From NCBI GenBank assembly GCA_025150425.1, contig CP102281.1, positions 1,116,001-1,180,000 on the forward strand: a DNA stretch of 64,000 bases, written 5' to 3'. A program made the translations under genes and the position numbers. Below are positions 1 through 64,000 of the stretch, piece after piece. Each line of letters begins with the position of its first letter. The stretch's first letter is position 1. Below the pieces are notes generated by a model that was given only the letters and a program-made list of their open reading frames with translations, was not told where the DNA came from and ran no database searches. Origin of the DNA: [Eubacterium] siraeum. Lineage in GTDB: Bacteria; Bacillota; Clostridia; Oscillospirales; Ruminococcaceae.

Positions 1-35
1 ATATCTGAGGTAATCTTATGTGTTATACTGATTGC

Positions 36-3000
36 GTCGCCCTCTTCACGAGGGCGTGGATTGAAATAGCTGCACCGAAAAGATCAATATTTGCTAAACG
101 GTCGCCCTCTTCACGAGGGCGTGGATTGAAATGCCTGATTTGACAGTCAGAACCTGTGTTTTATAATGTCGCCCTCTTCACGAGGGCGTGGATTGAAATA
201 TCATGTCAAGTATACCGCTGTGATCGTCATAAGGTCGCCCTCTTCACGAGGGCGTGGATTGAAATGTATTTAGCGATATTTGTTTGTGATATTGATAGTG
301 TCGCCCTCTTCACGAGGGCGTGGATTGAAATATTTAAATCACCTCTTAAACATTATCGCATAGGGTCGCCCTCTTCACGAGGGCGTGGATTGAAATACAA
401 AGGCACAGTATAATATAGACAATGAACGAGGTCGCCCTCTTCACGAGGGCGTGGATTGAAATACAACAAGCATTTGAATGATAAACTGTGCTTGCGGTCG
501 CCCTCTTCACGAGGGCGTGGATTGAAATATGTTTGGAAACCGCCTTGTTGTTACTCTGATGGGTCGCCCTCTTCACGAGGGCGTGGATTGAAATAATACG
601 AGATTTTAAAGGCTTATATGAATACTGCCGTCGCCCTCTTCACGAGGGCGTGGATTGAAATCTTTCTCACGATACGCTTTGCAATGCCGATCTTGTCAAT
701 GTGTCGCCCTCTTCACGAGGGCGTGGATTGAAATAGAGGACGGTATGATAACGTTGACTATCTGTCTTTGTCGCCCTCTTCACGAGGGCGTGGATTGAAA
801 TAAGGCTTAGACCTCGTGATGGTGTCTACAGCTACGTCGCCCTCTTCACGAGGGCGTGGATTGAAATAATTGAATGAACACCGAGGTATGGACCATTGAT
901 TGTCGCCCTCTTCACGAGGGCGTGGATTGAAATCATATGCTCGAGATCTTTAGTGAGCAATTCACGAGTCGCCCTCTTCACGAGGGCGTGGATTGAAATA
1001 CCGTTACGCTTATAGGAAATAGCACTTTTGGTAAGTCGCCCTCTTCACGAGGGCGTGGATTGAAATGGGTTTTGTTCCTGCTACATCACTTGAAAAAGCT
1101 GTCGCCCTCTTCACGAGGGCGTGGATTGAAATTAATAAGCGATAAAATCTCGCCACGGCGCAAGCCGTCGCCCTCTTCACGAGGGCGTGGATTGAAATAA
1201 TTTCATCAAGAATGATTTGTCCCTCGGTGAAAGTCGCCCTCTTCACGAGGGCGTGGATTGAAATGTTTGATATTGCTGAATGTGATGATCTGATTGATGT
1301 CGCCCTCTTCACGAGGGCGTGGATTGAAATTCGCTTGAAGTGATGGATCCGGACAACATCTCCGGTCGCCCTCTTCACGAGGGCGTGGATTGAAATCCTT
1401 TTCTTTGCCGTTTGATTTATATCGTATGCTGTCGCCCTCTTCACGAGGGCGTGGATTGAAATACAATGGCAAGCCGTCAGAATATATATATCAGCGGTCG
1501 CCCTCTTCACGAGGGCGTGGATTGAAATACAAAGGCACGGTATAATATAGACAATGAAACGGTCGCCCTCTTCACGAGGGCGTGGATTGAAATAATCGCA
1601 ATATCTTTTACATCGAACAATGTACCGGTCGCCCTCTTCACGAGGGCGTGGATTGAAATCCCATTTTTGAAGAAGCGCACCGAGAGATTTTGTGTCGCCC
1701 TCTTCACGAGGGCGTGGATTGAAATAAAAAGTCAAAAAGGCAAAGAAAACCGACTACAGGTCGCCCTCTTCACGAGGGCGTGGATTGAAATCCGGACAGT
1801 TTGCCGAGGGGATAGTCCGCAAGGCGTCGCCCTCTTCACGAGGGCGTGGATTGAAATATATAAATAATTTTGGCGGTCTGCCTATCTGTGGTCGCCCTCT
1901 TCACGAGGGCGTGGATTGAAATTACAAGCAAAGTGCCGCCTTTAATCTGCTTTGGCGTCGCCCTCTTCACGAGGGCGTGGATTGAAATGCTTGTTGGGGT
2001 TGCGGTAGCGGCTCAAACGGAAGGTCGCCCTCTTCACGAGGGCGTGGATTGAAATATCGAAAAAATTGTTACAACTATGTTTACTGCTATGTCGCCCTCT
2101 TCACGAGGGCGTGGATTGAAATAGACAGTCAGTGACACACTGACTGTAATCGGAGCTGTCGCCCTCTTCACGAGGGCGTGGATTGAAATTTTGCCCTCAG
2201 CAACATACACCCACCCTCCTTTAGTCGCCCTCTTCACGAGGGCGTGGATTGAAATCATCTTACCTATGTTCTTTGTGCTTATCATAAAAGGTCGCCCTCT
2301 TCACGAGGGCGTGGATTGAAATTTGACACAAGTCTGTATTTAACGCCCGAAACACTGTCGCCCTCTTCACGAGGGCGTGGATTGAAATAAAAAATGCTCT
2401 TGTGCTGTCATACCACTCCTGCAGTCGCCCTCTTCACGAGGGCGTGGATTGAAATTTGCCATATAGCTTCATTTATTCCTTCATCGCTCGTCGCCCTCTT
2501 CACGAGGGCGTGGATTGAAATGTGAATTTTTTATTTATAAAGCGTTGCGCACCGGTCGCCCTCTTCACGAGGGCGTGGATTGAAATCCGAAAATACAAAG
2601 GCGGTGTACACTTCGAGCGAGTCGCCCTCTTCACGAGGGCGTGGATTGAAATTCTTTCCTCCACGGCTTGCCGAAAGCAGACCATCGTCGCCCTCTTCAC
2701 GAGGGCGTGGATTGAAATGTTATCGTGCTATACTTCCAACACGCAGGGGGCTGTCGCCCTCTTCACGAGGGCGTGGATTGAAATCACATCTTTACAACCT
2801 CTCTTTCTGCGGAGATTAGTCGCCCTCTTCACGAGGGCGTGGATTGAAATCGCTTGCATTTGCAGACGCACAAAAGTATTTTTTGTCGCCCTCTTCACGA
2901 GGGCGTGGATTGAAATATTGACTATAGCGGAGAATGTCGCAGGATATGTCGTCGCCCTCTTCACGAGGGCGTGGATTGAAATACTCAGACACGCCGATTA

Positions 3001-4104
3001 TGCGTGAAGATATGGTGTCGCCCTCTTCACGAGGGCGTGGATTGAAATACACAAAAAGATGAGGGAGCGAAAGCTCCTTCGTGTCGCCCTCTTCACGAGG
3101 GCGTGGATTGAAATGTCAAGATGTTCCGTTAAAACATCAATTATACGAGTCGCCCTCTTCACGAGGGCGTGGATTGAAATAAGCATAACGGTAGATTGCC
3201 GTTGCTTGTATCGAGTCGCCCTCTTCACGAGGGCGTGGATTGAAATAAAAGTTAAAGGAGGTAAAAACAAAAATGGCACAGGTCGCCCTCTTCACGAGGG
3301 CGTGGATTGAAATGATTACGAATGATTCTAATACGTTATCTATTACGTCGCCCTCTTCACGAGGGCGTGGATTGAAATTCGAAGATCTTAAAATGCGTGG
3401 ACAAGTTCTTACAGTCGCCCTCTTCACGAGGGCGTGGATTGAAATAACGCAGGCAAGATTTTTTGCGAAGATAACGGCGGTCGCCCTCTTCACGAGGGCG
3501 TGGATTGAAATCGCAAAGTCAGCCGTTTATTGTAGACGGCGAAAGTCGCCCTCTTCACGAGGGCGTGGATTGAAATGTTCAGCAGATACAGGTGGTTATC
3601 CTCAGTGATTTGTCGCCCTCTTCACGAGGGCGTGGATTGAAATCTCCGTCAACGCTGTTACGACTGAGAATGACGAAGTCGCCCTCTTCACGAGGGCGTG
3701 GATTGAAACGATTCCCGGGTGGCTCACCAATCACAAACCCCTTGTCGCCCTCTTCACGAGGGCGTGGATTGAAATATGACAAAATAATGAGTGACATCAA
3801 ACGGATTAGTCGCCCTCTTCACGAGGGCGTGGATTGAAATACTTTGAGCGATTTCGGGCTGTTTTGGCTGATTTGTCGCCCTCTTCATGATGGCGTGGAT
3901 TGAAATAGATGGACAACGTTATAGAAGCAAGACAACGGCGTCGCCCTCTTCATGAGGGCGTGGATTGAAATAGACGACATCCCAGCGCATTTTATCTGAT
4001 AAAAGGTCGCCCTCTTCACGAGGGCGTGGATTGAAATCTGATGAGTTGCAGGAAAGGATAAAGCGTTAACCTGTCGCCCTCTTCACGAGGGCGTGGATTG
4101 AAAT
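36..4104 (+). CRISPR. Type I-C-like CRISPR array, 62 repeats
   Basis: I count 62 copies of a 32-bp repeat that begins GTCGCCCTC, has the self-complementary core CGCCCTCTTCACGAGGGCG and ends GTGGATTGAAAT. Unit length averages about 66 bp and nearly all spacers are 33-35 nt. The 3' handle GTGGATTGAAA and the stem are typical of subtype I-C (Dvulg) repeats, so the assignment rests on repeat sequence alone because no cas gene is in view. Base changes cluster at the right end (repeat 56 ends AAAC; repeats 59 and 60 have changes in the loop and stem), which marks that end as leader-distal. Bases 1-35 are a spacer, so the array continues left, where leader and cas genes should lie. Confidence 0.98.
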
Positions 4105-4257
4105 GCTACGCTTATTATATCACTTTTGAGGAAGCTGTTGCTGCTTATTATAGCATGTCAAGGAATTCGAGAATCGTATTGATAAGGGACAAAGGTTTTG
4201 GCAACGTTTATTTCGAGTTAAAATATGTTGAAATATGTATAAAATATTCGGCTTTAC
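4105..4257. other. Array trailer, no clear gene
   Basis: This stretch separates the last repeat from the promoter of the next operon. An open frame of about 60 codons starts inside the last repeat (TTG at 4098) and runs to 4283, but it has no ribosome binding site and overlaps a strong promoter, so I do not call it a gene. It could be a relic of a gene cut by array growth. Nothing else is visible. Confidence 0.4.
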
Positions 4258-4286
4258 TTGACATTCGCTGTGCAGTATGCTAAAAT
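4258..4286 (+). promoter_or_regulatory. Sigma-A promoter of the putative immune operon
   Basis: TTGACA (4258-4263), a 17-bp spacer and TAAAAT (4281-4286) form a near-consensus housekeeping promoter. Transcription would start near 4293, about 80 nt upstream of the TTG start at 4375. It is the only strong promoter seen before the three-gene operon. Confidence 0.8.
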
Positions 4287-4374
4287 CAAATTATGTCATT
4301 TATTGTATCATATTAAAATTTATATCGGTTGTTTTGTTGAGCATCAGATAAATACTTGTTGGGGGGCATTATAC

Positions 4375-5892
4375 TTGGATGATATTTACAGCTATCATAC
4401 TTTCCTATTTCCGTTTGCGTGGGAAGATGACAGCGTTAATATGTTAACGGTATTCAGGAATGAAAATCCAGAAAATATATGGACTGTGGCAGATACGGCT
4501 ATACAGTCCAGTAATTTTTCACGAGCAGTTTTTCTCGGAGATATGAACCCTACAGAATATAACGAGTTTCATTTCTTCAATGAGGCAGCAAGAAATCTGA
4601 TTTTCCCCGATGAAAGCGGTCTGGTTCACAATTTCAGAGTGAAAAGCGACATTGTGTCAGGAACGCAGTACATTATAACAAAAGGTTGCAACAAATATAC
4701 ACTTGATATCAGCAATATACTTCTTCATATTTTCAGCACCGGCATTGCAATAATAGAAATAAAATGCAGGAACAGACAGCACCGTAATCTGAAAGCGGTC
4801 AAAGAAATCAACGAATACGGACGGCGCATTGCGATGCCGTTCTGGCCGGGAAACAGCGGTTTTTCAAAGTGTGCTGATCTGCTTGAGCTTAAAGGACCGC
4901 ATATAAATGAACGAGATGACTTTTGTTCTTATAGGAATGAGAAAGTATCATTCTGTTACGTTTCTAAAGTTCTCCGTTGTTTGCTGAATAAAAACGGGTC
5001 CGGGCGAGTTTTCAGAGCTAAATACACCGATAAGGAAAATGAAATCCAGATACGCACAATTGTTGATGAAAAAATGTATGATTGCTGTCTGATATACGAC
5101 AAAACGTTTGCCGACAGCCTTATTAATTCATACGAAACGAATGACGGCTCATTCGATAGGGAATCGGAAGCAGAACTTGCCGAACTTCTGTATGTGGAAA
5201 CCGACGAAGGATATCATAACAAAAACATCAGAACAGTAAAAGAAAAGCTGTATGGGTGCCTTTATCTTGATGAGTTCACGACCGGAAACCCAAAACTGAC
5301 AGCAATATCCGATCAGGCATATATCAAGCTTATCGGAAAGCCCGATTATGACGTTGAGTATTTTGATAAAATATATACAAAAATTATTATTCTGGGCATT
5401 GCCCAGCGTATGTCGCTGGCGAAATTTTCAACCAGAATAAACAAATGGACGGACACTCTGGGATCATCCGGCAAAAAGATAACTATGAACAAGGTCAACA
5501 GCGTCATGCGCCTACAGAAACAGTTTGTAACATTCCAAAATCAGTATGCACTGAGCGAAGTAACCGTCAAAAGCGAGGGCAGGTTCATATATGACAGTAT
5601 CCGTGAAAAACTGAACATACAAGCGGAATACGCTGATATCACAGGACAGATAAATTCGCTTTATGAGCTTGTCAGCACAGCACAGGGCAACGCCTTTAAC
5701 AAATGGGGTCTTGCATTGTCACTGATAGCAATGGAGCTATCGGTTACGGGGCATCTTATCACAGCGGACGATGTAACCCACCTGAGCTTTTTGTCCTACG
5801 GAGGAACACTTGTACTGGCAATTGAGGGAATTATTGCAGCTATAACGATATGGCTTGTAACTGGTGTAATATTTAATAGAAAAGGAAAATAA
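4375..5892 (+). CDS. Membrane protein with C-terminal two-TM module (CorA-like?)
   Basis: About 505 residues. I chose the TTG start at 4375 because a G-rich ribosome binding site (GGGGGG near 4361) precedes it and the promoter at 4258-4286 lies inside the longer open frame. The N-terminal three quarters look soluble. The last 70 or so residues carry two hydrophobic helices (starting WGLALSLIAMEL and TLVLAIEGIIAAITIW) joined by a short polar loop, after a helical stretch beginning YADITGQINSLYEL. This layout resembles CorA-type channels and CorA-like effectors of immune systems, but no GMN motif is seen, so CorA kinship is inference. Two bases separate it from the HD/RyR gene, which implies translational coupling. 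A role as membrane effector or pore is plausible but unproven. Confidence 0.75.
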   Translation: MDDIYSYHTFLFPFAWEDDSVNMLTVFRNENPENIWTVADTAIQSSNFSRAVFLGDMNPTEYNEFHFFNEAARNLIFPDESGLVHNFRVKSDIVSGTQYIITKGCNKYTLDISNILLHIFSTGIAIIEIKCRNRQHRNLKAVKEINEYGRRIAMPFWPGNSGFSKCADLLELKGPHINERDDFCSYRNEKVSFCYVSKVLRCLLNKNGSGRVFRAKYTDKENEIQIRTIVDEKMYDCCLIYDKTFADSLINSYETNDGSFDRESEAELAELLYVETDEGYHNKNIRTVKEKLYGCLYLDEFTTGNPKLTAISDQAYIKLIGKPDYDVEYFDKIYTKIIILGIAQRMSLAKFSTRINKWTDTLGSSGKKITMNKVNSVMRLQKQFVTFQNQYALSEVTVKSEGRFIYDSIREKLNIQAEYADITGQINSLYELVSTAQGNAFNKWGLALSLIAMELSVTGHLITADDVTHLSFLSYGGTLVLAIEGIIAAITIWLVTGVIFNRKGK

Positions 5893-5894
5893 AA

Positions 5895-8219
5895 ATGCAG
5901 AACAAAACAGCTTATACCGCCATTGAAGAAATGGGCAAAATCAATATGAAAACTTACGGCATGGAAAGACCTTATCCCACAAGTGCGGGTATGTTTGAAT
6001 TTAAAAATCAACGTTTTTGGGAGAAAAACGCAAGAGGAAAAAGAGAAATATCTTGTAAGCGTTCTGAGCGTGAGGCGCATGCTGTAAACTTTATTAGGAA
6101 CCGCTGTGTAGGTCTTCGTTTCAAGAAAGACGACAGACATATAAACTTAAAGGATTCTGACGGAAAAAGTCTTAAACCTAATCAGATCCCTTACAATATG
6201 GAAATGGATATTGACAGGAGATGTCTTGAAGTCGCAATACATCGTTTTCTCGAGTCGGGAGTTGCCAAAGATGCTTTCGATATCTATTACATATTTCTTG
6301 AAATGTTTATAAGCTCTTACGGCAGCACTAGGGAAATGATCGAAATGCTGTCCGAATTTGAAACAAATGCAAGTTCACTTCTTATGAAGCACAGGGATCA
6401 TTACTCACACTCCGTATATGTATTTTTAATCGGTCTGGCATATTATGATTCAAGCGAAAGCTACCGTGAAGAATACAAAAAGCAATACAAAGACCTTTTG
6501 CCGCTTGATAATCTGACAGAAAGCGATGAGGATCTTGCGGCGCATTTTCTTAAATACTGGGGTATTTCAGCTTTATTTCATGATATCGGTTATCCGTTTG
6601 AACTTTCGTTTGAACAGGTAAAAAGCTATTTCAAAAACAATATAAACTATGTTCCGTTTGTAATGTACAATATGAACAATTACCTTGTCAGTGAGGCTAC
6701 ATATCACATTCCGAAAATGGAAAAAGAGCTTGAAGAAGCAAAGAAGCGGTTATCCGAAAATGACAGCGGCATTAACGAAAAGGATATAAACAATTACAAA
6801 AGAATCGTTGAAAGCTATCCCGATAAAATGAACACATTAAAGCGGCAACAGCAAGAGGCTGAGGCAAAGCTTAAAAAAATGCTTCCTGCCGGATATAACG
6901 AAAACGTCGGCGACGATCTGTATATTTATCTTGCGGATGCTCTTGAACAGTGTCTTGGCACACGGTATGAAGATTCAAAAATGTATAAGGCTTATCTTGA
7001 GAAAAATCCCGGAAAGAAATACAGGGATTATCTTGAAAATGTACTTTCTGAAAGAAACGACCCGTCAAAGTGCAACGGTTTTATAGACCATGCTTTTTTC
7101 AGTGCGGTAATGCTGACGGTAAATCTGCTGAAAACGGTTGATCTCGACAAAATCAACATGATGTACACTAACGCAATAACCGCTATTCTTCTTCATAACA
7201 GTTTTTACAAATTCTCGGTAACCAATTACAAATCACCGTATAACAATGCTCATCGCTTTACGGTTGATATAAGCCCTCTCGCCTTTCTGCTTATGCTCTG
7301 TGATGAGATACAGTGCTGGGACAGAACTTCATACGGTAAAAATTCTAGGGGTCAGATACACCCGATGAATTGCCGCATTTCATTCAAAGGCGACAAGATG
7401 GACGCTGTGTATGTATTCGATTCCAAAAATTTCAACAAAGACGAAAACGGCAATCTTTCACTTAAAGAAGAATATGCCGGAGTTAAAGGAACGTACAGTA
7501 AAATTGCAGGTGACAACGAATTTCTTAAAGATATAGAAAGTATCGTAAGCATCAACGGCGACAACAGCTTCGGCAGTGGGGCGGCAAAAACAGAACTCTC
7601 CGTCAGTATGGTGGCTGAAACAGACAACCGATACAGAAGAACTTATCTTTCCTCAAGCAATTTCCTGCACCTTTATACTATGGCTTATAAAGTTCATCAG
7701 ATGAATCACCCGGAGATAAGCGACGAGGAAATGGAGCAGAAATTCAATGAGCTTTCTCTTGAGTATAAAATGACTCATATCGGAAGGGCAAAGAAGTATG
7801 CTCGCTATCTTCATGAAATAAATTGCTTCTATTCGGACAAACAACCGGATTTTGAGGTAGTAAACGAGATAACCGATGATGATAAGAATACAGACAATGC
7901 ACTTGACAGAATCGGTGAACTGGAGCATGACAGATGGTGCTTTGATCATTACGCAATGGGCTGGATTGCCGGAAAAGATTATGATATTGCTGACGACAAG
8001 GCGGTTGCAAGAGAAAGGATGCGCATCCACAAGGATATGATTGATACGTCAGAGGGATATTCTCAAGAGAACGCAATCCGACATTATCATGAGGGTCTTG
8101 ACGACACGGACAGAAAAAAAGACAAAAGACCTATAAACAATTTTCTTAAAGTACTCGCCAGAGATGATGGCATAAGAGTATACAGACTGGATTTAAAGAA
8201 GAACGGAAACAATGAGTGA
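5895..8219 (+). CDS. HD-domain phosphohydrolase with C-terminal RyR-like domain
   Basis: 774 residues. An HD-superfamily metal site is visible as H in YSHSV (about residue 171), HD in ALFHDIGYPFE (229-230), H in ILLHNSF (about 434) and D in LCDEIQCWD (about 470). A charged, probably coiled-coil insertion sits near 275-330. The C-terminal 100 residues carry GELEHDRWCFDHYAMGW and later KDKRPINNFLKVL followed by GIRVYRL, the pattern of prokaryotic RyR (ryanodine-receptor repeat) domains, which have been proposed to sense nucleotide ligands in conflict systems. HD enzymes usually hydrolyse nucleotides or phosphoesters. The gene lies 2 nt after the membrane protein and its stop overlaps the TIR start, so the three form one operon. 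Catalysis and ligand are unknown. Confidence 0.8.
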   Translation: MQNKTAYTAIEEMGKINMKTYGMERPYPTSAGMFEFKNQRFWEKNARGKREISCKRSEREAHAVNFIRNRCVGLRFKKDDRHINLKDSDGKSLKPNQIPYNMEMDIDRRCLEVAIHRFLESGVAKDAFDIYYIFLEMFISSYGSTREMIEMLSEFETNASSLLMKHRDHYSHSVYVFLIGLAYYDSSESYREEYKKQYKDLLPLDNLTESDEDLAAHFLKYWGISALFHDIGYPFELSFEQVKSYFKNNINYVPFVMYNMNNYLVSEATYHIPKMEKELEEAKKRLSENDSGINEKDINNYKRIVESYPDKMNTLKRQQQEAEAKLKKMLPAGYNENVGDDLYIYLADALEQCLGTRYEDSKMYKAYLEKNPGKKYRDYLENVLSERNDPSKCNGFIDHAFFSAVMLTVNLLKTVDLDKINMMYTNAITAILLHNSFYKFSVTNYKSPYNNAHRFTVDISPLAFLLMLCDEIQCWDRTSYGKNSRGQIHPMNCRISFKGDKMDAVYVFDSKNFNKDENGNLSLKEEYAGVKGTYSKIAGDNEFLKDIESIVSINGDNSFGSGAAKTELSVSMVAETDNRYRRTYLSSSNFLHLYTMAYKVHQMNHPEISDEEMEQKFNELSLEYKMTHIGRAKKYARYLHEINCFYSDKQPDFEVVNEITDDDKNTDNALDRIGELEHDRWCFDHYAMGWIAGKDYDIADDKAVARERMRIHKDMIDTSEGYSQENAIRHYHEGLDDTDRKKDKRPINNFLKVLARDDGIRVYRLDLKKNGNNE

Positions 8220-9301
8220 AAATAAAGTAGAAGCTTACGATGAAAGCTATATGGATGAACTGGAAATTACTACAGCAGATGACTTATACAAAAACGAAAA
8301 TGAAGGATTTGTGTTTATAAGCTATTGCAGTAAAAATAAAAAACTGTTTTCCGTGATGTAGTTATTCCTATGCAGAAAAAATACGGACTGCGAGTATATG
8401 CGGATAAAGCATTTGACTAAAAAAACGATGAATGGGTTAATCAGATGCAGGAAAATTTGGCAGCGAGCCAGGCTGTATTAATATTTGTCAGCAATGAGTA
8501 TGTTTGCAGTTACGCTTGTTTTCTTGAAGTGCTTACCGCCGTTCAAGAAGATATACCTATATTACCCATTTATATAATAATAATCCCAAAGCAGGTGATC
8601 GTGAAAAAAGATTTAAGGATTTCTAATAATACAAGGGGAGCATTTGAAGATATAGCAAAGCAATTAGACATAAACCTGGAGTTGGAAAAAAAGGCGGATC
8701 TCCAAGTAAAGAAACGTTAAATGCCATGGCAGGTTATTTAAAGCTAAAAAACCCAATACAGAATAATAAACTAAAGGAGAAATTATTATCTCAGAAATTT
8801 ACCGGTATGCTGAAAGAACTGGCACCGATCAAGCATAGTATTAATAAAAGCCGTGACGCTCTCATTTCCTGTATCAACGACACAATAAAGAGCAAAAATT
8901 GCCCCGTTTTCAGTGAACTTCCTGTTAAGGAGAGCAAAACAAAAGAAAGCAAAGCTGTAAAAGCAACCGATACGGTAAACGTAAAAACTGCCGTGACGAA
9001 AAAACCGATACAGGAAAAAGAAGAGGCTTCTACCGATGTAAAGACTGACATTATCGAAAAGGCAGAAAGTGCAGATGCTGTGAAAAAAGGCATTGAGATA
9101 TATTCCGTATGCGGCAAAGAATTTACCGGTAATCAGTCTAAGATGATGACAGATGCCATGAAAAAACAGCTTGAAAAGGCTATGCTTTGTTATAATAATG
9201 TAAACAACTCGGATTCAAGCGAAAATGTTGCAGCTATTGCAAGAAAGCAAGGCTTGAAATTGATGATATTCTGTTTCACAATCCGTAATTCATGCCGTTA
9301 G
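8213..9301 (+). pseudogene. Broken TIR-domain protein gene
   Basis: The frame opens with ATG at 8213, overlapping the preceding stop, and reads GFVFISYCSKNKKLF, a TIR strand A. It then hits TAG at 8359. In the next frame the TIR domain continues (VVIPMQKKYGLRVYADKAFD, a TAA at 8418-8420, then NDEWVNQMQ and VSNEYVCSYACFLEV, whose Glu is at the position of the NADase catalytic residue). After a run of seven A at 8686-8692 the first frame resumes as GKKGGSPSKETLNAMAGYL and runs through a Lys/Glu-rich linker to a motif containing YSVCGKEFTGNQ, ending at 9301. The lesions are a one-base loss near 8350, a nonsense codon and a compensating shift in the A run. A further shift near 9245 may have replaced an original end reading ARLEIDDILFHNP. 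TIR proteins in bacteria are typically NAD-cleaving immune effectors or signal producers. Confidence 0.8.
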
Positions 9302-9313
9302 GAGATGAACAAC

Positions 9314-9556
9314 ATGGAAGAATTAAAAGAGCCTGTGAAAAATTTGGAATTGCATAAAAACGCTAAGAACTGCCCTGAAGGTTGTTATGAAGAATTAGAA
9401 AAGTTAAAAAAAGAATATCAGTCACAATACGCCGATATTGAATCTAAGCATAAAGATTTTCACGGACGAGATGACAGATCGGCAAAAGAACTTATGGATT
9501 TAACCATAGCTTTTCGTAAACGAATTAAAACCATAAGAGATAAATACAACGTTTAG
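9314..9556 (+). CDS. Small charged hypothetical protein
   Basis: About 80 residues. AGGAG at 9300-9304 suits ATG 9314 better than ATG 9305, which lies only one base after it. The protein is Lys/Glu-rich and mostly helical in appearance (EELEKLKKEYQSQYADIE and ELMDLTIAFRKRIKTIRDKY), with no membrane segment. I do not recognise a family. It follows the broken TIR gene by 12 bases and could be part of the same system, a partner of its C-terminal region, or an unrelated small gene. No terminator separates the two. Confidence 0.5.
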   Translation: MEELKEPVKNLELHKNAKNCPEGCYEELEKLKKEYQSQYADIESKHKDFHGRDDRSAKELMDLTIAFRKRIKTIRDKYNV

Positions 9557-9709
9557 CACATTTTAGAGAACGTTTCCGGCTGCCGAAAAGAAGATGCGGC
9601 AAACCACAAACATTTCGTCACAGCTTTTTATCGAATTTTTTCGCCGGCAATAAAAATGCTTCAAAAAGCAAGAAAACGTAAACGAAAAATCAAGATAGGA
9701 GTAAGTTAT
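9557..9709. other. Gap without recognised gene
   Basis: About 150 bases lie between two small genes. I see an open reading frame continuing into the next gene but no convincing start or promoter. The gene that follows has its own ribosome binding site (TAGGAG near 9697). Confidence 0.3.
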
Positions 9710-9964
9710 ATGTTTGATTATAGGGTTTGCAATGCACCTGATTCGGATATTTTTTTAAGGCAATGCAAGGCTTTGGAGAAAAACATTCCGGACTTGAAAA
9801 AGAGCGAAATACTAATAGATATAGATGGTTCACAAATCGCTGTCTATTTTAAAGACGGCAAAAAGGTGACGGTTCATAACAGTTACTATGTAGGTGCGGT
9901 TTATATTCAGTCGGAGTTCGATTTAATAACATTTTTCCCGACAAAAGAAAGATGTGATAAGTAG
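9710..9964 (+). CDS. Hypothetical small protein, immunity-like
   Basis: About 84 residues beginning MFDYRVCNAPDSD. ATG 9710 is preceded at good distance by TAGGAG, which favours it over the upstream in-frame starts at 9656 and after. The second half alternates polar and hydrophobic residues (EILIDIDGSQIAVYFKDGKKV), suggesting a small beta-rich fold. Its stop codon overlaps the GTG start of the next gene, so the two are co-translated. No family is recognised. Because the pair sits just upstream of a MuF toxin-like gene and ends at its own terminator, an orphan immunity role is one possibility, which is inference only. Confidence 0.55.
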   Translation: MFDYRVCNAPDSDIFLRQCKALEKNIPDLKKSEILIDIDGSQIAVYFKDGKKVTVHNSYYVGAVYIQSEFDLITFFPTKERCDK

Positions 9965-10176
9965 TGAAACCATATATAGTCCAATTAGAAATCGATGACC
10001 GTAAATCTATTGTGTATTGCAAGGATGGGGCAATATACAAAGGGCGATGCATCGGTGATTGTATCGTTACAAATGATGACGGTGAAGATGAAGACGGCAT
10101 TCGATATCAAACTAATGACGGATATGAAATTCTTTTAATAGATGATGACATTGAATCCGTCAAATTTATTGATTAA
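9964..10176 (+). CDS. Small acidic beta-rich hypothetical protein
   Basis: 70 residues from a GTG start that overlaps the preceding stop TAG by one base. Sequence elements such as IVYCKDGAIYKGRCIGDCIV and GYEILLIDDDIESVKFID suggest a compact SH3-like beta barrel with an acidic surface (DDGEDEDG). No family is recognised with confidence. It shares an operon with the upstream 84-residue protein and is followed by the terminator at 10238-10265. The acidic character fits immunity or anti-type proteins, but this is not proof. Confidence 0.55.
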   Translation: MKPYIVQLEIDDRKSIVYCKDGAIYKGRCIGDCIVTNDDGEDEDGIRYQTNDGYEILLIDDDIESVKFID

Positions 10177-10237
10177 GCACCATTTCAAGAGTGTTTTTCT
10201 TATGGTAAAAAGGAGATAAGGTTTCATATTACGTTTA

Positions 10238-10265
10238 AACAGCACTTTCATGGTGCTGTTTTTAT
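10238..10265 (+). terminator. Intrinsic terminator of the small-gene pair
   Basis: AACAGCAC (10238-10245) pairs with GTGCTGTT (10253-10260) around a 7-base loop and is followed directly by T-rich sequence. It closes the transcript of the two small genes and overlaps ATG 10250, which is therefore not a real start for the gene that follows. Confidence 0.8.
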
Positions 10266-10300
10266 ATTATCTGTTTTACAGAAAAGAAAAATCGTTATGG

Positions 10301-11710
10301 ATGAAAAAACCACAACATCGGCGCCTTGCAAACGCCGAAATAGGCGTTGATACAGAGCATCTGGGCGATATAATTCAGAATGCGTATATGCAGATGGTTT
10401 TCGATGTGACGAAGGGTGCGGATTACCGTGCGGCTTTTGATTTAATTCCCGAAAGCCGTGTGAAAGCTATTCTGTCTACTAACTGGAGCGGTCAGATGTT
10501 CTCCCAGCGTGTCTGGGATAACACAAACGCACTTGCAGACGGGCTGAAGCACGATATGCTTGTGGGTATTATGGCAGGAAAGTCCGAGCAGCACATGGCG
10601 GACGATATAATGAACCGCAGCGGTGTCGGCGCTTTCGAGGCACGCAGGCTTGTCCGGACGGAAACCACCTGCGTTGCGAATATGGCGGAGCTGTACGGCT
10701 ACAAGGAGCTTGACATTGATGAATACGAGTTTTCCGCCTGCCTTGACAGCCGCACAAGCGATCTATGCCGTGAGCTTGACGGTAAGGTGTTCAAGCGTAA
10801 CAGCGCACAGGCAGGTGTAAATCTTCCGCCTATGCACCCGTTCTGCCGTTCTACAACGCTCCCTGTTCTGCCGAGCGAGGAGGATCTTGACAAAGAGCTT
10901 GCCGAACTGGGCGATGAGATAGGCGCAGATGTTGACTTTGACGAGTGGGAGCGGAACTTACAGCAGGGCGAGGACGGCAAGTGGCGGTACGTTGCAGGAA
11001 GTGTGGGTAAACCGATGAGGTTTGCAGGGGATGGTGTTGATTATATGTCAAAATCATTCAGACCTGATTATTCTGATAGTACGCCTATTTCCTTTAGTAC
11101 GTCCGATGAAATCAAAAATATTGAAGTGAAAAAAGTCACCAATAGCCAATTTGATATGGTAACAGATAACGCTAATCGCAGGAATAAAGCTGTAAGGCTT
11201 GCAGAAAAGAATTTAAAAGCCGTTAAGAAAATGTTACCGGAAGGCTATGTAATGCCCAAAGTTGCTGTCGTAGATTTTGATAAGTGCGGTTTAAATGTTC
11301 AGGCAATAGGCGGGTATGATAAAGAAACAGGCATATTGTATCTGAACAGCAAATATAACACATCCGGTAAGATTTTAGACTTTGTAAATGAAAAAGCGGG
11401 GTATTTTGCTAATAATACAGAATTTGCTCCGATTTTGCATGAACTTGGGCATAAATATTATGAGGACTGCGTGAAATCCCTTGCAATTTCAGAAAATATG
11501 GAGTATAATAAAGCTAAGATAAGTATAGATGGAAAAATCTATGACTTTCTTCATAGTAATAATTTGGGAGATACGCTCAGTAAAGAAATAAGCGAATATG
11601 CTCAATTGGGATATGATTGTTACAATTACTCTGAGATTATCGCAGAATGTTTTTCGTCAAAGAATCTGAAAGATATATCAGAAAGCATATTAAAAGAATT
11701 AAGGAGATGA
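10301..11710 (+). CDS. 5'-truncated MuF-type capsid protein with metalloprotease-like C-terminal domain
   Basis: About 469 residues from ATG 10301, which has no good ribosome binding site. Residues 1-230 match the C-terminal part of SPP1 gp7/MuF phage minor head proteins: ARRLVRTETTCVANMA, a CLDSRTSDLC motif and LPPMHPFCRSTTLPV. The usual N-terminal region of these proteins is missing, so the gene is probably 5'-truncated. After a linker the C-terminal 200 residues form a separate domain with HELGH (codons at 11438-11452) and a downstream EIIAECF, the zincin signature H-E-x-x-H plus a distal Glu. This is the architecture of MuF polymorphic toxins carried by temperate phages of Firmicutes. A small gene follows at once. 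The C-terminal domain looks intact; expression is doubtful. Confidence 0.8.
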   Translation: MKKPQHRRLANAEIGVDTEHLGDIIQNAYMQMVFDVTKGADYRAAFDLIPESRVKAILSTNWSGQMFSQRVWDNTNALADGLKHDMLVGIMAGKSEQHMADDIMNRSGVGAFEARRLVRTETTCVANMAELYGYKELDIDEYEFSACLDSRTSDLCRELDGKVFKRNSAQAGVNLPPMHPFCRSTTLPVLPSEEDLDKELAELGDEIGADVDFDEWERNLQQGEDGKWRYVAGSVGKPMRFAGDGVDYMSKSFRPDYSDSTPISFSTSDEIKNIEVKKVTNSQFDMVTDNANRRNKAVRLAEKNLKAVKKMLPEGYVMPKVAVVDFDKCGLNVQAIGGYDKETGILYLNSKYNTSGKILDFVNEKAGYFANNTEFAPILHELGHKYYEDCVKSLAISENMEYNKAKISIDGKIYDFLHSNNLGDTLSKEISEYAQLGYDCYNYSEIIAECFSSKNLKDISESILKELRR

Positions 11711-11715
11711 TAGGT

Positions 11716-11865
11716 ATGATGAGGCATTTAACCGAGGAAGAAGCGAATCTTATGAATAAACTTCATAATGACAAAACTTTAACTGAAGAAGAAAAGGAAA
11801 GTATTCGTCATAAACTTATAGAGATAGACAAAAGAGAAATCGGAGATACTCCGTTTTGTCATTGA
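11716..11865 (+). CDS. Small helical protein next to the MuF toxin
   Basis: About 49 residues beginning MMRHLTEEEANLMNKL. AAGGAG at 11701-11706 lies 9 bases before ATG 11716 and adjoins ATG 11707, so 11716 is the likelier start. It lies 5 bases after the stop of the MuF gene. It is acidic and helical with EEEKESIRHKLIEIDKREIG. By position it may be the antitoxin or immunity partner, but such a short acidic peptide could also be a remnant. The terminator at 11868-11895 closes the pair. Confidence 0.5.
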   Translation: MMRHLTEEEANLMNKLHNDKTLTEEEKESIRHKLIEIDKREIGDTPFCH

Positions 11866-11867
11866 TG

Positions 11868-11895
11868 AACCGCCCACAGCAGTGAGCGGTTTTCT
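11868..11895 (+). terminator. Terminator after the MuF pair
   Basis: AACCGC (11868-11873) pairs with GCGGTT (11886-11891), with an inner CAC/GTG stem, and is followed by TTC. It sits 3 bases after the stop of the small gene. Confidence 0.7.
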
Positions 11896-11904
11896 TATAC
11901 CCGT

Positions 11905-11920
11905 GTGCAATTGATTGCAC
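11905..11920. repeat. Perfect palindrome, operator-like
   Basis: GTGCAAT (11905-11911) and ATTGCAC (11914-11920) form a perfect inverted repeat with a 2-base centre. A third half-like copy, TTGCAC, follows at about 11932. It lies in a 280-base non-coding stretch (11866-12147) that otherwise shows only hairpins. It could be a phage repressor site, but no adjacent regulator is present. Confidence 0.4.
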
Positions 11921-12089
11921 TTGATTTTAACTTGCACAGATTATGCTGCTGATATAACAAACGGCTTAACAAAGCCGAATGTTAATTTGCAGAGTTTATT
12001 TGCAATTATAGTTGAATTTTAACACAAACTTTGCAAAAACAGCCGTTTTTTGTGAAGTTCGGTGCAAATACAAGCAAACTTAATAATTT

Positions 12090-12115
12090 TACCGCTCCAC
12101 GAGGGCGGTATTTTT
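12090..12115 (+). terminator. Hairpin with T-run before the scaffold-like stub
   Basis: TACCGC (12090-12095) pairs with GCGGTA (12105-12110), followed by TTTTT. It is a standard intrinsic terminator shape between phage-like genes. Confidence 0.65.
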
Positions 12116-12147
12116 ATACCCAAAATCAAAGAAAGCGAGGTAAAGCA

Positions 12148-12309
12148 ATGGAACCAGAAAAGAAAACTCCCGAAGAGGAGAAGAAGCCCGCTCCCGCAGC
12201 GGAGCAGAAGGACGAGCCCAAGCCCGAAGAGAAGCCCGCTGAAAACAAGCAGACGGACGATAACGGCATGGCGGAGAAGGCACCGGTAATAAACAAACAA
12301 ACCGCATAA
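12148..12309 (+). CDS. Short Pro/Lys/Glu-rich protein, phage scaffold-like stub
   Basis: 53 residues beginning MEPEKKTPEEEKKPAP. ATG 12148 is preceded by GCGAGG about 8 bases upstream. The composition (Glu, Lys, Pro, Ala) resembles the disordered N terminus of phage scaffolding proteins, which in phage maps lie just after the minor head gene as here. The length is far below that of a scaffold (150-250 residues), so it may be the truncated 5' part left where the prophage was lost. It ends immediately before tRNA-Pro. No firm family assignment is possible. Confidence 0.45.
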   Translation: MEPEKKTPEEEKKPAPAAEQKDEPKPEEKPAENKQTDDNGMAEKAPVINKQTA

Positions 12310-12321
12310 AAATGCGGTTTG
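12298..12321 (-). terminator. Terminator of the tRNA-Pro transcript
   Basis: CAAACCGCAT and ATGCGGTTTG pair around a short A-rich loop. On the minus strand this follows the tRNA 3' end by about 10 bases and is followed by a T-rich tail. It overlaps the end of the scaffold-like stub, so it may serve both strands. Confidence 0.65.
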
Positions 12322-12330
12322 AAAGAAATA

Positions 12331-12407
12331 TGGTCGAGGTGACAAGATTTGAACTTGCGACCTCTGCGTCCCGAACGCAGCGCTCTACCAAACTGAGCCA
12401 CACCTCG
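12331..12407 (-). tRNA. tRNA-Pro (anticodon CGG)
   Basis: On the minus strand the sequence starts CGAGGTGTGGC, has the D-loop CAGTTTGGTAGAG, the anticodon arm CTGCG-TTCGGGA-CGCAG (anticodon CGG), the T-loop GTTCAAATC and ends CACCTCGACCA, with the CCA encoded. All four stems pair. The 3' end faces the phage-relic island, which is the usual geometry for prophage integration into a tRNA 3' end. Confidence 0.95.
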
Positions 12408-12444
12408 ATGTTATCCCTCTTTTTCAAGAGGGAAGAGTATTCAA

Positions 12445-13104
12445 TTAATATTCTACGCCGTAAGTGCTGCGGTACTGCTTCATAGCATCAAGGTACTGCT
12501 TGCCCTCTATAACGCCGTTCTCAATGGCACCGATTATATCGTTTATATTAACAATCGAGTAAACCTTTACGCCGAAATCCTTGTCGGCAGACTGTACTGC
12601 ACTTAAATCGCTGTCAAGTGCTTTTTCCATACGGTCAACTGTTATTACCATTGCCGTTATATTTACATCAGCCGCACCCTTGAGCTTAGGAAGAACTTCT
12701 CTTAGAGCCTTGCCCGATGTCATTACATCTTCTATGATAATTACCTTATCGCCGTCGGCAAGCTGCTTTCCTACAAACATACCGCCTTCGCCGTGATCCT
12801 TGACCTCTTTTCTGTCAAAGCAGTAGCTTGCATCAACGCCGAACTTGTTGAACAGTGCCACACAAGCACTTACCGAAAGGGGAATGCCCTTGTAGGCAGG
12901 TCCGAACAGTACATCGGCTTCAATGCCGTTGTCGTGGATGCACTCTGCATAGAACTCACCGAGCTTTGCAAGCTGTGCGCCGGTCTTGTAGTTGCCTGTG
13001 TTTATGAAGTAAGGAGCTTTTCTGCCACTCTTGAGTGTGAACTCACCGAATGTAAGAACTCCGCTGTCAACCATGAATTTAATAAAGCTCTCTTTATACG
13101 TCAT
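12445..13104 (-). CDS. pyrE: Orotate phosphoribosyltransferase
   Basis: 219 residues. It converts orotate and PRPP to OMP in pyrimidine synthesis. The PRPP-binding motif is VIIIEDVMTSGKA at residues 121-133, and a K/R-rich loop with DRKEVKDHGEGG lies near 97-108. Length is normal for the clostridial PyrE type. It is transcribed alone: the promoter at 13149-13177 lies just upstream, within the end of the Rrf2 gene, and the next gene downstream is tRNA-Pro. The other pyr genes are not in the window. Confidence 0.95.
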   Translation of the reverse strand: MTYKESFIKFMVDSGVLTFGEFTLKSGRKAPYFINTGNYKTGAQLAKLGEFYAECIHDNGIEADVLFGPAYKGIPLSVSACVALFNKFGVDASYCFDRKEVKDHGEGGMFVGKQLADGDKVIIIEDVMTSGKALREVLPKLKGAADVNITAMVITVDRMEKALDSDLSAVQSADKDFGVKVYSIVNINDIIGAIENGVIEGKQYLDAMKQYRSTYGVEY

Positions 13105-13148
13105 ACTGTTCTCCTTCTCGGCAGTTACTCCAAAACTTAACGCTATAT

Positions 13149-13177
13149 ATTATAGCATATCAATTTTGCCTTGTCAA
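13149..13177 (-). promoter_or_regulatory. Consensus promoter of pyrE
   Basis: Read on the minus strand: TTGACA, 17 bases, TATAAT, a perfect consensus. It overlaps the last codons of the upstream rrf2-type gene, so pyrE is transcribed independently of the rpoD cluster. Confidence 0.85.
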
Positions 13178-13581
13178 GCCTTTCCGGTAAAATCATCAAA
13201 AGTGAGTTTTTTAAGCTCGTCACATACTATATCGGAAATTCTGGCAAACGCTATGCGATAATTGCAGGGAAGACCGTTTTCGGCACGATTGCAGTTATAA
13301 TGCCCGTCAAGGCAACGGCTGAACATATATGTACCCTCTACCGCCTCGACCACGTCATACAGCGATAATTCAGACGGCGACCTGCCAAGCTCATATCCGC
13401 CCTTAGTGCCTTTGTACGAGTTTACTATACCGGCATTTCCCAGCTTCCGAAGAATCTTCATAGCAAATGTCTGCGGCACATAGGTCTTTTCGGAAATCGC
13501 TTTTGCATCGAATCTGCCGTCATTCTTTACCATAAAATCAACTATCCTGATAGCATAGTCGGTTTCCAGAGTAATGTGCAT
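13174..13581 (-). CDS. Rrf2-family transcriptional regulator
   Basis: 135 residues. The N-terminal winged helix (DAKAISEKTYVPQTFAMKILRKL) and GTKGGYELGR wing are typical of Rrf2 proteins. Cys90, Cys97 and Cys106 are spaced like the Fe-S ligands of IscR/NsrR/CymR-type members, so a cluster-based sensor is possible. It is 13 bases downstream of rpoD and probably shares its transcript. Target genes cannot be told from this window; no isc/suf or cysteine genes are adjacent. Confidence 0.88.
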   Translation of the reverse strand: MHITLETDYAIRIVDFMVKNDGRFDAKAISEKTYVPQTFAMKILRKLGNAGIVNSYKGTKGGYELGRSPSELSLYDVVEAVEGTYMFSRCLDGHYNCNRAENGLPCNYRIAFARISDIVCDELKKLTFDDFTGKA

Positions 13582-13594
13582 TTCTTACTCCTTA

Positions 13595-14671
13595 TCAGTC
13601 CAGAAAATCCTTCAGCTTCTTGCTTCTCGAAGGGTGTCTCAGCTTTCTTAAAGCCTTTGCTTCTATCTGTCTGATACGTTCTCTTGTAACGTCAAATTCT
13701 TTACCTACTTCTTCAAGAGTTCTCGGTCTGCCGTCTTCAAGACCGAATCTCAGACGAAGAACCTTTTCTTCACGGGGAGTAAGCGTACCGAGAATTTCGC
13801 TCAGCTGTTCCTTGAGAAGCGTTCTTGATGCCGCTTCTGCAGGTGCGGGTGCATCCTCATCGGGAATGAAGTCGCCTAAGTGGCTGTCTTCTTCTTCACC
13901 GATAGGGGTTTCAAGCGAAACGGGGTCCTGAGATATTCTGAGTATTTCTCTTACTCTGTCAACCGTGATTCCGAGTCTGTCCGCAATTTCCTGAGGTGTA
14001 GGCTCGTGACCGTTTTCGTGCAGGAGCTGGCTTGAAACCTTCTTTACCTTTGTTATGGTTTCAACCATATGAACGGGGATTCTGATAGTTCTTGCCTGGT
14101 CTGCAATAGAACGGGTGATTGCCTGTCTTATCCACCATGTAGCGTAGGTCGAGAACTTGTATCCCTTTGTATAATCAAACTTTTCAACCGCCTTGATAAG
14201 TCCGAGATTACCCTCCTGGATAAGATCGAGGAACTGCATACCTCTGCCGACATATCTCTTTGCGATGCTTACAACAAGTCGCAGGTTTGCTTCGCTCAGA
14301 CGCTTTCTTGCATACTTGTCGCCCTGTGCCATACGGGTAGCAAGCTCAATTTCTTCTTCCGCTGTCAGCAGAGGCACTCTGCCTATCTCCTTGAGATAGA
14401 TTTTAACAGGGTCGTCTATAGCGATGCCTTCAGATGAAAGAGAAGACTCGAAATCGTCGCTGTCGGTAAAGTCAAGCGCACTGTCAAGGTCTTCATCCGC
14501 AGAGAAGTCATCGACGATTTCGATATTGCTGCTTTCAAAATCGTCATAGAGCTTGTTGATTTCATCGGCATCAAAGTCAAGCTCCTCAAGCACATCGGTT
14601 ATCTCCTTTGTTGTGAGCTTACCGTTCTGCTTACCGTGATTAATGAGTTCGTTTATTTTGCTGTCTGCCAT
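13595..14671 (-). CDS. rpoD: Primary sigma factor RpoD/SigA
   Basis: 358 residues from ATG 14671 ([10 protein letters not shown]), which has GAAAGGAAC about 7 bases upstream and beats the in-frame ATG at 14689. Visible regions: 1.1 (1-70, acidic), 1.2 ([18 protein letters not shown]), 2.1-2.4 ([29 protein letters not shown]), 3.0 (IPVHMVETI) and 4.2 ([21 protein letters not shown]). It directs RNA polymerase to the TTGACA/TATAAT promoters seen throughout this window. It lies downstream of dnaG in the classic macromolecular synthesis order. Confidence 0.97.
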
Positions 14672-14699
14672 ATTTATCGTTCCTTTCAAAACCTTCCGG

Positions 14700-16460
14700 T
14701 CATGATTTATTGTTTTTTATTTTGTCAGCGAATTGCCTTAGTTCATCCTCCGACATATCCGCAACACTTTTTGATTGCTTCTTATCTCTGTATTTTATCA
14801 GCACATTCAGATAATCGTTCAGCCGTTCAACGCTGAATGGCAAATTATTGTTTTCGTGTATCAGCTTGTATATTGACGCAACTTCCTCCGCAGAATATCT
14901 ATCGGCAAGCATTGAAACGTCATTTGAAAGTCCGCAGGAAATCATTGCCGTGAGATCGATAAACAGCCGTTTGTTGAACTCCGTAACAAAATCATCGGAG
15001 CTTATTTTATCGGTTATTTTTTTCAGAGCGTCGGGCGAGTGGAACAGATATGCTATGATACCCCGTTCTGCCTGTGTTTCAGCAGGATAGCGTGACGCTT
15101 CCGGATTAATCTTATCTCTGTTTACCGAGCCGTTAAGTATCGCACGGCGATTATCCTTTTCCCGTGTCTTGTTTCTCTTTGCGATAATCTGATTTACGGC
15201 TATGTCTACATTTGCACGGTTTACATCGCATTCCTGTGCTATAGTCGAAATGTACACGGCACGGTCGATGGGGCTGTTTATATTTGCTATAAAGCCTACC
15301 GCTTTTTTTAGATATTCCGATTTTCCGCCGGGTGCGGAGAGGTCTGTTTCTGAGCGTATTTTTTTAAGTTCGTAATCCATTCCCGATTGACTGCCGTCAA
15401 TCAGAAGCTGGAACGCCTCTTTGCCGAACTTTTTGATATATTCATCGGGGTCTTTTGCACCCTGCATAGTCAGCACGTTTGCGGAAATTCCTACCTTGTC
15501 AAGAATATTCATCGCTCTTGCGGTAGCCTTCTGTCCTGCGGCATCGCTGTCATACGCAAGAATGACCTTTTTGAAGCCGAGATTCGCAATGTTCCTTGCG
15601 TGAGAATCCGTTATGGCTGTACCGCAGGTCGCTACGGCGTTTTTAAAGCCCGCCTGATACATTGAAATGACGTCAAGGTTTCCCTCGCACATTATCAGAA
15701 CGCTCTTGCCCGCATTTTTTGCGTGGTTAAGGCTGTACAGGAATGTACTTTTATTATATACCGCAGTCGCCTTTGTATTAAGGTACTTTCTGTTATCGTC
15801 GCCACCGATGACACGGCCGGAAAAACCGACGATATTGCCTCTGACATCAATAAACGGAAACATTACCCTGTACTTGAAAAAGTCAAAGTAATTACCGCTT
15901 TTTGATGATTTTGAAAGCAGTGACGCTTCTTCCATCTCGGAATCGCTGTATCCGAGCGAATTCATATGTTTTTTCAGCGAATCCCATGTATCTGGAGCAT
16001 AGCCAAGACCGTATGTTCTTATCGTGTGGTCTGTTAGACCTCTGCCGTATAAGTAATCAAGGCCTTCCTTGCCGGCAGGGGAGTACAGATATTTATGAAA
16101 GAACCTACCTGCCTCACGGTTCATTTCATAAGCCCTTGTACGCCTTTTTATGCCGTTATCGCCTTCCTCGTCAGGCATAGCTATACCTGCACGCTGAGCT
16201 AAAAATTTCACACTCTCCATATAGTCGAGATGCTCATAGAGCCGTATGAAATTTATAACATCGCCTGCCGCTCCGCAGCCGAAGCAGTAAAAACTCTGCG
16301 TGGCCATATATATATGACAGGACGGTGTTTTTTCCGAGTGGAAGGGGCAGTTGCAGACATAATCCGTACCTGACTTTTTCAGTGGTACATACGATGAAAT
16401 CACATCATATATATCGTTGCTTTCTTTGATATTTAAAAGAAAGTCTTCCGATAAACGCAT
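14700..16460 (-). CDS. dnaG: DNA primase
   Basis: 586 residues. It makes RNA primers at the replication fork. The CHC2 zinc finger is visible with C38-P-F-H41 and C59-F-G-C62. The TOPRIM core follows with [15 protein letters not shown] and [13 protein letters not shown] (roughly residues 250-310). The C-terminal helicase-binding region (450-586) is divergent as usual. It sits between dgt and rpoD, about 30 bases upstream of rpoD, in the standard Clostridia order. Confidence 0.97.
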
Positions 16461-16484
16461 CGTTCTTCCTTTCTTTGAAAACTG

Positions 16485-17495
16485 TTAATAAGACCAGCTT
16501 TTCGGAATGCAAAGTTCCTTGAAGTAGTCAACTGCAAAGTCGTCCGTCATTCCGCTTATAAAGTCGCATACCGCACGTTCAAGCCCGTATTCTTTTGCGA
16601 AGCCGACATAAAGCTCCGGCATTTTTTCGGGGGAACCGATGAAATACTTATACAAATATTCAACTATGTGGCAGGCCTTGCCTTTTTCGGCGTTCGTACT
16701 CGGTGCAAAATAAACCTTGTCAAACATGAATTTCCGCAGCTCGTCATGCGCCTGTCTTGTAACTTCATCGTATTGTATAAGATTTGTGCTGTTTGCGATT
16801 ATTGATTTTATCAGAGTGGTTATTCTCTCACTTTTGCTTTTGCCAAGCACCTCTATAGGTCCTTTCGGCAAATCCTCCTGTCTTAGAACGCCGCCTCTTA
16901 TTGCATCCTCAATGTCGTGATTTATGTACGCTATCTTGTCGCTGAATTTTACGACCTGACCTTCAAGCGTTTTAGCGGTAGCGTTGGTGTGGCACAGAAT
17001 GCCGTCAATAACTTCGCTTGTAAGATTAAGTCCCTGACCGTTCTTTTCAATCACCTCGACCACTCGCTTGCTCTGCTCGTAATGCCTGAAATGGTCGGGA
17101 ACAAGCTGATCCAGCGTTCTCTCTCCGTCATGCCCGAAGGGAGTATGCCCAAGATCGTGACCAAGCGCTATAGCTTCCGTAAGATCCTCGTTGAGCCTTA
17201 ACGCTCTTGCTATTGTTCTGGCAATCTGCGATACCTCAAGGGTATGCGTAAGACGTGTTCGGTAGTGGTCTGATTTCGGTATCAGAAAAACCTGCGTCTT
17301 GTGCTTGAGCCGTCTGAAAGAATTGCAGTGGATTATTCTGTCACGATCCCTTTGAAATTCCGTGCGTATATCACACGGAGGCTCATATACCTTTCTGCCC
17401 TTCGTAGCTGTGCTTTTGCAGGCGTAGGGCGAAAGCGTCAGATTTTCAATTTCTTCGGTTACCGTGCGTGGTGATTTACCGTTATTTGAGTCCAA
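16485..17495 (-). CDS. dgt: dGTPase-like HD phosphohydrolase
   Basis: 336 residues. The HD site is clear: FRRLKHKTQVF, RLTHTLEVSQIARTI, then GHDLGHTPFGHDGE. These features and the length fit the short type of deoxyguanosinetriphosphate triphosphohydrolase, which cleaves dGTP (or other dNTPs) to deoxynucleoside and triphosphate. In Clostridia this gene commonly precedes dnaG and rpoD, as here (24 bases to dnaG). A long stem-loop lies just upstream at 17528-17559. Confidence 0.9.
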   Translation of the reverse strand: MDSNNGKSPRTVTEEIENLTLSPYACKSTATKGRKVYEPPCDIRTEFQRDRDRIIHCNSFRRLKHKTQVFLIPKSDHYRTRLTHTLEVSQIARTIARALRLNEDLTEAIALGHDLGHTPFGHDGERTLDQLVPDHFRHYEQSKRVVEVIEKNGQGLNLTSEVIDGILCHTNATAKTLEGQVVKFSDKIAYINHDIEDAIRGGVLRQEDLPKGPIEVLGKSKSERITTLIKSIIANSTNLIQYDEVTRQAHDELRKFMFDKVYFAPSTNAEKGKACHIVEYLYKYFIGSPEKMPELYVGFAKEYGLERAVCDFISGMTDDFAVDYFKELCIPKSWSY

Positions 17496-17527
17496 ATATC
17501 ACACGACCTTTCCGTCAACGACAAATC

Positions 17528-17559
17528 GAAGATGAGCAACCGTCCGGCTGTTCATCTTC
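17528..17559 (-). promoter_or_regulatory. Long stem-loop in front of dgt
   Basis: GAAGATGA and TCATCTTC close a hairpin whose inner arms CAGCCG and CGGTTG also pair with one wobble. It lies between yigZ and dgt on the minus strand and lacks a strong T tail, so it may be a leader structure of the dgt-dnaG-rpoD transcript or a weak terminator for the upstream operon. Confidence 0.5.
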
Positions 17560-17612
17560 CGAAGTAATATACTTTAAAATATGAAAAAAGTCCTTTATTT
17601 TTTTATTTTTGT

Positions 17613-18230
17613 TTAAAATTCGACATATCCGCTTTTCAGCTTCTCAATTTTGACCTTGCCGTTGCACCTGTCGATAAGCTTTGCCGTAAGACTTTCTGTA
17701 AGCTCGGTTTTTACGTCGGCATAGATACATACGCTGTCTGTAAATTCTGTGTCACGGATAATCGACTCAAATTCAGGCAACACAGAATTGACTATACCGT
17801 ACATAGTATAGTCGCAGCTTATTTTAAGGCTGTCCGCTACCTCCATATTTACAATTTCGGCATTTGCAAGGGCCATCGATGCACCTTTTGAGTAAGCGTG
17901 GACCAGCCCTCCCGCACCGAGCAGAATCCCTCCGAAATAACGGGTCACAACGCATACGACATCTGTTATGCCGTTTTTGGAAAGAACGTCATAAATGGGC
18001 ATACCCGCAGTACCGCCCGGCTCGCCGTCATCGCTGTGTCTGCCTGTATTGTTGTTGCGAAGAATGTAGGCATAGCAGTTGTGGGTGGCTTTTCTGTGCA
18101 TCGCTCTTATTTCGTTTATGAAGCCTATCGCTTCTTCCTCTGTTCCGGCAGGCGAAATGTATCCGATAAATTCTGATTTTTTTTCGGTAAAAGACGCTTC
18201 AGTGCGGTTTCTTATCGTTTTGTAGCTCAA
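17613..18230 (-). CDS. yigZ: YigZ/IMPACT family protein
   Basis: 205 residues. The family signature is clear: KKSEFIGYISPAGTEEEA, THNCYAYILR, SDDGEPGGTAGMPI and VTRYFGGILLGAGGLVHAY. The C-terminal ferredoxin-like domain (DUF1949) follows. Function in bacteria is not settled; links to translation control come from the eukaryotic IMPACT homologue. It is the last gene of the run uvrC-rsmD-coaD-coiled coil-yigZ. Confidence 0.9.
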   Translation of the reverse strand: MSYKTIRNRTEASFTEKKSEFIGYISPAGTEEEAIGFINEIRAMHRKATHNCYAYILRNNNTGRHSDDGEPGGTAGMPIYDVLSKNGITDVVCVVTRYFGGILLGAGGLVHAYSKGASMALANAEIVNMEVADSLKISCDYTMYGIVNSVLPEFESIIRDTEFTDSVCIYADVKTELTESLTAKLIDRCNGKVKIEKLKSGYVEF

Positions 18231-18242
18231 TATACGCCTCTG

Positions 18243-18695
18243 TCAGTTTTTGCTGTCTTTAAGCGACGCTCTTGTCTTTCTTACATCGGTAAGGTTCGAG
18301 GTGAGAAGCTCGTCAACTCTGCTGAGCATACTTTCAACATATTTGTTGGTCGCACTTTTGATCTCTTTGGACTTTGTCTGCGCCGAGGTGAGTATCTCGT
18401 GAGCCCTGTTCTGCGCCTGCTTTGTGATAACTTCCTCGGATACCATAGCTTTTGCTTTTTCTTCGGCTTTTCTGATTATGCTTTCGGCTTCTGCCTTAGC
18501 ATCGTTAATAATCACTCTGCGGTCGTTTACAAGTGCCTGTGCCTGTTTTATTTCGCCGGGGAGGTTCAGCCTTACCTGTCCGATAAGATCTCTGAACTGT
18601 TCAACGTCAATAAGGGATTTACCTCTTGTCAGGGGAACGCTCTTTGATTTGTCAAGCTCAATGTCCATTGCCTCAAGAATTTCTTCAATGCTCAT
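18243..18695 (-). CDS. Coiled-coil protein, ATP-synthase-b-like
   Basis: 150 residues, no membrane segment. From about residue 45 it is a long Ala/Glu/Lys-rich helix (AKAEAESIIRKAEEKAKAMV, ITKQAQNRAHEILTSAQTKSKEIKSA) like stator stalks of rotary ATPases or DivIVA-type proteins. Clostridial genomes often place such a gene after coaD. It is 12 bases from yigZ and 51 from coaD. Function is unknown; the similarity is compositional and does not show it to be an ATPase subunit. Confidence 0.7.
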   Translation of the reverse strand: MSIEEILEAMDIELDKSKSVPLTRGKSLIDVEQFRDLIGQVRLNLPGEIKQAQALVNDRRVIINDAKAEAESIIRKAEEKAKAMVSEEVITKQAQNRAHEILTSAQTKSKEIKSATNKYVESMLSRVDELLTSNLTDVRKTRASLKDSKN

Positions 18696-18746
18696 TTTAA
18701 TACCATCCTTTCAAACATCCGATTTATTGTTACGAAATATAATTCG

Positions 18747-19235
18747 TCAGTATCTTTTCAGCCTTTCGTTTATTCTGTCAAGTATGCACTCCGGAACGAA
18801 ATCGCTTATATCTCCGCCGAACATCGCTATCTGCTTTACCATACTGGATGACAGATAGGTATATTCGCTTTTTGAAGTCAGGAATATCGTTTCGGCTTTG
18901 TAGCACAGCTTTCTGTTGGCCTGTGCCATCTGGAATTCATATTCGAAGTCAGAAATAGCACGAAGACCCTTTACGATAACATCTGCGTTATGCTCGTTGA
19001 AATAGTCTATGAGAAGTCCTTCGTTGCTGTCAACTTCGACATTTCCTATGCCTTCCGCCACAACGCTTTCACGCAGGAACTGTTTTCTTTCATCTATTGT
19101 AAAACTGCACGGCTTGAGCGGATTTACCGATACAAGCACGATTACTTTATCAAACAGCTTTGACGCTCTTGAAATAATCTCAAGATGACCGTATGTTACA
19201 GGGTCAAAGCTACCGGGATATATAGCTGTTTTCAT
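18747..19235 (-). CDS. coaD: Pantetheine-phosphate adenylyltransferase
   Basis: 162 residues. It catalyses the penultimate step of CoA synthesis (4'-phosphopantetheine plus ATP to dephospho-CoA). The nucleotidyltransferase signature SFDPVTYGHLEII lies at residues 9-21, and the C-terminal motif YTYLSSSMVKQIAMFGGD is present. It is spaced 3 bases from rsmD, a pairing very common in Firmicutes. Confidence 0.96.
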   Translation of the reverse strand: MKTAIYPGSFDPVTYGHLEIISRASKLFDKVIVLVSVNPLKPCSFTIDERKQFLRESVVAEGIGNVEVDSNEGLLIDYFNEHNADVIVKGLRAISDFEYEFQMAQANRKLCYKAETIFLTSKSEYTYLSSSMVKQIAMFGGDISDFVPECILDRINERLKRY

Positions 19236-19238
19236 ATT

Positions 19239-19793
19239 TTATTCCTCGTCTTCCGTCTGTGGTTTTCTGTAGAATGTAAGTGCGGTTTTGCCGTATTTTT
19301 TTGATTTTGTAATGACAAATCCGTTTATTTCTTCGGGCAATCTGCAGCCCGGTTCATGCTCGCATATTATTACGCCTGTATCCTTCATTTTTTCGGTAAG
19401 AGCCGGCAGAGAACGCTGTATAAGGCTTTTCTCATACGGCGGGTCGAGCAGGGCAATGTCGAATTTCTCTCCTGTGGTTCTTAAGAATGCGGAGTTCGGC
19501 ATATTGATAATCTCGCACTGACTTTCAAAGCCGACGTGGGCTACATTCTGCTTTATGAATTTTATCGAATTCTGACTGCTGTCCACAAGATACGCTTTTT
19601 TAGCGCCCCTGCTTACAGCCTCTATTCCAAGCTGACCGGAGCCTGAAAATAAATCAAGCACAACGCTTCCTTCTGTTTCAAACTGTATAGCGCTGAATAT
19701 TGCCTCTTTTACGCTGTCCTTTGTGGGACGCACATCAAGTCCTTCGGGCGCAATCAGCTTTCTGCCTCTTGCCGTTCCTGTGATTACTCTCAT
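19239..19793 (-). CDS. rsmD: 16S rRNA (guanine966-N2)-methyltransferase
   Basis: 184 residues. The SAM-binding motif VLDLFSGSGQLGIEAVSRGA and the catalytic ALLDPPYEK are visible. The N terminus MRVITGTARGRKLIAPEG and the RPTKDSVKEAIFSAI stretch are diagnostic of RsmD. It sits between uvrC and coaD. Confidence 0.95.
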   Translation of the reverse strand: MRVITGTARGRKLIAPEGLDVRPTKDSVKEAIFSAIQFETEGSVVLDLFSGSGQLGIEAVSRGAKKAYLVDSSQNSIKFIKQNVAHVGFESQCEIINMPNSAFLRTTGEKFDIALLDPPYEKSLIQRSLPALTEKMKDTGVIICEHEPGCRLPEEINGFVITKSKKYGKTALTFYRKPQTEDEE

Positions 19794-19815
19794 CTTATTT
19801 CCTTTCCTTTGTCAA

Positions 19816-21642
19816 TCAAAAATTCTCTTTAATAAAATCGTATATTTCTTTTGCTTTTTCTTCTTTAACTTTAGCTACGGATGCAATCTCATCTGGAGAT
19901 GCGTCCTTGAGTGCCTGCTTTGTCTTGAAATGCTTTATCAGAGCGAGCGCCTTTGCTTCTCCTATGCCTTTGATTTTTGTCAGTTCAAGTTCATAAGTCT
20001 TTTTCTTATGCGTCTGCTGCTGGAATGAAAGCGAGAAGCGGTGAACCTCGTCCTGAATGTTTGTCATCAGCGAAAACAGCTTCCTGTTGGCGTTTATCTG
20101 TATTTCTTCCCCCTGCGCCGCAATCGCTCTTGTACGGTGCTTATCGTCCTTTACAAGTCCGTATAGCGGTATTGAAACATTCATACTGTCAAGCACCTGC
20201 TGTACAGCGTGTACATGACCCTTTCCGCCGTCGAGAAGAATGAGGTCGGGCAGCGGCGCAAAACTCTCGTCACCGTCAAGATAACGCTGTATGCGTCTTT
20301 GCAATACCTCCTGCATACACGCATAGTCGTTCTGACCGATAACGTTCTTTATTGTAAATTTCCTGTAGCCTGCCTTATACGGTCTGCCGTTGCGGTACAC
20401 TATCATACCGCCGACCCTGCTGTCCTCTCCGAGATTTGATATATCATAGCTTTCAATAACTGTCGGTATCTTAGGAAGACCCAGCAGCTTTGCAAGATCC
20501 TCCAGTGCGTTTATTTCCTTAACCGTCCTGCCGACCTTCATCGAAAGGTACTCAGAGGCGTTCTGCTTAGCTAAAAGCACCCTTGACAATCCTTCGCCCC
20601 GCTGAGCCACCGTGACAGTAACCTTATGTCCGCAAAGAGCGGAGAAGTATTCTTCGAGGATTGCACTGTCCTCCATTTCCTTGTCTATATAAATCTGTTT
20701 CGGAATCGCATCTGTCCTTGCGCTGTAGTATTCGACCAGAAAATCTGACCGCATCTGACCGGGGTCATATTCGTCACCGATGAAAAAATTCATCTTGTCG
20801 GTTATTCTTCCGCCACGGTAGCACATAACAGCAATACTTGCAAGCTCAACGTTCTGAGCCAGTGCTACAACGTCAAAATCGTATGTCTTGTCGGAGAATA
20901 TATCCTGACCGTCCTTCATTTTCTCAATTGCGTTTATACGGTCACGGAGCTTTGCGGCTTTTTCAAACTCAAGATTCTCCGATGCTTCGTACATCTGCTC
21001 GGTAAGACGTTCTACGCTCGCCTTACTGCCGTTTTGCATATACTCTATTGCAGAGTGTATAAGGCTGTTGTATTCGTCCTGCTTTATCTTGCCGGTACAA
21101 ACGCCCATACATCTTTTTATATGATAATTAAGGCACGGACGCTCTTTTCTGAAATCTCTCGGAAAGACCTTGTGACAGGACGGGAACATAAAGATTCTGT
21201 TGACCTCATCGACCGCCTGCTTTGCGGTAAATCCGCTCGTGAACGGGCCGAGATACTCCGCATTCTTATCGTTGCAGTTAAGCGCATAAGAAATTCTCGG
21301 ATATGGCTCTTTTGTGATTTTTATATAATTATAGCCCTTATCGTCCTTTAGCAGTATATTATATTTGGGATTGTACTGCTTTATCAGACTGCATTCAAGA
21401 ACAAGTGCGTCAAGTTCGCTCGGTGTGACAATGAAGTCAAAATCATAGATATTTTCGACCAGCTTCCTTGTCTTTGCGTTATGGCTCTCAAGCGCATGAA
21501 AATACGTTGTTACACGGTTCTTCAGGGCTTTTGCCTTACCGACGTAGATTATCCTGCCCGTCTTGTCTTTCATCAGATAGACACCGGGGGACAGCGACAG
21601 CTTATTCGATTTATCTCTTAAAAAGCCAAGTCTATCGTTCAA
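19816..21642 (-). CDS. uvrC: Excinuclease ABC subunit C
   Basis: 608 residues, normal length. It makes both incisions in nucleotide excision repair. The N-terminal GIY-YIG nuclease (PGVYLMKDKTGRIIYVGKAK), the UVR motif (LEFEKAAKLRDRINAIEKM), the RNase H-like domain (PTVIESYDISNLG, later LPDLILLDGGKGH) and C-terminal helix-hairpin-helix repeats (IKGIGEAKALALIKHF) are all in place. It is first in a five-gene minus-strand run with a promoter at 21692-21720. A relic of the uvrA 3' end lies elsewhere in the window at 38155. Confidence 0.97.
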   Translation of the reverse strand: MNDRLGFLRDKSNKLSLSPGVYLMKDKTGRIIYVGKAKALKNRVTTYFHALESHNAKTRKLVENIYDFDFIVTPSELDALVLECSLIKQYNPKYNILLKDDKGYNYIKITKEPYPRISYALNCNDKNAEYLGPFTSGFTAKQAVDEVNRIFMFPSCHKVFPRDFRKERPCLNYHIKRCMGVCTGKIKQDEYNSLIHSAIEYMQNGSKASVERLTEQMYEASENLEFEKAAKLRDRINAIEKMKDGQDIFSDKTYDFDVVALAQNVELASIAVMCYRGGRITDKMNFFIGDEYDPGQMRSDFLVEYYSARTDAIPKQIYIDKEMEDSAILEEYFSALCGHKVTVTVAQRGEGLSRVLLAKQNASEYLSMKVGRTVKEINALEDLAKLLGLPKIPTVIESYDISNLGEDSRVGGMIVYRNGRPYKAGYRKFTIKNVIGQNDYACMQEVLQRRIQRYLDGDESFAPLPDLILLDGGKGHVHAVQQVLDSMNVSIPLYGLVKDDKHRTRAIAAQGEEIQINANRKLFSLMTNIQDEVHRFSLSFQQQTHKKKTYELELTKIKGIGEAKALALIKHFKTKQALKDASPDEIASVAKVKEEKAKEIYDFIKENF

Positions 21643-21691
21643 TGGTCACACACTCCGGAAAATCAGTTAAATTATCCATATAGATATTTAT

Positions 21692-21720
21692 ATTGTATCA
21701 TTTTTTATGTCCGATTACAA
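21692..21720 (-). promoter_or_regulatory. Promoter of the uvrC run
   Basis: On the minus strand TTGTAA and TACAAT are separated by 17 bases, about 50 bases before the uvrC start. Confidence 0.65.
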
Positions 21721-21784
21721 GTAGTTTTTGAAAATATTGACGAATAACGGCGCAATGTGTTTTTTCGTCTTTTTAAAAAATGCT

Positions 21785-21813
21785 TTGACTTTTAGAGCCG
21801 AGTGGTGTATAAT
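21785..21813 (+). promoter_or_regulatory. Promoter of the ACT/UPF0210 pair
   Basis: TTGACT (21785-21790), 17 bases and TATAAT (21808-21813). It sits 44 bases before the ACT protein start and back-to-back with the uvrC promoter. Confidence 0.85.
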
Positions 21814-21856
21814 AGCAAGAGATATATTTTTTATCCTGAAAAGAGAGGTTTATTTT

Positions 21857-22126
21857 ATGAGAGCAGTAGTTGCGGTTATTGGTAAAGATACAGTAGGTAT
21901 TCTCGCTAAGGTAAGTAATATCTGTGCGGAGTGCAATGCAAACGTTATGGACGTTACACAGACGATAATGCAGGATCTTTTTGCTATGACAATGCTTATT
22001 GACATAACAAAGTGTTCCGTTGATTACAACGTACTTGCAGACAAGCTGAAAGAAGCCGGAAACGATATGGGTCTTCAGATACACGTTATGCATGAAGATA
22101 TTTTCAATTCGATGCACAATATATAA
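21857..22126 (+). CDS. ACT-domain protein, UPF0237
   Basis: 89 residues from ATG 21857, with AGAGAGG upstream; the longer frame begins before the promoter and is not real. The sequence MRAVVAVIGKDTVGILAKVSNICAE and VMDVTQTIMQDLFAMTMLID is an ACT fold of the UPF0237 family. These proteins bind small ligands (often amino acids), and the gene is almost always paired with a UPF0210 gene, as here 20 bases downstream. Confidence 0.92.
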   Translation: MRAVVAVIGKDTVGILAKVSNICAECNANVMDVTQTIMQDLFAMTMLIDITKCSVDYNVLADKLKEAGNDMGLQIHVMHEDIFNSMHNI

Positions 22127-22146
22127 TTACATACGGGAGAAACTAA

Positions 22147-23502
22147 ATGTTCAATTCAAAAGATATTCTTGAAACCATCAAGATGATACAGGAAGAAAAT
22201 CTTGACATCCGTACTATCACAATGGGTATCTCGCTTCTTGACTGTATCGACAGCGATATAGACAAATCCTGCGAAAAGGTATACGAGAAGATGATGCGTG
22301 TTGCTGAGCATCACGTTGAAACAGGTGAGATAATAGAAAAGCGCTACGGTATTCCGATAATCAACAAGCGTCTTTCGGTAACACCCATCTCGATGCTTGC
22401 GGCAGCCGCAAAGGGAAGCCCCGTAAAGTTTGCAAAAACTCTTCAGAGAGTAGCAGAGGGTACGGGTGTAAACTACATCGGCGGTTATTCCGCACTTGTT
22501 CAGAAGGGTTTTGCGGCAGGCGACCTTGAGCTTATAAACTCTATACCCGAAGCGCTTGCAGAAACATCAAACGTATGTTCTTCGGTCAATGTCGGCTCTA
22601 CAAGAGCGGGTATCAATATGGATGCTGTTGCTCTTATGGGTAAGATTATAAAGCAGGCTTCTGAAGCAACTAAGGATAACCATTGTTTCGGTGCCGCAAA
22701 GATAGTGGTTTTCTGTAATGCCGTTGAGGATAATCCTTTTATGGCAGGTGCCTTCCACGGTGTCGGCGAGGCGGATTGCGTTCTTAATGTCGGCGTAAGC
22801 GGACCGGGTGTTGTTCGTTCTGCACTTTCCAAGATGCCTGACGCAAGCATAAGCGAAGTCGCAGAGCAGATAAAGAAAACCGCATTCAAGATTACCCGTA
22901 TGGGTCAGCTTGTAGGCGCTGAGGCAAGCAAGATGCTCGGTGTACCCTTCGGTATCGTTGACCTTTCACTTGCTCCTACTCCCGCAGTAGGCGACAGTGT
23001 TGCACATATCCTTGAGGAAATCGGTCTTGAGAGCTGCGGTGCACACGGTACAACAGCCGCACTTGCGATGCTGAACGATGCGGTAAAGAAGGGCGGCGTA
23101 ATGGCGTCCTCAAGCGTAGGCGGTCTTTCAGGCGCATTTATCCCCGTATCAGAGGATGCAGGTATGATAGACGCTGTAAACCGTGGCGCATTATCAATAG
23201 AAAAACTCGAAGCCATGACAGCCGTTTGCTCTGTCGGTCTTGATATGATAGCCGTTCCCGGCGATACATCCGCCGATACGATCTCGGCAATCATCGCAGA
23301 CGAAGCCGCTATAGGTATGGTAAACTCAAAGACAACGGCAGTCCGTGTAATTCCCGCAATAGGAATGAAGGAAGGTGACACGCTTGAGTTCGGCGGTCTG
23401 TTCGGAAGCGGTCCGGTAATGAAGCTCAGCAAGTTCTCCTCGTCAAAATTCATTTCAAGAGGCGGACGTATTCCCGCACCCTTACAGAGCCTTAAAAACT
23501 AA
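22147..23502 (+). CDS. UPF0210/PFL-like family protein
   Basis: 451 residues. Belongs to the UPF0210 (DUF711) family, recognised from [32 protein letters not shown] and [19 protein letters not shown]. The fold resembles glycyl radical enzymes but the reaction is not established. Conserved Gly-rich segments occur near the C terminus ([14 protein letters not shown]). It forms a two-gene unit with the ACT protein and ends at the terminator 23508-23532. Confidence 0.92.
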
Positions 23503-23507
23503 CATTG

Positions 23508-23532
23508 AACCGCAGGACATCCTGCGGTTTTT
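23508..23532 (+). terminator. Terminator after the UPF0210 gene
   Basis: AACCGCAGGA (23508-23517) pairs perfectly with TCCTGCGGTT (23520-23529) and is followed by T residues. Confidence 0.9.
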
Positions 23533-23696
23533 CAATATGTCGATATTTGCATTCGACAGGAAAAAGTTTTGTCAAGGATATTATCATACAAATTTTTCAA
23601 AGTCTTTTTGGTAATAATTCGGCTTGTTTTTTGTGAATAATTGTAGTAAACTTAATTATGATTTTAGATTTATGCCTATTGAAAGGTGGTGTTCCG

Positions 23697-24008
23697 ATGG
23701 ATGTAATCAGCGAGATTATCGCTTATGAGAAGCACGCCGAAGAAATAGTTGCACAGGCAAACAAAAAAGCCGAAGCCATTCTTTCCGATGCGGCGGCTCT
23801 CCGTGAAAAAGAACGTATCGTCTGCGAAGAAGAACGCAGTGACAAGATAAACAGCTATCACGATGAGCTTAAAAAGAGCGGAGAAGAGCATTGCTCTGCG
23901 ACTGCAGCCGAGTGCAACGCTGTCATTAAGCGTCTTGACGATGAATTCTCGAAGAACAGGGATAAATGGACAGACGAGATATATAAAAATATCATTTCGG
24001 TTGAATGA
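23697..24008 (+). CDS. V-type ATPase subunit G/H-like stalk protein
   Basis: 103 residues from ATG 23697, preceded by AAAGGTGGTG. An entirely helical, charged protein (AEEIVAQANKKAEAILSDAAALREKER) of the type that pairs with subunit E in the peripheral stalk. It is first in the V-ATPase operon, 31 bases before subunit C. The role is assigned from position and composition, since G/H subunits are poorly conserved. Confidence 0.75.
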   Translation: MDVISEIIAYEKHAEEIVAQANKKAEAILSDAAALREKERIVCEEERSDKINSYHDELKKSGEEHCSATAAECNAVIKRLDDEFSKNRDKWTDEIYKNIISVE

Positions 24009-24039
24009 CAGCATAGCATAAGTATTCGGAGGTGATTTC

Positions 24040-25071
24040 ATGTCGGCAGGTTCGGCGGCGGTCATTGCCAAAGCAAGAGCCAAGTACGGCGGGCTTCTGG
24101 GTCTTGATGAATATAAGACCTTGATCTCAAAGGCAAATGTCGGTGAGATTGTGGCTCAGTTGAAAACATACGGCGATTTCTGTGAGGATTTTTCAGCGGT
24201 TGACAATACGGTAAGGCGAAGTCAGTCTGAAAGGCTGATGGAAAAACGTCTTTTCAGAATATATGACGAGCTGAGAAAATTCTGTCCGGGCAGTAAAAAC
24301 AAGTTCTATGATTTTCTGCTTATACAGGAGGAAATAAAACAGATTATCAATGCCGCAATGTATATCGGCGCAGGCGTTTACGATTTGTTCATTCCGGGCT
24401 TTCCGGGTTATCTGACGAATATCTGTTCTTACGATATTCTGGCACTTTCAAAAGCAAGAACATTTGATGAAATACTGGATGTTCTGAAGGGTACGCCGTA
24501 TTATGACGTTCTTGCTCCTCTTTCCGACGGAACTAAGGCTTTTCCGCCCATTGTTTCTGTTGATTATGAGCTTACAAAATATCTTTATACGACGCTTTTT
24601 TCCCGTATAAAAAAGGATATGTCCGGCAGTGAACGCACGGAAGTAGAAAAATGTATACGCAGACGTTGCGATATGTACAATATCAAGATATGCTATCGGC
24701 TGAAAGGACTTTTCAAAATGTCAACCGAAGATGTGGTTGCGCATACTCTGCCTTTTTGCGACAGATTCGATAAAAAGACAATGGAACAGATTCTGACGAA
24801 AGCCGATAACGAGCCGATATTGCCGCTTCTGCTGAAGCTCCCTTATTTCAAGGATATTAACGAGGAGCAGGCAACGGACATCGAAACGGCGGTATATACA
24901 TCAAACAAACGTTATTATGACGCAAAGCTCGCATTATCGCAGTGCGACAGCACAGTTATATATTCACTGACTGAGCTTTTGCAGATTGAAAACAGAAATT
25001 TAACAACTGTGATAGAGGGCGTAAGGTACTCGCTCGAGCCGTCACAGATAGAAAAAATGCTGATATTATAG
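24040..25071 (+). CDS. ntpC: V-type ATPase subunit C
   Basis: 343 residues, typical for the subunit C/d family (AtpC/NtpC), the socket joining the central shaft to the rotor ring. Supporting segments include AVIAKARAKYGGLLGLDEYKTLISKANVGEIVAQLK at the N terminus (quoted here in pieces in the family alignment sense: ARAKYGGLL and YKTLISKANVGEIV) and LLQIENRNLTTVIEGVRYSL near the C terminus. It follows the G/H-like gene and precedes subunit I by 29 bases. Confidence 0.9.
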   Translation: MSAGSAAVIAKARAKYGGLLGLDEYKTLISKANVGEIVAQLKTYGDFCEDFSAVDNTVRRSQSERLMEKRLFRIYDELRKFCPGSKNKFYDFLLIQEEIKQIINAAMYIGAGVYDLFIPGFPGYLTNICSYDILALSKARTFDEILDVLKGTPYYDVLAPLSDGTKAFPPIVSVDYELTKYLYTTLFSRIKKDMSGSERTEVEKCIRRRCDMYNIKICYRLKGLFKMSTEDVVAHTLPFCDRFDKKTMEQILTKADNEPILPLLLKLPYFKDINEEQATDIETAVYTSNKRYYDAKLALSQCDSTVIYSLTELLQIENRNLTTVIEGVRYSLEPSQIEKMLIL

Positions 25072-25100
25072 AGCAAATATACAGCGAAAGGAATGATATA

Positions 25101-27410
25101 ATGGCAGTTGAGAAGATGTCACTTATATCGGTCAGCGGACCTCTCAAAAAAGTCAATAAAACTCTTGTACGATGTTGCGAAACGAAATGCTTTCACATTG
25201 AGCCGTCATTTTATACCATGACCTACGGCTCCGCACATTTCAAGACGCTGAAAGACAAGGACATTTACGGCGGTCTTATGAAACGAGCGGATGTATTGTC
25301 CGTCGGGCTTGGGATAAAAAACAAAACCGTTTCGTATGACGATATACAGATGGAGGCAATCCATGACTTCGATATGTATTTCACTGAGCTTGAACAGCGT
25401 GTGATGCCTGTCATAGAGCAAAAGAACGAGCTTGAGAAATCAATAGACGAATACAGCCATGTATTAAGGCAGGTCGGAAATCTGTCGAATCTAAACGTTG
25501 ATTTCAAGGATTTGTTCAGCTGTAAGCACGTCAAGATACGTTTCGGCAAATTGCCGTCGGAAAGCTATACTAAGCTCGATTTCTACAGCGAAAAAGGCTT
25601 TGTGTTTGAGCCGCTTGAAGAAAAGGACGGTTATGTCTGGGGGCTTTATTTCGCCCCGGTGGAAGAAAGCGTACAGATAGACGATATTTTCAGAAGCCTT
25701 TATTTTGAGCGGATACGTTTACCGGACTTCCTTCACGGCGACGGAGAAACTGCCGCCGCAGAGCTTAACAGACAGCTTAAGGAACTGGAAATAAAGCTGA
25801 AGGATGTAAAGGAAGAGCTTGCGGTCATAAAGAAAAATGAAGAAACGCAGTTTGAAAAGGTGCGCAGCAAGCTGATTTTCCTTAACAACAGCTATGAGCT
25901 TAGAAGTCAGGTTTCTGTAATCAACAATAAATTCTATATGGCGGGTTTTGTCCCGACAAGAGAAGTAGAAAAGTTCAGGGAGCATCTGTCGGGCGTATCG
26001 GATATTGTTATCGAGGAAAAGAAGTATTTTGTCGATGACAGGATGAAGCCTCCGACAAAACTCAGAAACAACCGGCTGTTCAGACCGTTTGAGATGTTCG
26101 TCAATATGTACGGCTTGCCGTCATACACGGGTATCGACCCGACACCGTATGTCGCTATAACGTATATGCTGATATTCGGCATAATGTTCGGCGATCTCGG
26201 ACAAGGGCTTGTAATCTCGCTTTTCGGATTTATACTCACAAAGTGGAAGAAAGCAAAGCTCGGTCCGATAATGGAACGTATCGGCATAAGTTCGGCAATA
26301 TTCGGCTGTCTTTATGGCTCGGTGTTCGGAAATGAAGATATAATAAAGCCTTTCTTCCATATCGAACCGCTTTACTCTGTACTCGGAAAGCCGAACAGCA
26401 TATTCCAGATTTCAACCTATCTGCTTATAGCGGCGCTTGCGATAGGTGTCATATTGATAGTGGTTTCAATGACGATGAATATTGTGCTGTCATTCAGGCG
26501 CAAGGATTATTCCTCCGCACTGTTCGGAGCAAACGGCATAACCGGTATGATATTCTATATCGCAGTCGTAGCGGCGGCAGGACTTCAGCTCGGATTCGGC
26601 ATTGAGATGTTCACATTGCCGTATATACTTCTTCTGGTGATACTGCCACTCGGCATTATGATGTTCAAAGAGCCTCTTGCACACCTTGTCGCAAACTCGA
26701 TAAAACGCAACGTTGTCAATTTAAAGCATAAGACGGTTGCCGATGCGGCAATAATGGCTTCCGATACGCTGAGCGAAGAATTGCTCAGAAAAACAAGAGA
26801 AGACCTCGAAAAGCTGAACGATCTGAAATTTGTCCGTGCGGTTTACGGAAAGATGCCTCGTGAAAGCTATGACAAGCTGGGATACTTTACAGACAAGGAA
26901 TTTGTGTTCATTCCTATCACCGAAAACGACGATAACGTCTATGGCGTTTATTTTGTATCAAAACAGCACAGGGCAATGGTAGATGATATATTTGCAGGCC
27001 TTTATTTTGAACGTATGAAGATGCCCGCAGAGCTTACGTCACCCGGAAGACCCGACCAGAACGATAAGGATAAGCCGAAGGAGAAAAAGTCTGTCGGCAA
27101 CTTCATTATTGAAGGCGTCATCGAACTGTTCGAAACCTGTCTTTCATATCTTACAAACACAATGTCATTCCTCCGTGTAGGCGGATTTATCCTGAGCCAC
27201 GCAGGTATGATGCTGGTCGTAGGAGTGCTGGCTGGCGACGGAGGCGTCGGTACCGTGATTGTACAGATACTCGGAAACGCTTTCGTAATCGGTATGGAGG
27301 GATTCCTTGTAGGTATTCAGGTATTAAGACTTGAATTTTATGAGATATTCGGTCGTTTCTATGTAAGCGACGGAAAGAGCTTTGAGCCGCTTAAGGCAAA
27401 TTTGAATTAA
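25101..27410 (+). CDS. ntpI: V-type ATPase subunit I with internal lobe duplication
   Basis: 769 residues, about 100 more than most bacterial homologues. It is the membrane stator (subunit a/I) that carries protons or Na+ at the ring interface. An N-terminal cytoplasmic alpha/beta lobe and coiled coil (1-310) precede the multi-helix membrane domain; the conserved helix TMSFLRVGGFILSHAGM near residue 695 is present. Residues 141-213 (GKLPSESYTKL, FVFEPLEEKD, IDDIFRSLYFERIRLP) reappear at 575-647 (GKMPRESYDKL, FVFIPITEND, VDDIFAGLYFERMKMP) inside the loop before that helix. This is a clear intragenic duplication. It is followed by subunit K. Confidence 0.95.
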   Translation: MAVEKMSLISVSGPLKKVNKTLVRCCETKCFHIEPSFYTMTYGSAHFKTLKDKDIYGGLMKRADVLSVGLGIKNKTVSYDDIQMEAIHDFDMYFTELEQRVMPVIEQKNELEKSIDEYSHVLRQVGNLSNLNVDFKDLFSCKHVKIRFGKLPSESYTKLDFYSEKGFVFEPLEEKDGYVWGLYFAPVEESVQIDDIFRSLYFERIRLPDFLHGDGETAAAELNRQLKELEIKLKDVKEELAVIKKNEETQFEKVRSKLIFLNNSYELRSQVSVINNKFYMAGFVPTREVEKFREHLSGVSDIVIEEKKYFVDDRMKPPTKLRNNRLFRPFEMFVNMYGLPSYTGIDPTPYVAITYMLIFGIMFGDLGQGLVISLFGFILTKWKKAKLGPIMERIGISSAIFGCLYGSVFGNEDIIKPFFHIEPLYSVLGKPNSIFQISTYLLIAALAIGVILIVVSMTMNIVLSFRRKDYSSALFGANGITGMIFYIAVVAAAGLQLGFGIEMFTLPYILLLVILPLGIMMFKEPLAHLVANSIKRNVVNLKHKTVADAAIMASDTLSEELLRKTREDLEKLNDLKFVRAVYGKMPRESYDKLGYFTDKEFVFIPITENDDNVYGVYFVSKQHRAMVDDIFAGLYFERMKMPAELTSPGRPDQNDKDKPKEKKSVGNFIIEGVIELFETCLSYLTNTMSFLRVGGFILSHAGMMLVVGVLAGDGGVGTVIVQILGNAFVIGMEGFLVGIQVLRLEFYEIFGRFYVSDGKSFEPLKANLN

Positions 27411-27429
27411 TTTCGGGAGGAAATGAGAA

Positions 27430-27867
27430 ATGTTACTGTTTTTACTGCCTTTATTTGCACTGGCACTGATTATGCTGCCGTTCTTTGTAATGCTTAAGAG
27501 AAGAAAAGAGGGTAAGCCCTTAAAGACAAGAAAAGCTATACTTATAAATGCCGGCTCGTTTATCGGCGTTATGGTTATGATGAGCGTATTCGTACCGCTT
27601 TTTGCATTTGCTTCGGCTGAAGGTGCCGCAGAAGCCGCACAGACAGCGCTCAGCGTAGGTGACGGACTTAAGTATCTCGGTGCGGCGCTTGCAACAGGTC
27701 TTGCAACAATCGGTACAGGTATTGCCGTAGGCGGTGCCGCTCCCGCAGCTATCGGAGCTACCGCAGAAAACGACAAGAACTTCACGAAGGCTCTTATCTT
27801 CGTTGCACTCGGCGAAGGTGTCGCTATCTACGGACTTCTGATTTCGATACTTATCCTTTATTCATAA
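27430..27867 (+). CDS. ntpK: V-type ATPase subunit K (rotor ring)
   Basis: 145 residues, four predicted membrane helices. The C-terminal hairpin is a normal c-type unit: TGLATIGTGIAVGGAAPAAIGA then ALIFVALGEGVAIYGLL, with the ion-binding Glu in LGEGVAIYG. The N-terminal pair of helices (LFLLPLFALALIMLPFF and IGVMVMMSVFVPLFAF) carries no acidic residue and looks like a degenerate first hairpin. The position of the Na+-type Gln on the preceding helix seems to be Thr, but this is an eyeball alignment. The Gly-rich ring-packing motif is intact. Confidence 0.92.
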   Translation: MLLFLLPLFALALIMLPFFVMLKRRKEGKPLKTRKAILINAGSFIGVMVMMSVFVPLFAFASAEGAAEAAQTALSVGDGLKYLGAALATGLATIGTGIAVGGAAPAAIGATAENDKNFTKALIFVALGEGVAIYGLLISILILYS

Positions 27868-27887
27868 TAGCCGAAAGGTACAGAAAA

Positions 27888-28196
27888 ATGAAATTTTTTC
27901 TTATCAGTGACAACACAGATACACAGATGGGTATGCGTCTTGCAGGGATTGAAGGCATAGTAGTAAGCCGACCCGAAGAAGTCACGGATGCACTGGAAAA
28001 AGCAAAGGCCGATAAAGACATCGGCGTTGTACTTATGACGGAAAAGCTCATCAATATGTGCAAACAGACAGTGTATGATATGAAACTGAACAGCACAAAG
28101 CCGCTGATAGTGGAGATACCCGACCGACACGGAACATCGGATATAAGCAAATCCATTGACGGCTATGTGCGTGATGCAATAGGACTGAAATTATAA
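27888..28196 (+). CDS. ntpG: V-type ATPase subunit F
   Basis: 102 residues, matching the F/NtpG family that caps the central shaft with subunit D. MKFFLISDNTDTQMGMRLAGIEGIV and DIGVVLMTEKLINMCKQTV are typical, with a Rossmann-like beta-alpha pattern. It lies between subunits K and E, with 20-22 base gaps. Confidence 0.92.
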   Translation: MKFFLISDNTDTQMGMRLAGIEGIVVSRPEEVTDALEKAKADKDIGVVLMTEKLINMCKQTVYDMKLNSTKPLIVEIPDRHGTSDISKSIDGYVRDAIGLKL

Positions 28197-28218
28197 TTAA
28201 TCAGAAGGGAGCAGCTGT

Positions 28219-28812
28219 ATGCCGGAAGTTCAGGACAGAATAGAAAAGCTGGGCAATTCAATTCTTTCCGACGCTCAGAAAAAAGCGGAAGAAATAATCA
28301 GCAAGGCACAGCAGCAGGCTGACGAGCTGACAGAGCAGGCGAGAGAGCAGTACAGACGCAGTGAAGAAAACGAGGTCGCACTCGACAGACAGAAGACCCA
28401 TACTCTTTACGCAAAGGAATTATCAAAGAGCGACTTTGCCGCACATAAGTCGGTGCTTGCTCACAGGTGCGGGCTTGTAGACAGCTTGTTTGAAGATATT
28501 AAGAATAAACTTGAAGAATTTGCAAAGAGCGATAAATATAACGACTTTATGACCGCTCTTGCCGAAAAAGCAGACAAAGAGCAGGCTTTCAGCAAAGACT
28601 GCGTGATAAACGTCGGCAGAAACGATAATCAGCTTGCCGATGATATAGCGCAGAAGTACGGCATCAGTGTTGCTGTTGACCGTAATATCGAGCTTGGCGG
28701 ATTGTCTGTTTACTATCCGTCGGAAAATATATATATCGACTATACGCTTGACCTTGCTTTAGAACAGGAGCGAAAGGCTTTTGTGGCAGGTCACGGCGAA
28801 CTGTCACTATAA
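28219..28812 (+). CDS. ntpE: V-type ATPase subunit E
   Basis: 197 residues. The N-terminal half is a stalk helix (AQKKAEEIISKAQQQADELTEQ), the C-terminal half a globular head (CVINVGRNDNQLADDIAQKYG, ELGGLSVYYPSENIYIDYTLD) that binds the A3B3 crown. It pairs with the G/H-like protein in the peripheral stalk. It is 14 bases before subunit A. Confidence 0.9.
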   Translation: MPEVQDRIEKLGNSILSDAQKKAEEIISKAQQQADELTEQAREQYRRSEENEVALDRQKTHTLYAKELSKSDFAAHKSVLAHRCGLVDSLFEDIKNKLEEFAKSDKYNDFMTALAEKADKEQAFSKDCVINVGRNDNQLADDIAQKYGISVAVDRNIELGGLSVYYPSENIYIDYTLDLALEQERKAFVAGHGELSL

Positions 28813-28826
28813 CGGGAGGAGTTGCA

Positions 28827-30569
28827 ATGAACTGTATTTATGCGATTAACGGACCCGTTGTAAAGGTCAGGGATACAAAATCATTCTCAATGCGTGAGAT
28901 GGTAATGGTCGGTAAGAGCAAGCTCATAGGAGAGGTAATCGGCGTAACCGATGAAATGACAACGATTCAGGTTTACGAGGGTACGGCAGGACTTATGCCC
29001 GGCGACCCCGTAGAGCCTACAGGAACACCTATGAGCGCAACGCTCGGACCCGGCATAATATCCAATATTTATGACGGTATCCAGCGTCCGCTTAAAGCTA
29101 TGACGGCTCTCAGCGGCGTATATGTTACTGAGGGCAGTGCAATAGCCGCACTCGATGAAGAACGTGAATTTGATGTCACAGTGACTGTAAAGGTCGGCGA
29201 TAAACTGCACGGCGGAGATATATATGCGCAGTGTCCCGAAACGCCGCTTATTACACACAGATGTATGGTACCTCCTTATACTGAAGGTACAGTAGAATAT
29301 GTTGCGCCTGACGGCAAGTATAAGGTCAACGATGTGATAGTAAAACTCAGGATAGACGAAGAAACGGTGCAGGAGCTTACTCTTGTACAGAAGTGGCCTA
29401 TCAGAGCGCCAAGACCTATAAATAAGCGTCTGCCGATCTCAAAGCCGCTTATTACCGGACAGCGTATAGTAGATACCGTGTTACCGCTTGCAAAGGGCGG
29501 TACAGCCGCTATACCCGGCGGTTTCGGTACAGGTAAGACAATGACTCAGCATCAGCTTGCAAAGTGGTGCGATGCGGATATTATCGTGTATATCGGTTGC
29601 GGTGAGCGTGGCAACGAGATGACTCAGGTACTTGAGGAATTCTCTGAACTTATCGACCCGAAGTCGAACCGTCCGCTGACGGACAGAACGGTGCTTATTG
29701 CGAATACTTCAAATATGCCCGTAGCCGCCCGTGAAGCATCTATCTATACGGGTATCACGCTTGCCGAGTATTATCGTGATATGGGTTATCATATTGCTAT
29801 AATGGCGGATTCGACATCACGCTGGGCAGAGGCACTGCGTGAAATTTCCGGACGACTTGAAGAAATGCCTGCTGAAGAAGGCTTCCCGGCATATCTTCCG
29901 TCAAGACTTTCCGAATTCTACGAGCGTGCAGGTTATGTCGAAACGATGAACGGCAGAGAGGGCAGTGTTACGATTATCGGCGCCGTATCTCCGCAGGGAT
30001 CGGACTTCTCTGAGCCTGTAACGCAGAATACAAAGCGTTTCGTTCGTTGCTTCTGGGCGCTCGACAAGAATCTTGCTTATGCAAGACACTATCCGGCTAT
30101 CAACTGGAATATGAGCTATTCGGAGTACAGCGACGATTTAGCTGAGTATTACAACGAACACGTCGGCGAAGAATTCTGCCGCTACAGACAGGAAATATCG
30201 ACCTTGCTGGTTGAAGAGAACAACCTTATGGAGATAGTAAAGCTGATTGGTGCGGATGTTCTGCCTGACGACCAGAAGCTGATAATAGAAATCGCCCGTG
30301 TTATAAGAGTAGGCTTCTTACAGCAGAATGCTTTCCATAAGGACGATACATTCGTTCCGCTGGAAAAGCAGAAGCTGATGATGAAAGCGATCTTACTTCT
30401 TTATCACAACTCGCTGAACGCTATCAACGGCGGTAAGCCGATATCGGAGATCATCTCATACGGTTTCTTCGATAAACTGATAAAGATGAAGTACGATATA
30501 CCTAACGACAAGCTCGAAATGTTTGACGAATATTTTGATATGATAAACAGCAAGTTTGCCGATGATTAA
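28827..30569 (+). CDS. ntpA: V-type ATPase catalytic subunit A
   Basis: 580 residues, standard length. Catalytic site for ATP. The Walker A loop [17 protein letters not shown] sits near residue 230, [16 protein letters not shown] follows, and Walker B-type [25 protein letters not shown] is intact (cited as [13 protein letters not shown]). The A-type non-homologous insertion lies near 115-185. It follows subunit E and precedes B by 20 bases. Confidence 0.97.
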
Positions 30570-30589
30570 ACCCGATAGGAGATTATTTT

Positions 30590-31981
30590 ATGATTCAATA
30601 TGCAGGACTGAGTGAAATAAACGGACCGCTTGTCTGCCTTGAGGGTGCCAAAGGTGTTTCTTATGATGAGATAGCAGAGATAAAGCTGGAGGACGGCACA
30701 AAGCGTTTAGGCCGTGTCGTTGAAATGCAGGGCGATAAAGTCGTCTTGCAGGTGTTTGAGGGTACAAACGGCATCTCGCTCACAAATACAAAAATCAGCT
30801 TTACGGGAAAGCCGCTTGAGATTCCGCTTTCTACTGAAATGCTCGGCAGAACGTTCAACGGTGCAGGCAAGCCGATCGACGGACTTGGCGAAGTCTTTCC
30901 GCAGAAATACGGCGATATAAACGGCCGTGCATTGAACCCCGTTGCACGTTCATATCCCAGAAATTATATACACACGGGTATTTCCTCAATAGACGCACTT
31001 ATGACGCTTATCAGAGGTCAGAAACTGCCTATATTCTCAGGCTCCGGTCTGTCGCATAACAAGCTGGCGGTGCAGATAGTAAAGCAGGCTAAGATTGCCG
31101 ACAGCGAGGGAAAGGACTTTGCAGTTGTATTTGCCGCGATGGGCGTTCAGAATGACGTTGCGGAGTATTTCAGACGTTCCTTTGAGGAAACCGGCGTTAT
31201 ACAGCGTGTTTGTATGTTCCTTAATCTCTCGAACGATCCTATCATAGAGCGTATCCTGACACCCAGATGTGCGCTTACTGTAGCGGAATATCTTGCGTTT
31301 GAGAAGAATATGCACATACTCGTTATCATGACTGACCTTACCTCATACTGTGAGGCTCTGCGTGAGTTCTCTTCATCAAAGGGAGAGATTCCCGGAAGAA
31401 AGGGTTATCCCGGTTATCTTTATTCTGACCTTGCCTCTATGTATGAAAGAGCAGGTGTAGTAGAGGGCAGTACAGGCTCTGTTACGCAGATACCGATACT
31501 TACAATGCCTAACGATGATATTACACACCCTATCCCAGACCTTACGGCATATATCACGGAGGGTCAGATAGTGTTTGACAGAAACCTTGACCAGACAGGA
31601 ATTTATCCCGGACTTTCCGTATTGCTTTCGCTGTCACGTCTTATGAAGGACGGCATAGGAGAACAGTACACAAGAGCGGATCACGCCGATGTTTCAAACC
31701 AGCTTTTTGCTTGCTATGCAAGAGTGCAGGATGCAAGAGCGCTTGCGTCGGTTATCGGTGAAGACGAGCTTTCCGCATCGGATAAGGCAATTATGAAGTT
31801 CGGCACGATGTTTGAAAAGTATTTTCTCAATCAGGGCTTCGATGAGAATCGTTCTATGGACGAAACGCTGGATCTTGCTTGGGATCTGCTTTCGCTTCTT
31901 CCTGCAAGCGAGCTTGACCGTGTAAACGAACAGCTTATAAAAGAACATTATCACCCCGAAAATGCTAAGAGATTTGTATAA
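30590..31981 (+). CDS. ntpB: V-type ATPase regulatory subunit B
   Basis: 463 residues, standard length. The non-catalytic partner of A; it has [14 protein letters not shown] in place of a full P-loop, as expected, and [34 protein letters not shown] and [20 protein letters not shown]. It is co-transcribed with A and D. Confidence 0.97.
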
Positions 31982-32010
31982 CAGTTACTATATGAAAGGC
32001 AGGTGAGTGT

Positions 32011-32664
32011 ATGGCTGAACAGGTTTTCCCGACCAAAGGCAATCTTATCAAGGCTAAACGTTCTTTACAGCAGGCAAAGCAGGGCTTTGAACTTATGGAC
32101 AGAAAGCGTAATGTTCTGATAAGAGAAATGGTGGCGCTGACCGATAAATCAAAGCTGGTGCGAGGAAATATCGAGCAGACCTATGAAAAGGCTTATGCCG
32201 CCTTACAGAAGGCTAACATTACGCTCGGCTCGGTATCAACGCTGACGCAGTTTGTACCTGAAGAAACCGATCTTAAAATATCGTTCAGAAGCGTTATGGG
32301 CGTTGAGCTTCCTACAGTTGAGCTTCCCGATAAGCCTATAGTTCCGCAGTATGATATTGCAATGACAAATTCATATCTTGACAACGCTTATATCTGCTTT
32401 AATGAAACAAAAAAGCTGACAGTCGTACTCGCCGAGATTGAAAACAGTATATACAGGCTTGCCGTTGCTATAAAAAAGACGCAGAAACGTGCCAACGCAC
32501 TGAAAAATATAATTATTCCGAAGTACGAGTCACAGGTCAGATTTATCTCAAACTCTCTTGAAGAAAAGGAACGTGAGGAATTCTCACGTCAGAAGGTTAT
32601 CAAGAGTACCAAGATAAAGAAAGAGCAGGCGCAGAAGGAAAAAGAACAGGCAAAAACCGAATAA
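32011..32664 (+). CDS. ntpD: V-type ATPase subunit D
   Basis: 217 residues. This is the central rotor shaft: two long helices with KGNLIKAKRSLQQAKQGFELMDRKRNVLIREM at the N terminus (seen as KRSLQQAKQGFELMDRKRN) and KKTQKRANALKNIIIPKY at the C-terminal helix. A Lys/Glu tail follows. It is the last gene of the operon, closed by a terminator at 32668-32704. Confidence 0.94.
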   Translation: MAEQVFPTKGNLIKAKRSLQQAKQGFELMDRKRNVLIREMVALTDKSKLVRGNIEQTYEKAYAALQKANITLGSVSTLTQFVPEETDLKISFRSVMGVELPTVELPDKPIVPQYDIAMTNSYLDNAYICFNETKKLTVVLAEIENSIYRLAVAIKKTQKRANALKNIIIPKYESQVRFISNSLEEKEREEFSRQKVIKSTKIKKEQAQKEKEQAKTE

Positions 32665-32667
32665 ATA

Positions 32668-32704
32668 AAAGCCGCACAGAATGGTTATCCATCTGTGCGG
32701 CTTT
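32668..32704. terminator. Bidirectional terminator
   Basis: AAAGCCGCACAGA (32668-32680) pairs with TCTGTGCGGCTTT (32692-32704). It ends the V-ATPase operon and, with a T-rich tail on the minus strand, also the convergent GH13 gene. Confidence 0.9.
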
Positions 32705-32722
32705 GCATATATATCTGATTAA

Positions 32723-34261
32723 TTATACCTCAACAAAAATTGCACCGCTTGCGGGAACGGTAACTGTATCTGCGCCAACAGAGCCGTTTTCGCCGAGCGT
32801 GTAAATAGCCTTTCCGCCCTTTGCATAATCTGCATTGACAGTTACGGCCTTATCGGACGGATTGATGAACACATAAACCGTCTGATTGTCGCTGCTTCTC
32901 TTGTATACCAGCGGATAACCGTCACTGCTGACAAACTCAAAGGCAGAGAGATTGTGAAGAGCGGGATTATCGTTTCTGACTTTTATCAGCTTCTTTACCT
33001 CATTGTAAAGTGATTTGTCATCGAGCATCTGCTTTTCGACAGTAGGTCTGTCGGGTGCGTCATCCTGCTTTATATAAAGCTGTGACTTGTCCGCAGTTGA
33101 AAATCCGTCATTTGCGGTGCTGTCCCACTGCATAGGACTTCTTGATCCGGTACGGTTATAGCCGCCCTCTACCGATACAAGACCCTCGACATAGCGTAAG
33201 CCGATCTCATCGCCGTAGTATACAAACGGTGCGCCGGGCATTGTGAGAAGGAAAGCAAAACAGCATTTCAGCTCGTCCTCATCCCTGCCTCTTGCAAGTC
33301 TGTCCATATCGTGATTGCCTGACGGAATGCAGATAAGTCCGCCGCCTGTCGTTGCCTTTTCGTGATAGCCGTTGTACTGCTCGGCAAATATTGCGGGAGT
33401 ACCTTTGCCCCTCTTTGAAAAGAACGGTTCGGCACTTCTGAACATCGAGTTGTAGCCCTCAGGACCGAAGTGCAGTAAGAAGTCCATATCAAAGCCGCCC
33501 TGAAGCGAATATTGCGGCTCGCCCCACTCCGATACCATAGCGGCTTCGGGATATTCGCTCTTAAGATAACCCGTTATATCCTGCCATAGCTTGATTGTTT
33601 CTTTATATTCGGGATCGCATTTTACAAGAGAGCCTGCCATATCCACTCTGAAACCGTCACAGCCCATGTCAAGCCAGAACTTCATAACATCCTTGATTGC
33701 GGCTCTTGTCGCCATAGGTCCGGGATCTGTAGGCTTTTGCTGATAAGCATACTTAGGCTCGGCATAGCCGTAGTTCAGAGCAGGCTGAGATGAGAAGAAG
33801 TTGACTGCGGCACTGCCGTCACGGTCCGATATGCCTCTTATACAGTTAAGACCCTCCGGCTGTTCCCATATATTGCTTGTCCAGATATATCTGTCGGTAT
33901 ACTCGTTGCTTTCGGGGAGCATCGACTTTTTGAACCATTCATGCTCTACCGAAGTGTGACCGGGTACAAGGTCGAGAAGAATGTGCATCCCACGCTTATG
34001 GCACTCATCGAAAAGTCGCTTTAAATCATCGTTTGTTCCGTATCTTGCGGCGGCTTTTTTATAGTCCCTTACATCATAGCCCGCATCACCGAATGGCGAA
34101 TCAAAGCAGGGGTTCATCCATATTGCGTTGAAGCCTGTTTCCTTGATATAGTCCAGCTTTTCGATTATACCCTGAAAATCTCCGATACCGTCACCGTTTG
34201 TATCATTGAAGGATTGTGGGTATATCTCGTAAAAAATTGCATTTTCCAACCACTTAGCCAT
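32723..34261 (-). CDS. GH13 alpha-glucosidase/amylase family enzyme
   Basis: 512 residues, no signal peptide, so cytoplasmic. The Ca-site motif NDTNGDGIGDFQGI, the nucleophile Asp207 in DGFRVDMAG, the acid/base Glu245 in MVSEWGEP and Asp318 in PSGNHDMDR are all present. These belong to the GH13 family acting on alpha-glucosidic bonds of maltodextrins or related oligosaccharides; the exact substrate is not readable. It is a single-gene unit with its own promoter and a cre/LacI-type operator at the transcription start, so sugar-dependent control is likely. Confidence 0.9.
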   Translation of the reverse strand: MAKWLENAIFYEIYPQSFNDTNGDGIGDFQGIIEKLDYIKETGFNAIWMNPCFDSPFGDAGYDVRDYKKAAARYGTNDDLKRLFDECHKRGMHILLDLVPGHTSVEHEWFKKSMLPESNEYTDRYIWTSNIWEQPEGLNCIRGISDRDGSAAVNFFSSQPALNYGYAEPKYAYQQKPTDPGPMATRAAIKDVMKFWLDMGCDGFRVDMAGSLVKCDPEYKETIKLWQDITGYLKSEYPEAAMVSEWGEPQYSLQGGFDMDFLLHFGPEGYNSMFRSAEPFFSKRGKGTPAIFAEQYNGYHEKATTGGGLICIPSGNHDMDRLARGRDEDELKCCFAFLLTMPGAPFVYYGDEIGLRYVEGLVSVEGGYNRTGSRSPMQWDSTANDGFSTADKSQLYIKQDDAPDRPTVEKQMLDDKSLYNEVKKLIKVRNDNPALHNLSAFEFVSSDGYPLVYKRSSDNQTVYVFINPSDKAVTVNADYAKGGKAIYTLGENGSVGADTVTVPASGAIFVEV

Positions 34262-34296
34262 AAAATACCTCCTGTTTGTCGGAATTGTAAATTGAT

Positions 34297-34310
34297 TGAC
34301 ATCGTTTACA
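34297..34310 (-). promoter_or_regulatory. cre / LacI-family operator of the GH13 gene
   Basis: On the minus strand TGTAAACGATGTCA fits the cre pattern TGWAANCGNTNWCA at every position. It lies immediately downstream of the -10 box, overlapping the predicted start site, a position that suits repression by CcpA or a LacI-type sugar repressor. Confidence 0.75.
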
Positions 34311-34317
34311 TACTGGT

Positions 34318-34346
34318 ATTATAAACTAAGACGGCGGAAAATGCAA
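34318..34346 (-). promoter_or_regulatory. Promoter of the GH13 gene
   Basis: On the minus strand TTGCAT (34341-34346), 17 bases and TATAAT (34318-34323). Confidence 0.8.
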
Positions 34347-34349
34347 GTG

Positions 34350-34481
34350 CTATTTCATGAAAAATACATAAAAAAGTACCAGAATCAGCTTGTAATCAGC
34401 GTGGTCACGCCATAATATAAACGCTACAGCGGCAACCTTCATCAAGTCGTCGTCCTTCATCAGCTTGCCTATAATATCCAT
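34350..34481 (-). CDS. 43-residue hypothetical membrane-like peptide
   Basis: A 43-codon frame beginning MDIIGKLMKDDDLMKVAAVAF and ending with a hydrophobic stretch KLILVLFYVFF. It starts 21 bases after the stop of the 245-residue acidic protein and runs to the GH13 promoter. No strong ribosome binding site is seen. The start resembles the IGELMSKM stretch of the 113-residue protein two genes upstream, so it may belong to the same cluster of small proteins. Unknown function. Confidence 0.4.
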   Translation of the reverse strand: MDIIGKLMKDDDLMKVAAVAFILWRDHADYKLILVLFYVFFMK

Positions 34482-34502
34482 ATCGGTACTGCGGGCTGAA
34501 TT

Positions 34503-35240
34503 TCAGTTTGGTTTTTGCCCGCCCTTCTCCTGCATACGATTGCCGCTTTGACAGCGGCATCGTTCACATCCGCAGGTTTTTCCGCTTTTATCTTGGTTGT
34601 TATTATGGTTATGTATCTTTGCGGTGAAATCGGGCGCAGGTCGGGAGTCTGAAACAGACTTAGAAAAATCTTCTATCTTTTTATCTGCTTCCTCTTCACT
34701 CATAAAAGTGCTTTCAAAGCTGCGCAGTATTTCGTCAACAGTGTGATTTTCGGTTTTGTCGGGAATCTCGGAATCGGCAGTATTATCAGACTTATCGCTG
34801 TAGATTACAGCGTTGCTTGCTTCATCATCTGTGCTGCCGGCTGATGAATTTTGCTGTTTGTCGTCAGTATCGGATTTATCCGTGTTTTCGTCAGATTTTT
34901 CTTCATTTACGGGAATATTTGTTTCGGCTTCTTCGCTTTCTTTATTTTCATCTTCAGTGTCAGAAGCCGTAATTTCGCTTTCGGCTTCGGTAATTTTCAC
35001 CTGCACTGTTGCGATTTTTGCCGTATCGGGCTTTATTGTTTCGTTCACGTTTTCTTCTTCCGGCGTTGGAAGGTGTGATATTGCCGCAGCGATATTTTCG
35101 GTTTTCGGAATTTCTTCTTTCGGTTCATCCGCATCGTAACTGAGCTTTGCTTTTTCGGCTGTTCTTATTGCCGCCTCGGCATATTCTTTCTGCAAACGCT
35201 CAAATTCGGCTTTTGACATTCTTATATTACTCCATTCCAT
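34503..35240 (-). CDS. Acidic low-complexity protein with Cys-rich tail
   Basis: About 245 residues from ATG 35240, chosen because AAAAGGAG lies 8-9 bases upstream. The N terminus (MEWSNIRMSKAEFERLQKEYAEAAIRT) is helical. Residues 40-190 are a disordered Glu/Asp/Ser/Thr-rich stretch. The C terminus ends in a Cys cluster (CGCERCRCQSGN). I do not know a family. The gene follows the 113-residue protein, whose stop overlaps an upstream in-frame ATG. It may be a scaffold or metal-binding protein, but this is a guess. Confidence 0.65.
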   Translation of the reverse strand: MEWSNIRMSKAEFERLQKEYAEAAIRTAEKAKLSYDADEPKEEIPKTENIAAAISHLPTPEEENVNETIKPDTAKIATVQVKITEAESEITASDTEDENKESEEAETNIPVNEEKSDENTDKSDTDDKQQNSSAGSTDDEASNAVIYSDKSDNTADSEIPDKTENHTVDEILRSFESTFMSEEEADKKIEDFSKSVSDSRPAPDFTAKIHNHNNNQDKSGKTCGCERCRCQSGNRMQEKGGQKPN

Positions 35241-35254
35241 AAATTTACTCCTTT

Positions 35255-35596
35255 TCATAGTAGATTATCAAACAGACCGCTGTCTTTAAGATAGGGAAGC
35301 AGTGAAATCAGCCTGAACAGCTTTACCGCCGTATCTATTTTTGCCCTGTTTTCTTCTCTTAGGTGAGGCTTCAGAGCAAGCAGCAGACCTGTATTTCTGT
35401 CCTGCTCGCTCATCTTTGACATTAGCTCGCCTATCTTCATAAACATATCTATGTTTATTCCGCCGAAAATATCATCGCTGTCGGTATCGGTCGTGAATTT
35501 TTCCTCGTTTTCCGTACCGCTTGTTTCTTCTGAGGTTGAATTGTCGTTTTTATTATCGGACAGCATCGCTTTAAGAATATCATCTATCTCACTCAT
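35255..35596 (-). CDS. Small acidic hypothetical protein
   Basis: 113 residues. The first 45 are disordered and acidic. The C-terminal half (IDMFMKIGELMSKMSEQDRNT, LLLALKPHLREENRAKIDTAV, KLFRLISLLPYL) looks like a folded helical bundle conserved in small Clostridia proteins. It is 15 bases downstream of the 76-residue gene and overlaps the acidic protein gene region, giving a small-protein operon. Function unknown. Confidence 0.65.
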   Translation of the reverse strand: MSEIDDILKAMLSDNKNDNSTSEETSGTENEEKFTTDTDSDDIFGGINIDMFMKIGELMSKMSEQDRNTGLLLALKPHLREENRAKIDTAVKLFRLISLLPYLKDSGLFDNLL

Positions 35597-35611
35597 ACTG
35601 CCCTCCGTCCA

Positions 35612-35842
35612 TTACTGATTTTTCATAGATTTTTTCAGTTCCTGTGCTTGTGCGGATTTCATCATTTTTTTGATAAGCTCCGGGTTCCCAAGTATGCTTT
35701 TTAGCTTTTTTGCGTCTTTTTCCGGCATTTTTTCGAGTGCTATCGAAATATCGCCCTTCTGCATTGCTTCTTTAAGACGCTGAGGTGTGATGCCGAGTTT
35801 ACTGCTGACCGCCTCAAGCATTGAATCAACGTTGTTATTCAT
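35612..35842 (-). CDS. Small basic hypothetical protein
   Basis: 76 residues, helical and Lys-rich (MNNNVDSMLEAVSSKLGITPQRLKEAMQKGD, KKLKSILGNPELIKKMMKSAQAQELKKS), with a pattern that recalls a small DNA- or protein-binding helical domain. AGGAGG lies about 8 bases before ATG. First gene of a four-gene small-protein cluster. Unknown function. Confidence 0.65.
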   Translation of the reverse strand: MNNNVDSMLEAVSSKLGITPQRLKEAMQKGDISIALEKMPEKDAKKLKSILGNPELIKKMMKSAQAQELKKSMKNQ

Positions 35843-36061
35843 AACTGCCTCCTGAAATTATATTGTCAATGCGGAAAATATATTCCCGTTAAGACTGCCC
35901 TAAAACCTTATCCTATGAACTTTTTGACAAAATCGACGATAAAAGGATATTTACGTTATATTCAGTTCATATTTTTTTGTAAAAATATACAAAAGGTTGT
36001 TTTTGTTTTGTGTAGAATTTCTAAAAATACGGATACTAATCTTTTCTTTTTACACATTATG

Positions 36062-36070
36062 TGTTATAAT
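36062..36070 (+). promoter_or_regulatory. Extended -10 promoter element
   Basis: TGTTATAAT matches the extended -10 form TGNTATAAT. The -35 region is weak. It lies about 57 bases before the phosphoesterase gene. Confidence 0.6.
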
Positions 36071-36126
36071 AACCTAGTGGGCAATAAAAGCCGTATCGGG
36101 TTTGCCCGACTGAAAGGATAGAAATT

Positions 36127-36624
36127 ATGAAAATTGTAGTAGTATCCGATTCGCACAAGGAATTTCATAAGCTGAATTCGGTGGTTGAAAATAATCTTGA
36201 TGCCGACGCTTTTATACATCTGGGTGACGGCGAACACGAATTCAACGATGTAAGGAATCTTCACCCCGAAAAGAGCTTTTTATTCGTAAAGGGAAACTGT
36301 GACTTTGCCGACAACAAAACGATAAGAATCGCAAATGCAAAGGGCATCAAGATACTTTGTGTGCACGGCCACGAGCATCATGTGCATCAGGGACTTGATA
36401 CGCTTATCGCTGTTGCCAAGCAGAACGGCTGTAAGATAGCTCTTTACGGTCATACTCACCTTTACCGTACCGAGCTTATCGACGGTATATACGTTATGAA
36501 TCCCGGAAGCATTGATTCTCCGAGAGATAAACGTCCGCCGTCATACGGTATAATCACCATAGATGATAACAAGAAAATCACAATGAACATAGTTGCGCTT
36601 GATTACCATGCAGATAAGCAGTAA
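36127..36624 (+). CDS. YfcE/MJ0936-type metallophosphoesterase
   Basis: 165 residues. All calcineurin-like metal motifs are visible: DSH (residues 8-10), GDGEHE, GNCDF, HGHEH and GHTHLYR, then MNPGSIDSPRD. The family hydrolyses phosphodiesters and its natural substrates are mostly unknown. The start at ATG 36127 follows GAAAGGATAG. Its 3' end overlaps the start of the biotin ligase gene by 17 bases. Confidence 0.92.
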   Translation: MKIVVVSDSHKEFHKLNSVVENNLDADAFIHLGDGEHEFNDVRNLHPEKSFLFVKGNCDFADNKTIRIANAKGIKILCVHGHEHHVHQGLDTLIAVAKQNGCKIALYGHTHLYRTELIDGIYVMNPGSIDSPRDKRPPSYGIITIDDNKKITMNIVALDYHADKQ

Positions 36625-37369
36625 TATAGCCGGCTGTCCTTTATTGACGTTTGACACCTTACCGTCAACCAACACCTATCTTAAGGAACACGCCGACGAG
36701 CTTCCCGACAGAACGGTAGTGACAGCAGACCTGCAAAGCTGCGGTAAGGGCAGAATCGGCAACACATGGCTTGCTACCCGTGATATGCTCCCTGTTTCAA
36801 TGCTTATAAAGGCACCGGATAACGCACACGATCTTACGGTTATATGTGCGGTAGCGGTTTGCCGTGCGATTGAACGGCTGAGCGGTATCAAAGCAGGCAT
36901 AAAGTGGACAAACGATATAATCTGCTCTGAACGCAAGGTATGTGGTATTTTATGCGAAAGCACCTTAAAAAGTTCCTGTAACGGAGCAATTTACAACAAT
37001 GTCATCTGCGGAATGGGGCTGAACGTAAATCAGGATGCGGATTTTTTTGAAAAAAGCGGTCTTGTGAATGCGGCATCCCTTTACACGCTGACGGGCAACA
37101 AATACGATAAAATGCTTGCGGCGGAGTATATAGTGGACGAGCTGACACGGCTCATTGACGAGGATTTTTCTACAGTTATAAACGAGTATTCGCAAAGATG
37201 CGTAACGCTCGGAAAAACAGTGAAACTGGTGCAGAACAATACAGAAACAACTGCATTTGCTAAGGCTATCGCCCCTGACGGTTGTCTTATCTGCGAGAAC
37301 GAGAACGGTGAATTTACAGTCAACTCGGGTCTTGTCAGAGTGAGAGGTGTCAGAGGTGAATACGTCTGA
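36608..37369 (+). CDS. birA: Biotin-[acetyl-CoA-carboxylase] ligase
   Basis: About 253 residues from ATG 36608 (an upstream in-frame TTG at 36593 is possible). It attaches biotin to carboxyl carrier proteins through biotinyl-AMP. The sequence DTLPSTNTYLKEH, QSCGKGRIGNTWLA (biotin-binding loop, family GRGRxGxxW), GIKWTNDIIC and VCGILCES is typical, with the C-terminal SH3-like domain. The N-terminal helix-turn-helix of E. coli BirA is absent, so it is a ligase without repressor function. Confidence 0.93.
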   Translation: MQISSNIAGCPLLTFDTLPSTNTYLKEHADELPDRTVVTADLQSCGKGRIGNTWLATRDMLPVSMLIKAPDNAHDLTVICAVAVCRAIERLSGIKAGIKWTNDIICSERKVCGILCESTLKSSCNGAIYNNVICGMGLNVNQDADFFEKSGLVNAASLYTLTGNKYDKMLAAEYIVDELTRLIDEDFSTVINEYSQRCVTLGKTVKLVQNNTETTAFAKAIAPDGCLICENENGEFTVNSGLVRVRGVRGEYV

Positions 37370-37391
37370 CGCTTAACCGAAAGGAGTTCAT

Positions 37392-38072
37392 ATGGCAGAA
37401 AATTTGTACATACCCGAGATCAGCGGTCCGCTCAGGAGCTTTATGCTGAAGGTTCCTGAGGAAATTCAGCAGGCAAGCGGTATAAGAGTAATGGGCAAGC
37501 TGATAAAATCTATAGTATTTACAACAGATATATGTATAATCAGAAATGTAAATGCTGATGCGGTAATAGCGGTTTATCCGTTTACGCCACAGCCGATAAT
37601 CACGCAGGCAATTATGAGTGCCGCTGATATACCTGTTTTTACCGGTGTCGGCGGAGGACTGACGCAGGGTAAAAGAGTAGTCAATCTCTCGATGCACGCA
37701 GAGTTTCAGGGTGCTATCGGTGTTGTAGTGAATGCGCCGACATCGAATGATGTTGTGCGTCAGGTATGCGACACTATTGACATTCCCGTAGTTGTTACGG
37801 TTATTTCGGAACACGAGGATATTGAAAGCAGGCTTGAGGCAGGCGCAAAGATATTCAACGTATCCGCCGCAGGCAAGACAACAAATGTGGTAAGAGAAAT
37901 ACGCAAGCGTCACCCCGACATTCCGATAATTGCAACGGGAGGACCTACAAGCGAGTCGATCCTTGCGACTATTGAAGCCGGAGCGAATGCTATCACATGG
38001 ACGCCGCCCACCAACGGCGAGGTGTTCCGTGATATAATGAATGCCTACAGAGAAGGCAAACCCCACCCCTAA
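37392..38072 (+). CDS. TIM-barrel protein of unknown function
   Basis: 226 residues, beta/alpha repeats with a C-terminal phosphate-binding motif IIATGGPTSESILATIEAGA. Alternating strands (AVIAVYPFTPQPI, IPVVVTVISEHEDIE, AKIFNVSAAGK) fit a TIM barrel of the thiamine or tryptophan/histidine-synthesis type, but no specific catalytic set is recognisable. It is 22 bases downstream of the biotin ligase with a strong AAAGGAG site. Annotated elsewhere only as hydrolase-like; I cannot give a reaction. Confidence 0.75.
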   Translation: MAENLYIPEISGPLRSFMLKVPEEIQQASGIRVMGKLIKSIVFTTDICIIRNVNADAVIAVYPFTPQPIITQAIMSAADIPVFTGVGGGLTQGKRVVNLSMHAEFQGAIGVVVNAPTSNDVVRQVCDTIDIPVVVTVISEHEDIESRLEAGAKIFNVSAAGKTTNVVREIRKRHPDIPIIATGGPTSESILATIEAGANAITWTPPTNGEVFRDIMNAYREGKPHP

Positions 38073-38084
38073 GGTGCCGATGCG

Positions 38085-38150
38085 GCACCGCAAATTCCGC
38101 CTGTGGCTGAAAGCCACTGTAAATTCCGCCTTTGGAAATGTCTGAGGTTG
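38085..38150. repeat. Short hairpin/direct repeats, mobile-element-like debris
   Basis: Two imperfect copies of AAATTCCGCCT follow two hairpins (GTGCCGATGCGGCAC and GTGGCTGAAAGCCAC). This sits exactly between the TIM-barrel gene and the uvrA relic. It may be debris from a small intergenic repeat element that mediated the rearrangement. Confidence 0.4.
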
Positions 38151-38154
38151 GCTG

Positions 38155-38291
38155 AGGGCGGAAGTGGCGGCGGTACGGTGATCGCTACAGGCACGCCTGA
38201 AGAAGTAGCGGCAAGCCCTGTAAGCTATACAGGCAGGTATCTGGCACAGATGCTCGGTATCGAGAGGACGGAGCAGACGATGCTTGAATAA
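38155..38291 (+). pseudogene. Relic of the uvrA 3' end
   Basis: The frame [33 protein letters not shown] matches the conserved C terminus of UvrA (given here by its pieces [18 protein letters not shown] and [11 protein letters not shown]). The preceding 900 or so codons are missing and no start or ribosome binding site is present. The first 17 codons of the open frame that covers it are not UvrA-like. The organism presumably has an intact uvrA elsewhere; this is a fragment left by rearrangement. Confidence 0.75.
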
Positions 38292-38320
38292 ATTCTATAC
38301 GGACAGATGTCCTCAAGAAT

Positions 38321-38413
38321 ATGACGAAGCCAATGAGTGTCAGTGAATATGCCCTAGTAAAGAACTTGCGTGAAGAACAAAAAAAGCAACCGCCGTTGCT
38401 TGTAGGTATTTAA
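38321..38413 (+). CDS. Possible 30-residue ORF
   Basis: A 30-codon frame MTKPMSVSEYALVKNLREEQ ending at TAA 38413. It lies in the rearranged patch and may be the tail of a lost gene or a chance frame. No good ribosome binding site. Confidence 0.2.
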   Translation: MTKPMSVSEYALVKNLREEQKKQPPLLVGI

Positions 38414-38454
38414 TGCAGAATAAAAATAATATTTTTTGTTACGAGGTCTATTGA

Positions 38455-38751
38455 ATGTTTGAAAAAATATCATTTCCTGAACATGAATACGAATCCATTC
38501 AAAATTACCTTAATAAACTGGGGTATTGTTATACTACGAGGGTATATAAAGAAGTCGGAAAATATAAAGTTGGTGGATTTTATACTGCTCCATGGGGTGA
38601 TGTATTGAAAATCGACGAAGTTAAAACATATCGAAAAGTATCGGAGCGCCCTTTCTATGACGAAATGAGTAATGACGAAAAAGCTGAAATACGTAGATAT
38701 TCTGAGAATATAGGGCTGCCGTATGAATTTATAAAATTTTCAAAAGCGTAG
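38455..38751 (+). CDS. Hypothetical protein, PUA/ASCH-like?
   Basis: 98 residues with KVGGFYTAPWGDVLKIDEVKTY in the middle, a stretch that recalls PUA/ASCH-type beta barrels, followed by ERPFYDEMSNDEKAEI. It has no membrane segment. Only a weak purine-rich site precedes ATG 38455. Its neighbourhood is a rearranged accessory patch, so it may be a transferred gene. Assignment is tentative. Confidence 0.5.
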   Translation: MFEKISFPEHEYESIQNYLNKLGYCYTTRVYKEVGKYKVGGFYTAPWGDVLKIDEVKTYRKVSERPFYDEMSNDEKAEIRRYSENIGLPYEFIKFSKA

Positions 38752-38863
38752 TATTACTACATTTTGCAACGATATTTCAATCCTTTAATTCCCGACAAAA
38801 GCATGGCGTAGATAGGCTCATGGAGCAAAGAGCTTATGGTAAGGACGAAGAAGTAAATATTTA
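38752..38863 (+). other. Short gap with possible gene-tail relic
   Basis: Bases 38780-38862 can be read as a tail ending GVDRLMEQRAYGKDEEVNI and a stop at 38862. It has no start and ends directly before a terminator, which suggests the 3' end of a deleted gene. Weak evidence. Confidence 0.25.
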
Positions 38864-38896
38864 ACTGGCATCGGCATTCACCGATGCCAGTTTTTC
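38864..38896 (+). terminator. Strong terminator in the rearranged patch
   Basis: ACTGGCATCGG and CCGATGCCAG pair around a 6-base loop, followed by TTTTTC. Confidence 0.85.
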
Positions 38897-38955
38897 TTTG
38901 TGTTTATCGCAGATATATAAGGTTACCCGAAATCAAGAGTTTTTTTATAAAAGTA

Positions 38956-38984
38956 GTGCAATTCTGTTTCAATTGTGGTATAAT
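38956..38984 (+). promoter_or_regulatory. Promoter of the dnaD-type gene
   Basis: GTGCAA (38956-38961), 17 bases and TATAAT (38979-38984), with TGG in front of the -10 box (extended -10). Confidence 0.65.
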
Positions 38985-39028
38985 TATAAAGAATAATTTA
39001 AAATAATACAGATAAAAACGGAGCAGAT

Positions 39029-40051
39029 ATGAATTATAATATAAATCTCGGCGGCTGGAACAGCATTTTTGCTGTACCGTCCGATGTGGTGGATAAATAC
39101 ATAAAGATAGCAAGCGGAAGTAACATCAAGGTGCTTTTGTATTTTTTGAGGCACTGCGGTGAACTTCTCAATGATGAAATTATAGCAACAGCACTTTCTA
39201 TGAACGAGGAAGATGTCAAGGACGCACTTTCGTTCTGGGTGCAGGTGGGGCTTCTTACAATGAGCGATGGTGTTTACTCTCCTATGCAGGCTGTACATGA
39301 AGCCGCAAGACCGCAGGAAAAAGAACCTGCAGTGAGCGGTGTGTCTGCAAGCGTAACAGTGCCGTCGGGCGTTACGGCGAAAGATGCCGAATTTGCCGCA
39401 GTCAAGGCGGCAGCACTTCGTTCTCCGGAATTTTCACCTGCCGAAATTGCGGATACGATAAAAAGTGACGATAAGATCGACTTTCTTTTCAAGACCTGCG
39501 AAACGCTTTACGGCAGACCGCTGAAACATACGGAGCAGAATGCAATTATCACGATAACGGAGCATATCGGGCTTCCTGCCGAGGTTGTACTTATGATGGT
39601 CGATTACTGCTTTTCGATAAACAAATCATCGCCTGCATATCTCAAAGAAACGGCGATGAACTGGATGGAAAACGGCATAACCGACCTTGCCTCTGCTGAA
39701 AGACAGATTTCAATGCTGCAAGCGAAAAATGTTGCCGAAAGCTCGGTCAAGTCAATGTTCGGGTTAAACAGGGCACTTACGCAAAAGGAAAAAGACTTCG
39801 TGAATCTTTGGTTCAACGTGTGGAATTTCGACTCTGAAATGGTAAAACTTGCCTACGAAATAAATGTCAACGCAAAGGGGCAGTTTGCATTCCCGTATAT
39901 CAGCAAGATACTTGAAAACTGGCATTCAAAGGGCATAGCTACAGCAGAACAGGTAAATGACGAAAATATCAAGCGACAGGAACAGCAGAGCAGTAACTCT
40001 TCATTCGACGTTAATAAAATAGATGAACTGTTGTTACAGGATTACGAATAA
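39029..40051 (+). CDS. DnaD/DnaB-type replication initiation protein
   Basis: 340 residues. The C-terminal part holds the DnaB_2/DnaD fold (DFLFKTCETLYGRPLKHTEQN, PAEVVLMMVDYCFSINKSSPAYLKETAMNW) and a second copy-like stretch (LTQKEKDFVNLWFNVWNFDSEMVKLAYE). These proteins help load the replicative helicase at oriC or restart sites. The N-terminal region is a winged helix. It directly precedes a DnaC/DnaI-like ATPase gene (15 bases), the expected partner. Confidence 0.88.
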   Translation: MNYNINLGGWNSIFAVPSDVVDKYIKIASGSNIKVLLYFLRHCGELLNDEIIATALSMNEEDVKDALSFWVQVGLLTMSDGVYSPMQAVHEAARPQEKEPAVSGVSASVTVPSGVTAKDAEFAAVKAAALRSPEFSPAEIADTIKSDDKIDFLFKTCETLYGRPLKHTEQNAIITITEHIGLPAEVVLMMVDYCFSINKSSPAYLKETAMNWMENGITDLASAERQISMLQAKNVAESSVKSMFGLNRALTQKEKDFVNLWFNVWNFDSEMVKLAYEINVNAKGQFAFPYISKILENWHSKGIATAEQVNDENIKRQEQQSSNSSFDVNKIDELLLQDYE

Positions 40052-40065
40052 AGGAGAAACGACCG

Positions 40066-41058
40066 ATGGCATATCCTTCCGAATACTATACAAAAGCGCA
40101 GGAGATAATTGACAAAAGACGTTTTGACAATTCTTTGAAGGCAGAAAAACGTCTGCGTGAGGTAAGAAGCAAGATACCCGAAATAGTTGAGATTGACAGC
40201 AAGCTCAGTAAAACTATTGATGAGCTTGTGAAGATAATCCTTTCGGATAAACCTGACAAAAAGCAGCTTATAGAGCAGGTTAAGGAAGAAAACCTTGCAT
40301 TACAGGAGCGCATGAAAGAGTTGCTCAGAAAAAACGGTTATGCTGTCGATTATCTTGACCCGATATACACCTGCAGGAAATGTCACGATACCGGTAACGG
40401 CGACGGAGGAAGATGCTCGTGCTTCAATGACGCTCTGAAAGCTGTTGCGGCACAGGAACTCAGCAAGAGTCTGCCGATGGGGCTTACCTGCTTTGAGAGC
40501 TTTGATTTATCGCTGTACAGCGATACGGTGACACCCGGAATGAACACCAAACGTTCTCCCCGTGAAATGATGACGCAGAACTATGAGTACTGCAAGGAAT
40601 ATGCGGAATATTTCCGTGTGCCGAATGAAAGCATTTTTATGACTGGCGGAACGGGACTCGGAAAAACACATCTTTCGTTATCAATAGCAAAAAAAGTAAT
40701 AGAAAAGAATTATTCCGTTGTTTACGGCTCTGTGCCGGACTTACTGAGAAGAATAGAGAACGCTCACTTCAACAAATCGGAAGATGAAACAGAGGTTATC
40801 AACACTCTTAAGGAATGTGACCTGCTTTTGCTTGACGATCTGGGGGCGGAATTTGAATCTACTTTCTATGTGTCGTGCCTTTATGAGCTTATCAACAGCA
40901 GAACCGGTTACGGTAAACCTACAATAGTTAACACGAATCTTTCGGGTGCGGAACTGAAAAAGCGTTATTCCGACAGAATAGTATCACGTCTTTATTCGAT
41001 GAAAACGCTTGTTTTCAGCGGCGAGGACATACGCATGAAATTAAAGAAGAAAAAGTGA
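40066..41058 (+). CDS. DnaC/DnaI-like helicase loader ATPase
   Basis: 330 residues. Zinc-binding CRKCHDTGNGDGGRCSC lies near 103-120. The AAA+ core shows Walker A GGTGLGKTHLSLSI, Walker B LLLLDDLGAEFES and sensor NTNLSGAELKKRYSDRIVSRL. This is the IstB/DnaC family that delivers the replicative helicase. It is paired with the DnaD-type gene in one operon. Confidence 0.92.
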   Translation: MAYPSEYYTKAQEIIDKRRFDNSLKAEKRLREVRSKIPEIVEIDSKLSKTIDELVKIILSDKPDKKQLIEQVKEENLALQERMKELLRKNGYAVDYLDPIYTCRKCHDTGNGDGGRCSCFNDALKAVAAQELSKSLPMGLTCFESFDLSLYSDTVTPGMNTKRSPREMMTQNYEYCKEYAEYFRVPNESIFMTGGTGLGKTHLSLSIAKKVIEKNYSVVYGSVPDLLRRIENAHFNKSEDETEVINTLKECDLLLLDDLGAEFESTFYVSCLYELINSRTGYGKPTIVNTNLSGAELKKRYSDRIVSRLYSMKTLVFSGEDIRMKLKKKK

Positions 41059-41110
41059 CAGCTAAAGTATAACCACAGACAGCAGTAACAGCTTTAATAA
41101 GGGGTGCATT

Positions 41111-42400
41111 ATGAACAGAGGTTTTGCGGTATTTATAATACTGGCTTTGATTTCGATTATTTTATCCTACGTCATACCTGATAATTCGAAGAGGGGATTT
41201 ACCAGCGCTTTGACATCATATATGATAGCTGATGAAGAAAACAAGCTGAATTATGATGACACAAGAGAACATCTGAGAATGCCGTCAGAGCTTCCTTTTG
41301 AGTATTCTTTTGACGATAAGGAATTCAACAACGGGTTTGAGTATGAATTAAACCCGAACATTCATTCGGGATATTATCACAAGCCGCAGACACTGAAATT
41401 TGACAGCAGTGACACGATATGGTACACCACAGACGGAACATTGCCCGAAAAGAACAAAACCGCTTATCTCTATGACGATGAAAAGGGCATAAGGCTTGAT
41501 ACCGGCGTGACAAATATATGCGTCAGGGCAGAGAAGGACGGCAAAATGAGCCGTGTATACGTCGGCTCTTATGTGATACTCGGCTCAACGGAAGACGCAT
41601 TTTACGGTTACGGCTACAACTCGCTTGACAAATACGACCGATATATCTACAGAAGTCTTTACAAGGCTATGAGTAACTATGAAACGAAGTTTGACGTACC
41701 GTTTACCAATGTTTCATATCAGAGGCTGTACCGAATATTCATGTGCGTAAACTACGATAATCCTCTTCTTATTCAGGCGCCGCTTTCTTTTGTGAGCTGG
41801 AGCGGCAATAAGAAAGATGTCAGCTCTATAAAGCTGATTTATGATTTTTCAAAAGAAGCAAGTGAATATCATGTTGAAAAGACAAAGAAAAGGGCAGAGG
41901 AAATACTGAATACCGCCGATGGCTCGGAATCTCTTTTTGATTATCTTCTTACAATACATGACGAGATTCTGAAAAATGCCGAATACGACTATACGCTGGA
42001 AAGCGACGGAGCATATGAGGCTTTCGGCGTTCTTACGGCAGGAAGCGGAGTGTGCGAATCATATTCAAGAGCGTATCAGTATCTTTGCCAGTGCATAGGT
42101 GTTGACAATCTGCTGGTTGTCGGAACAAGCAATGACGAACCGCATATGTGGAATATGGTTATGCTCGGCGGAGAGTGGTATCATGCTGATTTCACATGGG
42201 ATGACGGTGATGGCAACGAAATAGGGTACTATTATTTTGCGTTCAACGACAAGAATCTGAAGGATTACGGAGAGCGGACGATCTCGCCGGAGTTTAATGA
42301 GAACAGACCTATACTTGATATGTACAACGATTCTAACTATTATCCGATACCTGCGGCGAGAGGAACGGAATATTCTGTTTCAAATATGCTTTTATATTAA
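41111..42400 (+). CDS. Exported transglutaminase-like protein with chitobiase-type domain
   Basis: 429 residues. An N-terminal hydrophobic segment (FAVFIILALISIILSYVI) is a signal anchor. Residues 85-165 form a CHB_HEX_C-type beta domain (TIWYTTDGTLPEKNK). The C-terminal transglutaminase fold has the Cys in GSGVCESYSRAYQYLC, His in EPHMWNMVMLGGEWYHADFTWDDG and the Asp that follows, so the triad is intact. Substrate is unknown: such proteins act as proteases or cell-wall-linked enzymes. Downstream lies a lipoprotein gene (30 bases). Confidence 0.85.
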   Translation: MNRGFAVFIILALISIILSYVIPDNSKRGFTSALTSYMIADEENKLNYDDTREHLRMPSELPFEYSFDDKEFNNGFEYELNPNIHSGYYHKPQTLKFDSSDTIWYTTDGTLPEKNKTAYLYDDEKGIRLDTGVTNICVRAEKDGKMSRVYVGSYVILGSTEDAFYGYGYNSLDKYDRYIYRSLYKAMSNYETKFDVPFTNVSYQRLYRIFMCVNYDNPLLIQAPLSFVSWSGNKKDVSSIKLIYDFSKEASEYHVEKTKKRAEEILNTADGSESLFDYLLTIHDEILKNAEYDYTLESDGAYEAFGVLTAGSGVCESYSRAYQYLCQCIGVDNLLVVGTSNDEPHMWNMVMLGGEWYHADFTWDDGDGNEIGYYYFAFNDKNLKDYGERTISPEFNENRPILDMYNDSNYYPIPAARGTEYSVSNMLLY

Positions 42401-42430
42401 TGTGATTGATGTTATTAAGGATGTGATTGA

Positions 42431-45016
42431 TTGAAAAAGAGTGTTTTTAATATAATTGCCGTGATTATTTGTGCAGCCGTATTTATATCATGCGTCAGCG
42501 GCTGTTCAGTCAGCGAAAAGGATAAGAACAACAAGGAACACAGCTTTTCCGAGATGAAGACGGACGGTGAGCTTGCATATAACAGCAAGGGAGAGTTTTC
42601 AGTCAATCTGTCGGTCGATAATATAACTCTGTCGGACAAAACCGGAATAAATGATGTAAAGGTGTTTTATTCTGTTATAAACAGCGATAAGCTGACAGAT
42701 ATAGACGCATCTGACGTAGTGAAGCTGAATGACAGCGAATATAAGGCTGTATATGCAAAGGTTTCGGCGGTTACGCTGAATTCCGGGCATTCGGCTACGG
42801 TTTCGTTCAACGACAGTTCTTTCAGCCGAAATAGGCCGGATTGCTTTTTTATCGTATTCGATAAGAGCACAAATGAAACCGGGCGGTATCTTGTGTCGAT
42901 GATACCTGTAAGATACCCCGCTTATTCGGCGGTAAGCGATACGACACAGATACGTTCTGAGAGCAGTGCCAACAGGTTCAAGCTGACGCTTGACAAGAGC
43001 AGTTTTGCAAACGGAATAAACGCTGACGATATTGTGCTGTCGGGCGGTTTTGAAGGCTGCAAGGTAAGCGAAATCGAAAGAACGGGAGATAATACGTTAT
43101 CTCTTGTTATAAGCACCGATAACGGCTATAAGTCGGGTGAGAACGGATGTATCACTATAAAGCGCAGTGCGATAGCCGATGCCGCCGTTGACGTATCTGC
43201 GACAGTAAGCATCGTTTCACCGTCAGTAGTATTTTCATCTGCTGACTTTGAGGCGTCTACAAATTACGCCAGAATAACCGTATCGCTTGTTGACTGTTCG
43301 TTCAGTGACAGTGTATCAGTGTCAATGCTCGGGTGCGATAACGGCAATGTTGATATAACACGTTTTGATCGTGTGTCGGCAAGTGAGGGTGTGCTGTATC
43401 TGTCATTTGACACGGAAACACCTGCAAAGGCAATCGAACTGATTTCGGGATGCACGTTTACGATAAAGGATACCGCACTGAGCATAAATTATCCGCTGCA
43501 TTTCAATGTCAATCCTGAAAACCCTGACGTAAGTGCGACGATTACGGAGGTTAAGGAAAACGGCTCAGATTTCAGCGTTACGGCACAGCTTGGCGTTGTT
43601 GACGGCTCGTTCAATGTAATAAGCAAGAACAGCTTTATATTCAGCGGCGACTATTCAAAGGCGGTAATAACGTCAATTACGGCGCAGGATAATTCCGCTA
43701 CGGTATGCTTTGACATACCCAGAACATCTTCTGCCGGCAACGCTGAACTTTACGGTACGCTGGGTCTTAAATCCGGTGCGGTCGTAAGCAGGTGGGGAAC
43801 TCAGACGGGTATATCATCTTTTCCTCTTTATTATAGCTATTCGGAGAGCAACAACAGCAAGATTGTAATTCCTGATGCGCAAAAGCTGAATAAGGTATGC
43901 GAGGCGCTCAATGAGTATACCGGTTTTACCGGTGTGAGCGGGAATGCTTCGCTTGAAGATCTTGCCGGCTATAAGATTGGCAACACAAATTTCGGAAAGA
44001 TTTTCTTTGAACAGTGCGAAAAGTACAGCGGTGTTTACGGGCTTATAAACAAGACGGATAAGCTTGTGAAATCCGATCGTATCTCGGCAGGTACTCAGAA
44101 TATCGAATATGTATTCGCTGTTGAAAGATATATGAATGACATAAAGGCACTTCATTCTCTGATAAAGCCTGTCAGCGACAGCCTTGCGAGATTGTTTGCC
44201 GTATATGAAAGTATGAATTCGACTAAGGATAAGCAGGAGCTTGAGGCACTTACCTCTGAGGCGGATGAGCTTATCGGAAAAATCACTTCCGTATATTCTA
44301 CGAAAATCAAGGGCATATCATATTCTGAAATGCTTGACAGGGTGACAAAGGAATATTGCGGCGGTGCATTGACAGCATTTGATAGCATCTGTGACGATAT
44401 ATATAACTGGTATCCGCAGAGCGTCAATGACAAGAAAATGTTCAGGGCTATGTCGCAGAGCGTTATTGTGAATGCGGCGGCGATACAGTTTATTTCGGTT
44501 GCAGGAAGTGAGGATACGTCGGGAGCATACGCATCGTTATCTGATGATATTTCAAAGCTGTACCGATACACCGATTCTAATCAGGTAGAGGAGATAGATA
44601 ACGGCGACGGTGTGTTATGCACCACGCTTGACAGAACGTTCAGACTCCAGAAGGTCAATTCGGCACTTCATAACGCTGTCAATGAAATATCGCTCTCAGA
44701 AATCAGCCAGCTTGAGAATATGCTCGAAAAGGACAGCACATTGGAAAGCGAGCTTGCAAAAGTCGGTTTTGACGTATCGCCCGTAAGGTATATTGTCTGC
44801 TCTGACAGTGATATTACAAGCAGATCACAGATGGAGCAGGGCAGACGTGCATATTCGTTTGTAAGACGTGCCACGCTTTACGATCTGACATCATCGCAGA
44901 CGGTGAGCGAAAAGGAATATTGCAATTATTACTACAGTATCGAAATCGGCGAGGACGGAACACCCGTTGCAGTGCCTTATGTAAATGTGTATTACCGGCT
45001 TTATACACTGAAGTGA
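42431..45016 (+). CDS. Large lipoprotein of unknown function
   Basis: 861 residues from a TTG start (42431), the only start upstream of the signal peptide. Residues 1-25 form a lipoprotein signal ending VSGC25. The following 450 residues are beta-rich, Ser/Asp/Thr-rich repeats without a recognised fold. The C-terminal 300 residues are helical (SLARLFAVYESMNSTKDKQELE). Together with the transglutaminase gene this looks like a surface pair of the gut ruminococcus type. No family is recognised. Confidence 0.7.
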   Translation: MKKSVFNIIAVIICAAVFISCVSGCSVSEKDKNNKEHSFSEMKTDGELAYNSKGEFSVNLSVDNITLSDKTGINDVKVFYSVINSDKLTDIDASDVVKLNDSEYKAVYAKVSAVTLNSGHSATVSFNDSSFSRNRPDCFFIVFDKSTNETGRYLVSMIPVRYPAYSAVSDTTQIRSESSANRFKLTLDKSSFANGINADDIVLSGGFEGCKVSEIERTGDNTLSLVISTDNGYKSGENGCITIKRSAIADAAVDVSATVSIVSPSVVFSSADFEASTNYARITVSLVDCSFSDSVSVSMLGCDNGNVDITRFDRVSASEGVLYLSFDTETPAKAIELISGCTFTIKDTALSINYPLHFNVNPENPDVSATITEVKENGSDFSVTAQLGVVDGSFNVISKNSFIFSGDYSKAVITSITAQDNSATVCFDIPRTSSAGNAELYGTLGLKSGAVVSRWGTQTGISSFPLYYSYSESNNSKIVIPDAQKLNKVCEALNEYTGFTGVSGNASLEDLAGYKIGNTNFGKIFFEQCEKYSGVYGLINKTDKLVKSDRISAGTQNIEYVFAVERYMNDIKALHSLIKPVSDSLARLFAVYESMNSTKDKQELEALTSEADELIGKITSVYSTKIKGISYSEMLDRVTKEYCGGALTAFDSICDDIYNWYPQSVNDKKMFRAMSQSVIVNAAAIQFISVAGSEDTSGAYASLSDDISKLYRYTDSNQVEEIDNGDGVLCTTLDRTFRLQKVNSALHNAVNEISLSEISQLENMLEKDSTLESELAKVGFDVSPVRYIVCSDSDITSRSQMEQGRRAYSFVRRATLYDLTSSQTVSEKEYCNYYYSIEIGEDGTPVAVPYVNVYYRLYTLK

Positions 45017-45029
45017 GAGTACAGAATCT

Positions 45030-45572
45030 ATGAGCAAAAATGTGATAAATACAGAGCGACTGACTTTAAGACCCGTTTTAACCCAGGACACAGACGAAAT
45101 TCATAAGTATGCAGGCGATAAAAGCATTGATATGATGCTTTTTCTGCCTAATGATACTGTGGAACAGACAGCTGAATTTGTCAGAAATGCGGTTTTACGG
45201 TGGGCGGATGAAAAACCGTCCGTTATGGAATTTGTGATGCTATATGACGGCAGAATCATCGGCGGTATCGGTCTTGAAGCGGTGGACGAAGTAACTTATG
45301 AAATAGGTTGGGTATTAAGTAAGGATTACAGAAATAAAGGATTTACCACAGAGGCGGGCAAAGCACTTTTGGAATATGCGTTTGATGTTCTGTCCGCCGA
45401 TAAGGTGATAGCCCATTGTGATATAAGAAACAAGGCATCCGAAAACGTGATGAAAAAGCTCGGAATGACGCTTAAAGATAACAGCGGCACAAGGCTTTAC
45501 GAAAAGACGGGCGTAACATCGGGAGAGTTGATGTATTGCATTGACAGGCAGGAAAAACAGAACAGAAAATAG
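45030..45572 (+). CDS. GNAT-family N-acetyltransferase
   Basis: 180 residues. The RimJ/RimL-type GNAT pattern is visible: INTERLTLRPVLTQDTDEIHKYAGDKS, IGWVLSKDYRNKGFTTEAGKALLEYAF (acetyl-CoA loop) and ADKVIAHCDIRNKASENVMKKLGM. Substrate unknown. It is 14 bases after the lipoprotein gene and ends before a bidirectional terminator. Confidence 0.9.
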   Translation: MSKNVINTERLTLRPVLTQDTDEIHKYAGDKSIDMMLFLPNDTVEQTAEFVRNAVLRWADEKPSVMEFVMLYDGRIIGGIGLEAVDEVTYEIGWVLSKDYRNKGFTTEAGKALLEYAFDVLSADKVIAHCDIRNKASENVMKKLGMTLKDNSGTRLYEKTGVTSGELMYCIDRQEKQNRK

Positions 45573-45584
45573 CGGCAAAATAAA

Positions 45585-45611
45585 CGGGGCTGTACAACTG
45601 ATACAGCCCCG
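45585..45611. terminator. Bidirectional terminator
   Basis: CGGGGCTGTA (45585-45594) pairs with TACAGCCCCG (45602-45611). The minus-strand side continues into a T-rich tail, the plus side into less T-rich sequence. Confidence 0.85.
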
Positions 45612-45630
45612 CTAATATTATTCTTTTTGA

Positions 45631-45915
45631 TTATTCCTGAGTTTCAGCCTCAGGCTCTTTTTCTTCTGCTGTTTCAGCTTCAGCGGCATCTTCAGCCTTT
45701 TCTTCTTCAGGCTTGTTCATTACCTCTGCAGGATCAAGAACTTCATCGTCATCATCAAAGAATTCGTCATCGAAATCTTCGTCGCTGTCCATAATGTCAT
45801 CGAACTGATCGTAAGCGATCTCCTTTTCTGTCTTCTTCTTGAGATATATAAAGACAGCCGCAACAGCACCGAGTACTGCAAGTGTGCCTATGGCAAAACC
45901 GGTAAATGCTTTCAT
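45631..45915 (-). CDS. Small single-TM protein with acidic tail
   Basis: About 94 residues from ATG 45915 (GAAAAGAGG upstream beats the earlier ATG). One membrane helix (GFAIGTLAVLGAVAAVFIYL) near the N terminus is followed by KKKTEKE and a long Glu/Asp-rich tail (FDDEFFDDDDEVLDP). The topology suggests an anchored cytoplasmic acidic tail. It stands alone with its own promoter. Function unknown. Confidence 0.65.
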   Translation of the reverse strand: MKAFTGFAIGTLAVLGAVAAVFIYLKKKTEKEIAYDQFDDIMDSDEDFDDEFFDDDDEVLDPAEVMNKPEEEKAEDAAEAETAEEKEPEAETQE

Positions 45916-45960
45916 TTTAAACCTCTTTTCCGGTGCTTTCACACCAACTTTATTGTAATT

Positions 45961-45989
45961 ATTATACTATATTCACTTCGGTTTTTCAA
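45961..45989 (-). promoter_or_regulatory. Promoter of the small acidic membrane protein
   Basis: On the minus strand TTGAAA, 17 bases and TATAAT. Confidence 0.75.
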
Positions 45990-46026
45990 GTGCTTTTTAT
46001 CAATATGAGCATATTAAACAAAATTA

Positions 46027-46782
46027 TTATAGGTTTCCTGTTAAATTCATCAATACGGCAAGTGCCGCAACAGGTGCCGTTTCGCATCTTAAGATGCGTT
46101 CGCCCAGATGTACAGCGGTAGCCCCTTTTGAAAGTGCATAATCTACTTCCTCTTTTTCAAAGCCGCCCTCACTGCCGATGAATACAGCAATCTTCTTATA
46201 TGAAAGGTCAAGCTCCGACAGCTTCTTTCCTCCGCATTCATAGAAAATTATCGGCAAGGTGTCGCTGTCGATGCTGTTTACTGCGGATTTAAAATCCGTA
46301 AACGGCATAACTCCGGGAATTTTTCCTCTGCCGCACTGCTTTGACGCTTCATACGCTATCCGCTGTAAGCGTTGTACCTTTTTATCGGCACTTTTAGCGT
46401 CCGGTCTTGAAACACAACGTTTTGACAGGAACGGTACTATTCTCACCGCACCAAGCTCAGTTGCTTTCTGAACGATAAAATCCAGCTTATCGTTTTTGGG
46501 AACGGCCTGAAACAGCGTTATTTCAACATCCGGTTCTGCTAAGTTGTCCTTTTTATCGAGTATACCAAACTCTATTGCGTTTTTGTTTTCTAAGGAAGAA
46601 AGCTCGCAAAGGTAATCGTGTCCGTTTTTGTCGCAGATTATTGCCTTGTCGCCCTTTCTCATTCTGAGTACCTGAGCGATATGCTTTGAGTCCTCGTCAT
46701 TCATATATATTATTCTGTCGTTTTCGTCTATTGTATCCGAGAAAAATCTTGGATACCTCCATTTTTCGAGTTCTTCAGCCAT
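46027..46782 (-). CDS. rsmE: 16S rRNA (uracil1498-N3)-methyltransferase
   Basis: About 251 residues from ATG 46782; the site AAAGGAG lies 6-7 bases upstream, making the longer frame unlikely. The SPOUT methyltransferase knot is shown by IAVFIGSEGGFEKEEVDYALSKGA and LGERILRCETAPVAALAVLM. The N-terminal PUA-like domain has HIAQVLRMRKGDKAIICDKNGHDYLCE. It starts 11 bases after recG. Confidence 0.95.
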   Translation of the reverse strand: MAEELEKWRYPRFFSDTIDENDRIIYMNDEDSKHIAQVLRMRKGDKAIICDKNGHDYLCELSSLENKNAIEFGILDKKDNLAEPDVEITLFQAVPKNDKLDFIVQKATELGAVRIVPFLSKRCVSRPDAKSADKKVQRLQRIAYEASKQCGRGKIPGVMPFTDFKSAVNSIDSDTLPIIFYECGGKKLSELDLSYKKIAVFIGSEGGFEKEEVDYALSKGATAVHLGERILRCETAPVAALAVLMNLTGNL

Positions 46783-46792
46783 ATATTCTCCT

Positions 46793-48826
46793 TTAAGCAT
46801 TTGGTGCATTTTCAAATAAATTGTTTACCATTTCTGTATAACAGCGGTTTTCGGGCTTTTCAAGACGGCTGTCATCACGCAGAATATCGTCGGCCGCTTC
46901 GCCCGTCATTTTCAGTATATCAAGGTCTGCGTAAATATCTGCGATTTTAAGCTGCGGCAGACCGTGCTGTTTACTGCCGAAGAAATCACCGGGTCCACGC
47001 AGTTTCAGATCCTCGTTTGCGATTTCAAAGCCGTCCGAGGTCTTTACCATTGTATCCATACGCTGTTTTGTGTAATCGCTTTTATTATCTGTGACAAGGA
47101 TACAGTGCGATTGCTCGGTACCTCTGCCTACTCTGCCTCTCAGCTGATGGAGCTGTGACAGCCCGAACTGTTCGGCATTTTCGATCACCATTACAACGGC
47201 ATTCGGAACGTCTACACCGACCTCTATTACCGATGTCGCAACAAGGACTTTCAGCTTATTGTCCTTAAAATCCTGCATAACTGCGTCCTTGTCTGCCTGC
47301 TTCATCTTTCCGTGAAGAAGCCCTGTCGGAACATTGGCAAGGCAGGTATTTTGAAGCGAATTTATATATTCTGTCGCCGCCGCTTTTTCGGATACGCCTT
47401 CTTCGATAAGAGGGCAGACGATATACGCCTGAAAGCCGTTGTTGACATATTTCAGGATGAATCTGTACAGCCTTTCACGGTAGCTTGTATCAACGGCATA
47501 TGTTCTTATCGGCAATCTGCCTTTCGGCATTTCGTCAAGTATGGATATATCAAGGTCGCCGTAGATTATCATTCCGAGCGTGCGTGGAATAGGCGTAGCT
47601 GACATTACGAGAACGTGAGGCTCGTTGCCTTTTGAGCCGAGTGCCGCACGCTGACCCACTCCGAATCTGTGCTGTTCATCGGTTATTACAAGTCCGAGAG
47701 AGCTGAACCTTGTGCTTTTCTGAATAAGTGCCTGAGTACCGACGGCAACGTCAATCTGCCCGTCGGCTATAAGCTGTCTTATCTGCTTTTTCTGAGCGGG
47801 TGTCTGTGAGCCTGTAAGCAGAGCAATAGTCACTCCGAGCGGAGCTAAGAACTTGTAAAGCGTGTCGTAGTGCTGTTTTGCCAGAATTTCGGTCGGTGCC
47901 ATAAGAGTAGATTGATAGCCGTTAAGGTATGCAAAATAAGCCGCACCTGCTGCCACGGCGGTTTTACCCGAGCCGACATCGCCCTGCAACAGCCTGTTCA
48001 TCGGAACGGATTTCTGCATGTCGTCACAGCATTCCGATATGGCTCGTATTTGTGCGCCTGTCAGAGTGAAGGGCAGAGAGGAGTAGTATTCATCTATGCT
48101 CTTGCTTTCCATAGGTGCGCCGGCAAGTCTTTTTTTGCGGTTTTTCATAGATTTAAGGCCAAGCTGTAAAAGAAACAGCTCTTCAAAGGTCAGACGATAT
48201 TTTGCCTTGTCATACTGTTCCTTGTTCTCCGGAAAATGAATCCAACGTAAAGCATTATCATAGGAAATAAGGCTGTATTTATCCATAAGCGTGTCGGAGA
48301 GATGCTCAGGAAAGGTAAAATCACGCAGTACGTTTTTAATACAGTTTGACATAATGCCTTGAGATATACCTGTTGTCAGGCTGTAGCGAGGCATCAGCTT
48401 ATTGGGGTCTTGAGAATCTATAAAAACAGGCGAGTTCATTTCTTTTCTCAGAAAATCTCCCGCCATCTTGCCATAAAAGCAATATTCATTGTCGAGCTTA
48501 AGCCTTGTGAAAGAATAATCGCTGTTGAAGAATGTTATCAGCATATCGCCTGTGCCGTCGCTGACAAGCACTTTGAATATATTGATCCTGCCGTAGTATG
48601 CAGGAAATTTCTTCGTGACAATCGCTTTTACAACGTGATTTTCGCCGTCATTTACCAGATCCGATATTGCGGTTGTTTCGTTGAAGTCGATATATCCTCT
48701 CGGATAATGCTCGGCAAGCTGTAAAGCCGTTGTTATGCCGAGCTTTTCGAGTAGCTTTGCTCGTTTTTCACCGACTCCCTTGATATAGCAGACAGGGGAG
48801 TCGGGAATCTTTTTTATTTCATTCAT
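46793..48826 (-). CDS. recG: ATP-dependent DNA helicase RecG
   Basis: 677 residues, standard length. It remodels stalled forks and Holliday junctions. The N-terminal wedge/OB domain, Walker [15 protein letters not shown], the DEQH box in [38 protein letters not shown] and QLRGRVGRG are all present. It is followed by rsmE and preceded by the fakA gene (4-base gap), the usual Firmicute order. Confidence 0.96.
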
Positions 48827-48829
48827 AAA

Positions 48830-50464
48830 TTATTCTACTGATATGAGATAGTAGTATACGGGCTGACCGCCGTTTACAAGTACAATTTCAATATCATTGC
48901 TTATCTTGGCTCTGAGCGCTTCAAAAGCGGCCTGAGCGGTTTCGTCGGTAACGTCGCTTCCGTAAATAATCGTGATATATGATGAGCCTGAACGAATCAG
49001 CTTTTTGGTTATCTTGATGAGCGCTTTTGTAACATCCTTTTCAACAAAGGCGAGCTTGCCGTTTTCCATAGCAAGAATTTCGCCCTTCTTTATCTGCTTG
49101 CCCTCAAAATCACTGTCACGGACAGCAAATGTTATTGAGCCTGAGCCGACGTTATCAAGCGCCTTTGTCATATTTACGCCGTTTGTGCTGAAATCGCTGC
49201 TTTCATCAAAGGCGAGCATAGCTGTGATACCCTGCGGTATGGTTCTTGTCTGTAAAACGATAACGTTTCTGTCGGTGAGCTTTACAGCCTGCTCAGCCGC
49301 CATAATTATATTCTTGTTGTTGGGAAGAACAAAAATGTTTCTTGCGGGGGTAGCGTTGATAGCTTCAAGAATATCCTCTGTCGAGGGGTTCATTGTCTGA
49401 CCGCCTCTTACTATCACGTCAACACCGAGATCCTTGAACAGATCCTCAAGTCCGGCACCGGATGTAACTGACACAAAGCCAAAATCCTTGACAGGCTCTG
49501 CGGGAGCAAGCTTTTGCTTCTTCTGCATTTCAGCCTTTGCCGCTGCGCCCTTGTGCTGTTCTTTCATATTCTCGATCTTGAGGTTTATGAGCGAGCCGTA
49601 AAGGATACCTTCTTCAAGCGCCTTACCGGGATGCTCTGTATGAACGTGAACCTTTATGATGCTGTCATCATCAACGACCACAACACAGTCGCCTATTGAT
49701 TCAAGGAAAGCACGGAGCTTTGTTGCGTCCTTGTTAACGTCGCTCTTTACAACGATAAATTCCGTACAGTAGGTGAATTCTATATCGGTTTCAAATGTAC
49801 CTGCGGCATTTGTTACGACAGCTTTTTCTGTTGCAGTTTCTTCCTTTGCACTAATCATCACTCCGCCGCAGATAACGGATGCCATACCCTTGAGGATAGT
49901 ATAGTATCCCATACCGCCTGCGTCTACAACTCCCGCTTTTTTAAGAACGGGGAGCATTTCGGGTGTCTGATCGAGAGTTTCCTTTGCGGCTGTTGTAAGA
50001 ACATCGAACAGTTCGGGGAAATCCTTGCACTGAGCGTCGTTTGCCTTTTCTGCGGCAACTCTTGCAACGGTGAGGATAGTACCCTCAGTGGGCTTCATTA
50101 CTGATTTATAAGCCGCCTCTGCACCTAATTTAAGTGCATTGCAGTAGTCTTCGACAGTAGCCTCGTGCTTTCCTGCAAGACCTTTTGAAAGGCCTCTGAA
50201 TAACAGTGAAAGGATAACGCCGGAGTTACCTCTTGCGCCTCTCAGCATAGCAGAAGCCGCTGTCTGTGCCACTGTTTCGACAGTTACGCTGTCACTGAGC
50301 ATATTAAGCTCAGCAACGGCATTTCTTATAGTCATCGACATATTCGTGCCGGTGTCGCCGTCGGGAACAGGGAACACGTTAAGCTCGTCTACGCTTTCTT
50401 TATTATTGATTATATTGTTTGCACCTGAGATGATCGCATCTCTGAGAATTTTTCCGCTTAGCAT
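48830..50464 (-). CDS. fakA: Fatty acid kinase catalytic subunit FakA (DAK2/DegV-linked)
   Basis: 544 residues. The N-terminal DAK2 domain has NVFPVPDGDTGTNMSMTIRNAV and RGARGNSGVILSLLFRG, which bind Mg-ATP. The C-terminal domain (about 350-540) is typical of the FakA/YloV family. It phosphorylates fatty acids bound by FakB (DegV) proteins; no fakB is in the window. It is 22 bases after the Asp23 gene, a conserved neighbour. Confidence 0.92.
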   Translation of the reverse strand: MLSGKILRDAIISGANNIINNKESVDELNVFPVPDGDTGTNMSMTIRNAVAELNMLSDSVTVETVAQTAASAMLRGARGNSGVILSLLFRGLSKGLAGKHEATVEDYCNALKLGAEAAYKSVMKPTEGTILTVARVAAEKANDAQCKDFPELFDVLTTAAKETLDQTPEMLPVLKKAGVVDAGGMGYYTILKGMASVICGGVMISAKEETATEKAVVTNAAGTFETDIEFTYCTEFIVVKSDVNKDATKLRAFLESIGDCVVVVDDDSIIKVHVHTEHPGKALEEGILYGSLINLKIENMKEQHKGAAAKAEMQKKQKLAPAEPVKDFGFVSVTSGAGLEDLFKDLGVDVIVRGGQTMNPSTEDILEAINATPARNIFVLPNNKNIIMAAEQAVKLTDRNVIVLQTRTIPQGITAMLAFDESSDFSTNGVNMTKALDNVGSGSITFAVRDSDFEGKQIKKGEILAMENGKLAFVEKDVTKALIKITKKLIRSGSSYITIIYGSDVTDETAQAAFEALRAKISNDIEIVLVNGGQPVYYYLISVE

Positions 50465-50486
50465 TAGTCAGATACTCTCCTTGATA

Positions 50487-50864
50487 TTATACTTTAACAG
50501 CATCGACAAAAACGTTTACCTTGTCAACGGTAAAGCCTGTTTCGTCTTCAACTGCAAATCTTACCTTATGAATGATGCTCTTTACTATCGTAGACACATT
50601 TACCCCGTACATTACGGAAATGTGAAGGTCAATATAGAGCTTGTCATTTTTATATCTTACCGTGACACCTTTTTCTGAAAGGATAGTCTTTTCGGCAAAT
50701 TTTTTGATGAATTTAAGAGGTACTTTTTCAACGAAGGTCTGTTTTGCGTCACCGGCATTCATTCCCACTATGCCGAAGCAATTTGTAACAGTTCCGCCGA
50801 TAAGGCTGTAGAAGAACTGCTTTGAATAGGTAATCGTTCCTAAGTGGTTGTTTATCGTGATCAT
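50487..50864 (-). CDS. Asp23/Gls24 family protein
   Basis: 125 residues. Small Asp23/YloU-type envelope or stress protein with VTNCFGIVGMNAG and KVNVFVDAVKV at the ends. AAGGAGG lies upstream of ATG at the right distance. It opens the operon asp23-fakA-recG-rsmE with the promoter at 50897-50925. Confidence 0.9.
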   Translation of the reverse strand: MITINNHLGTITYSKQFFYSLIGGTVTNCFGIVGMNAGDAKQTFVEKVPLKFIKKFAEKTILSEKGVTVRYKNDKLYIDLHISVMYGVNVSTIVKSIIHKVRFAVEDETGFTVDKVNVFVDAVKV

Positions 50865-50896
50865 TTGTATAACCTCCTTGTAAATCGGACTATATT

Positions 50897-50925
50897 ATTA
50901 TACTATATTTCACGGCAAATTTCAA
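50897..50925 (-). promoter_or_regulatory. Promoter of the asp23-fakA-recG-rsmE operon
   Basis: On the minus strand TTGAAA, 17 bases and TATAAT. Confidence 0.8.
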
Positions 50926-50939
50926 GCGTTAATGCCAAA

Positions 50940-51815
50940 TTACCGTTCAAGGACATAAACTCCGCAGCTGACAGGGCGTGTAGTAAAAATATGGGGATAT
51001 TTTCCCGACAGGATTTTTTTTGAATAGGCGGCTGTTTCTTCGCTTTCAAATACTCCGAAAACAACGCTTCCGCTACCTGTCATTTCCGATATTACGGCTC
51101 CGCTTTCAAGCAGGTCGGTTTTCATTTCTTCTATCCTGCTGTCGTGATAGATTTCTGTGAATACGTTGCTTATAAAGCCTGCACCTTCAGAAAGACTTCC
51201 GCAGACAATGCTGCTTACAAAATCGGCATAATGAGGATTTATCTCAGTCGGATTTTCATCGTATTTTGTGTAAGCCTCAGCCGTACTCAGAGTAAAATCG
51301 GGATAAATGCAGACAAATACGCAGTTTGTATCGCATTCAGCCGCAATCATATCTCCGCTTGTTATACTGTAAAGCGTGCCGCCTTTAATGCAGATAGGAA
51401 CATCTGCACCGATTTTATCACCGACAGCACACAATGCTTCGGCATCGAGTTTTTTACCGAACAGCTCATTTAGTGCGACAAGCGTTCCTGCACCGTCAAC
51501 GGAAGAACCGCCCATTCCTCCCATCAGAGGAACGTGCTTTTCAATATCAACAGCTATCTCGGCGGCAAGTCCGGTTGCATCGAAAAATGCTTTTGCGGCT
51601 TTCCATACGATATTCTTTTCATCGCACGGAATGTCGGGGTTATTGCAGGTTATCCTGCAATCGTAATTATCCGTACTCATAACGCTGACGGTTATATCAT
51701 CATAAATATCAACGCTTTGTGTCGCAATGTTGAGCGAATGTCTGCCGCTCGGCAGTCTGCCCGTTATGTCAAGAAACAGGTTCAGCTTTGCGTATGCTCT
51801 TACCTTTATTTTCAT
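50940..51815 (-). CDS. ispE: 4-diphosphocytidyl-2-C-methyl-D-erythritol kinase
   Basis: 291 residues. GHMP kinase of the MEP isoprenoid pathway: phosphorylates the 2-OH of CDP-methylerythritol. Typical segments: RAYAKLNLFLDITGRLPSGRHSLNIA at the N terminus (seen in pieces) and the ATP loop PLMGGMGGSSVDGAGTLVAL, plus ISEMTGSGSVVFGVF near the C terminus. It starts 3 bases after the aminotransferase gene ends. Confidence 0.92.
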   Translation of the reverse strand: MKIKVRAYAKLNLFLDITGRLPSGRHSLNIATQSVDIYDDITVSVMSTDNYDCRITCNNPDIPCDEKNIVWKAAKAFFDATGLAAEIAVDIEKHVPLMGGMGGSSVDGAGTLVALNELFGKKLDAEALCAVGDKIGADVPICIKGGTLYSITSGDMIAAECDTNCVFVCIYPDFTLSTAEAYTKYDENPTEINPHYADFVSSIVCGSLSEGAGFISNVFTEIYHDSRIEEMKTDLLESGAVISEMTGSGSVVFGVFESEETAAYSKKILSGKYPHIFTTRPVSCGVYVLER

Positions 51816-51818
51816 AGA

Positions 51819-52997
51819 TTACAGTACACCGAGGTCTTCAAGAAACAGCCTTATGCGTTCAAGCGCTGTCTTGATGTGCTGAAGCGAATATGCGTAGGAT
51901 ACACGGATGTAACCCTCTCCGCATTTTCCGAAAGCGTCGCCGGGAACAACGGCTACTCTGTGCTTTTCAATCAGCTGTTCGCAGAATTCCTGTGATGAAA
52001 GTCCTGTTTTCCTTATAGACGGGAAAATGTAGAATGCACCCTCCGGTTCAAAGCAATCAAGACCCATTTCATTGAAGCCTTTTACGATAAGACGTCTTCT
52101 CATATCGTATTCGCCACGCATATATTCAATGTCTTTTTTGCAATCCTTAAGTGCTGTTACTGCGGCATACTGGCTCATTGTGGGCGAACACATTATGCCG
52201 TACTGGTGAATCTTCAGCATCTGGGTAACAATAGGAGCGGGACCTGCGGCAAAACCGAGTCGCCAGCCTGTCATCGAAAACGCTTTTGAAAAACCGTTTA
52301 TAAGAACGGTACGTTCTTTCATGCCGTCTATTTCAACGATAGAACAGTGTTCCTCATCGCCGTAGGTAAGCTCTGAATATATCTCGTCGGAAATAATGAT
52401 TATATCTGTGCCTCTGATTACCTCCGCAATCGCTTCAAGGTCTGATTTTCTCATAACCGCACCTGTGGGATTGTTCGGGTAGGGAAGTACAAGAGCCTTT
52501 GTTTTTGAGGTTATATGTGCTTTCAGTGCTTCGGCAGTCAGCTTGAAGCCGTTTTCAACGCTTGTTTCTATAGCAACGGGTGTGCCGTTTGCAAGTGTTA
52601 CGATAGGACCGTAACAGACAAAGCTGGGCTGAGGGATAAGTACCTCATCGCCCGTATCAATGAGCGCTCTTATAGCAAGGTCTATCGCTTCCGAGCCGCC
52701 GACCGTTACAAGTATCTCGTGCAAGGGGTCGTAGCTGACGTGCAGTCTGTCATTGATATAGTCGTTGATAGCAATGCGAAGGTCGGCAAGACCTGCGTTT
52801 GCGGTATAGTTTGTACGTCCTTTTTCAAGTACTCTGATTGCTTCTTTTCTTATTGCCCACGGTGTCTTGAAATCAGGCTCACCGACCGACAGTGATATAA
52901 CATCATCATAGCTTGCGGCTATGTCAAAAAACTTTCTTATACCCGAAAACTGCAGATCCTGCACCTTTCGGGAAAGTATATTTTCATAATCCATCAC
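51819..52997 (-). CDS. Class I/II PLP-dependent aminotransferase
   Basis: 392 residues, fold type I. PLP-lysine lies in INGFSKAFSMTGWRLGFAAG, with ALVLPYPNNPTGAVM and IIISDEIYSELTYG. The profile fits aspartate/aromatic-type aminotransferases. The gene overlaps the Lrp-type regulator by 4 bases, so the two are co-translated, and ispE follows in the same direction. The amino-acid substrate is not readable from sequence. Confidence 0.92.
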   Translation of the reverse strand: MMDYENILSRKVQDLQFSGIRKFFDIAASYDDVISLSVGEPDFKTPWAIRKEAIRVLEKGRTNYTANAGLADLRIAINDYINDRLHVSYDPLHEILVTVGGSEAIDLAIRALIDTGDEVLIPQPSFVCYGPIVTLANGTPVAIETSVENGFKLTAEALKAHITSKTKALVLPYPNNPTGAVMRKSDLEAIAEVIRGTDIIIISDEIYSELTYGDEEHCSIVEIDGMKERTVLINGFSKAFSMTGWRLGFAAGPAPIVTQMLKIHQYGIMCSPTMSQYAAVTALKDCKKDIEYMRGEYDMRRRLIVKGFNEMGLDCFEPEGAFYIFPSIRKTGLSSQEFCEQLIEKHRVAVVPGDAFGKCGEGYIRVSYAYSLQHIKTALERIRLFLEDLGVL

Positions 52998-53479
52998 GGA
53001 GATACCAAACTCCTTTCGTCCGTGTTCTTCAAGAACATCTTGTCTTTTTCCTTATATCTGTGCAGAATGAAATGCGTTGTTGTGCTGAGAACACCGCCTA
53101 AAGGCGCTAATCTGTCCGTTACGAACATAGCTACATCACGCAGATTTGTACCCTTGATAGTTACGGCAAGGTCATAACCGCCGCTCATCAGGTATACCGA
53201 TGAAACCTCATCATACTGAGCGATAACTGCCGCTACATCATCATAGCCGCACTGTATTTCGGGGGAAACTCTGACTTCAATAAAGGCGCAGACGGAGTTT
53301 CTGTCGAATTCTTCTTCGTTGATGATTGCGGTATAGCCGATTATCATTCCGCTCTTTTCAAGCTCCGCTATCATCGCCGCCACATCGTCAGCCGAAGTAT
53401 CAAGCATCGCCGCCAGCTGTTCGTTTGAAAGTCTGGCGTCCTGTCTTAAAAGGTCAACAAGCTTTTCTTTCTTTGTCAT
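52994..53479 (-). CDS. Lrp/AsnC-family regulator
   Basis: 161 residues. N-terminal helix-turn-helix (LLRQDARLSNEQLAAMLDTSADDVAAMI) and a C-terminal RAM/AsnC ligand domain (VCAFIEVRVSPE, VYLMSGGYDLAVTIKGTNLRDVAMFV). Its stop overlaps the aminotransferase start, so it likely senses an amino acid and controls this operon. Confidence 0.9.
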   Translation of the reverse strand: MTKKEKLVDLLRQDARLSNEQLAAMLDTSADDVAAMIAELEKSGMIIGYTAIINEEEFDRNSVCAFIEVRVSPEIQCGYDDVAAVIAQYDEVSSVYLMSGGYDLAVTIKGTNLRDVAMFVTDRLAPLGGVLSTTTHFILHRYKEKDKMFLKNTDERSLVSP

Positions 53480-53495
53480 AATCTTATCCTCCGAA

Positions 53496-54317
53496 TTATT
53501 TTATGCTTATAAATGTGGGATTACGTTTCTTGAAAAATGCAAGTTCTGTAAAGCCCACATTTCTTGCGAGTTCTATAGCCTCCGGAATACCTTTTCCGAG
53601 GTCTTGCGTGCAATGTGCGTCCGAGCCGACAGTAAGTATTTTACCGCCAAGCTCTTTATAAAGTCTTACATAGTATTCATCTGGCAGCGTAAGACCTATC
53701 TTTTGCCTGAGTCCGCTAGAATTTATCTCGATACCTATATCGTTTTTTATAAGAGTAGAGAATATCTCCTTGATTATCGGAAGGTACTTGCTCATATCTA
53801 TGTAAAGTTCCGATTCGCCCACAATATAACGCAGAGGGTATGTCAGGTGACCCAGTACGTCAAATTCGCCCCACCGAGCCATTTCAAGCATTTCCTCAAA
53901 GTACAGCTTCATTATCATTTCGGGCTGTACCTCGTTATAATCAAGCAGATAAAAATCCTCCCAGCCGTTGCACATATGGAGCGAGCCGATTATAAAGTCA
54001 TAATCATAGCTTGACAGCATCCTTTTTGTAAGCTCCATATCCTGTAAAGGCTGACCCAGTTCAACACCGTATGCCATATTTATCTTATCCGCATACTTTT
54101 TAATAAGGGCAGGAGAGATCTCCGACGCTCGTTTTACAGGTTCTTCATAAAGATATTCCTCATCGTAGAATTTATTTATTTCAAGGTGATCTGTGAGCGA
54201 GTAATATCTGATACCAAGCTCTGTCGCTCGTCTGACCATTTCTTCCGGATCGTTACTGCCGTCGGGCGACAAATTTGAGTGATTGTGTACGTCCATCAGA
54301 ATTTCGGGGTCGTTCAT
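53496..54317 (-). CDS. PHP-domain histidinol-phosphatase-like protein
   Basis: 273 residues. Metal site of the PHP family: DVHNHSNLSPDGSNDPEEMV at residues 9-28 (in pieces), LTDHLEI, GSLHMCNGW and TVGSDAHCTQDLG. It fits the HisK/HisJ phosphatase type, but his genes are not in the window, so it may act on other phosphoesters. It precedes the Lrp gene. Confidence 0.85.
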   Translation of the reverse strand: MNDPEILMDVHNHSNLSPDGSNDPEEMVRRATELGIRYYSLTDHLEINKFYDEEYLYEEPVKRASEISPALIKKYADKINMAYGVELGQPLQDMELTKRMLSSYDYDFIIGSLHMCNGWEDFYLLDYNEVQPEMIMKLYFEEMLEMARWGEFDVLGHLTYPLRYIVGESELYIDMSKYLPIIKEIFSTLIKNDIGIEINSSGLRQKIGLTLPDEYYVRLYKELGGKILTVGSDAHCTQDLGKGIPEAIELARNVGFTELAFFKKRNPTFISIK

Positions 54318-54430
54318 ATTTGCTACCTTCCTTTTGCGGTTGTTCTATATCTATACATATTTTATTTTACCACAAACAAAGCTGTTTGTCTATTGTAATA
54401 TTCAAATTAATTGTGAAGATTGCAAAAAAA

Positions 54431-54455
54431 TACCGAGGAAATAAATTCCCCGGTA
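54431..54455 (-). terminator. Terminator after rex
   Basis: On the minus strand ACCGGGGAA and TTCCTCGGT pair with one mismatch and are followed by ATTTTTTT. Confidence 0.75.
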
Positions 54456-54460
54456 AGATT

Positions 54461-55108
54461 TTATTTGTCATTGTCAAGATTGTTGTTGACACCGTATGAA
54501 AGCGTCAGCAGGCTGTCGCCCAGATGAACGTTTTCAACGATTATGTTTTTATGCTCAACGTTAATGTCGTAGTGCGAGAAGTTCCAGAACGATCTCACAC
54601 CAAGCTCTGTAAGGCGGTCGACTATCTCCTTTGTAACCGATTTCGGTATACAAAGAACAGCAACCTCCGGCTTATTTTCACGGCAGAACTTTTCAAGATC
54701 GTCAATATCGGTTATTGTCAGCTTTCCGAGAGGATTTCCGACTATTTTCTTGTTGGAGTCGAATATACCGATAAGACTGCATCCGCTTTTTTCAAAATTA
54801 ATGTGAACGGCAAGCGCAGTGCCGAGATTACCCGCACCGATAAGAATCGTTTTTCTGTGCTTGTCAACGCCGAGAATACGTCCTATTTCTTTACGGAGTT
54901 CCGAAACATTGTAGCCGTAGCCCTGTTGCCCGAAGCCGCCGAAGCAATTGAGATCCTGTCTTATTTGTGATGCGGTAAGGTGCATTCTCTCCGATAATTC
55001 TCTTGAAGAAATCTTAGAGATCTGCTGATCCTCCAGCTCGCCGAGAAAGCGGTAGTAGCGGGGAAGTCTGCGTATTACTGAATTTGATATATTAATGCTT
55101 TTCGACAA
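54461..55108 (-). CDS. rex: Redox-sensing repressor Rex
   Basis: 215 residues. Winged-helix N terminus (VIRRLPRYYRFLGELEDQ, SSRELSERMHLTASQIRQDLNCFGGFGQQGYGY) and a Rossmann NADH site (ILIGAGNLGTALAVHINFEKSG). Rex releases DNA when NADH/NAD+ is high and controls fermentative genes. Its stop is followed by a terminator. It is 29 bases downstream of icd, an unusual place for rex. Confidence 0.95.
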   Translation of the reverse strand: MSKSINISNSVIRRLPRYYRFLGELEDQQISKISSRELSERMHLTASQIRQDLNCFGGFGQQGYGYNVSELRKEIGRILGVDKHRKTILIGAGNLGTALAVHINFEKSGCSLIGIFDSNKKIVGNPLGKLTITDIDDLEKFCRENKPEVAVLCIPKSVTKEIVDRLTELGVRSFWNFSHYDINVEHKNIIVENVHLGDSLLTLSYGVNNNLDNDK

Positions 55109-55137
55109 GATACTGCCTCCTTACAGTTTTATTGAAA

Positions 55138-56349
55138 TCAGAGTGTTGCTTTAAGTCTGTTGTTGATTTCAAGCAGGAAGTCCTCTGTGTTTACCTTTCT
55201 CTTGTTGTCAAGATTTGAAAGTACATAGAGGTCACCGGTCATAACACCGTCTTCAATCGTCTTTATAGTAGCCTTTTCGAGCTTATCCGCAAAGTCGGAA
55301 AGCTCCTTGTTGCCGTCAAGCTCGCCACGTTTTCTTAATGCGCCCGTCCACGCAAACAGGGTAGCTACCGAGTTCGTTGAGGTTTCCTCACCCTTTAAGT
55401 GCTTATAGTAGTGACGTGTTACTGTGCCGTGTGCGGCTTCATACTCGTAAACGCCTGTGGGAGAAACAAGTACGGATGTCATCATACCGAGGCTTCCGAA
55501 AGCTGTTGCTACCATATCGGACATTACATCGCCGTCATAGTTCTTGCAAGCCCAGATATATCCGCCCTCAGAACGTACAACTCTTGCTACAGCGTCATCG
55601 ATCAGTGTATAGAAGTATGTGATACCTGCGGCATCAAACTTTTCCTTGTATTCATTATCGAATATTTCCTGGAAAATATCCTTGAATGTATGGTCATACT
55701 TCTTGGAAATAGTATCCTTGGTCGCAAACCAGAGATCCTGCTTTGTGTCGAGCGCAAAGTTGAAGCAGGCTCTTGCGAAGCTGGCGATACTTGCGTTTAT
55801 GTTGTGAAGTCCCTGAATGATGCCGTCAGAACCGCTGAACTTGTGGATAAGCTGTCTTGTTTCGTTTCCGTCCTTATCTGTCACAACAAGCTCTGCTGTA
55901 CTGCCGTCGGCAACCTTCATCTCGGAGTTTTTGTAAACATCGCCGTAAGCGTGACGTGCAATGGTTATCGGCTTTTTCCAGCCGGGCAGCAGAGGAGTGA
56001 TACCCTTTACGATAATGGGGGCTCTGAATACGGTACCGTCAAGGATAGCACGGATAGTGCCGTTGGGCGACTTCCACATTTCCTTTAAGTTGTATTCTGT
56101 CATTCTCTGTGCGTTGGGAGTGATTGTTGCACACTTTACCGCTACACCGTATTTCTTTGTAGCGTTTGCGGAATCAATCGTTACCTGATCGTTAGTTTCG
56201 TTTCTGTGAACAAGACCGAGATCGTAATAATCTGTCTTTAAGTCAACATACGGGCAGATAAGTATATCCTTGATCATCTTCCAGATAATTCTGGTCATTT
56301 CGTCGCCGTCCATCTCAACGATGGGGGTGGTCATCTGAATCTTTGCCAT
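55138..56349 (-). CDS. icd: NADP-dependent isocitrate dehydrogenase
   Basis: 403 residues. Eukaryotic-like type II NADP-IDH, recognised from [62 protein letters not shown] and [14 protein letters not shown]. It oxidises isocitrate to 2-oxoglutarate, the entry to glutamate synthesis. It lies between acn and rex in one directional run. Confidence 0.95.
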
Positions 56350-56369
56350 TATAGCCGTTCCTTTCGATA

Positions 56370-58319
56370 TTACTTGTTGTGCTTAGTGTAGTTAAGCAGA
56401 CCGCCTGCGAGCATCATACCCTTGCCACGCTCGGATAATTCGCAGGTAACCTTGTATTCTGTACCCTTTGTTATATTCTTGACGGTTATCTCAGTACCGT
56501 TTTCTATAGCGTTTCTTATGCCGGGAAGCTCAAGAACATCGTCACGGTCGATCTTGTCATAATCAGCCTCGTCTACAAAGCACAGAGGAAGAATACCGTT
56601 GTTGATAAGGTTCTGCCTGTGGATACGGGCAAACGATTTGCAGATTATAGCCTTTACACCAAGATAAAGAGGAGCAAGTGCGGCGTGTTCTCTTGAAGAA
56701 CCCTGACCGTAGTTTGCACCGCCGACGATAATGCTCTTGCCAAGCTCCTTTGCTCTTGTCGGGAATGTTTCATCGCATACTGTAAAGCAGTATTCCGAAA
56801 TTGCGGGGATGTTTGAACGCAGAGGTAATATCTTTGCACCTGCAGGCATAATATGGTCTGTGGTGATATTGTCGCCGACCTTGAGTGAAACCTCTGCCTT
56901 TATATCTTCCGCCAGAGGAACGTTTACGGGGAAGGGCTTTATGTTCGGTCCTCTGAGAACTTCTACATTTGGAGCTTCCTCAGTTGAAGCGGGAGGAACT
57001 ACCATATTGTCGTTTATAAGGAACTTTTCGGGCATTACATAGGGAGGCATATCTCCTGCAAGTCTGGGATCTGTGAATACGCCAGTGAGTGCCGAGATTG
57101 CGGCTGTTTCGGGAGATACGAGATAGATCTGACCGTCCTTTGTTCCGCTTCTGCCTAAGAAGTTTCTGTTGAAGGTACGCAGAGAGATTCCCTTTGAGTT
57201 GGGAGACTGACCCATACCTATGCACGGACCGCAGGCACTTTCAAGAATTCTTGCACCTGCACCGATAAGAATTGATAACGCACCGCAGTCTGCAAGCATA
57301 TTGAATACCTGCTTTGAGCCGGGAGCTATTGAAAGGCTTACATCGGGATGTACCGTCTTGCCCTTTAATATATGAGCAACCTTGAGCATATCCTGTAATG
57401 AGGAGTTGGTACATGATCCGATACATACCTGATCTATCTTGATTGCACCGATTTCTTTTACGGTTTTTACATTGTCGGGGCTGTGAGGACAAGCTGCCAT
57501 AGGAACAAGCTCGGAGAGATCGATGTTGATTTCTTCATCGTATACGGCGTCGGGATCTGCGCTGAGAGCAACGAAGTCTTCTTCACGATCCTGTGCCTTT
57601 AAGAAAGCAAGAGTTGTTTCATCGGAGGGGAATATAGATGTTGTAGCGCCAAGCTCCGCACCCATGTTCGTGATAGTTGCACGTTCGGGAACGCTGAGGC
57701 TCTTAACGCCTTCACCGCAGTATTCGATAACCTTGCCAACGCCGCCCTTTACGGACATTATCTGAAGTACCTTTAAAATTACGTCCTTTGCAGAAACCCA
57801 GTCGTTCAGTTTTCCTGTGAGGTTTACCTTTACGACCTTGGGCATTGTTATGTAATATGCGCCGCCGCCCATTGCTACCGCAACATCAAGACCGCCTGCA
57901 CCCATAGCGAGCATACCTATACCGCCGCCTGTGGGAGTATGGCTGTCAGAGCCGATAAGCGTCTTGCCGGGCTTGCCGAAACGCTCAAGGTGTACCTGGT
58001 GGCAGATGCCGTTACCGGGACGTGAGAAATAGATTCCGTGTTTCTTTGCAACACTGCCTATGTATCTGTGGTCATCGGCATTTTCAAAGCCTGACTGGAG
58101 CGTGTTGTGGTCGATATAAGCGAGTGAACGCTCGGTTTTTACTCTGTCGATACCCATAGCTTCAAACTGAAGATAAGCCATTGTACCGGTAGCGTCCTGT
58201 GTCAGAGTCTGGTCGATACGCAGACCTATTTCAGTGCCTTTTATCATCTCGCCGTCAATTATGTGGTTCTTGATGATTTTTTCGGTAAGGGTAAGTCCCT
58301 TGCTTTCGTTGTTTCCCAT
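56370..58319 (-). CDS. acnA: Aconitate hydratase
   Basis: 649 residues, the short aconitase type. Fe-S ligands appear in [13 protein letters not shown] and [17 protein letters not shown]. Other motifs are [23 protein letters not shown] and [25 protein letters not shown]. It isomerises citrate to isocitrate. Its strong promoter is at 58351-58379 and icd follows after 20 bases. Confidence 0.95.
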
Positions 58320-58350
58320 TTTTGTCCTCCTGAAAAAAAGATTACAGTTA

Positions 58351-58379
58351 ATTATACATTATATTAAAGTAAAAGTCAA
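58351..58379 (-). promoter_or_regulatory. Promoter of the acn-icd-rex cluster
   Basis: On the minus strand TTGACT, 17 bases and TATAAT. Confidence 0.85.
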
Positions 58380-58536
58380 GAATTTGCAACCGTTTATGAA
58401 AGAAGGAGTGCGTGAAATTGCAAAAAATTATTTGTGGATGTTGCACAAGCGACAAAGGAGTTTATTAGAGGATTTATAGAAATTCGTTTCTGAGCGATCC
58501 GATTTTATGAAATTTGAGAAAATAAACCCGTTTCGG

Positions 58537-58566
58537 TTGACTTCGACAGTAGGAATATTGTATAAT
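58537..58566 (+). promoter_or_regulatory. Promoter of the GHL10 lipoprotein
   Basis: TTGACT (58537-58542), 18 bases and TATAAT (58561-58566). It follows a 160-base stretch without a convincing gene. Confidence 0.75.
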
Positions 58567-58654
58567 TTACTGTGTATCCCGTATTCACGGGAGCTTTTAC
58601 GAGGCGTATTTACTGCGTGCTGAACAACATTAACGAAAGATCCGAGGAAGATAT

Positions 58655-60190
58655 ATGTCCGTAAAAAAGAAAACAGGTATAATACTGCTCACCGCAGCCG
58701 CAATGGTGATTTCCGGCGGATGCGGCAAAGCGTTGGTATTTGATAACGAACCGCAGGATACGACCGGCGGAAATATAATAAGCGGTATTCCGTTGACGGA
58801 AAGCAAGGTAAAGCCCGCACTCAGCATACCCGAACAGACAGGCTCGCATACTACGACCGCAACTACAAAAAAGAAAACAGAAACCTCACCGAAGGAAAAT
58901 TCATCCGCCGATGAGCCGTCTGTCGATACGTCTTATGACGAACCGTCCGTTCCCGATGAGGAGATCCCGCCTGTGGAAACTGTGACATCGGCTGCTACAG
59001 CAAAAAAAGATGTGACTGTAACATCAAAAAAGAACGATAATGTTCCTGCCGCCACCGATAATCTGCCTGTAAACAGCTATACGGCACTGAATTATAACGA
59101 GGTGAAGGGCGTATGGATATGGTATTCCGAATTGTACCCGATTCTTACCGGAAAAAGCGAGTCACAGCTCAGAAGCGGTATAGGCGATTATTACGATAAT
59201 TGTCTTTCACTGGGCATCAATACGGTCTATGTTCATGTCCGTCCCTTCGGTGATGCAATATATAAATCCGACTATTTTCCGTGGTCAAAGTACTGCACGG
59301 GATATATCGGAAAAGATCCAGGCTATGATCCGCTCAAGGTCATGATAGACGAGGCACACGCAAGAGGTATTTCTTTTCAGGCGTGGGTCAATCCTTTACG
59401 CTGTTATTACGAAGATGACGCACCTGATGTAAGCACAGCGTATAAAACGGGTCAGTGGTATGACACGAAGGACGGCGACTATATAGTCAAGGTCAAATCT
59501 TACTGGTGGCTCAATCCCGCTTATAAGGAGGTTACAGACCTTATCGCAAACGGAGCGGCGGAGCTTGTTTCAAAATATGATGTAGACGGCGTACATATAG
59601 ACGATTATTTCTATCCCACAACGGAAGCGTATTTTGACAGCATTGCGTTCAATGCTTCATCATATAGCAGTCTGTCACAGTTCAGGCTGGATAATTGCAG
59701 CCGTATGGTAGCGGATATGTATAAGGCTGTGAAGTCGCACAATCCTACCGCATTGTTCGGGGTCAGCGCACAGGGCAATGTTACAAACAATGAAACACAG
59801 CTTTATGCAGATGTTGAAAAATGGTCAAAAGAGGATGGCTATGTCGATTATATGGCACCTCAGATATATTACGGTTTTGATAACGGCGGTCAGCCGTTTG
59901 AACAGGTGGTCGAGCGGTGGGATAAAATGCTCGCCGGTACCGGAAAATCGCTTATACCCGGTCTTGCGGTGTACAAGATAGGCACTGAGGACGAATGGGC
60001 AGGAAGCGGAAGGTATGAATGGCAAAATGATAAAGAAATAATAAAAAGGCAGATTGTAAAATCGCAGAAAACGTCGAATTACGGCGGCGTTATTCTTTAC
60101 AGCTATCAGTTCATTTTTGAGCCTGACAGCAATGTTAAAACAGCTGTTAATAAGGAAATAGCGGCATTCAAGCCGCTTCTTACGCAGTAA
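58655..60190 (+). CDS. Glycosyl hydrolase-like (GHL10/UPF0748) lipoprotein
   Basis: 511 residues. Lipoprotein signal ending at Cys23, then a Thr/Ser/Glu/Pro-rich linker to about residue 145. The GHL10 (DUF187-like) TIM barrel begins EVKGVWIWYSELYPIL, continues NCLSLGINTVYVHVRPFGDAIYKSDYFPW and DEAHARGISFQAWVNPLR, and has DVDGVHIDDYFYP, where the two Asp residues are the likely catalytic pair. Probably acts on cell-wall or surface glycans. Followed 31 bases later by a related amidase fusion. Confidence 0.88.
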   Translation: MSVKKKTGIILLTAAAMVISGGCGKALVFDNEPQDTTGGNIISGIPLTESKVKPALSIPEQTGSHTTTATTKKKTETSPKENSSADEPSVDTSYDEPSVPDEEIPPVETVTSAATAKKDVTVTSKKNDNVPAATDNLPVNSYTALNYNEVKGVWIWYSELYPILTGKSESQLRSGIGDYYDNCLSLGINTVYVHVRPFGDAIYKSDYFPWSKYCTGYIGKDPGYDPLKVMIDEAHARGISFQAWVNPLRCYYEDDAPDVSTAYKTGQWYDTKDGDYIVKVKSYWWLNPAYKEVTDLIANGAAELVSKYDVDGVHIDDYFYPTTEAYFDSIAFNASSYSSLSQFRLDNCSRMVADMYKAVKSHNPTALFGVSAQGNVTNNETQLYADVEKWSKEDGYVDYMAPQIYYGFDNGGQPFEQVVERWDKMLAGTGKSLIPGLAVYKIGTEDEWAGSGRYEWQNDKEIIKRQIVKSQKTSNYGGVILYSYQFIFEPDSNVKTAVNKEIAAFKPLLTQ

Positions 60191-60221
60191 GTGCCGTAAT
60201 AATCGGAAGGAAGAGCAGAAG

Positions 60222-63194
60222 ATGAGAAATAAATTTATCAGAATAATGGCAGGAGTGCTGTCGGCTTTTATGCTTTTGTCACAGCTGACTGCCGTTGCTG
60301 AGGAAAAAACAAATGAAAACACATCCGCATCGGCAGAATCAGCCGAGCAGTCAAAACAGACAACTCCGCAGATAGCCGAGCCTAAGCTGACTTTATCGAA
60401 CGAGCTTAAAGCAACGGTGATAAATTTAGGGGATTTTGCGGCTGAAAAGTTCGGTGAGAATTTTTCGAAAAAGCTGGATACCCTCATTGCTTACGGTATG
60501 AACGGAGTGTACATCAATCCTTACGGAAAAGACGGTACATATTATACCACAAACATGAACAAGAGCGGCGACAGGCTTGAAAAGGCTCTTGAGGCGGCTA
60601 CTAAAAAAGGAATGCAGAGATATGTCTATTTCGACATTAACAAAACAATGGCGGCTTGCCCCGATGGCGAGGACTGCTACGATTATCTTGTGAGCGAGGC
60701 TCATAAATTTGCGCTCAAATACAGATGCAACGGCATAATACTTACTGGATTTTACGGTACGAACAATAACAGCGCTTATGAAGAATATATGAAGAACGGC
60801 TCGGGCATAGGCTATAAGAACTGGCTTTATGATACGGTTGAATATAAGTTCTCAACCGTGAGCGGTGTTATTCGTCTGTCGGACAATTCCATAGCGGTCG
60901 GCATTGACGCAAAGGATGTCTGGGCAAACGCTTCGAAGAATAAAAAGGGCAGTGATACATCCGCAAAGTATACAGCTTTCTATAACGGCTATGCCGATAC
61001 CAAGTCTTTTGTAGAAAAGGGTCTTACGGATTTTATTGTAGTCAATGCGTCCGGTTCGCTTGACAATGAAACTGTCGGATTTGAGAACGTTTGTTCATGG
61101 TGGAGCAATGTTGCTAAATCTGCGAAGATACCGTTCTACATTGTTCATCATAACGAGAAAATAGGAACGGATGAAGACGGCTGGGGTGTTGAGGATCAGC
61201 TTCTCAAACAGCTTGCAAAAGCCGATGAGCTTGATAATTATTCGGGAAGCGTGTTCTATTCGGAGAAATCGCTTGAGGAAAACCCGATGGGAACAACAGA
61301 TACCCTCACGAAGTATTTCAACGAGCAGATAAATGTTGACAGCCTTTTTGAAGACCTTGAAATGACATCGCCGTATTACACGAATTATTCGACGGATGAT
61401 ACATCGGTAGCGTTTATGGGTACGTTTGACGAGAATTTTGACGTATATTTTGACGGTGAAAAATTATCGCTTAACGAGGCGGGAAACTTCTACTTTGAAA
61501 AACAGCTTGAAGTCGGAATGAACACTTTCGTTATAACACACAAAGGCAAAACCATATATTATAACATCGAACGTACAATCAACGTTCTTAAATCTATAGG
61601 AAGCTCCGTAGCGGAGGGCAAGACGCTTAAGGTCGACGGAGGAATGGCGGTATCCGTGCTTGCGGTCGCCTATAAAGGCTCTTATGCTACAGCTACGCTC
61701 GGCGGCACTACGATTGAGCTTACCGAAAACGCAAAATCGGATGTTGTTGACATTAACTCATCGTATGCGGCATTTACAGGAAAAATTGTCGTTCCCGAGG
61801 GCATAGTCGATGAGGAACAGTATCTCGGAAATGTTGAAATTTCCGCTTCATATGCAGGATATTCAAGAACATATATAGGTGCCGAGGTCATTGTAAACGC
61901 AGTAAAGCTGCCCGATAAGAATATAGAGATAATCGACAAGATCCCGACAGATCAAAGCTCTTTCGGTACGGGAGAGATAGTCGGACGACTGTCTGCCGCC
62001 GTTTCGGAGGATACAAGCGTTACTTATGTAAAGCTGAACAAGAACTTTGCTTATATCTATGACGGCACAAATACCGATTCTGTCAATCCTCCGAATGTGG
62101 GTCAGCTTCCCGAAGGCACGCTCGATTATTATAAGAGCGAATGGGACGAATATTATGTCACAACATCGGGCAAGCGATTCCTTAAGGAAGATGCCGACCT
62201 TACAAGCGGTGTCGGAATGGGTGAAAATCCTCTTGTTGTCAATGCAATAGGAAATATGGGCGGAGATTCGTTCATACAGATGGCGCTGGAGGATCGCTCG
62301 TCATTTACCGTTACGCCTATCGGAAACGACTATTATTCCGGTTATGACGGCGAGTTCAACCTTGATGATTTCACGGCTACTCATATCAACATCACGTTTG
62401 ATAATATAACCTCGGTTACTGCACTTCCCGATTTTGACAACTGTACAGTGTTCAGTGCGGGTGAGTGGCAGCAGGTAGACGTTGACGGCGTTATGAAGTT
62501 CCGGCTCGTGCTTAAATTAAGACAGCCGGGAGTTTATGCTGGAAACAGCGCCACATACGACAGCGAAGGCAATCTGCTGTTCAAGTTCGAGATACTTACA
62601 AACGACATCAGTAATATGACTATAGTAATAGATCCCGGTCACGGTGTGACTGAGTACGGCTATGACGATCCCGGTGCGATAGGACATATTGAAGAAGCAG
62701 GCGCAAACCTTGCGGTAGCAAAGCTGGTTGAATCAAAGCTCAAGGCTCTCGGCGTAAACGTTGTAAGGCTCAAGACCGAAAGCGAATTCTACGACACAAA
62801 ACGCAGACCTTATTATGCCCGTGATTACGGCTGTGATTTATACATAGCCATTCATTCAAACAAGGCCGGTTCGGAAAGTCCGAGAGGAACAGAGTGCTAT
62901 TATTACACATCGTACTCTCAGCCGCTCGCCGAGTCGCTCACAAGGCACGTTTCGTCATATTTCAGCAATAATGTTTATTCGGACGGAGCAAACTGCAACA
63001 GAGGAGCGCAGTACAGCTATATGTGGACAACAAAACAGCAGGATTTCCCGTCGGTACTTATAGAAATGGGATTTGTCAGCAACTATGAGGATGCGATGGC
63101 TCTTGCAAATTCGACCGATCAGGACGGTATAGCACAGGCTATTGTTGACGGAATAAAGGAATATGTAACAAGAAGCGGCGTATCATCATATTGA
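60222..63194 (+). CDS. Exported protein: degenerate GHL10-like domain plus N-acetylmuramoyl-L-alanine amidase
   Basis: 990 residues, signal peptide 1-28. Residues 65-380 look like a divergent GHL10-type barrel (LDTLIAYGMNGVYINPYG, KYRCNGIILTGFYG) in which the HIDDY acids are lost, then beta-rich segments from 400-790. Residues about 799-985 form an Amidase_3 domain with the Zn ligands in IDPGHG, the Glu in IEEAGAN and the His in YIAIHSN, and the catalytic Glu in LIEMGF. It cleaves the amide between MurNAc and L-Ala. Likely works with the GHL10 lipoprotein upstream. Confidence 0.88.
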   Translation: MRNKFIRIMAGVLSAFMLLSQLTAVAEEKTNENTSASAESAEQSKQTTPQIAEPKLTLSNELKATVINLGDFAAEKFGENFSKKLDTLIAYGMNGVYINPYGKDGTYYTTNMNKSGDRLEKALEAATKKGMQRYVYFDINKTMAACPDGEDCYDYLVSEAHKFALKYRCNGIILTGFYGTNNNSAYEEYMKNGSGIGYKNWLYDTVEYKFSTVSGVIRLSDNSIAVGIDAKDVWANASKNKKGSDTSAKYTAFYNGYADTKSFVEKGLTDFIVVNASGSLDNETVGFENVCSWWSNVAKSAKIPFYIVHHNEKIGTDEDGWGVEDQLLKQLAKADELDNYSGSVFYSEKSLEENPMGTTDTLTKYFNEQINVDSLFEDLEMTSPYYTNYSTDDTSVAFMGTFDENFDVYFDGEKLSLNEAGNFYFEKQLEVGMNTFVITHKGKTIYYNIERTINVLKSIGSSVAEGKTLKVDGGMAVSVLAVAYKGSYATATLGGTTIELTENAKSDVVDINSSYAAFTGKIVVPEGIVDEEQYLGNVEISASYAGYSRTYIGAEVIVNAVKLPDKNIEIIDKIPTDQSSFGTGEIVGRLSAAVSEDTSVTYVKLNKNFAYIYDGTNTDSVNPPNVGQLPEGTLDYYKSEWDEYYVTTSGKRFLKEDADLTSGVGMGENPLVVNAIGNMGGDSFIQMALEDRSSFTVTPIGNDYYSGYDGEFNLDDFTATHINITFDNITSVTALPDFDNCTVFSAGEWQQVDVDGVMKFRLVLKLRQPGVYAGNSATYDSEGNLLFKFEILTNDISNMTIVIDPGHGVTEYGYDDPGAIGHIEEAGANLAVAKLVESKLKALGVNVVRLKTESEFYDTKRRPYYARDYGCDLYIAIHSNKAGSESPRGTECYYYTSYSQPLAESLTRHVSSYFSNNVYSDGANCNRGAQYSYMWTTKQQDFPSVLIEMGFVSNYEDAMALANSTDQDGIAQAIVDGIKEYVTRSGVSSY

Positions 63195-63207
63195 TATTCC
63201 TGTGTTT

Positions 63208-63240
63208 AAAAATGCGGCAAGTTAAAATTGCCGCATTTTT
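63208..63240 (+). terminator. Terminator after the amidase gene
   Basis: AAAAATGCGGCAA (63208-63220) pairs perfectly with TTGCCGCATTTTT (63228-63240). Confidence 0.9.
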
Positions 63241-63272
63241 AGTATACTTTCTGCAAAAGAAACAAAAAATAC

Positions 63273-63301
63273 TTGCAATTTGCGACGTTCTTTGATATAA
63301 T
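63273..63301 (+). promoter_or_regulatory. Promoter of purA
   Basis: TTGCAA (63273-63278), 17 bases and TATAAT (63296-63301). An untranslated leader of about 70 bases follows before the purA start. Confidence 0.85.
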
Positions 63302-63360
63302 AACAATGTACTATGCGAAAGGACAGATTTCCTTAGCGGATACGATACTAATTTAATTAA

Positions 63361-64000
<640 letters not shown>

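What the first reader, a model, noticed from the sequence alone, without database searches (positions are those of the whole stretch)
25521..27045. V-ATPase subunit I carries an intragenic duplication inserted in its membrane domain
A 73-residue piece of the cytoplasmic lobe (residues 141-213) recurs at 575-647 inside the loop before the conserved RVGGFILSHAGM helix. Shared blocks include GK-P-ESY-KL, FVF-P, DDIF--LYFER and a final -P. Standard subunits lack it. It could add a second contact to the peripheral stalk or a regulatory site.
Basis: seen in the sequence. Interest (0 to 1): 0.75.

Follow-up and report, generated by a model that had tools for sequence, protein, structure and literature searches.

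The report
Ion pump stator with extra lobe
A gut-type bacterium's rotary ion pump carries a second copy of the small domain that normally clamps the pump's outer stalk, inserted in a loop of its membrane part; relatives carry a copy in the same loop, and one of them has lost the original, so the fixed frame of the pump has been rebuilt in evolution in a way we found no report of.

Summary
Subunit I of the V/A-ATPase (25101-27410, 769 aa) contains its distal-lobe domain twice: in the normal place in the cytoplasmic arm (residues 136-212) and in the cytoplasmic loop between TM6 and TM7 (570-646). The copies are 43% identical over 82 aa (score 187; maximum of 1000 shuffles 69). Both are predicted as beta-alpha-beta-beta-alpha lobes; the loop copy is under purifying selection and lies in an intact operon.

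It is not a general clostridial feature: most relatives are about 650 aa and lack it. In the window's genus 26 of 48 species with the gene have it. The same loop carries a lobe in two other genera of the family. In one of them, three species have both lobes and a fourth keeps only the loop lobe. One species (G033) has three lobes. Independent gains look likely, but tree tests do not exclude a single origin.

Best explanation: an added stator lobe that docks or braces a peripheral (EG) stalk. Its nearest structural neighbours are the I/a arm and subunit C, including the EG-binding C head, of V-ATPases. The binding partner is inferred, not shown; a rotor brake is the main rival. New variant of a known kind.

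The parts
25101..27410 (+). ntpI/atpI: V/A-ATPase subunit I, 769 aa, with two distal lobes
   Evidence: PF01496 E 3e-30; full-length relatives 45-93% identical
25506..25736 (+). copy 1: canonical distal lobe of the cytoplasmic arm, residues 136-212
   Evidence: lobe profile 2e-36; strand-helix-strand-strand-helix in the model
26808..27038 (+). copy 2: duplicated distal lobe in the TM6-TM7 loop, residues 570-646
   Evidence: lobe profile 9e-31; 43% identical to copy 1; same predicted fold; purifying selection
26709..27080 (+). whole insertion relative to standard homologues, about residues 537-660 (pre-linker, lobe, charged post-linker)
   Evidence: alignment with insertion-free relatives
25359..25478 (+). 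outgoing helix of the arm coiled coil, residues 87-126
   Evidence: model secondary structure
25743..25910 (+). returning helix of the arm coiled coil, residues 215-270
   Evidence: model secondary structure
26616..26708 (+). TM6 and its cytoplasmic extension, about residues 506-536
   Evidence: model secondary structure; order of helices in the family
27093..27233 (+). TM7 region, residues 665-711, with invariant Arg692 (ion-path arginine by homology)
   Evidence: invariant column in 16 relatives; model; equivalence to Thermus R563/yeast R735 is by position before TM8
23658..24008 (+). peripheral stalk subunit G/H, single copy in the operon
   Evidence: V-ATPase_G weak match; position in operon
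28219..28812 (+). peripheral stalk subunit E, single copy in the operon
   Evidence: position and length; recognised in relatives' operons

Best explanation
Copy 2 is a functional duplicate of the distal lobe of subunit I, tethered on the cytoplasmic face between TM6 and TM7. It acts as an additional stator element, most likely an extra docking or bracing site for the N-terminal end of an EG peripheral stalk, fixed directly to the membrane domain rather than at the tip of the long coiled-coil arm. Shown: the duplication, its place, a predicted fold, purifying selection, lobes in the same loop in three genera, and a relative in which only the loop lobe remains. Inferred: that the partner is EG, and whether the lobe holds a third stalk, takes over anchorage of the distal stalk (as may be so in G051), or braces a stalk near the membrane. 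In the window's genus the interface has probably been modified.
For: [quoted passage not shown] The nine best PDB neighbours of the loop-lobe model are all V-ATPase stator chains: Thermus I, the I N-terminal domain, eukaryotic a, and subunit C including the C head from the EG-Chead crystal. dN/dS of the loop lobe 0.03 between nearest relatives, as for copy 1. Genus g51: G726, G838 and G963 have both lobes, G051 only the loop lobe, with an otherwise complete operon. Loop lobes of g51 and g33 keep the arm-lobe signature residues.
Against: No binding data and no reliable model of the complex (full-length pTM 0.46). Loop lobes of the window's genus have lost Trp180 and mostly Arg147, so they may not bind EG in the same way. 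Operons hold single E and G genes, which neither supports nor excludes a third stalk. PDB fold E-values are weak, 0.003-0.03. The relocation case rests on one genome.
Confidence: 0.5

Rival explanations
1. Rotor brake: the loop lobe sits beside the c-ring and rotor subunit C (d) and restrains rotation when V1 is detached or under some signal, reusing the second known contact of the distal lobe (to subunit d in isolated Vo).
For: The distal subdomain contacts subunit d in isolated Thermus Vo and is thought to block the rotor there (PMC7367684); the TM6-TM7 loop lies near the c-ring face of the subunit; altered conserved residues in the window's genus suggest a changed partner.
Against: Does not explain why G051 could lose the arm lobe while keeping the loop lobe unless that lobe also serves the stalk; a permanent brake near the rotor would cost activity.
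Confidence: 0.2
2. Structural brace only: the lobe packs on the proximal or distal lobe of its own arm and stiffens the stator, without a new partner.
For: The pre-linker is partly helical and about 33 aa long, and the post-linker about 15 aa, which would keep the lobe close to the membrane and the arm base.
Against: Nothing tested; the post-linker evolves fast (dN/dS 0.16-0.46 in most pairs), which suits a loose tether more than a rigid brace.
Confidence: 0.15
3. Neutral passenger: a tolerated insertion in a permissive loop without a function.
For: The loop lobe evolves faster than the rest in clade B (dN/dS 0.10-0.19); 22 species of the genus lack it.
Against: Strong purifying selection in the window's clade (0.03-0.06), fold and motif retained over long divergence, lobes in the same loop in three genera, loop lobe kept while the arm lobe was lost in G051.
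Confidence: 0.1
4. On origin only: one ancient loop duplication in the family ancestor with many losses, rather than repeated gains.
For: The AU test on the 77-column lobe alignment does not reject one clade of all loop lobes (p 0.13) or of those of the genus (p 0.28).
Against: The G033 loop lobe is nearest its own arm lobe (54.5% against 37.7% to any other loop lobe; support 96/83); g51 loop lobes group with arm lobes of their relatives; most genera in between lack it; flanking linkers differ.
Confidence: 0.25

Closest known systems
V/A-type ATPase subunit I (a) of Thermus thermophilus and the I N-terminal domain structure (PDB 6qum, 5gar, 3rrk)
   Same: Same subunit: arm with proximal and distal lobes, eight TM helices, TM7 arginine; whole model matches 6r0z/6qum at E about 1e-19
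   Different: About 650 aa, one distal lobe, short TM6-TM7 loop
Enterococcus hirae V-ATPase subunit I (PDB 8wci)
   Same: Closest solved relative by sequence (E 2e-21)
   Different: 672-residue chain; between the aligned blocks it has about 55 residues where the query has about 186, so no room for a loop lobe
Eukaryotic V-ATPase subunit C, head domain (PDB 4dl0, 4efa, 1u7l)
   Same: Similar small alpha/beta lobe among the best fold neighbours of the loop lobe; C head binds EG with high affinity and holds the third stalk EG3 (PMC3470569)
   Different: A separate soluble protein of another family; resemblance is of fold, not shown to be homology
Stand-alone arm gene of G648 and tandem-lobe subunits I of G033, G099, G062/G157/G677 (found here)
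   Same: Other ways of multiplying the distal lobe in the same bacterial order
   Different: Extra lobe is in the arm or in a separate gene; only G033 also has the loop lobe

Membership tests
V/A-ATPase subunit I (PF01496) | Profile match above the curated cut-off | tested here: met
   105.3 bits against a cut-off of 30.7
V/A-ATPase subunit I (PF01496) | Conserved TM7 arginine and C-terminal two-helix region | tested here: met
   R692 and the TM7-TM8 block invariant in 16 relatives
V/A-ATPase subunit I (PF01496) | Operon with G, C, K, F, E, A, B, D | tested here: met
V/A-ATPase subunit I (PF01496) | One distal lobe, in the arm only | tested here: not met
   two lobes, one in the TM6-TM7 loop: a variant architecture within the family
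Distal lobe of subunit I/a (copy 2) | Sequence homology to arm lobes | tested here: met
   9e-31 to the lobe profile (which includes it); BLASTP 1e-15 to copy 1 and up to 2e-16 to arm lobes of relatives without the insertion
Distal lobe of subunit I/a (copy 2) | Same fold | tested here: met
   same order of strands and helices as copy 1; best PDB neighbours are I/a arms and subunit C; predicted models, weak E-values
Distal lobe of subunit I/a (copy 2) | Near-invariant arm-lobe residues Arg147 and Trp180 | tested here: not met
   Val581 and Tyr614 in the window; kept in loop lobes of g51 and g33
Distal lobe of subunit I/a (copy 2) | Binds an EG peripheral stalk | not testable with these tools
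   needs binding assay or structure
Eukaryotic subunit C (works-like comparison only) | Holds a third EG stalk | not testable with these tools
   stalk number in this organism is unknown
Eukaryotic subunit C (works-like comparison only) | Separate soluble subunit | tested here: not met
   the lobe is part of subunit I

The most novel reading that the evidence does not exclude
The loop lobe anchors a third EG stalk, so these bacteria have V/A-ATPases with three peripheral stalks, reached independently of the eukaryotic solution with subunit C; and in G051 stalk anchorage has moved from the arm to the membrane loop.
Probability: 0.2. Interest if true: 0.85.

Novelty: new variant of a known kind. 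Interest (0 to 1): 0.62.

Why it matters
The number and anchorage of peripheral stalks separates bacterial and archaeal from eukaryotic V-type ATPases, and how the eukaryotic collar arose from one made of a single subunit is open. Here, within one bacterial order, the stalk-docking lobe has been copied into a membrane loop, copied in tandem in the arm, lost from the arm where a loop copy exists, and once the whole arm exists as a separate soluble protein. These are natural experiments on what the distal lobe does, and they are directly testable by structure and by deletion.

Tried and rejected
Chance or low-complexity repeat: rejected. Assembly error or fusion: rejected, since the same architecture occurs in 26 species of the genus. 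General old clostridial feature: rejected by family, class and phylum scans. Decaying insert: rejected by dN/dS. Foreign domain gained by transfer: no sign; G+C of the insert equals that of the gene (44%), and the nearest lobes are those of the same family. The lobe profile found no V-ATPase chain in the PDB by sequence, so known structures were reached by fold comparison only. The full-length model (pTM 0.46) was used for secondary structure, not for the placement of the lobe. The AU test meant to show several origins was inconclusive. A fold search against viral structures was started by mistake and not used.

Full report
CHECK. The gene at 25101-27410 encodes a 769-aa subunit I inside a complete V/A-ATPase operon. 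Residues 134-215 and 568-649 align without gaps, 43% identical, E 1e-15; the score is 187 against at most 69 in 1000 shuffles. A profile built from lobes finds two lobes, at 136-212 and 570-646.

WHAT IT IS. Copy 1 is the distal lobe at the tip of the coiled-coil arm of the cytoplasmic half; in yeast the distal lobe is residues 183-256, also about 74 aa (PMC3470569). Copy 2 lies between the sixth and seventh long helices of the membrane half, just before the TM7 helix with the conserved arginine. With the arm in the cytoplasm and eight TM helices (PMC10313074) this loop faces the cytoplasm; the Lys/Arg-rich stretch after TM6 agrees. AlphaFold2 gives the same order of strands and helices for both copies, and the core of the isolated loop lobe is modelled with pLDDT 85-92. 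The nine best PDB neighbours of that model are all V-ATPase chains: Thermus I, the I N-terminal domain, eukaryotic a, and subunit C including the C head from the complex with EG. The E-values are weak, 0.003-0.03.

HOW WIDESPREAD. Family scan (199 genomes): 139 matches, of which only the three genomes of the window's genus align from end to end in one piece. Genus scan (71 species, loops read): 48 have a match; 26 have the loop lobe and 22 lack it. Most of the 22 have a longer linker (NIDTGLK...) that may be a remnant. Class scans of 391 genomes show no other loop lobe. Phylum scan with PF01496: in about 35 genomes where both conserved blocks are listed, the blocks lie roughly 330-500 bp apart, against 796 bp in the window; this was read off the table by eye, and the table is cut. 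Within the family a loop lobe is also present in genus g51 (G051, G726, G838, G963) and in G033.

RELOCATION AND MULTIPLICATION. G051 has a 730-aa frame, an arm without lobe (the coiled coil closes in a short turn) and a loop lobe; the profile finds one lobe in the whole genome, a 2-contig assembly. Its operon is otherwise complete. Three species of the same genus have both lobes, so the simplest reading is gain of the loop lobe and later loss of the arm lobe. It rests on one genome. G033 has a 919-aa frame and three lobes: two in tandem in the arm and one in the loop. G062, G157, G677 and G099 have two tandem lobes in the arm and no loop lobe. In G648, of another family of the order, a separate 353-aa frame between C and I encodes the soluble arm alone; it was not found in the other 119 genomes of its family that were sampled.

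ORIGINS. The core tree, with insert columns left out, places the three loop-lobe lineages apart; at least three changes are forced by starred branches. In the lobe tree the G033 loop lobe joins its own arm lobe (96/83), the g51 loop lobes form a clade among arm lobes of their relatives, and those of the window's genus fall into two groups. The AU test does not reject a single origin (p 0.13). Several gains are therefore likely but not proven. Within the window's genus one gain and one or two losses is the simplest reading.

SELECTION AND RESIDUES. dN/dS of the loop lobe is 0.030 between the window and its nearest relative (copy 1: 0.028), 0.03-0.06 in a second set of close species, and 0.10-0.19 in clade B; dS is high, so the values are rough. 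Of the residues nearly invariant in arm lobes, the loop lobes of g51 and g33 keep Arg147 and Trp180. In the window's genus 19 of 22 sampled loop lobes have Val, Ile or Gln at the first, and none has Trp at the second. The loop lobes that stand alone or beside tandem lobes thus look arm-like, and those of the window's genus look modified.

MECHANISM. [quoted passage not shown] In A-type enzymes the collar consists of subunit a/I alone (PMC6131620). An extra copy of this lobe fixed at the membrane would most simply add, move or brace a stalk anchor; G051 suggests that a loop lobe can stand in for the arm lobe. A brake on the rotor is the main rival. No experiment or reliable model of the complex was available to decide, hence confidence 0.5.

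NOVELTY. Full-text searches of the open literature found no report of a second distal lobe in subunit I; papers of subscription journals are mostly not held. It is a new variant of a known subunit, not a new kind of system.

Noticed in passing
L136 / L151:5720-7909 (-) (G051:C1): Subunit I without the arm lobe, keeping only the TM6-TM7 loop lobe; three relatives of its genus have both. Apparent relocation of a domain within one protein.
   Followed up: partly
L129 / L154:4604-7360 (+) (G033:C26): Subunit I of 919 aa with three distal lobes, two in tandem in the arm and one in the TM6-TM7 loop.
   Followed up: partly
L156:5829-6887 (-) (G648:C31): Stand-alone 353-aa gene for the soluble arm of subunit I, directly upstream of the full gene; a separate collar-like protein in a bacterial V/A-ATPase operon.
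   Followed up: partly
L157, L155, L131, L132 (G157, G677, G062, G099): Tandem distal lobes in the arm of subunit I without a loop lobe; G922 (984 aa) and G853 (780 aa) in another family may be similar.
   Followed up: partly
G021:C112:12570-14157: Subunit I matches in two neighbouring frames of 331 and 376 aa (arm and membrane half); split gene or frameshift.
   Followed up: no
L054-L059, L109-L124: Species of the window's genus without the loop lobe mostly have a TM6-TM7 linker some 25-30 aa longer than usual, with a conserved NIDTGLK motif, perhaps a remnant of a lost lobe.
   Followed up: no
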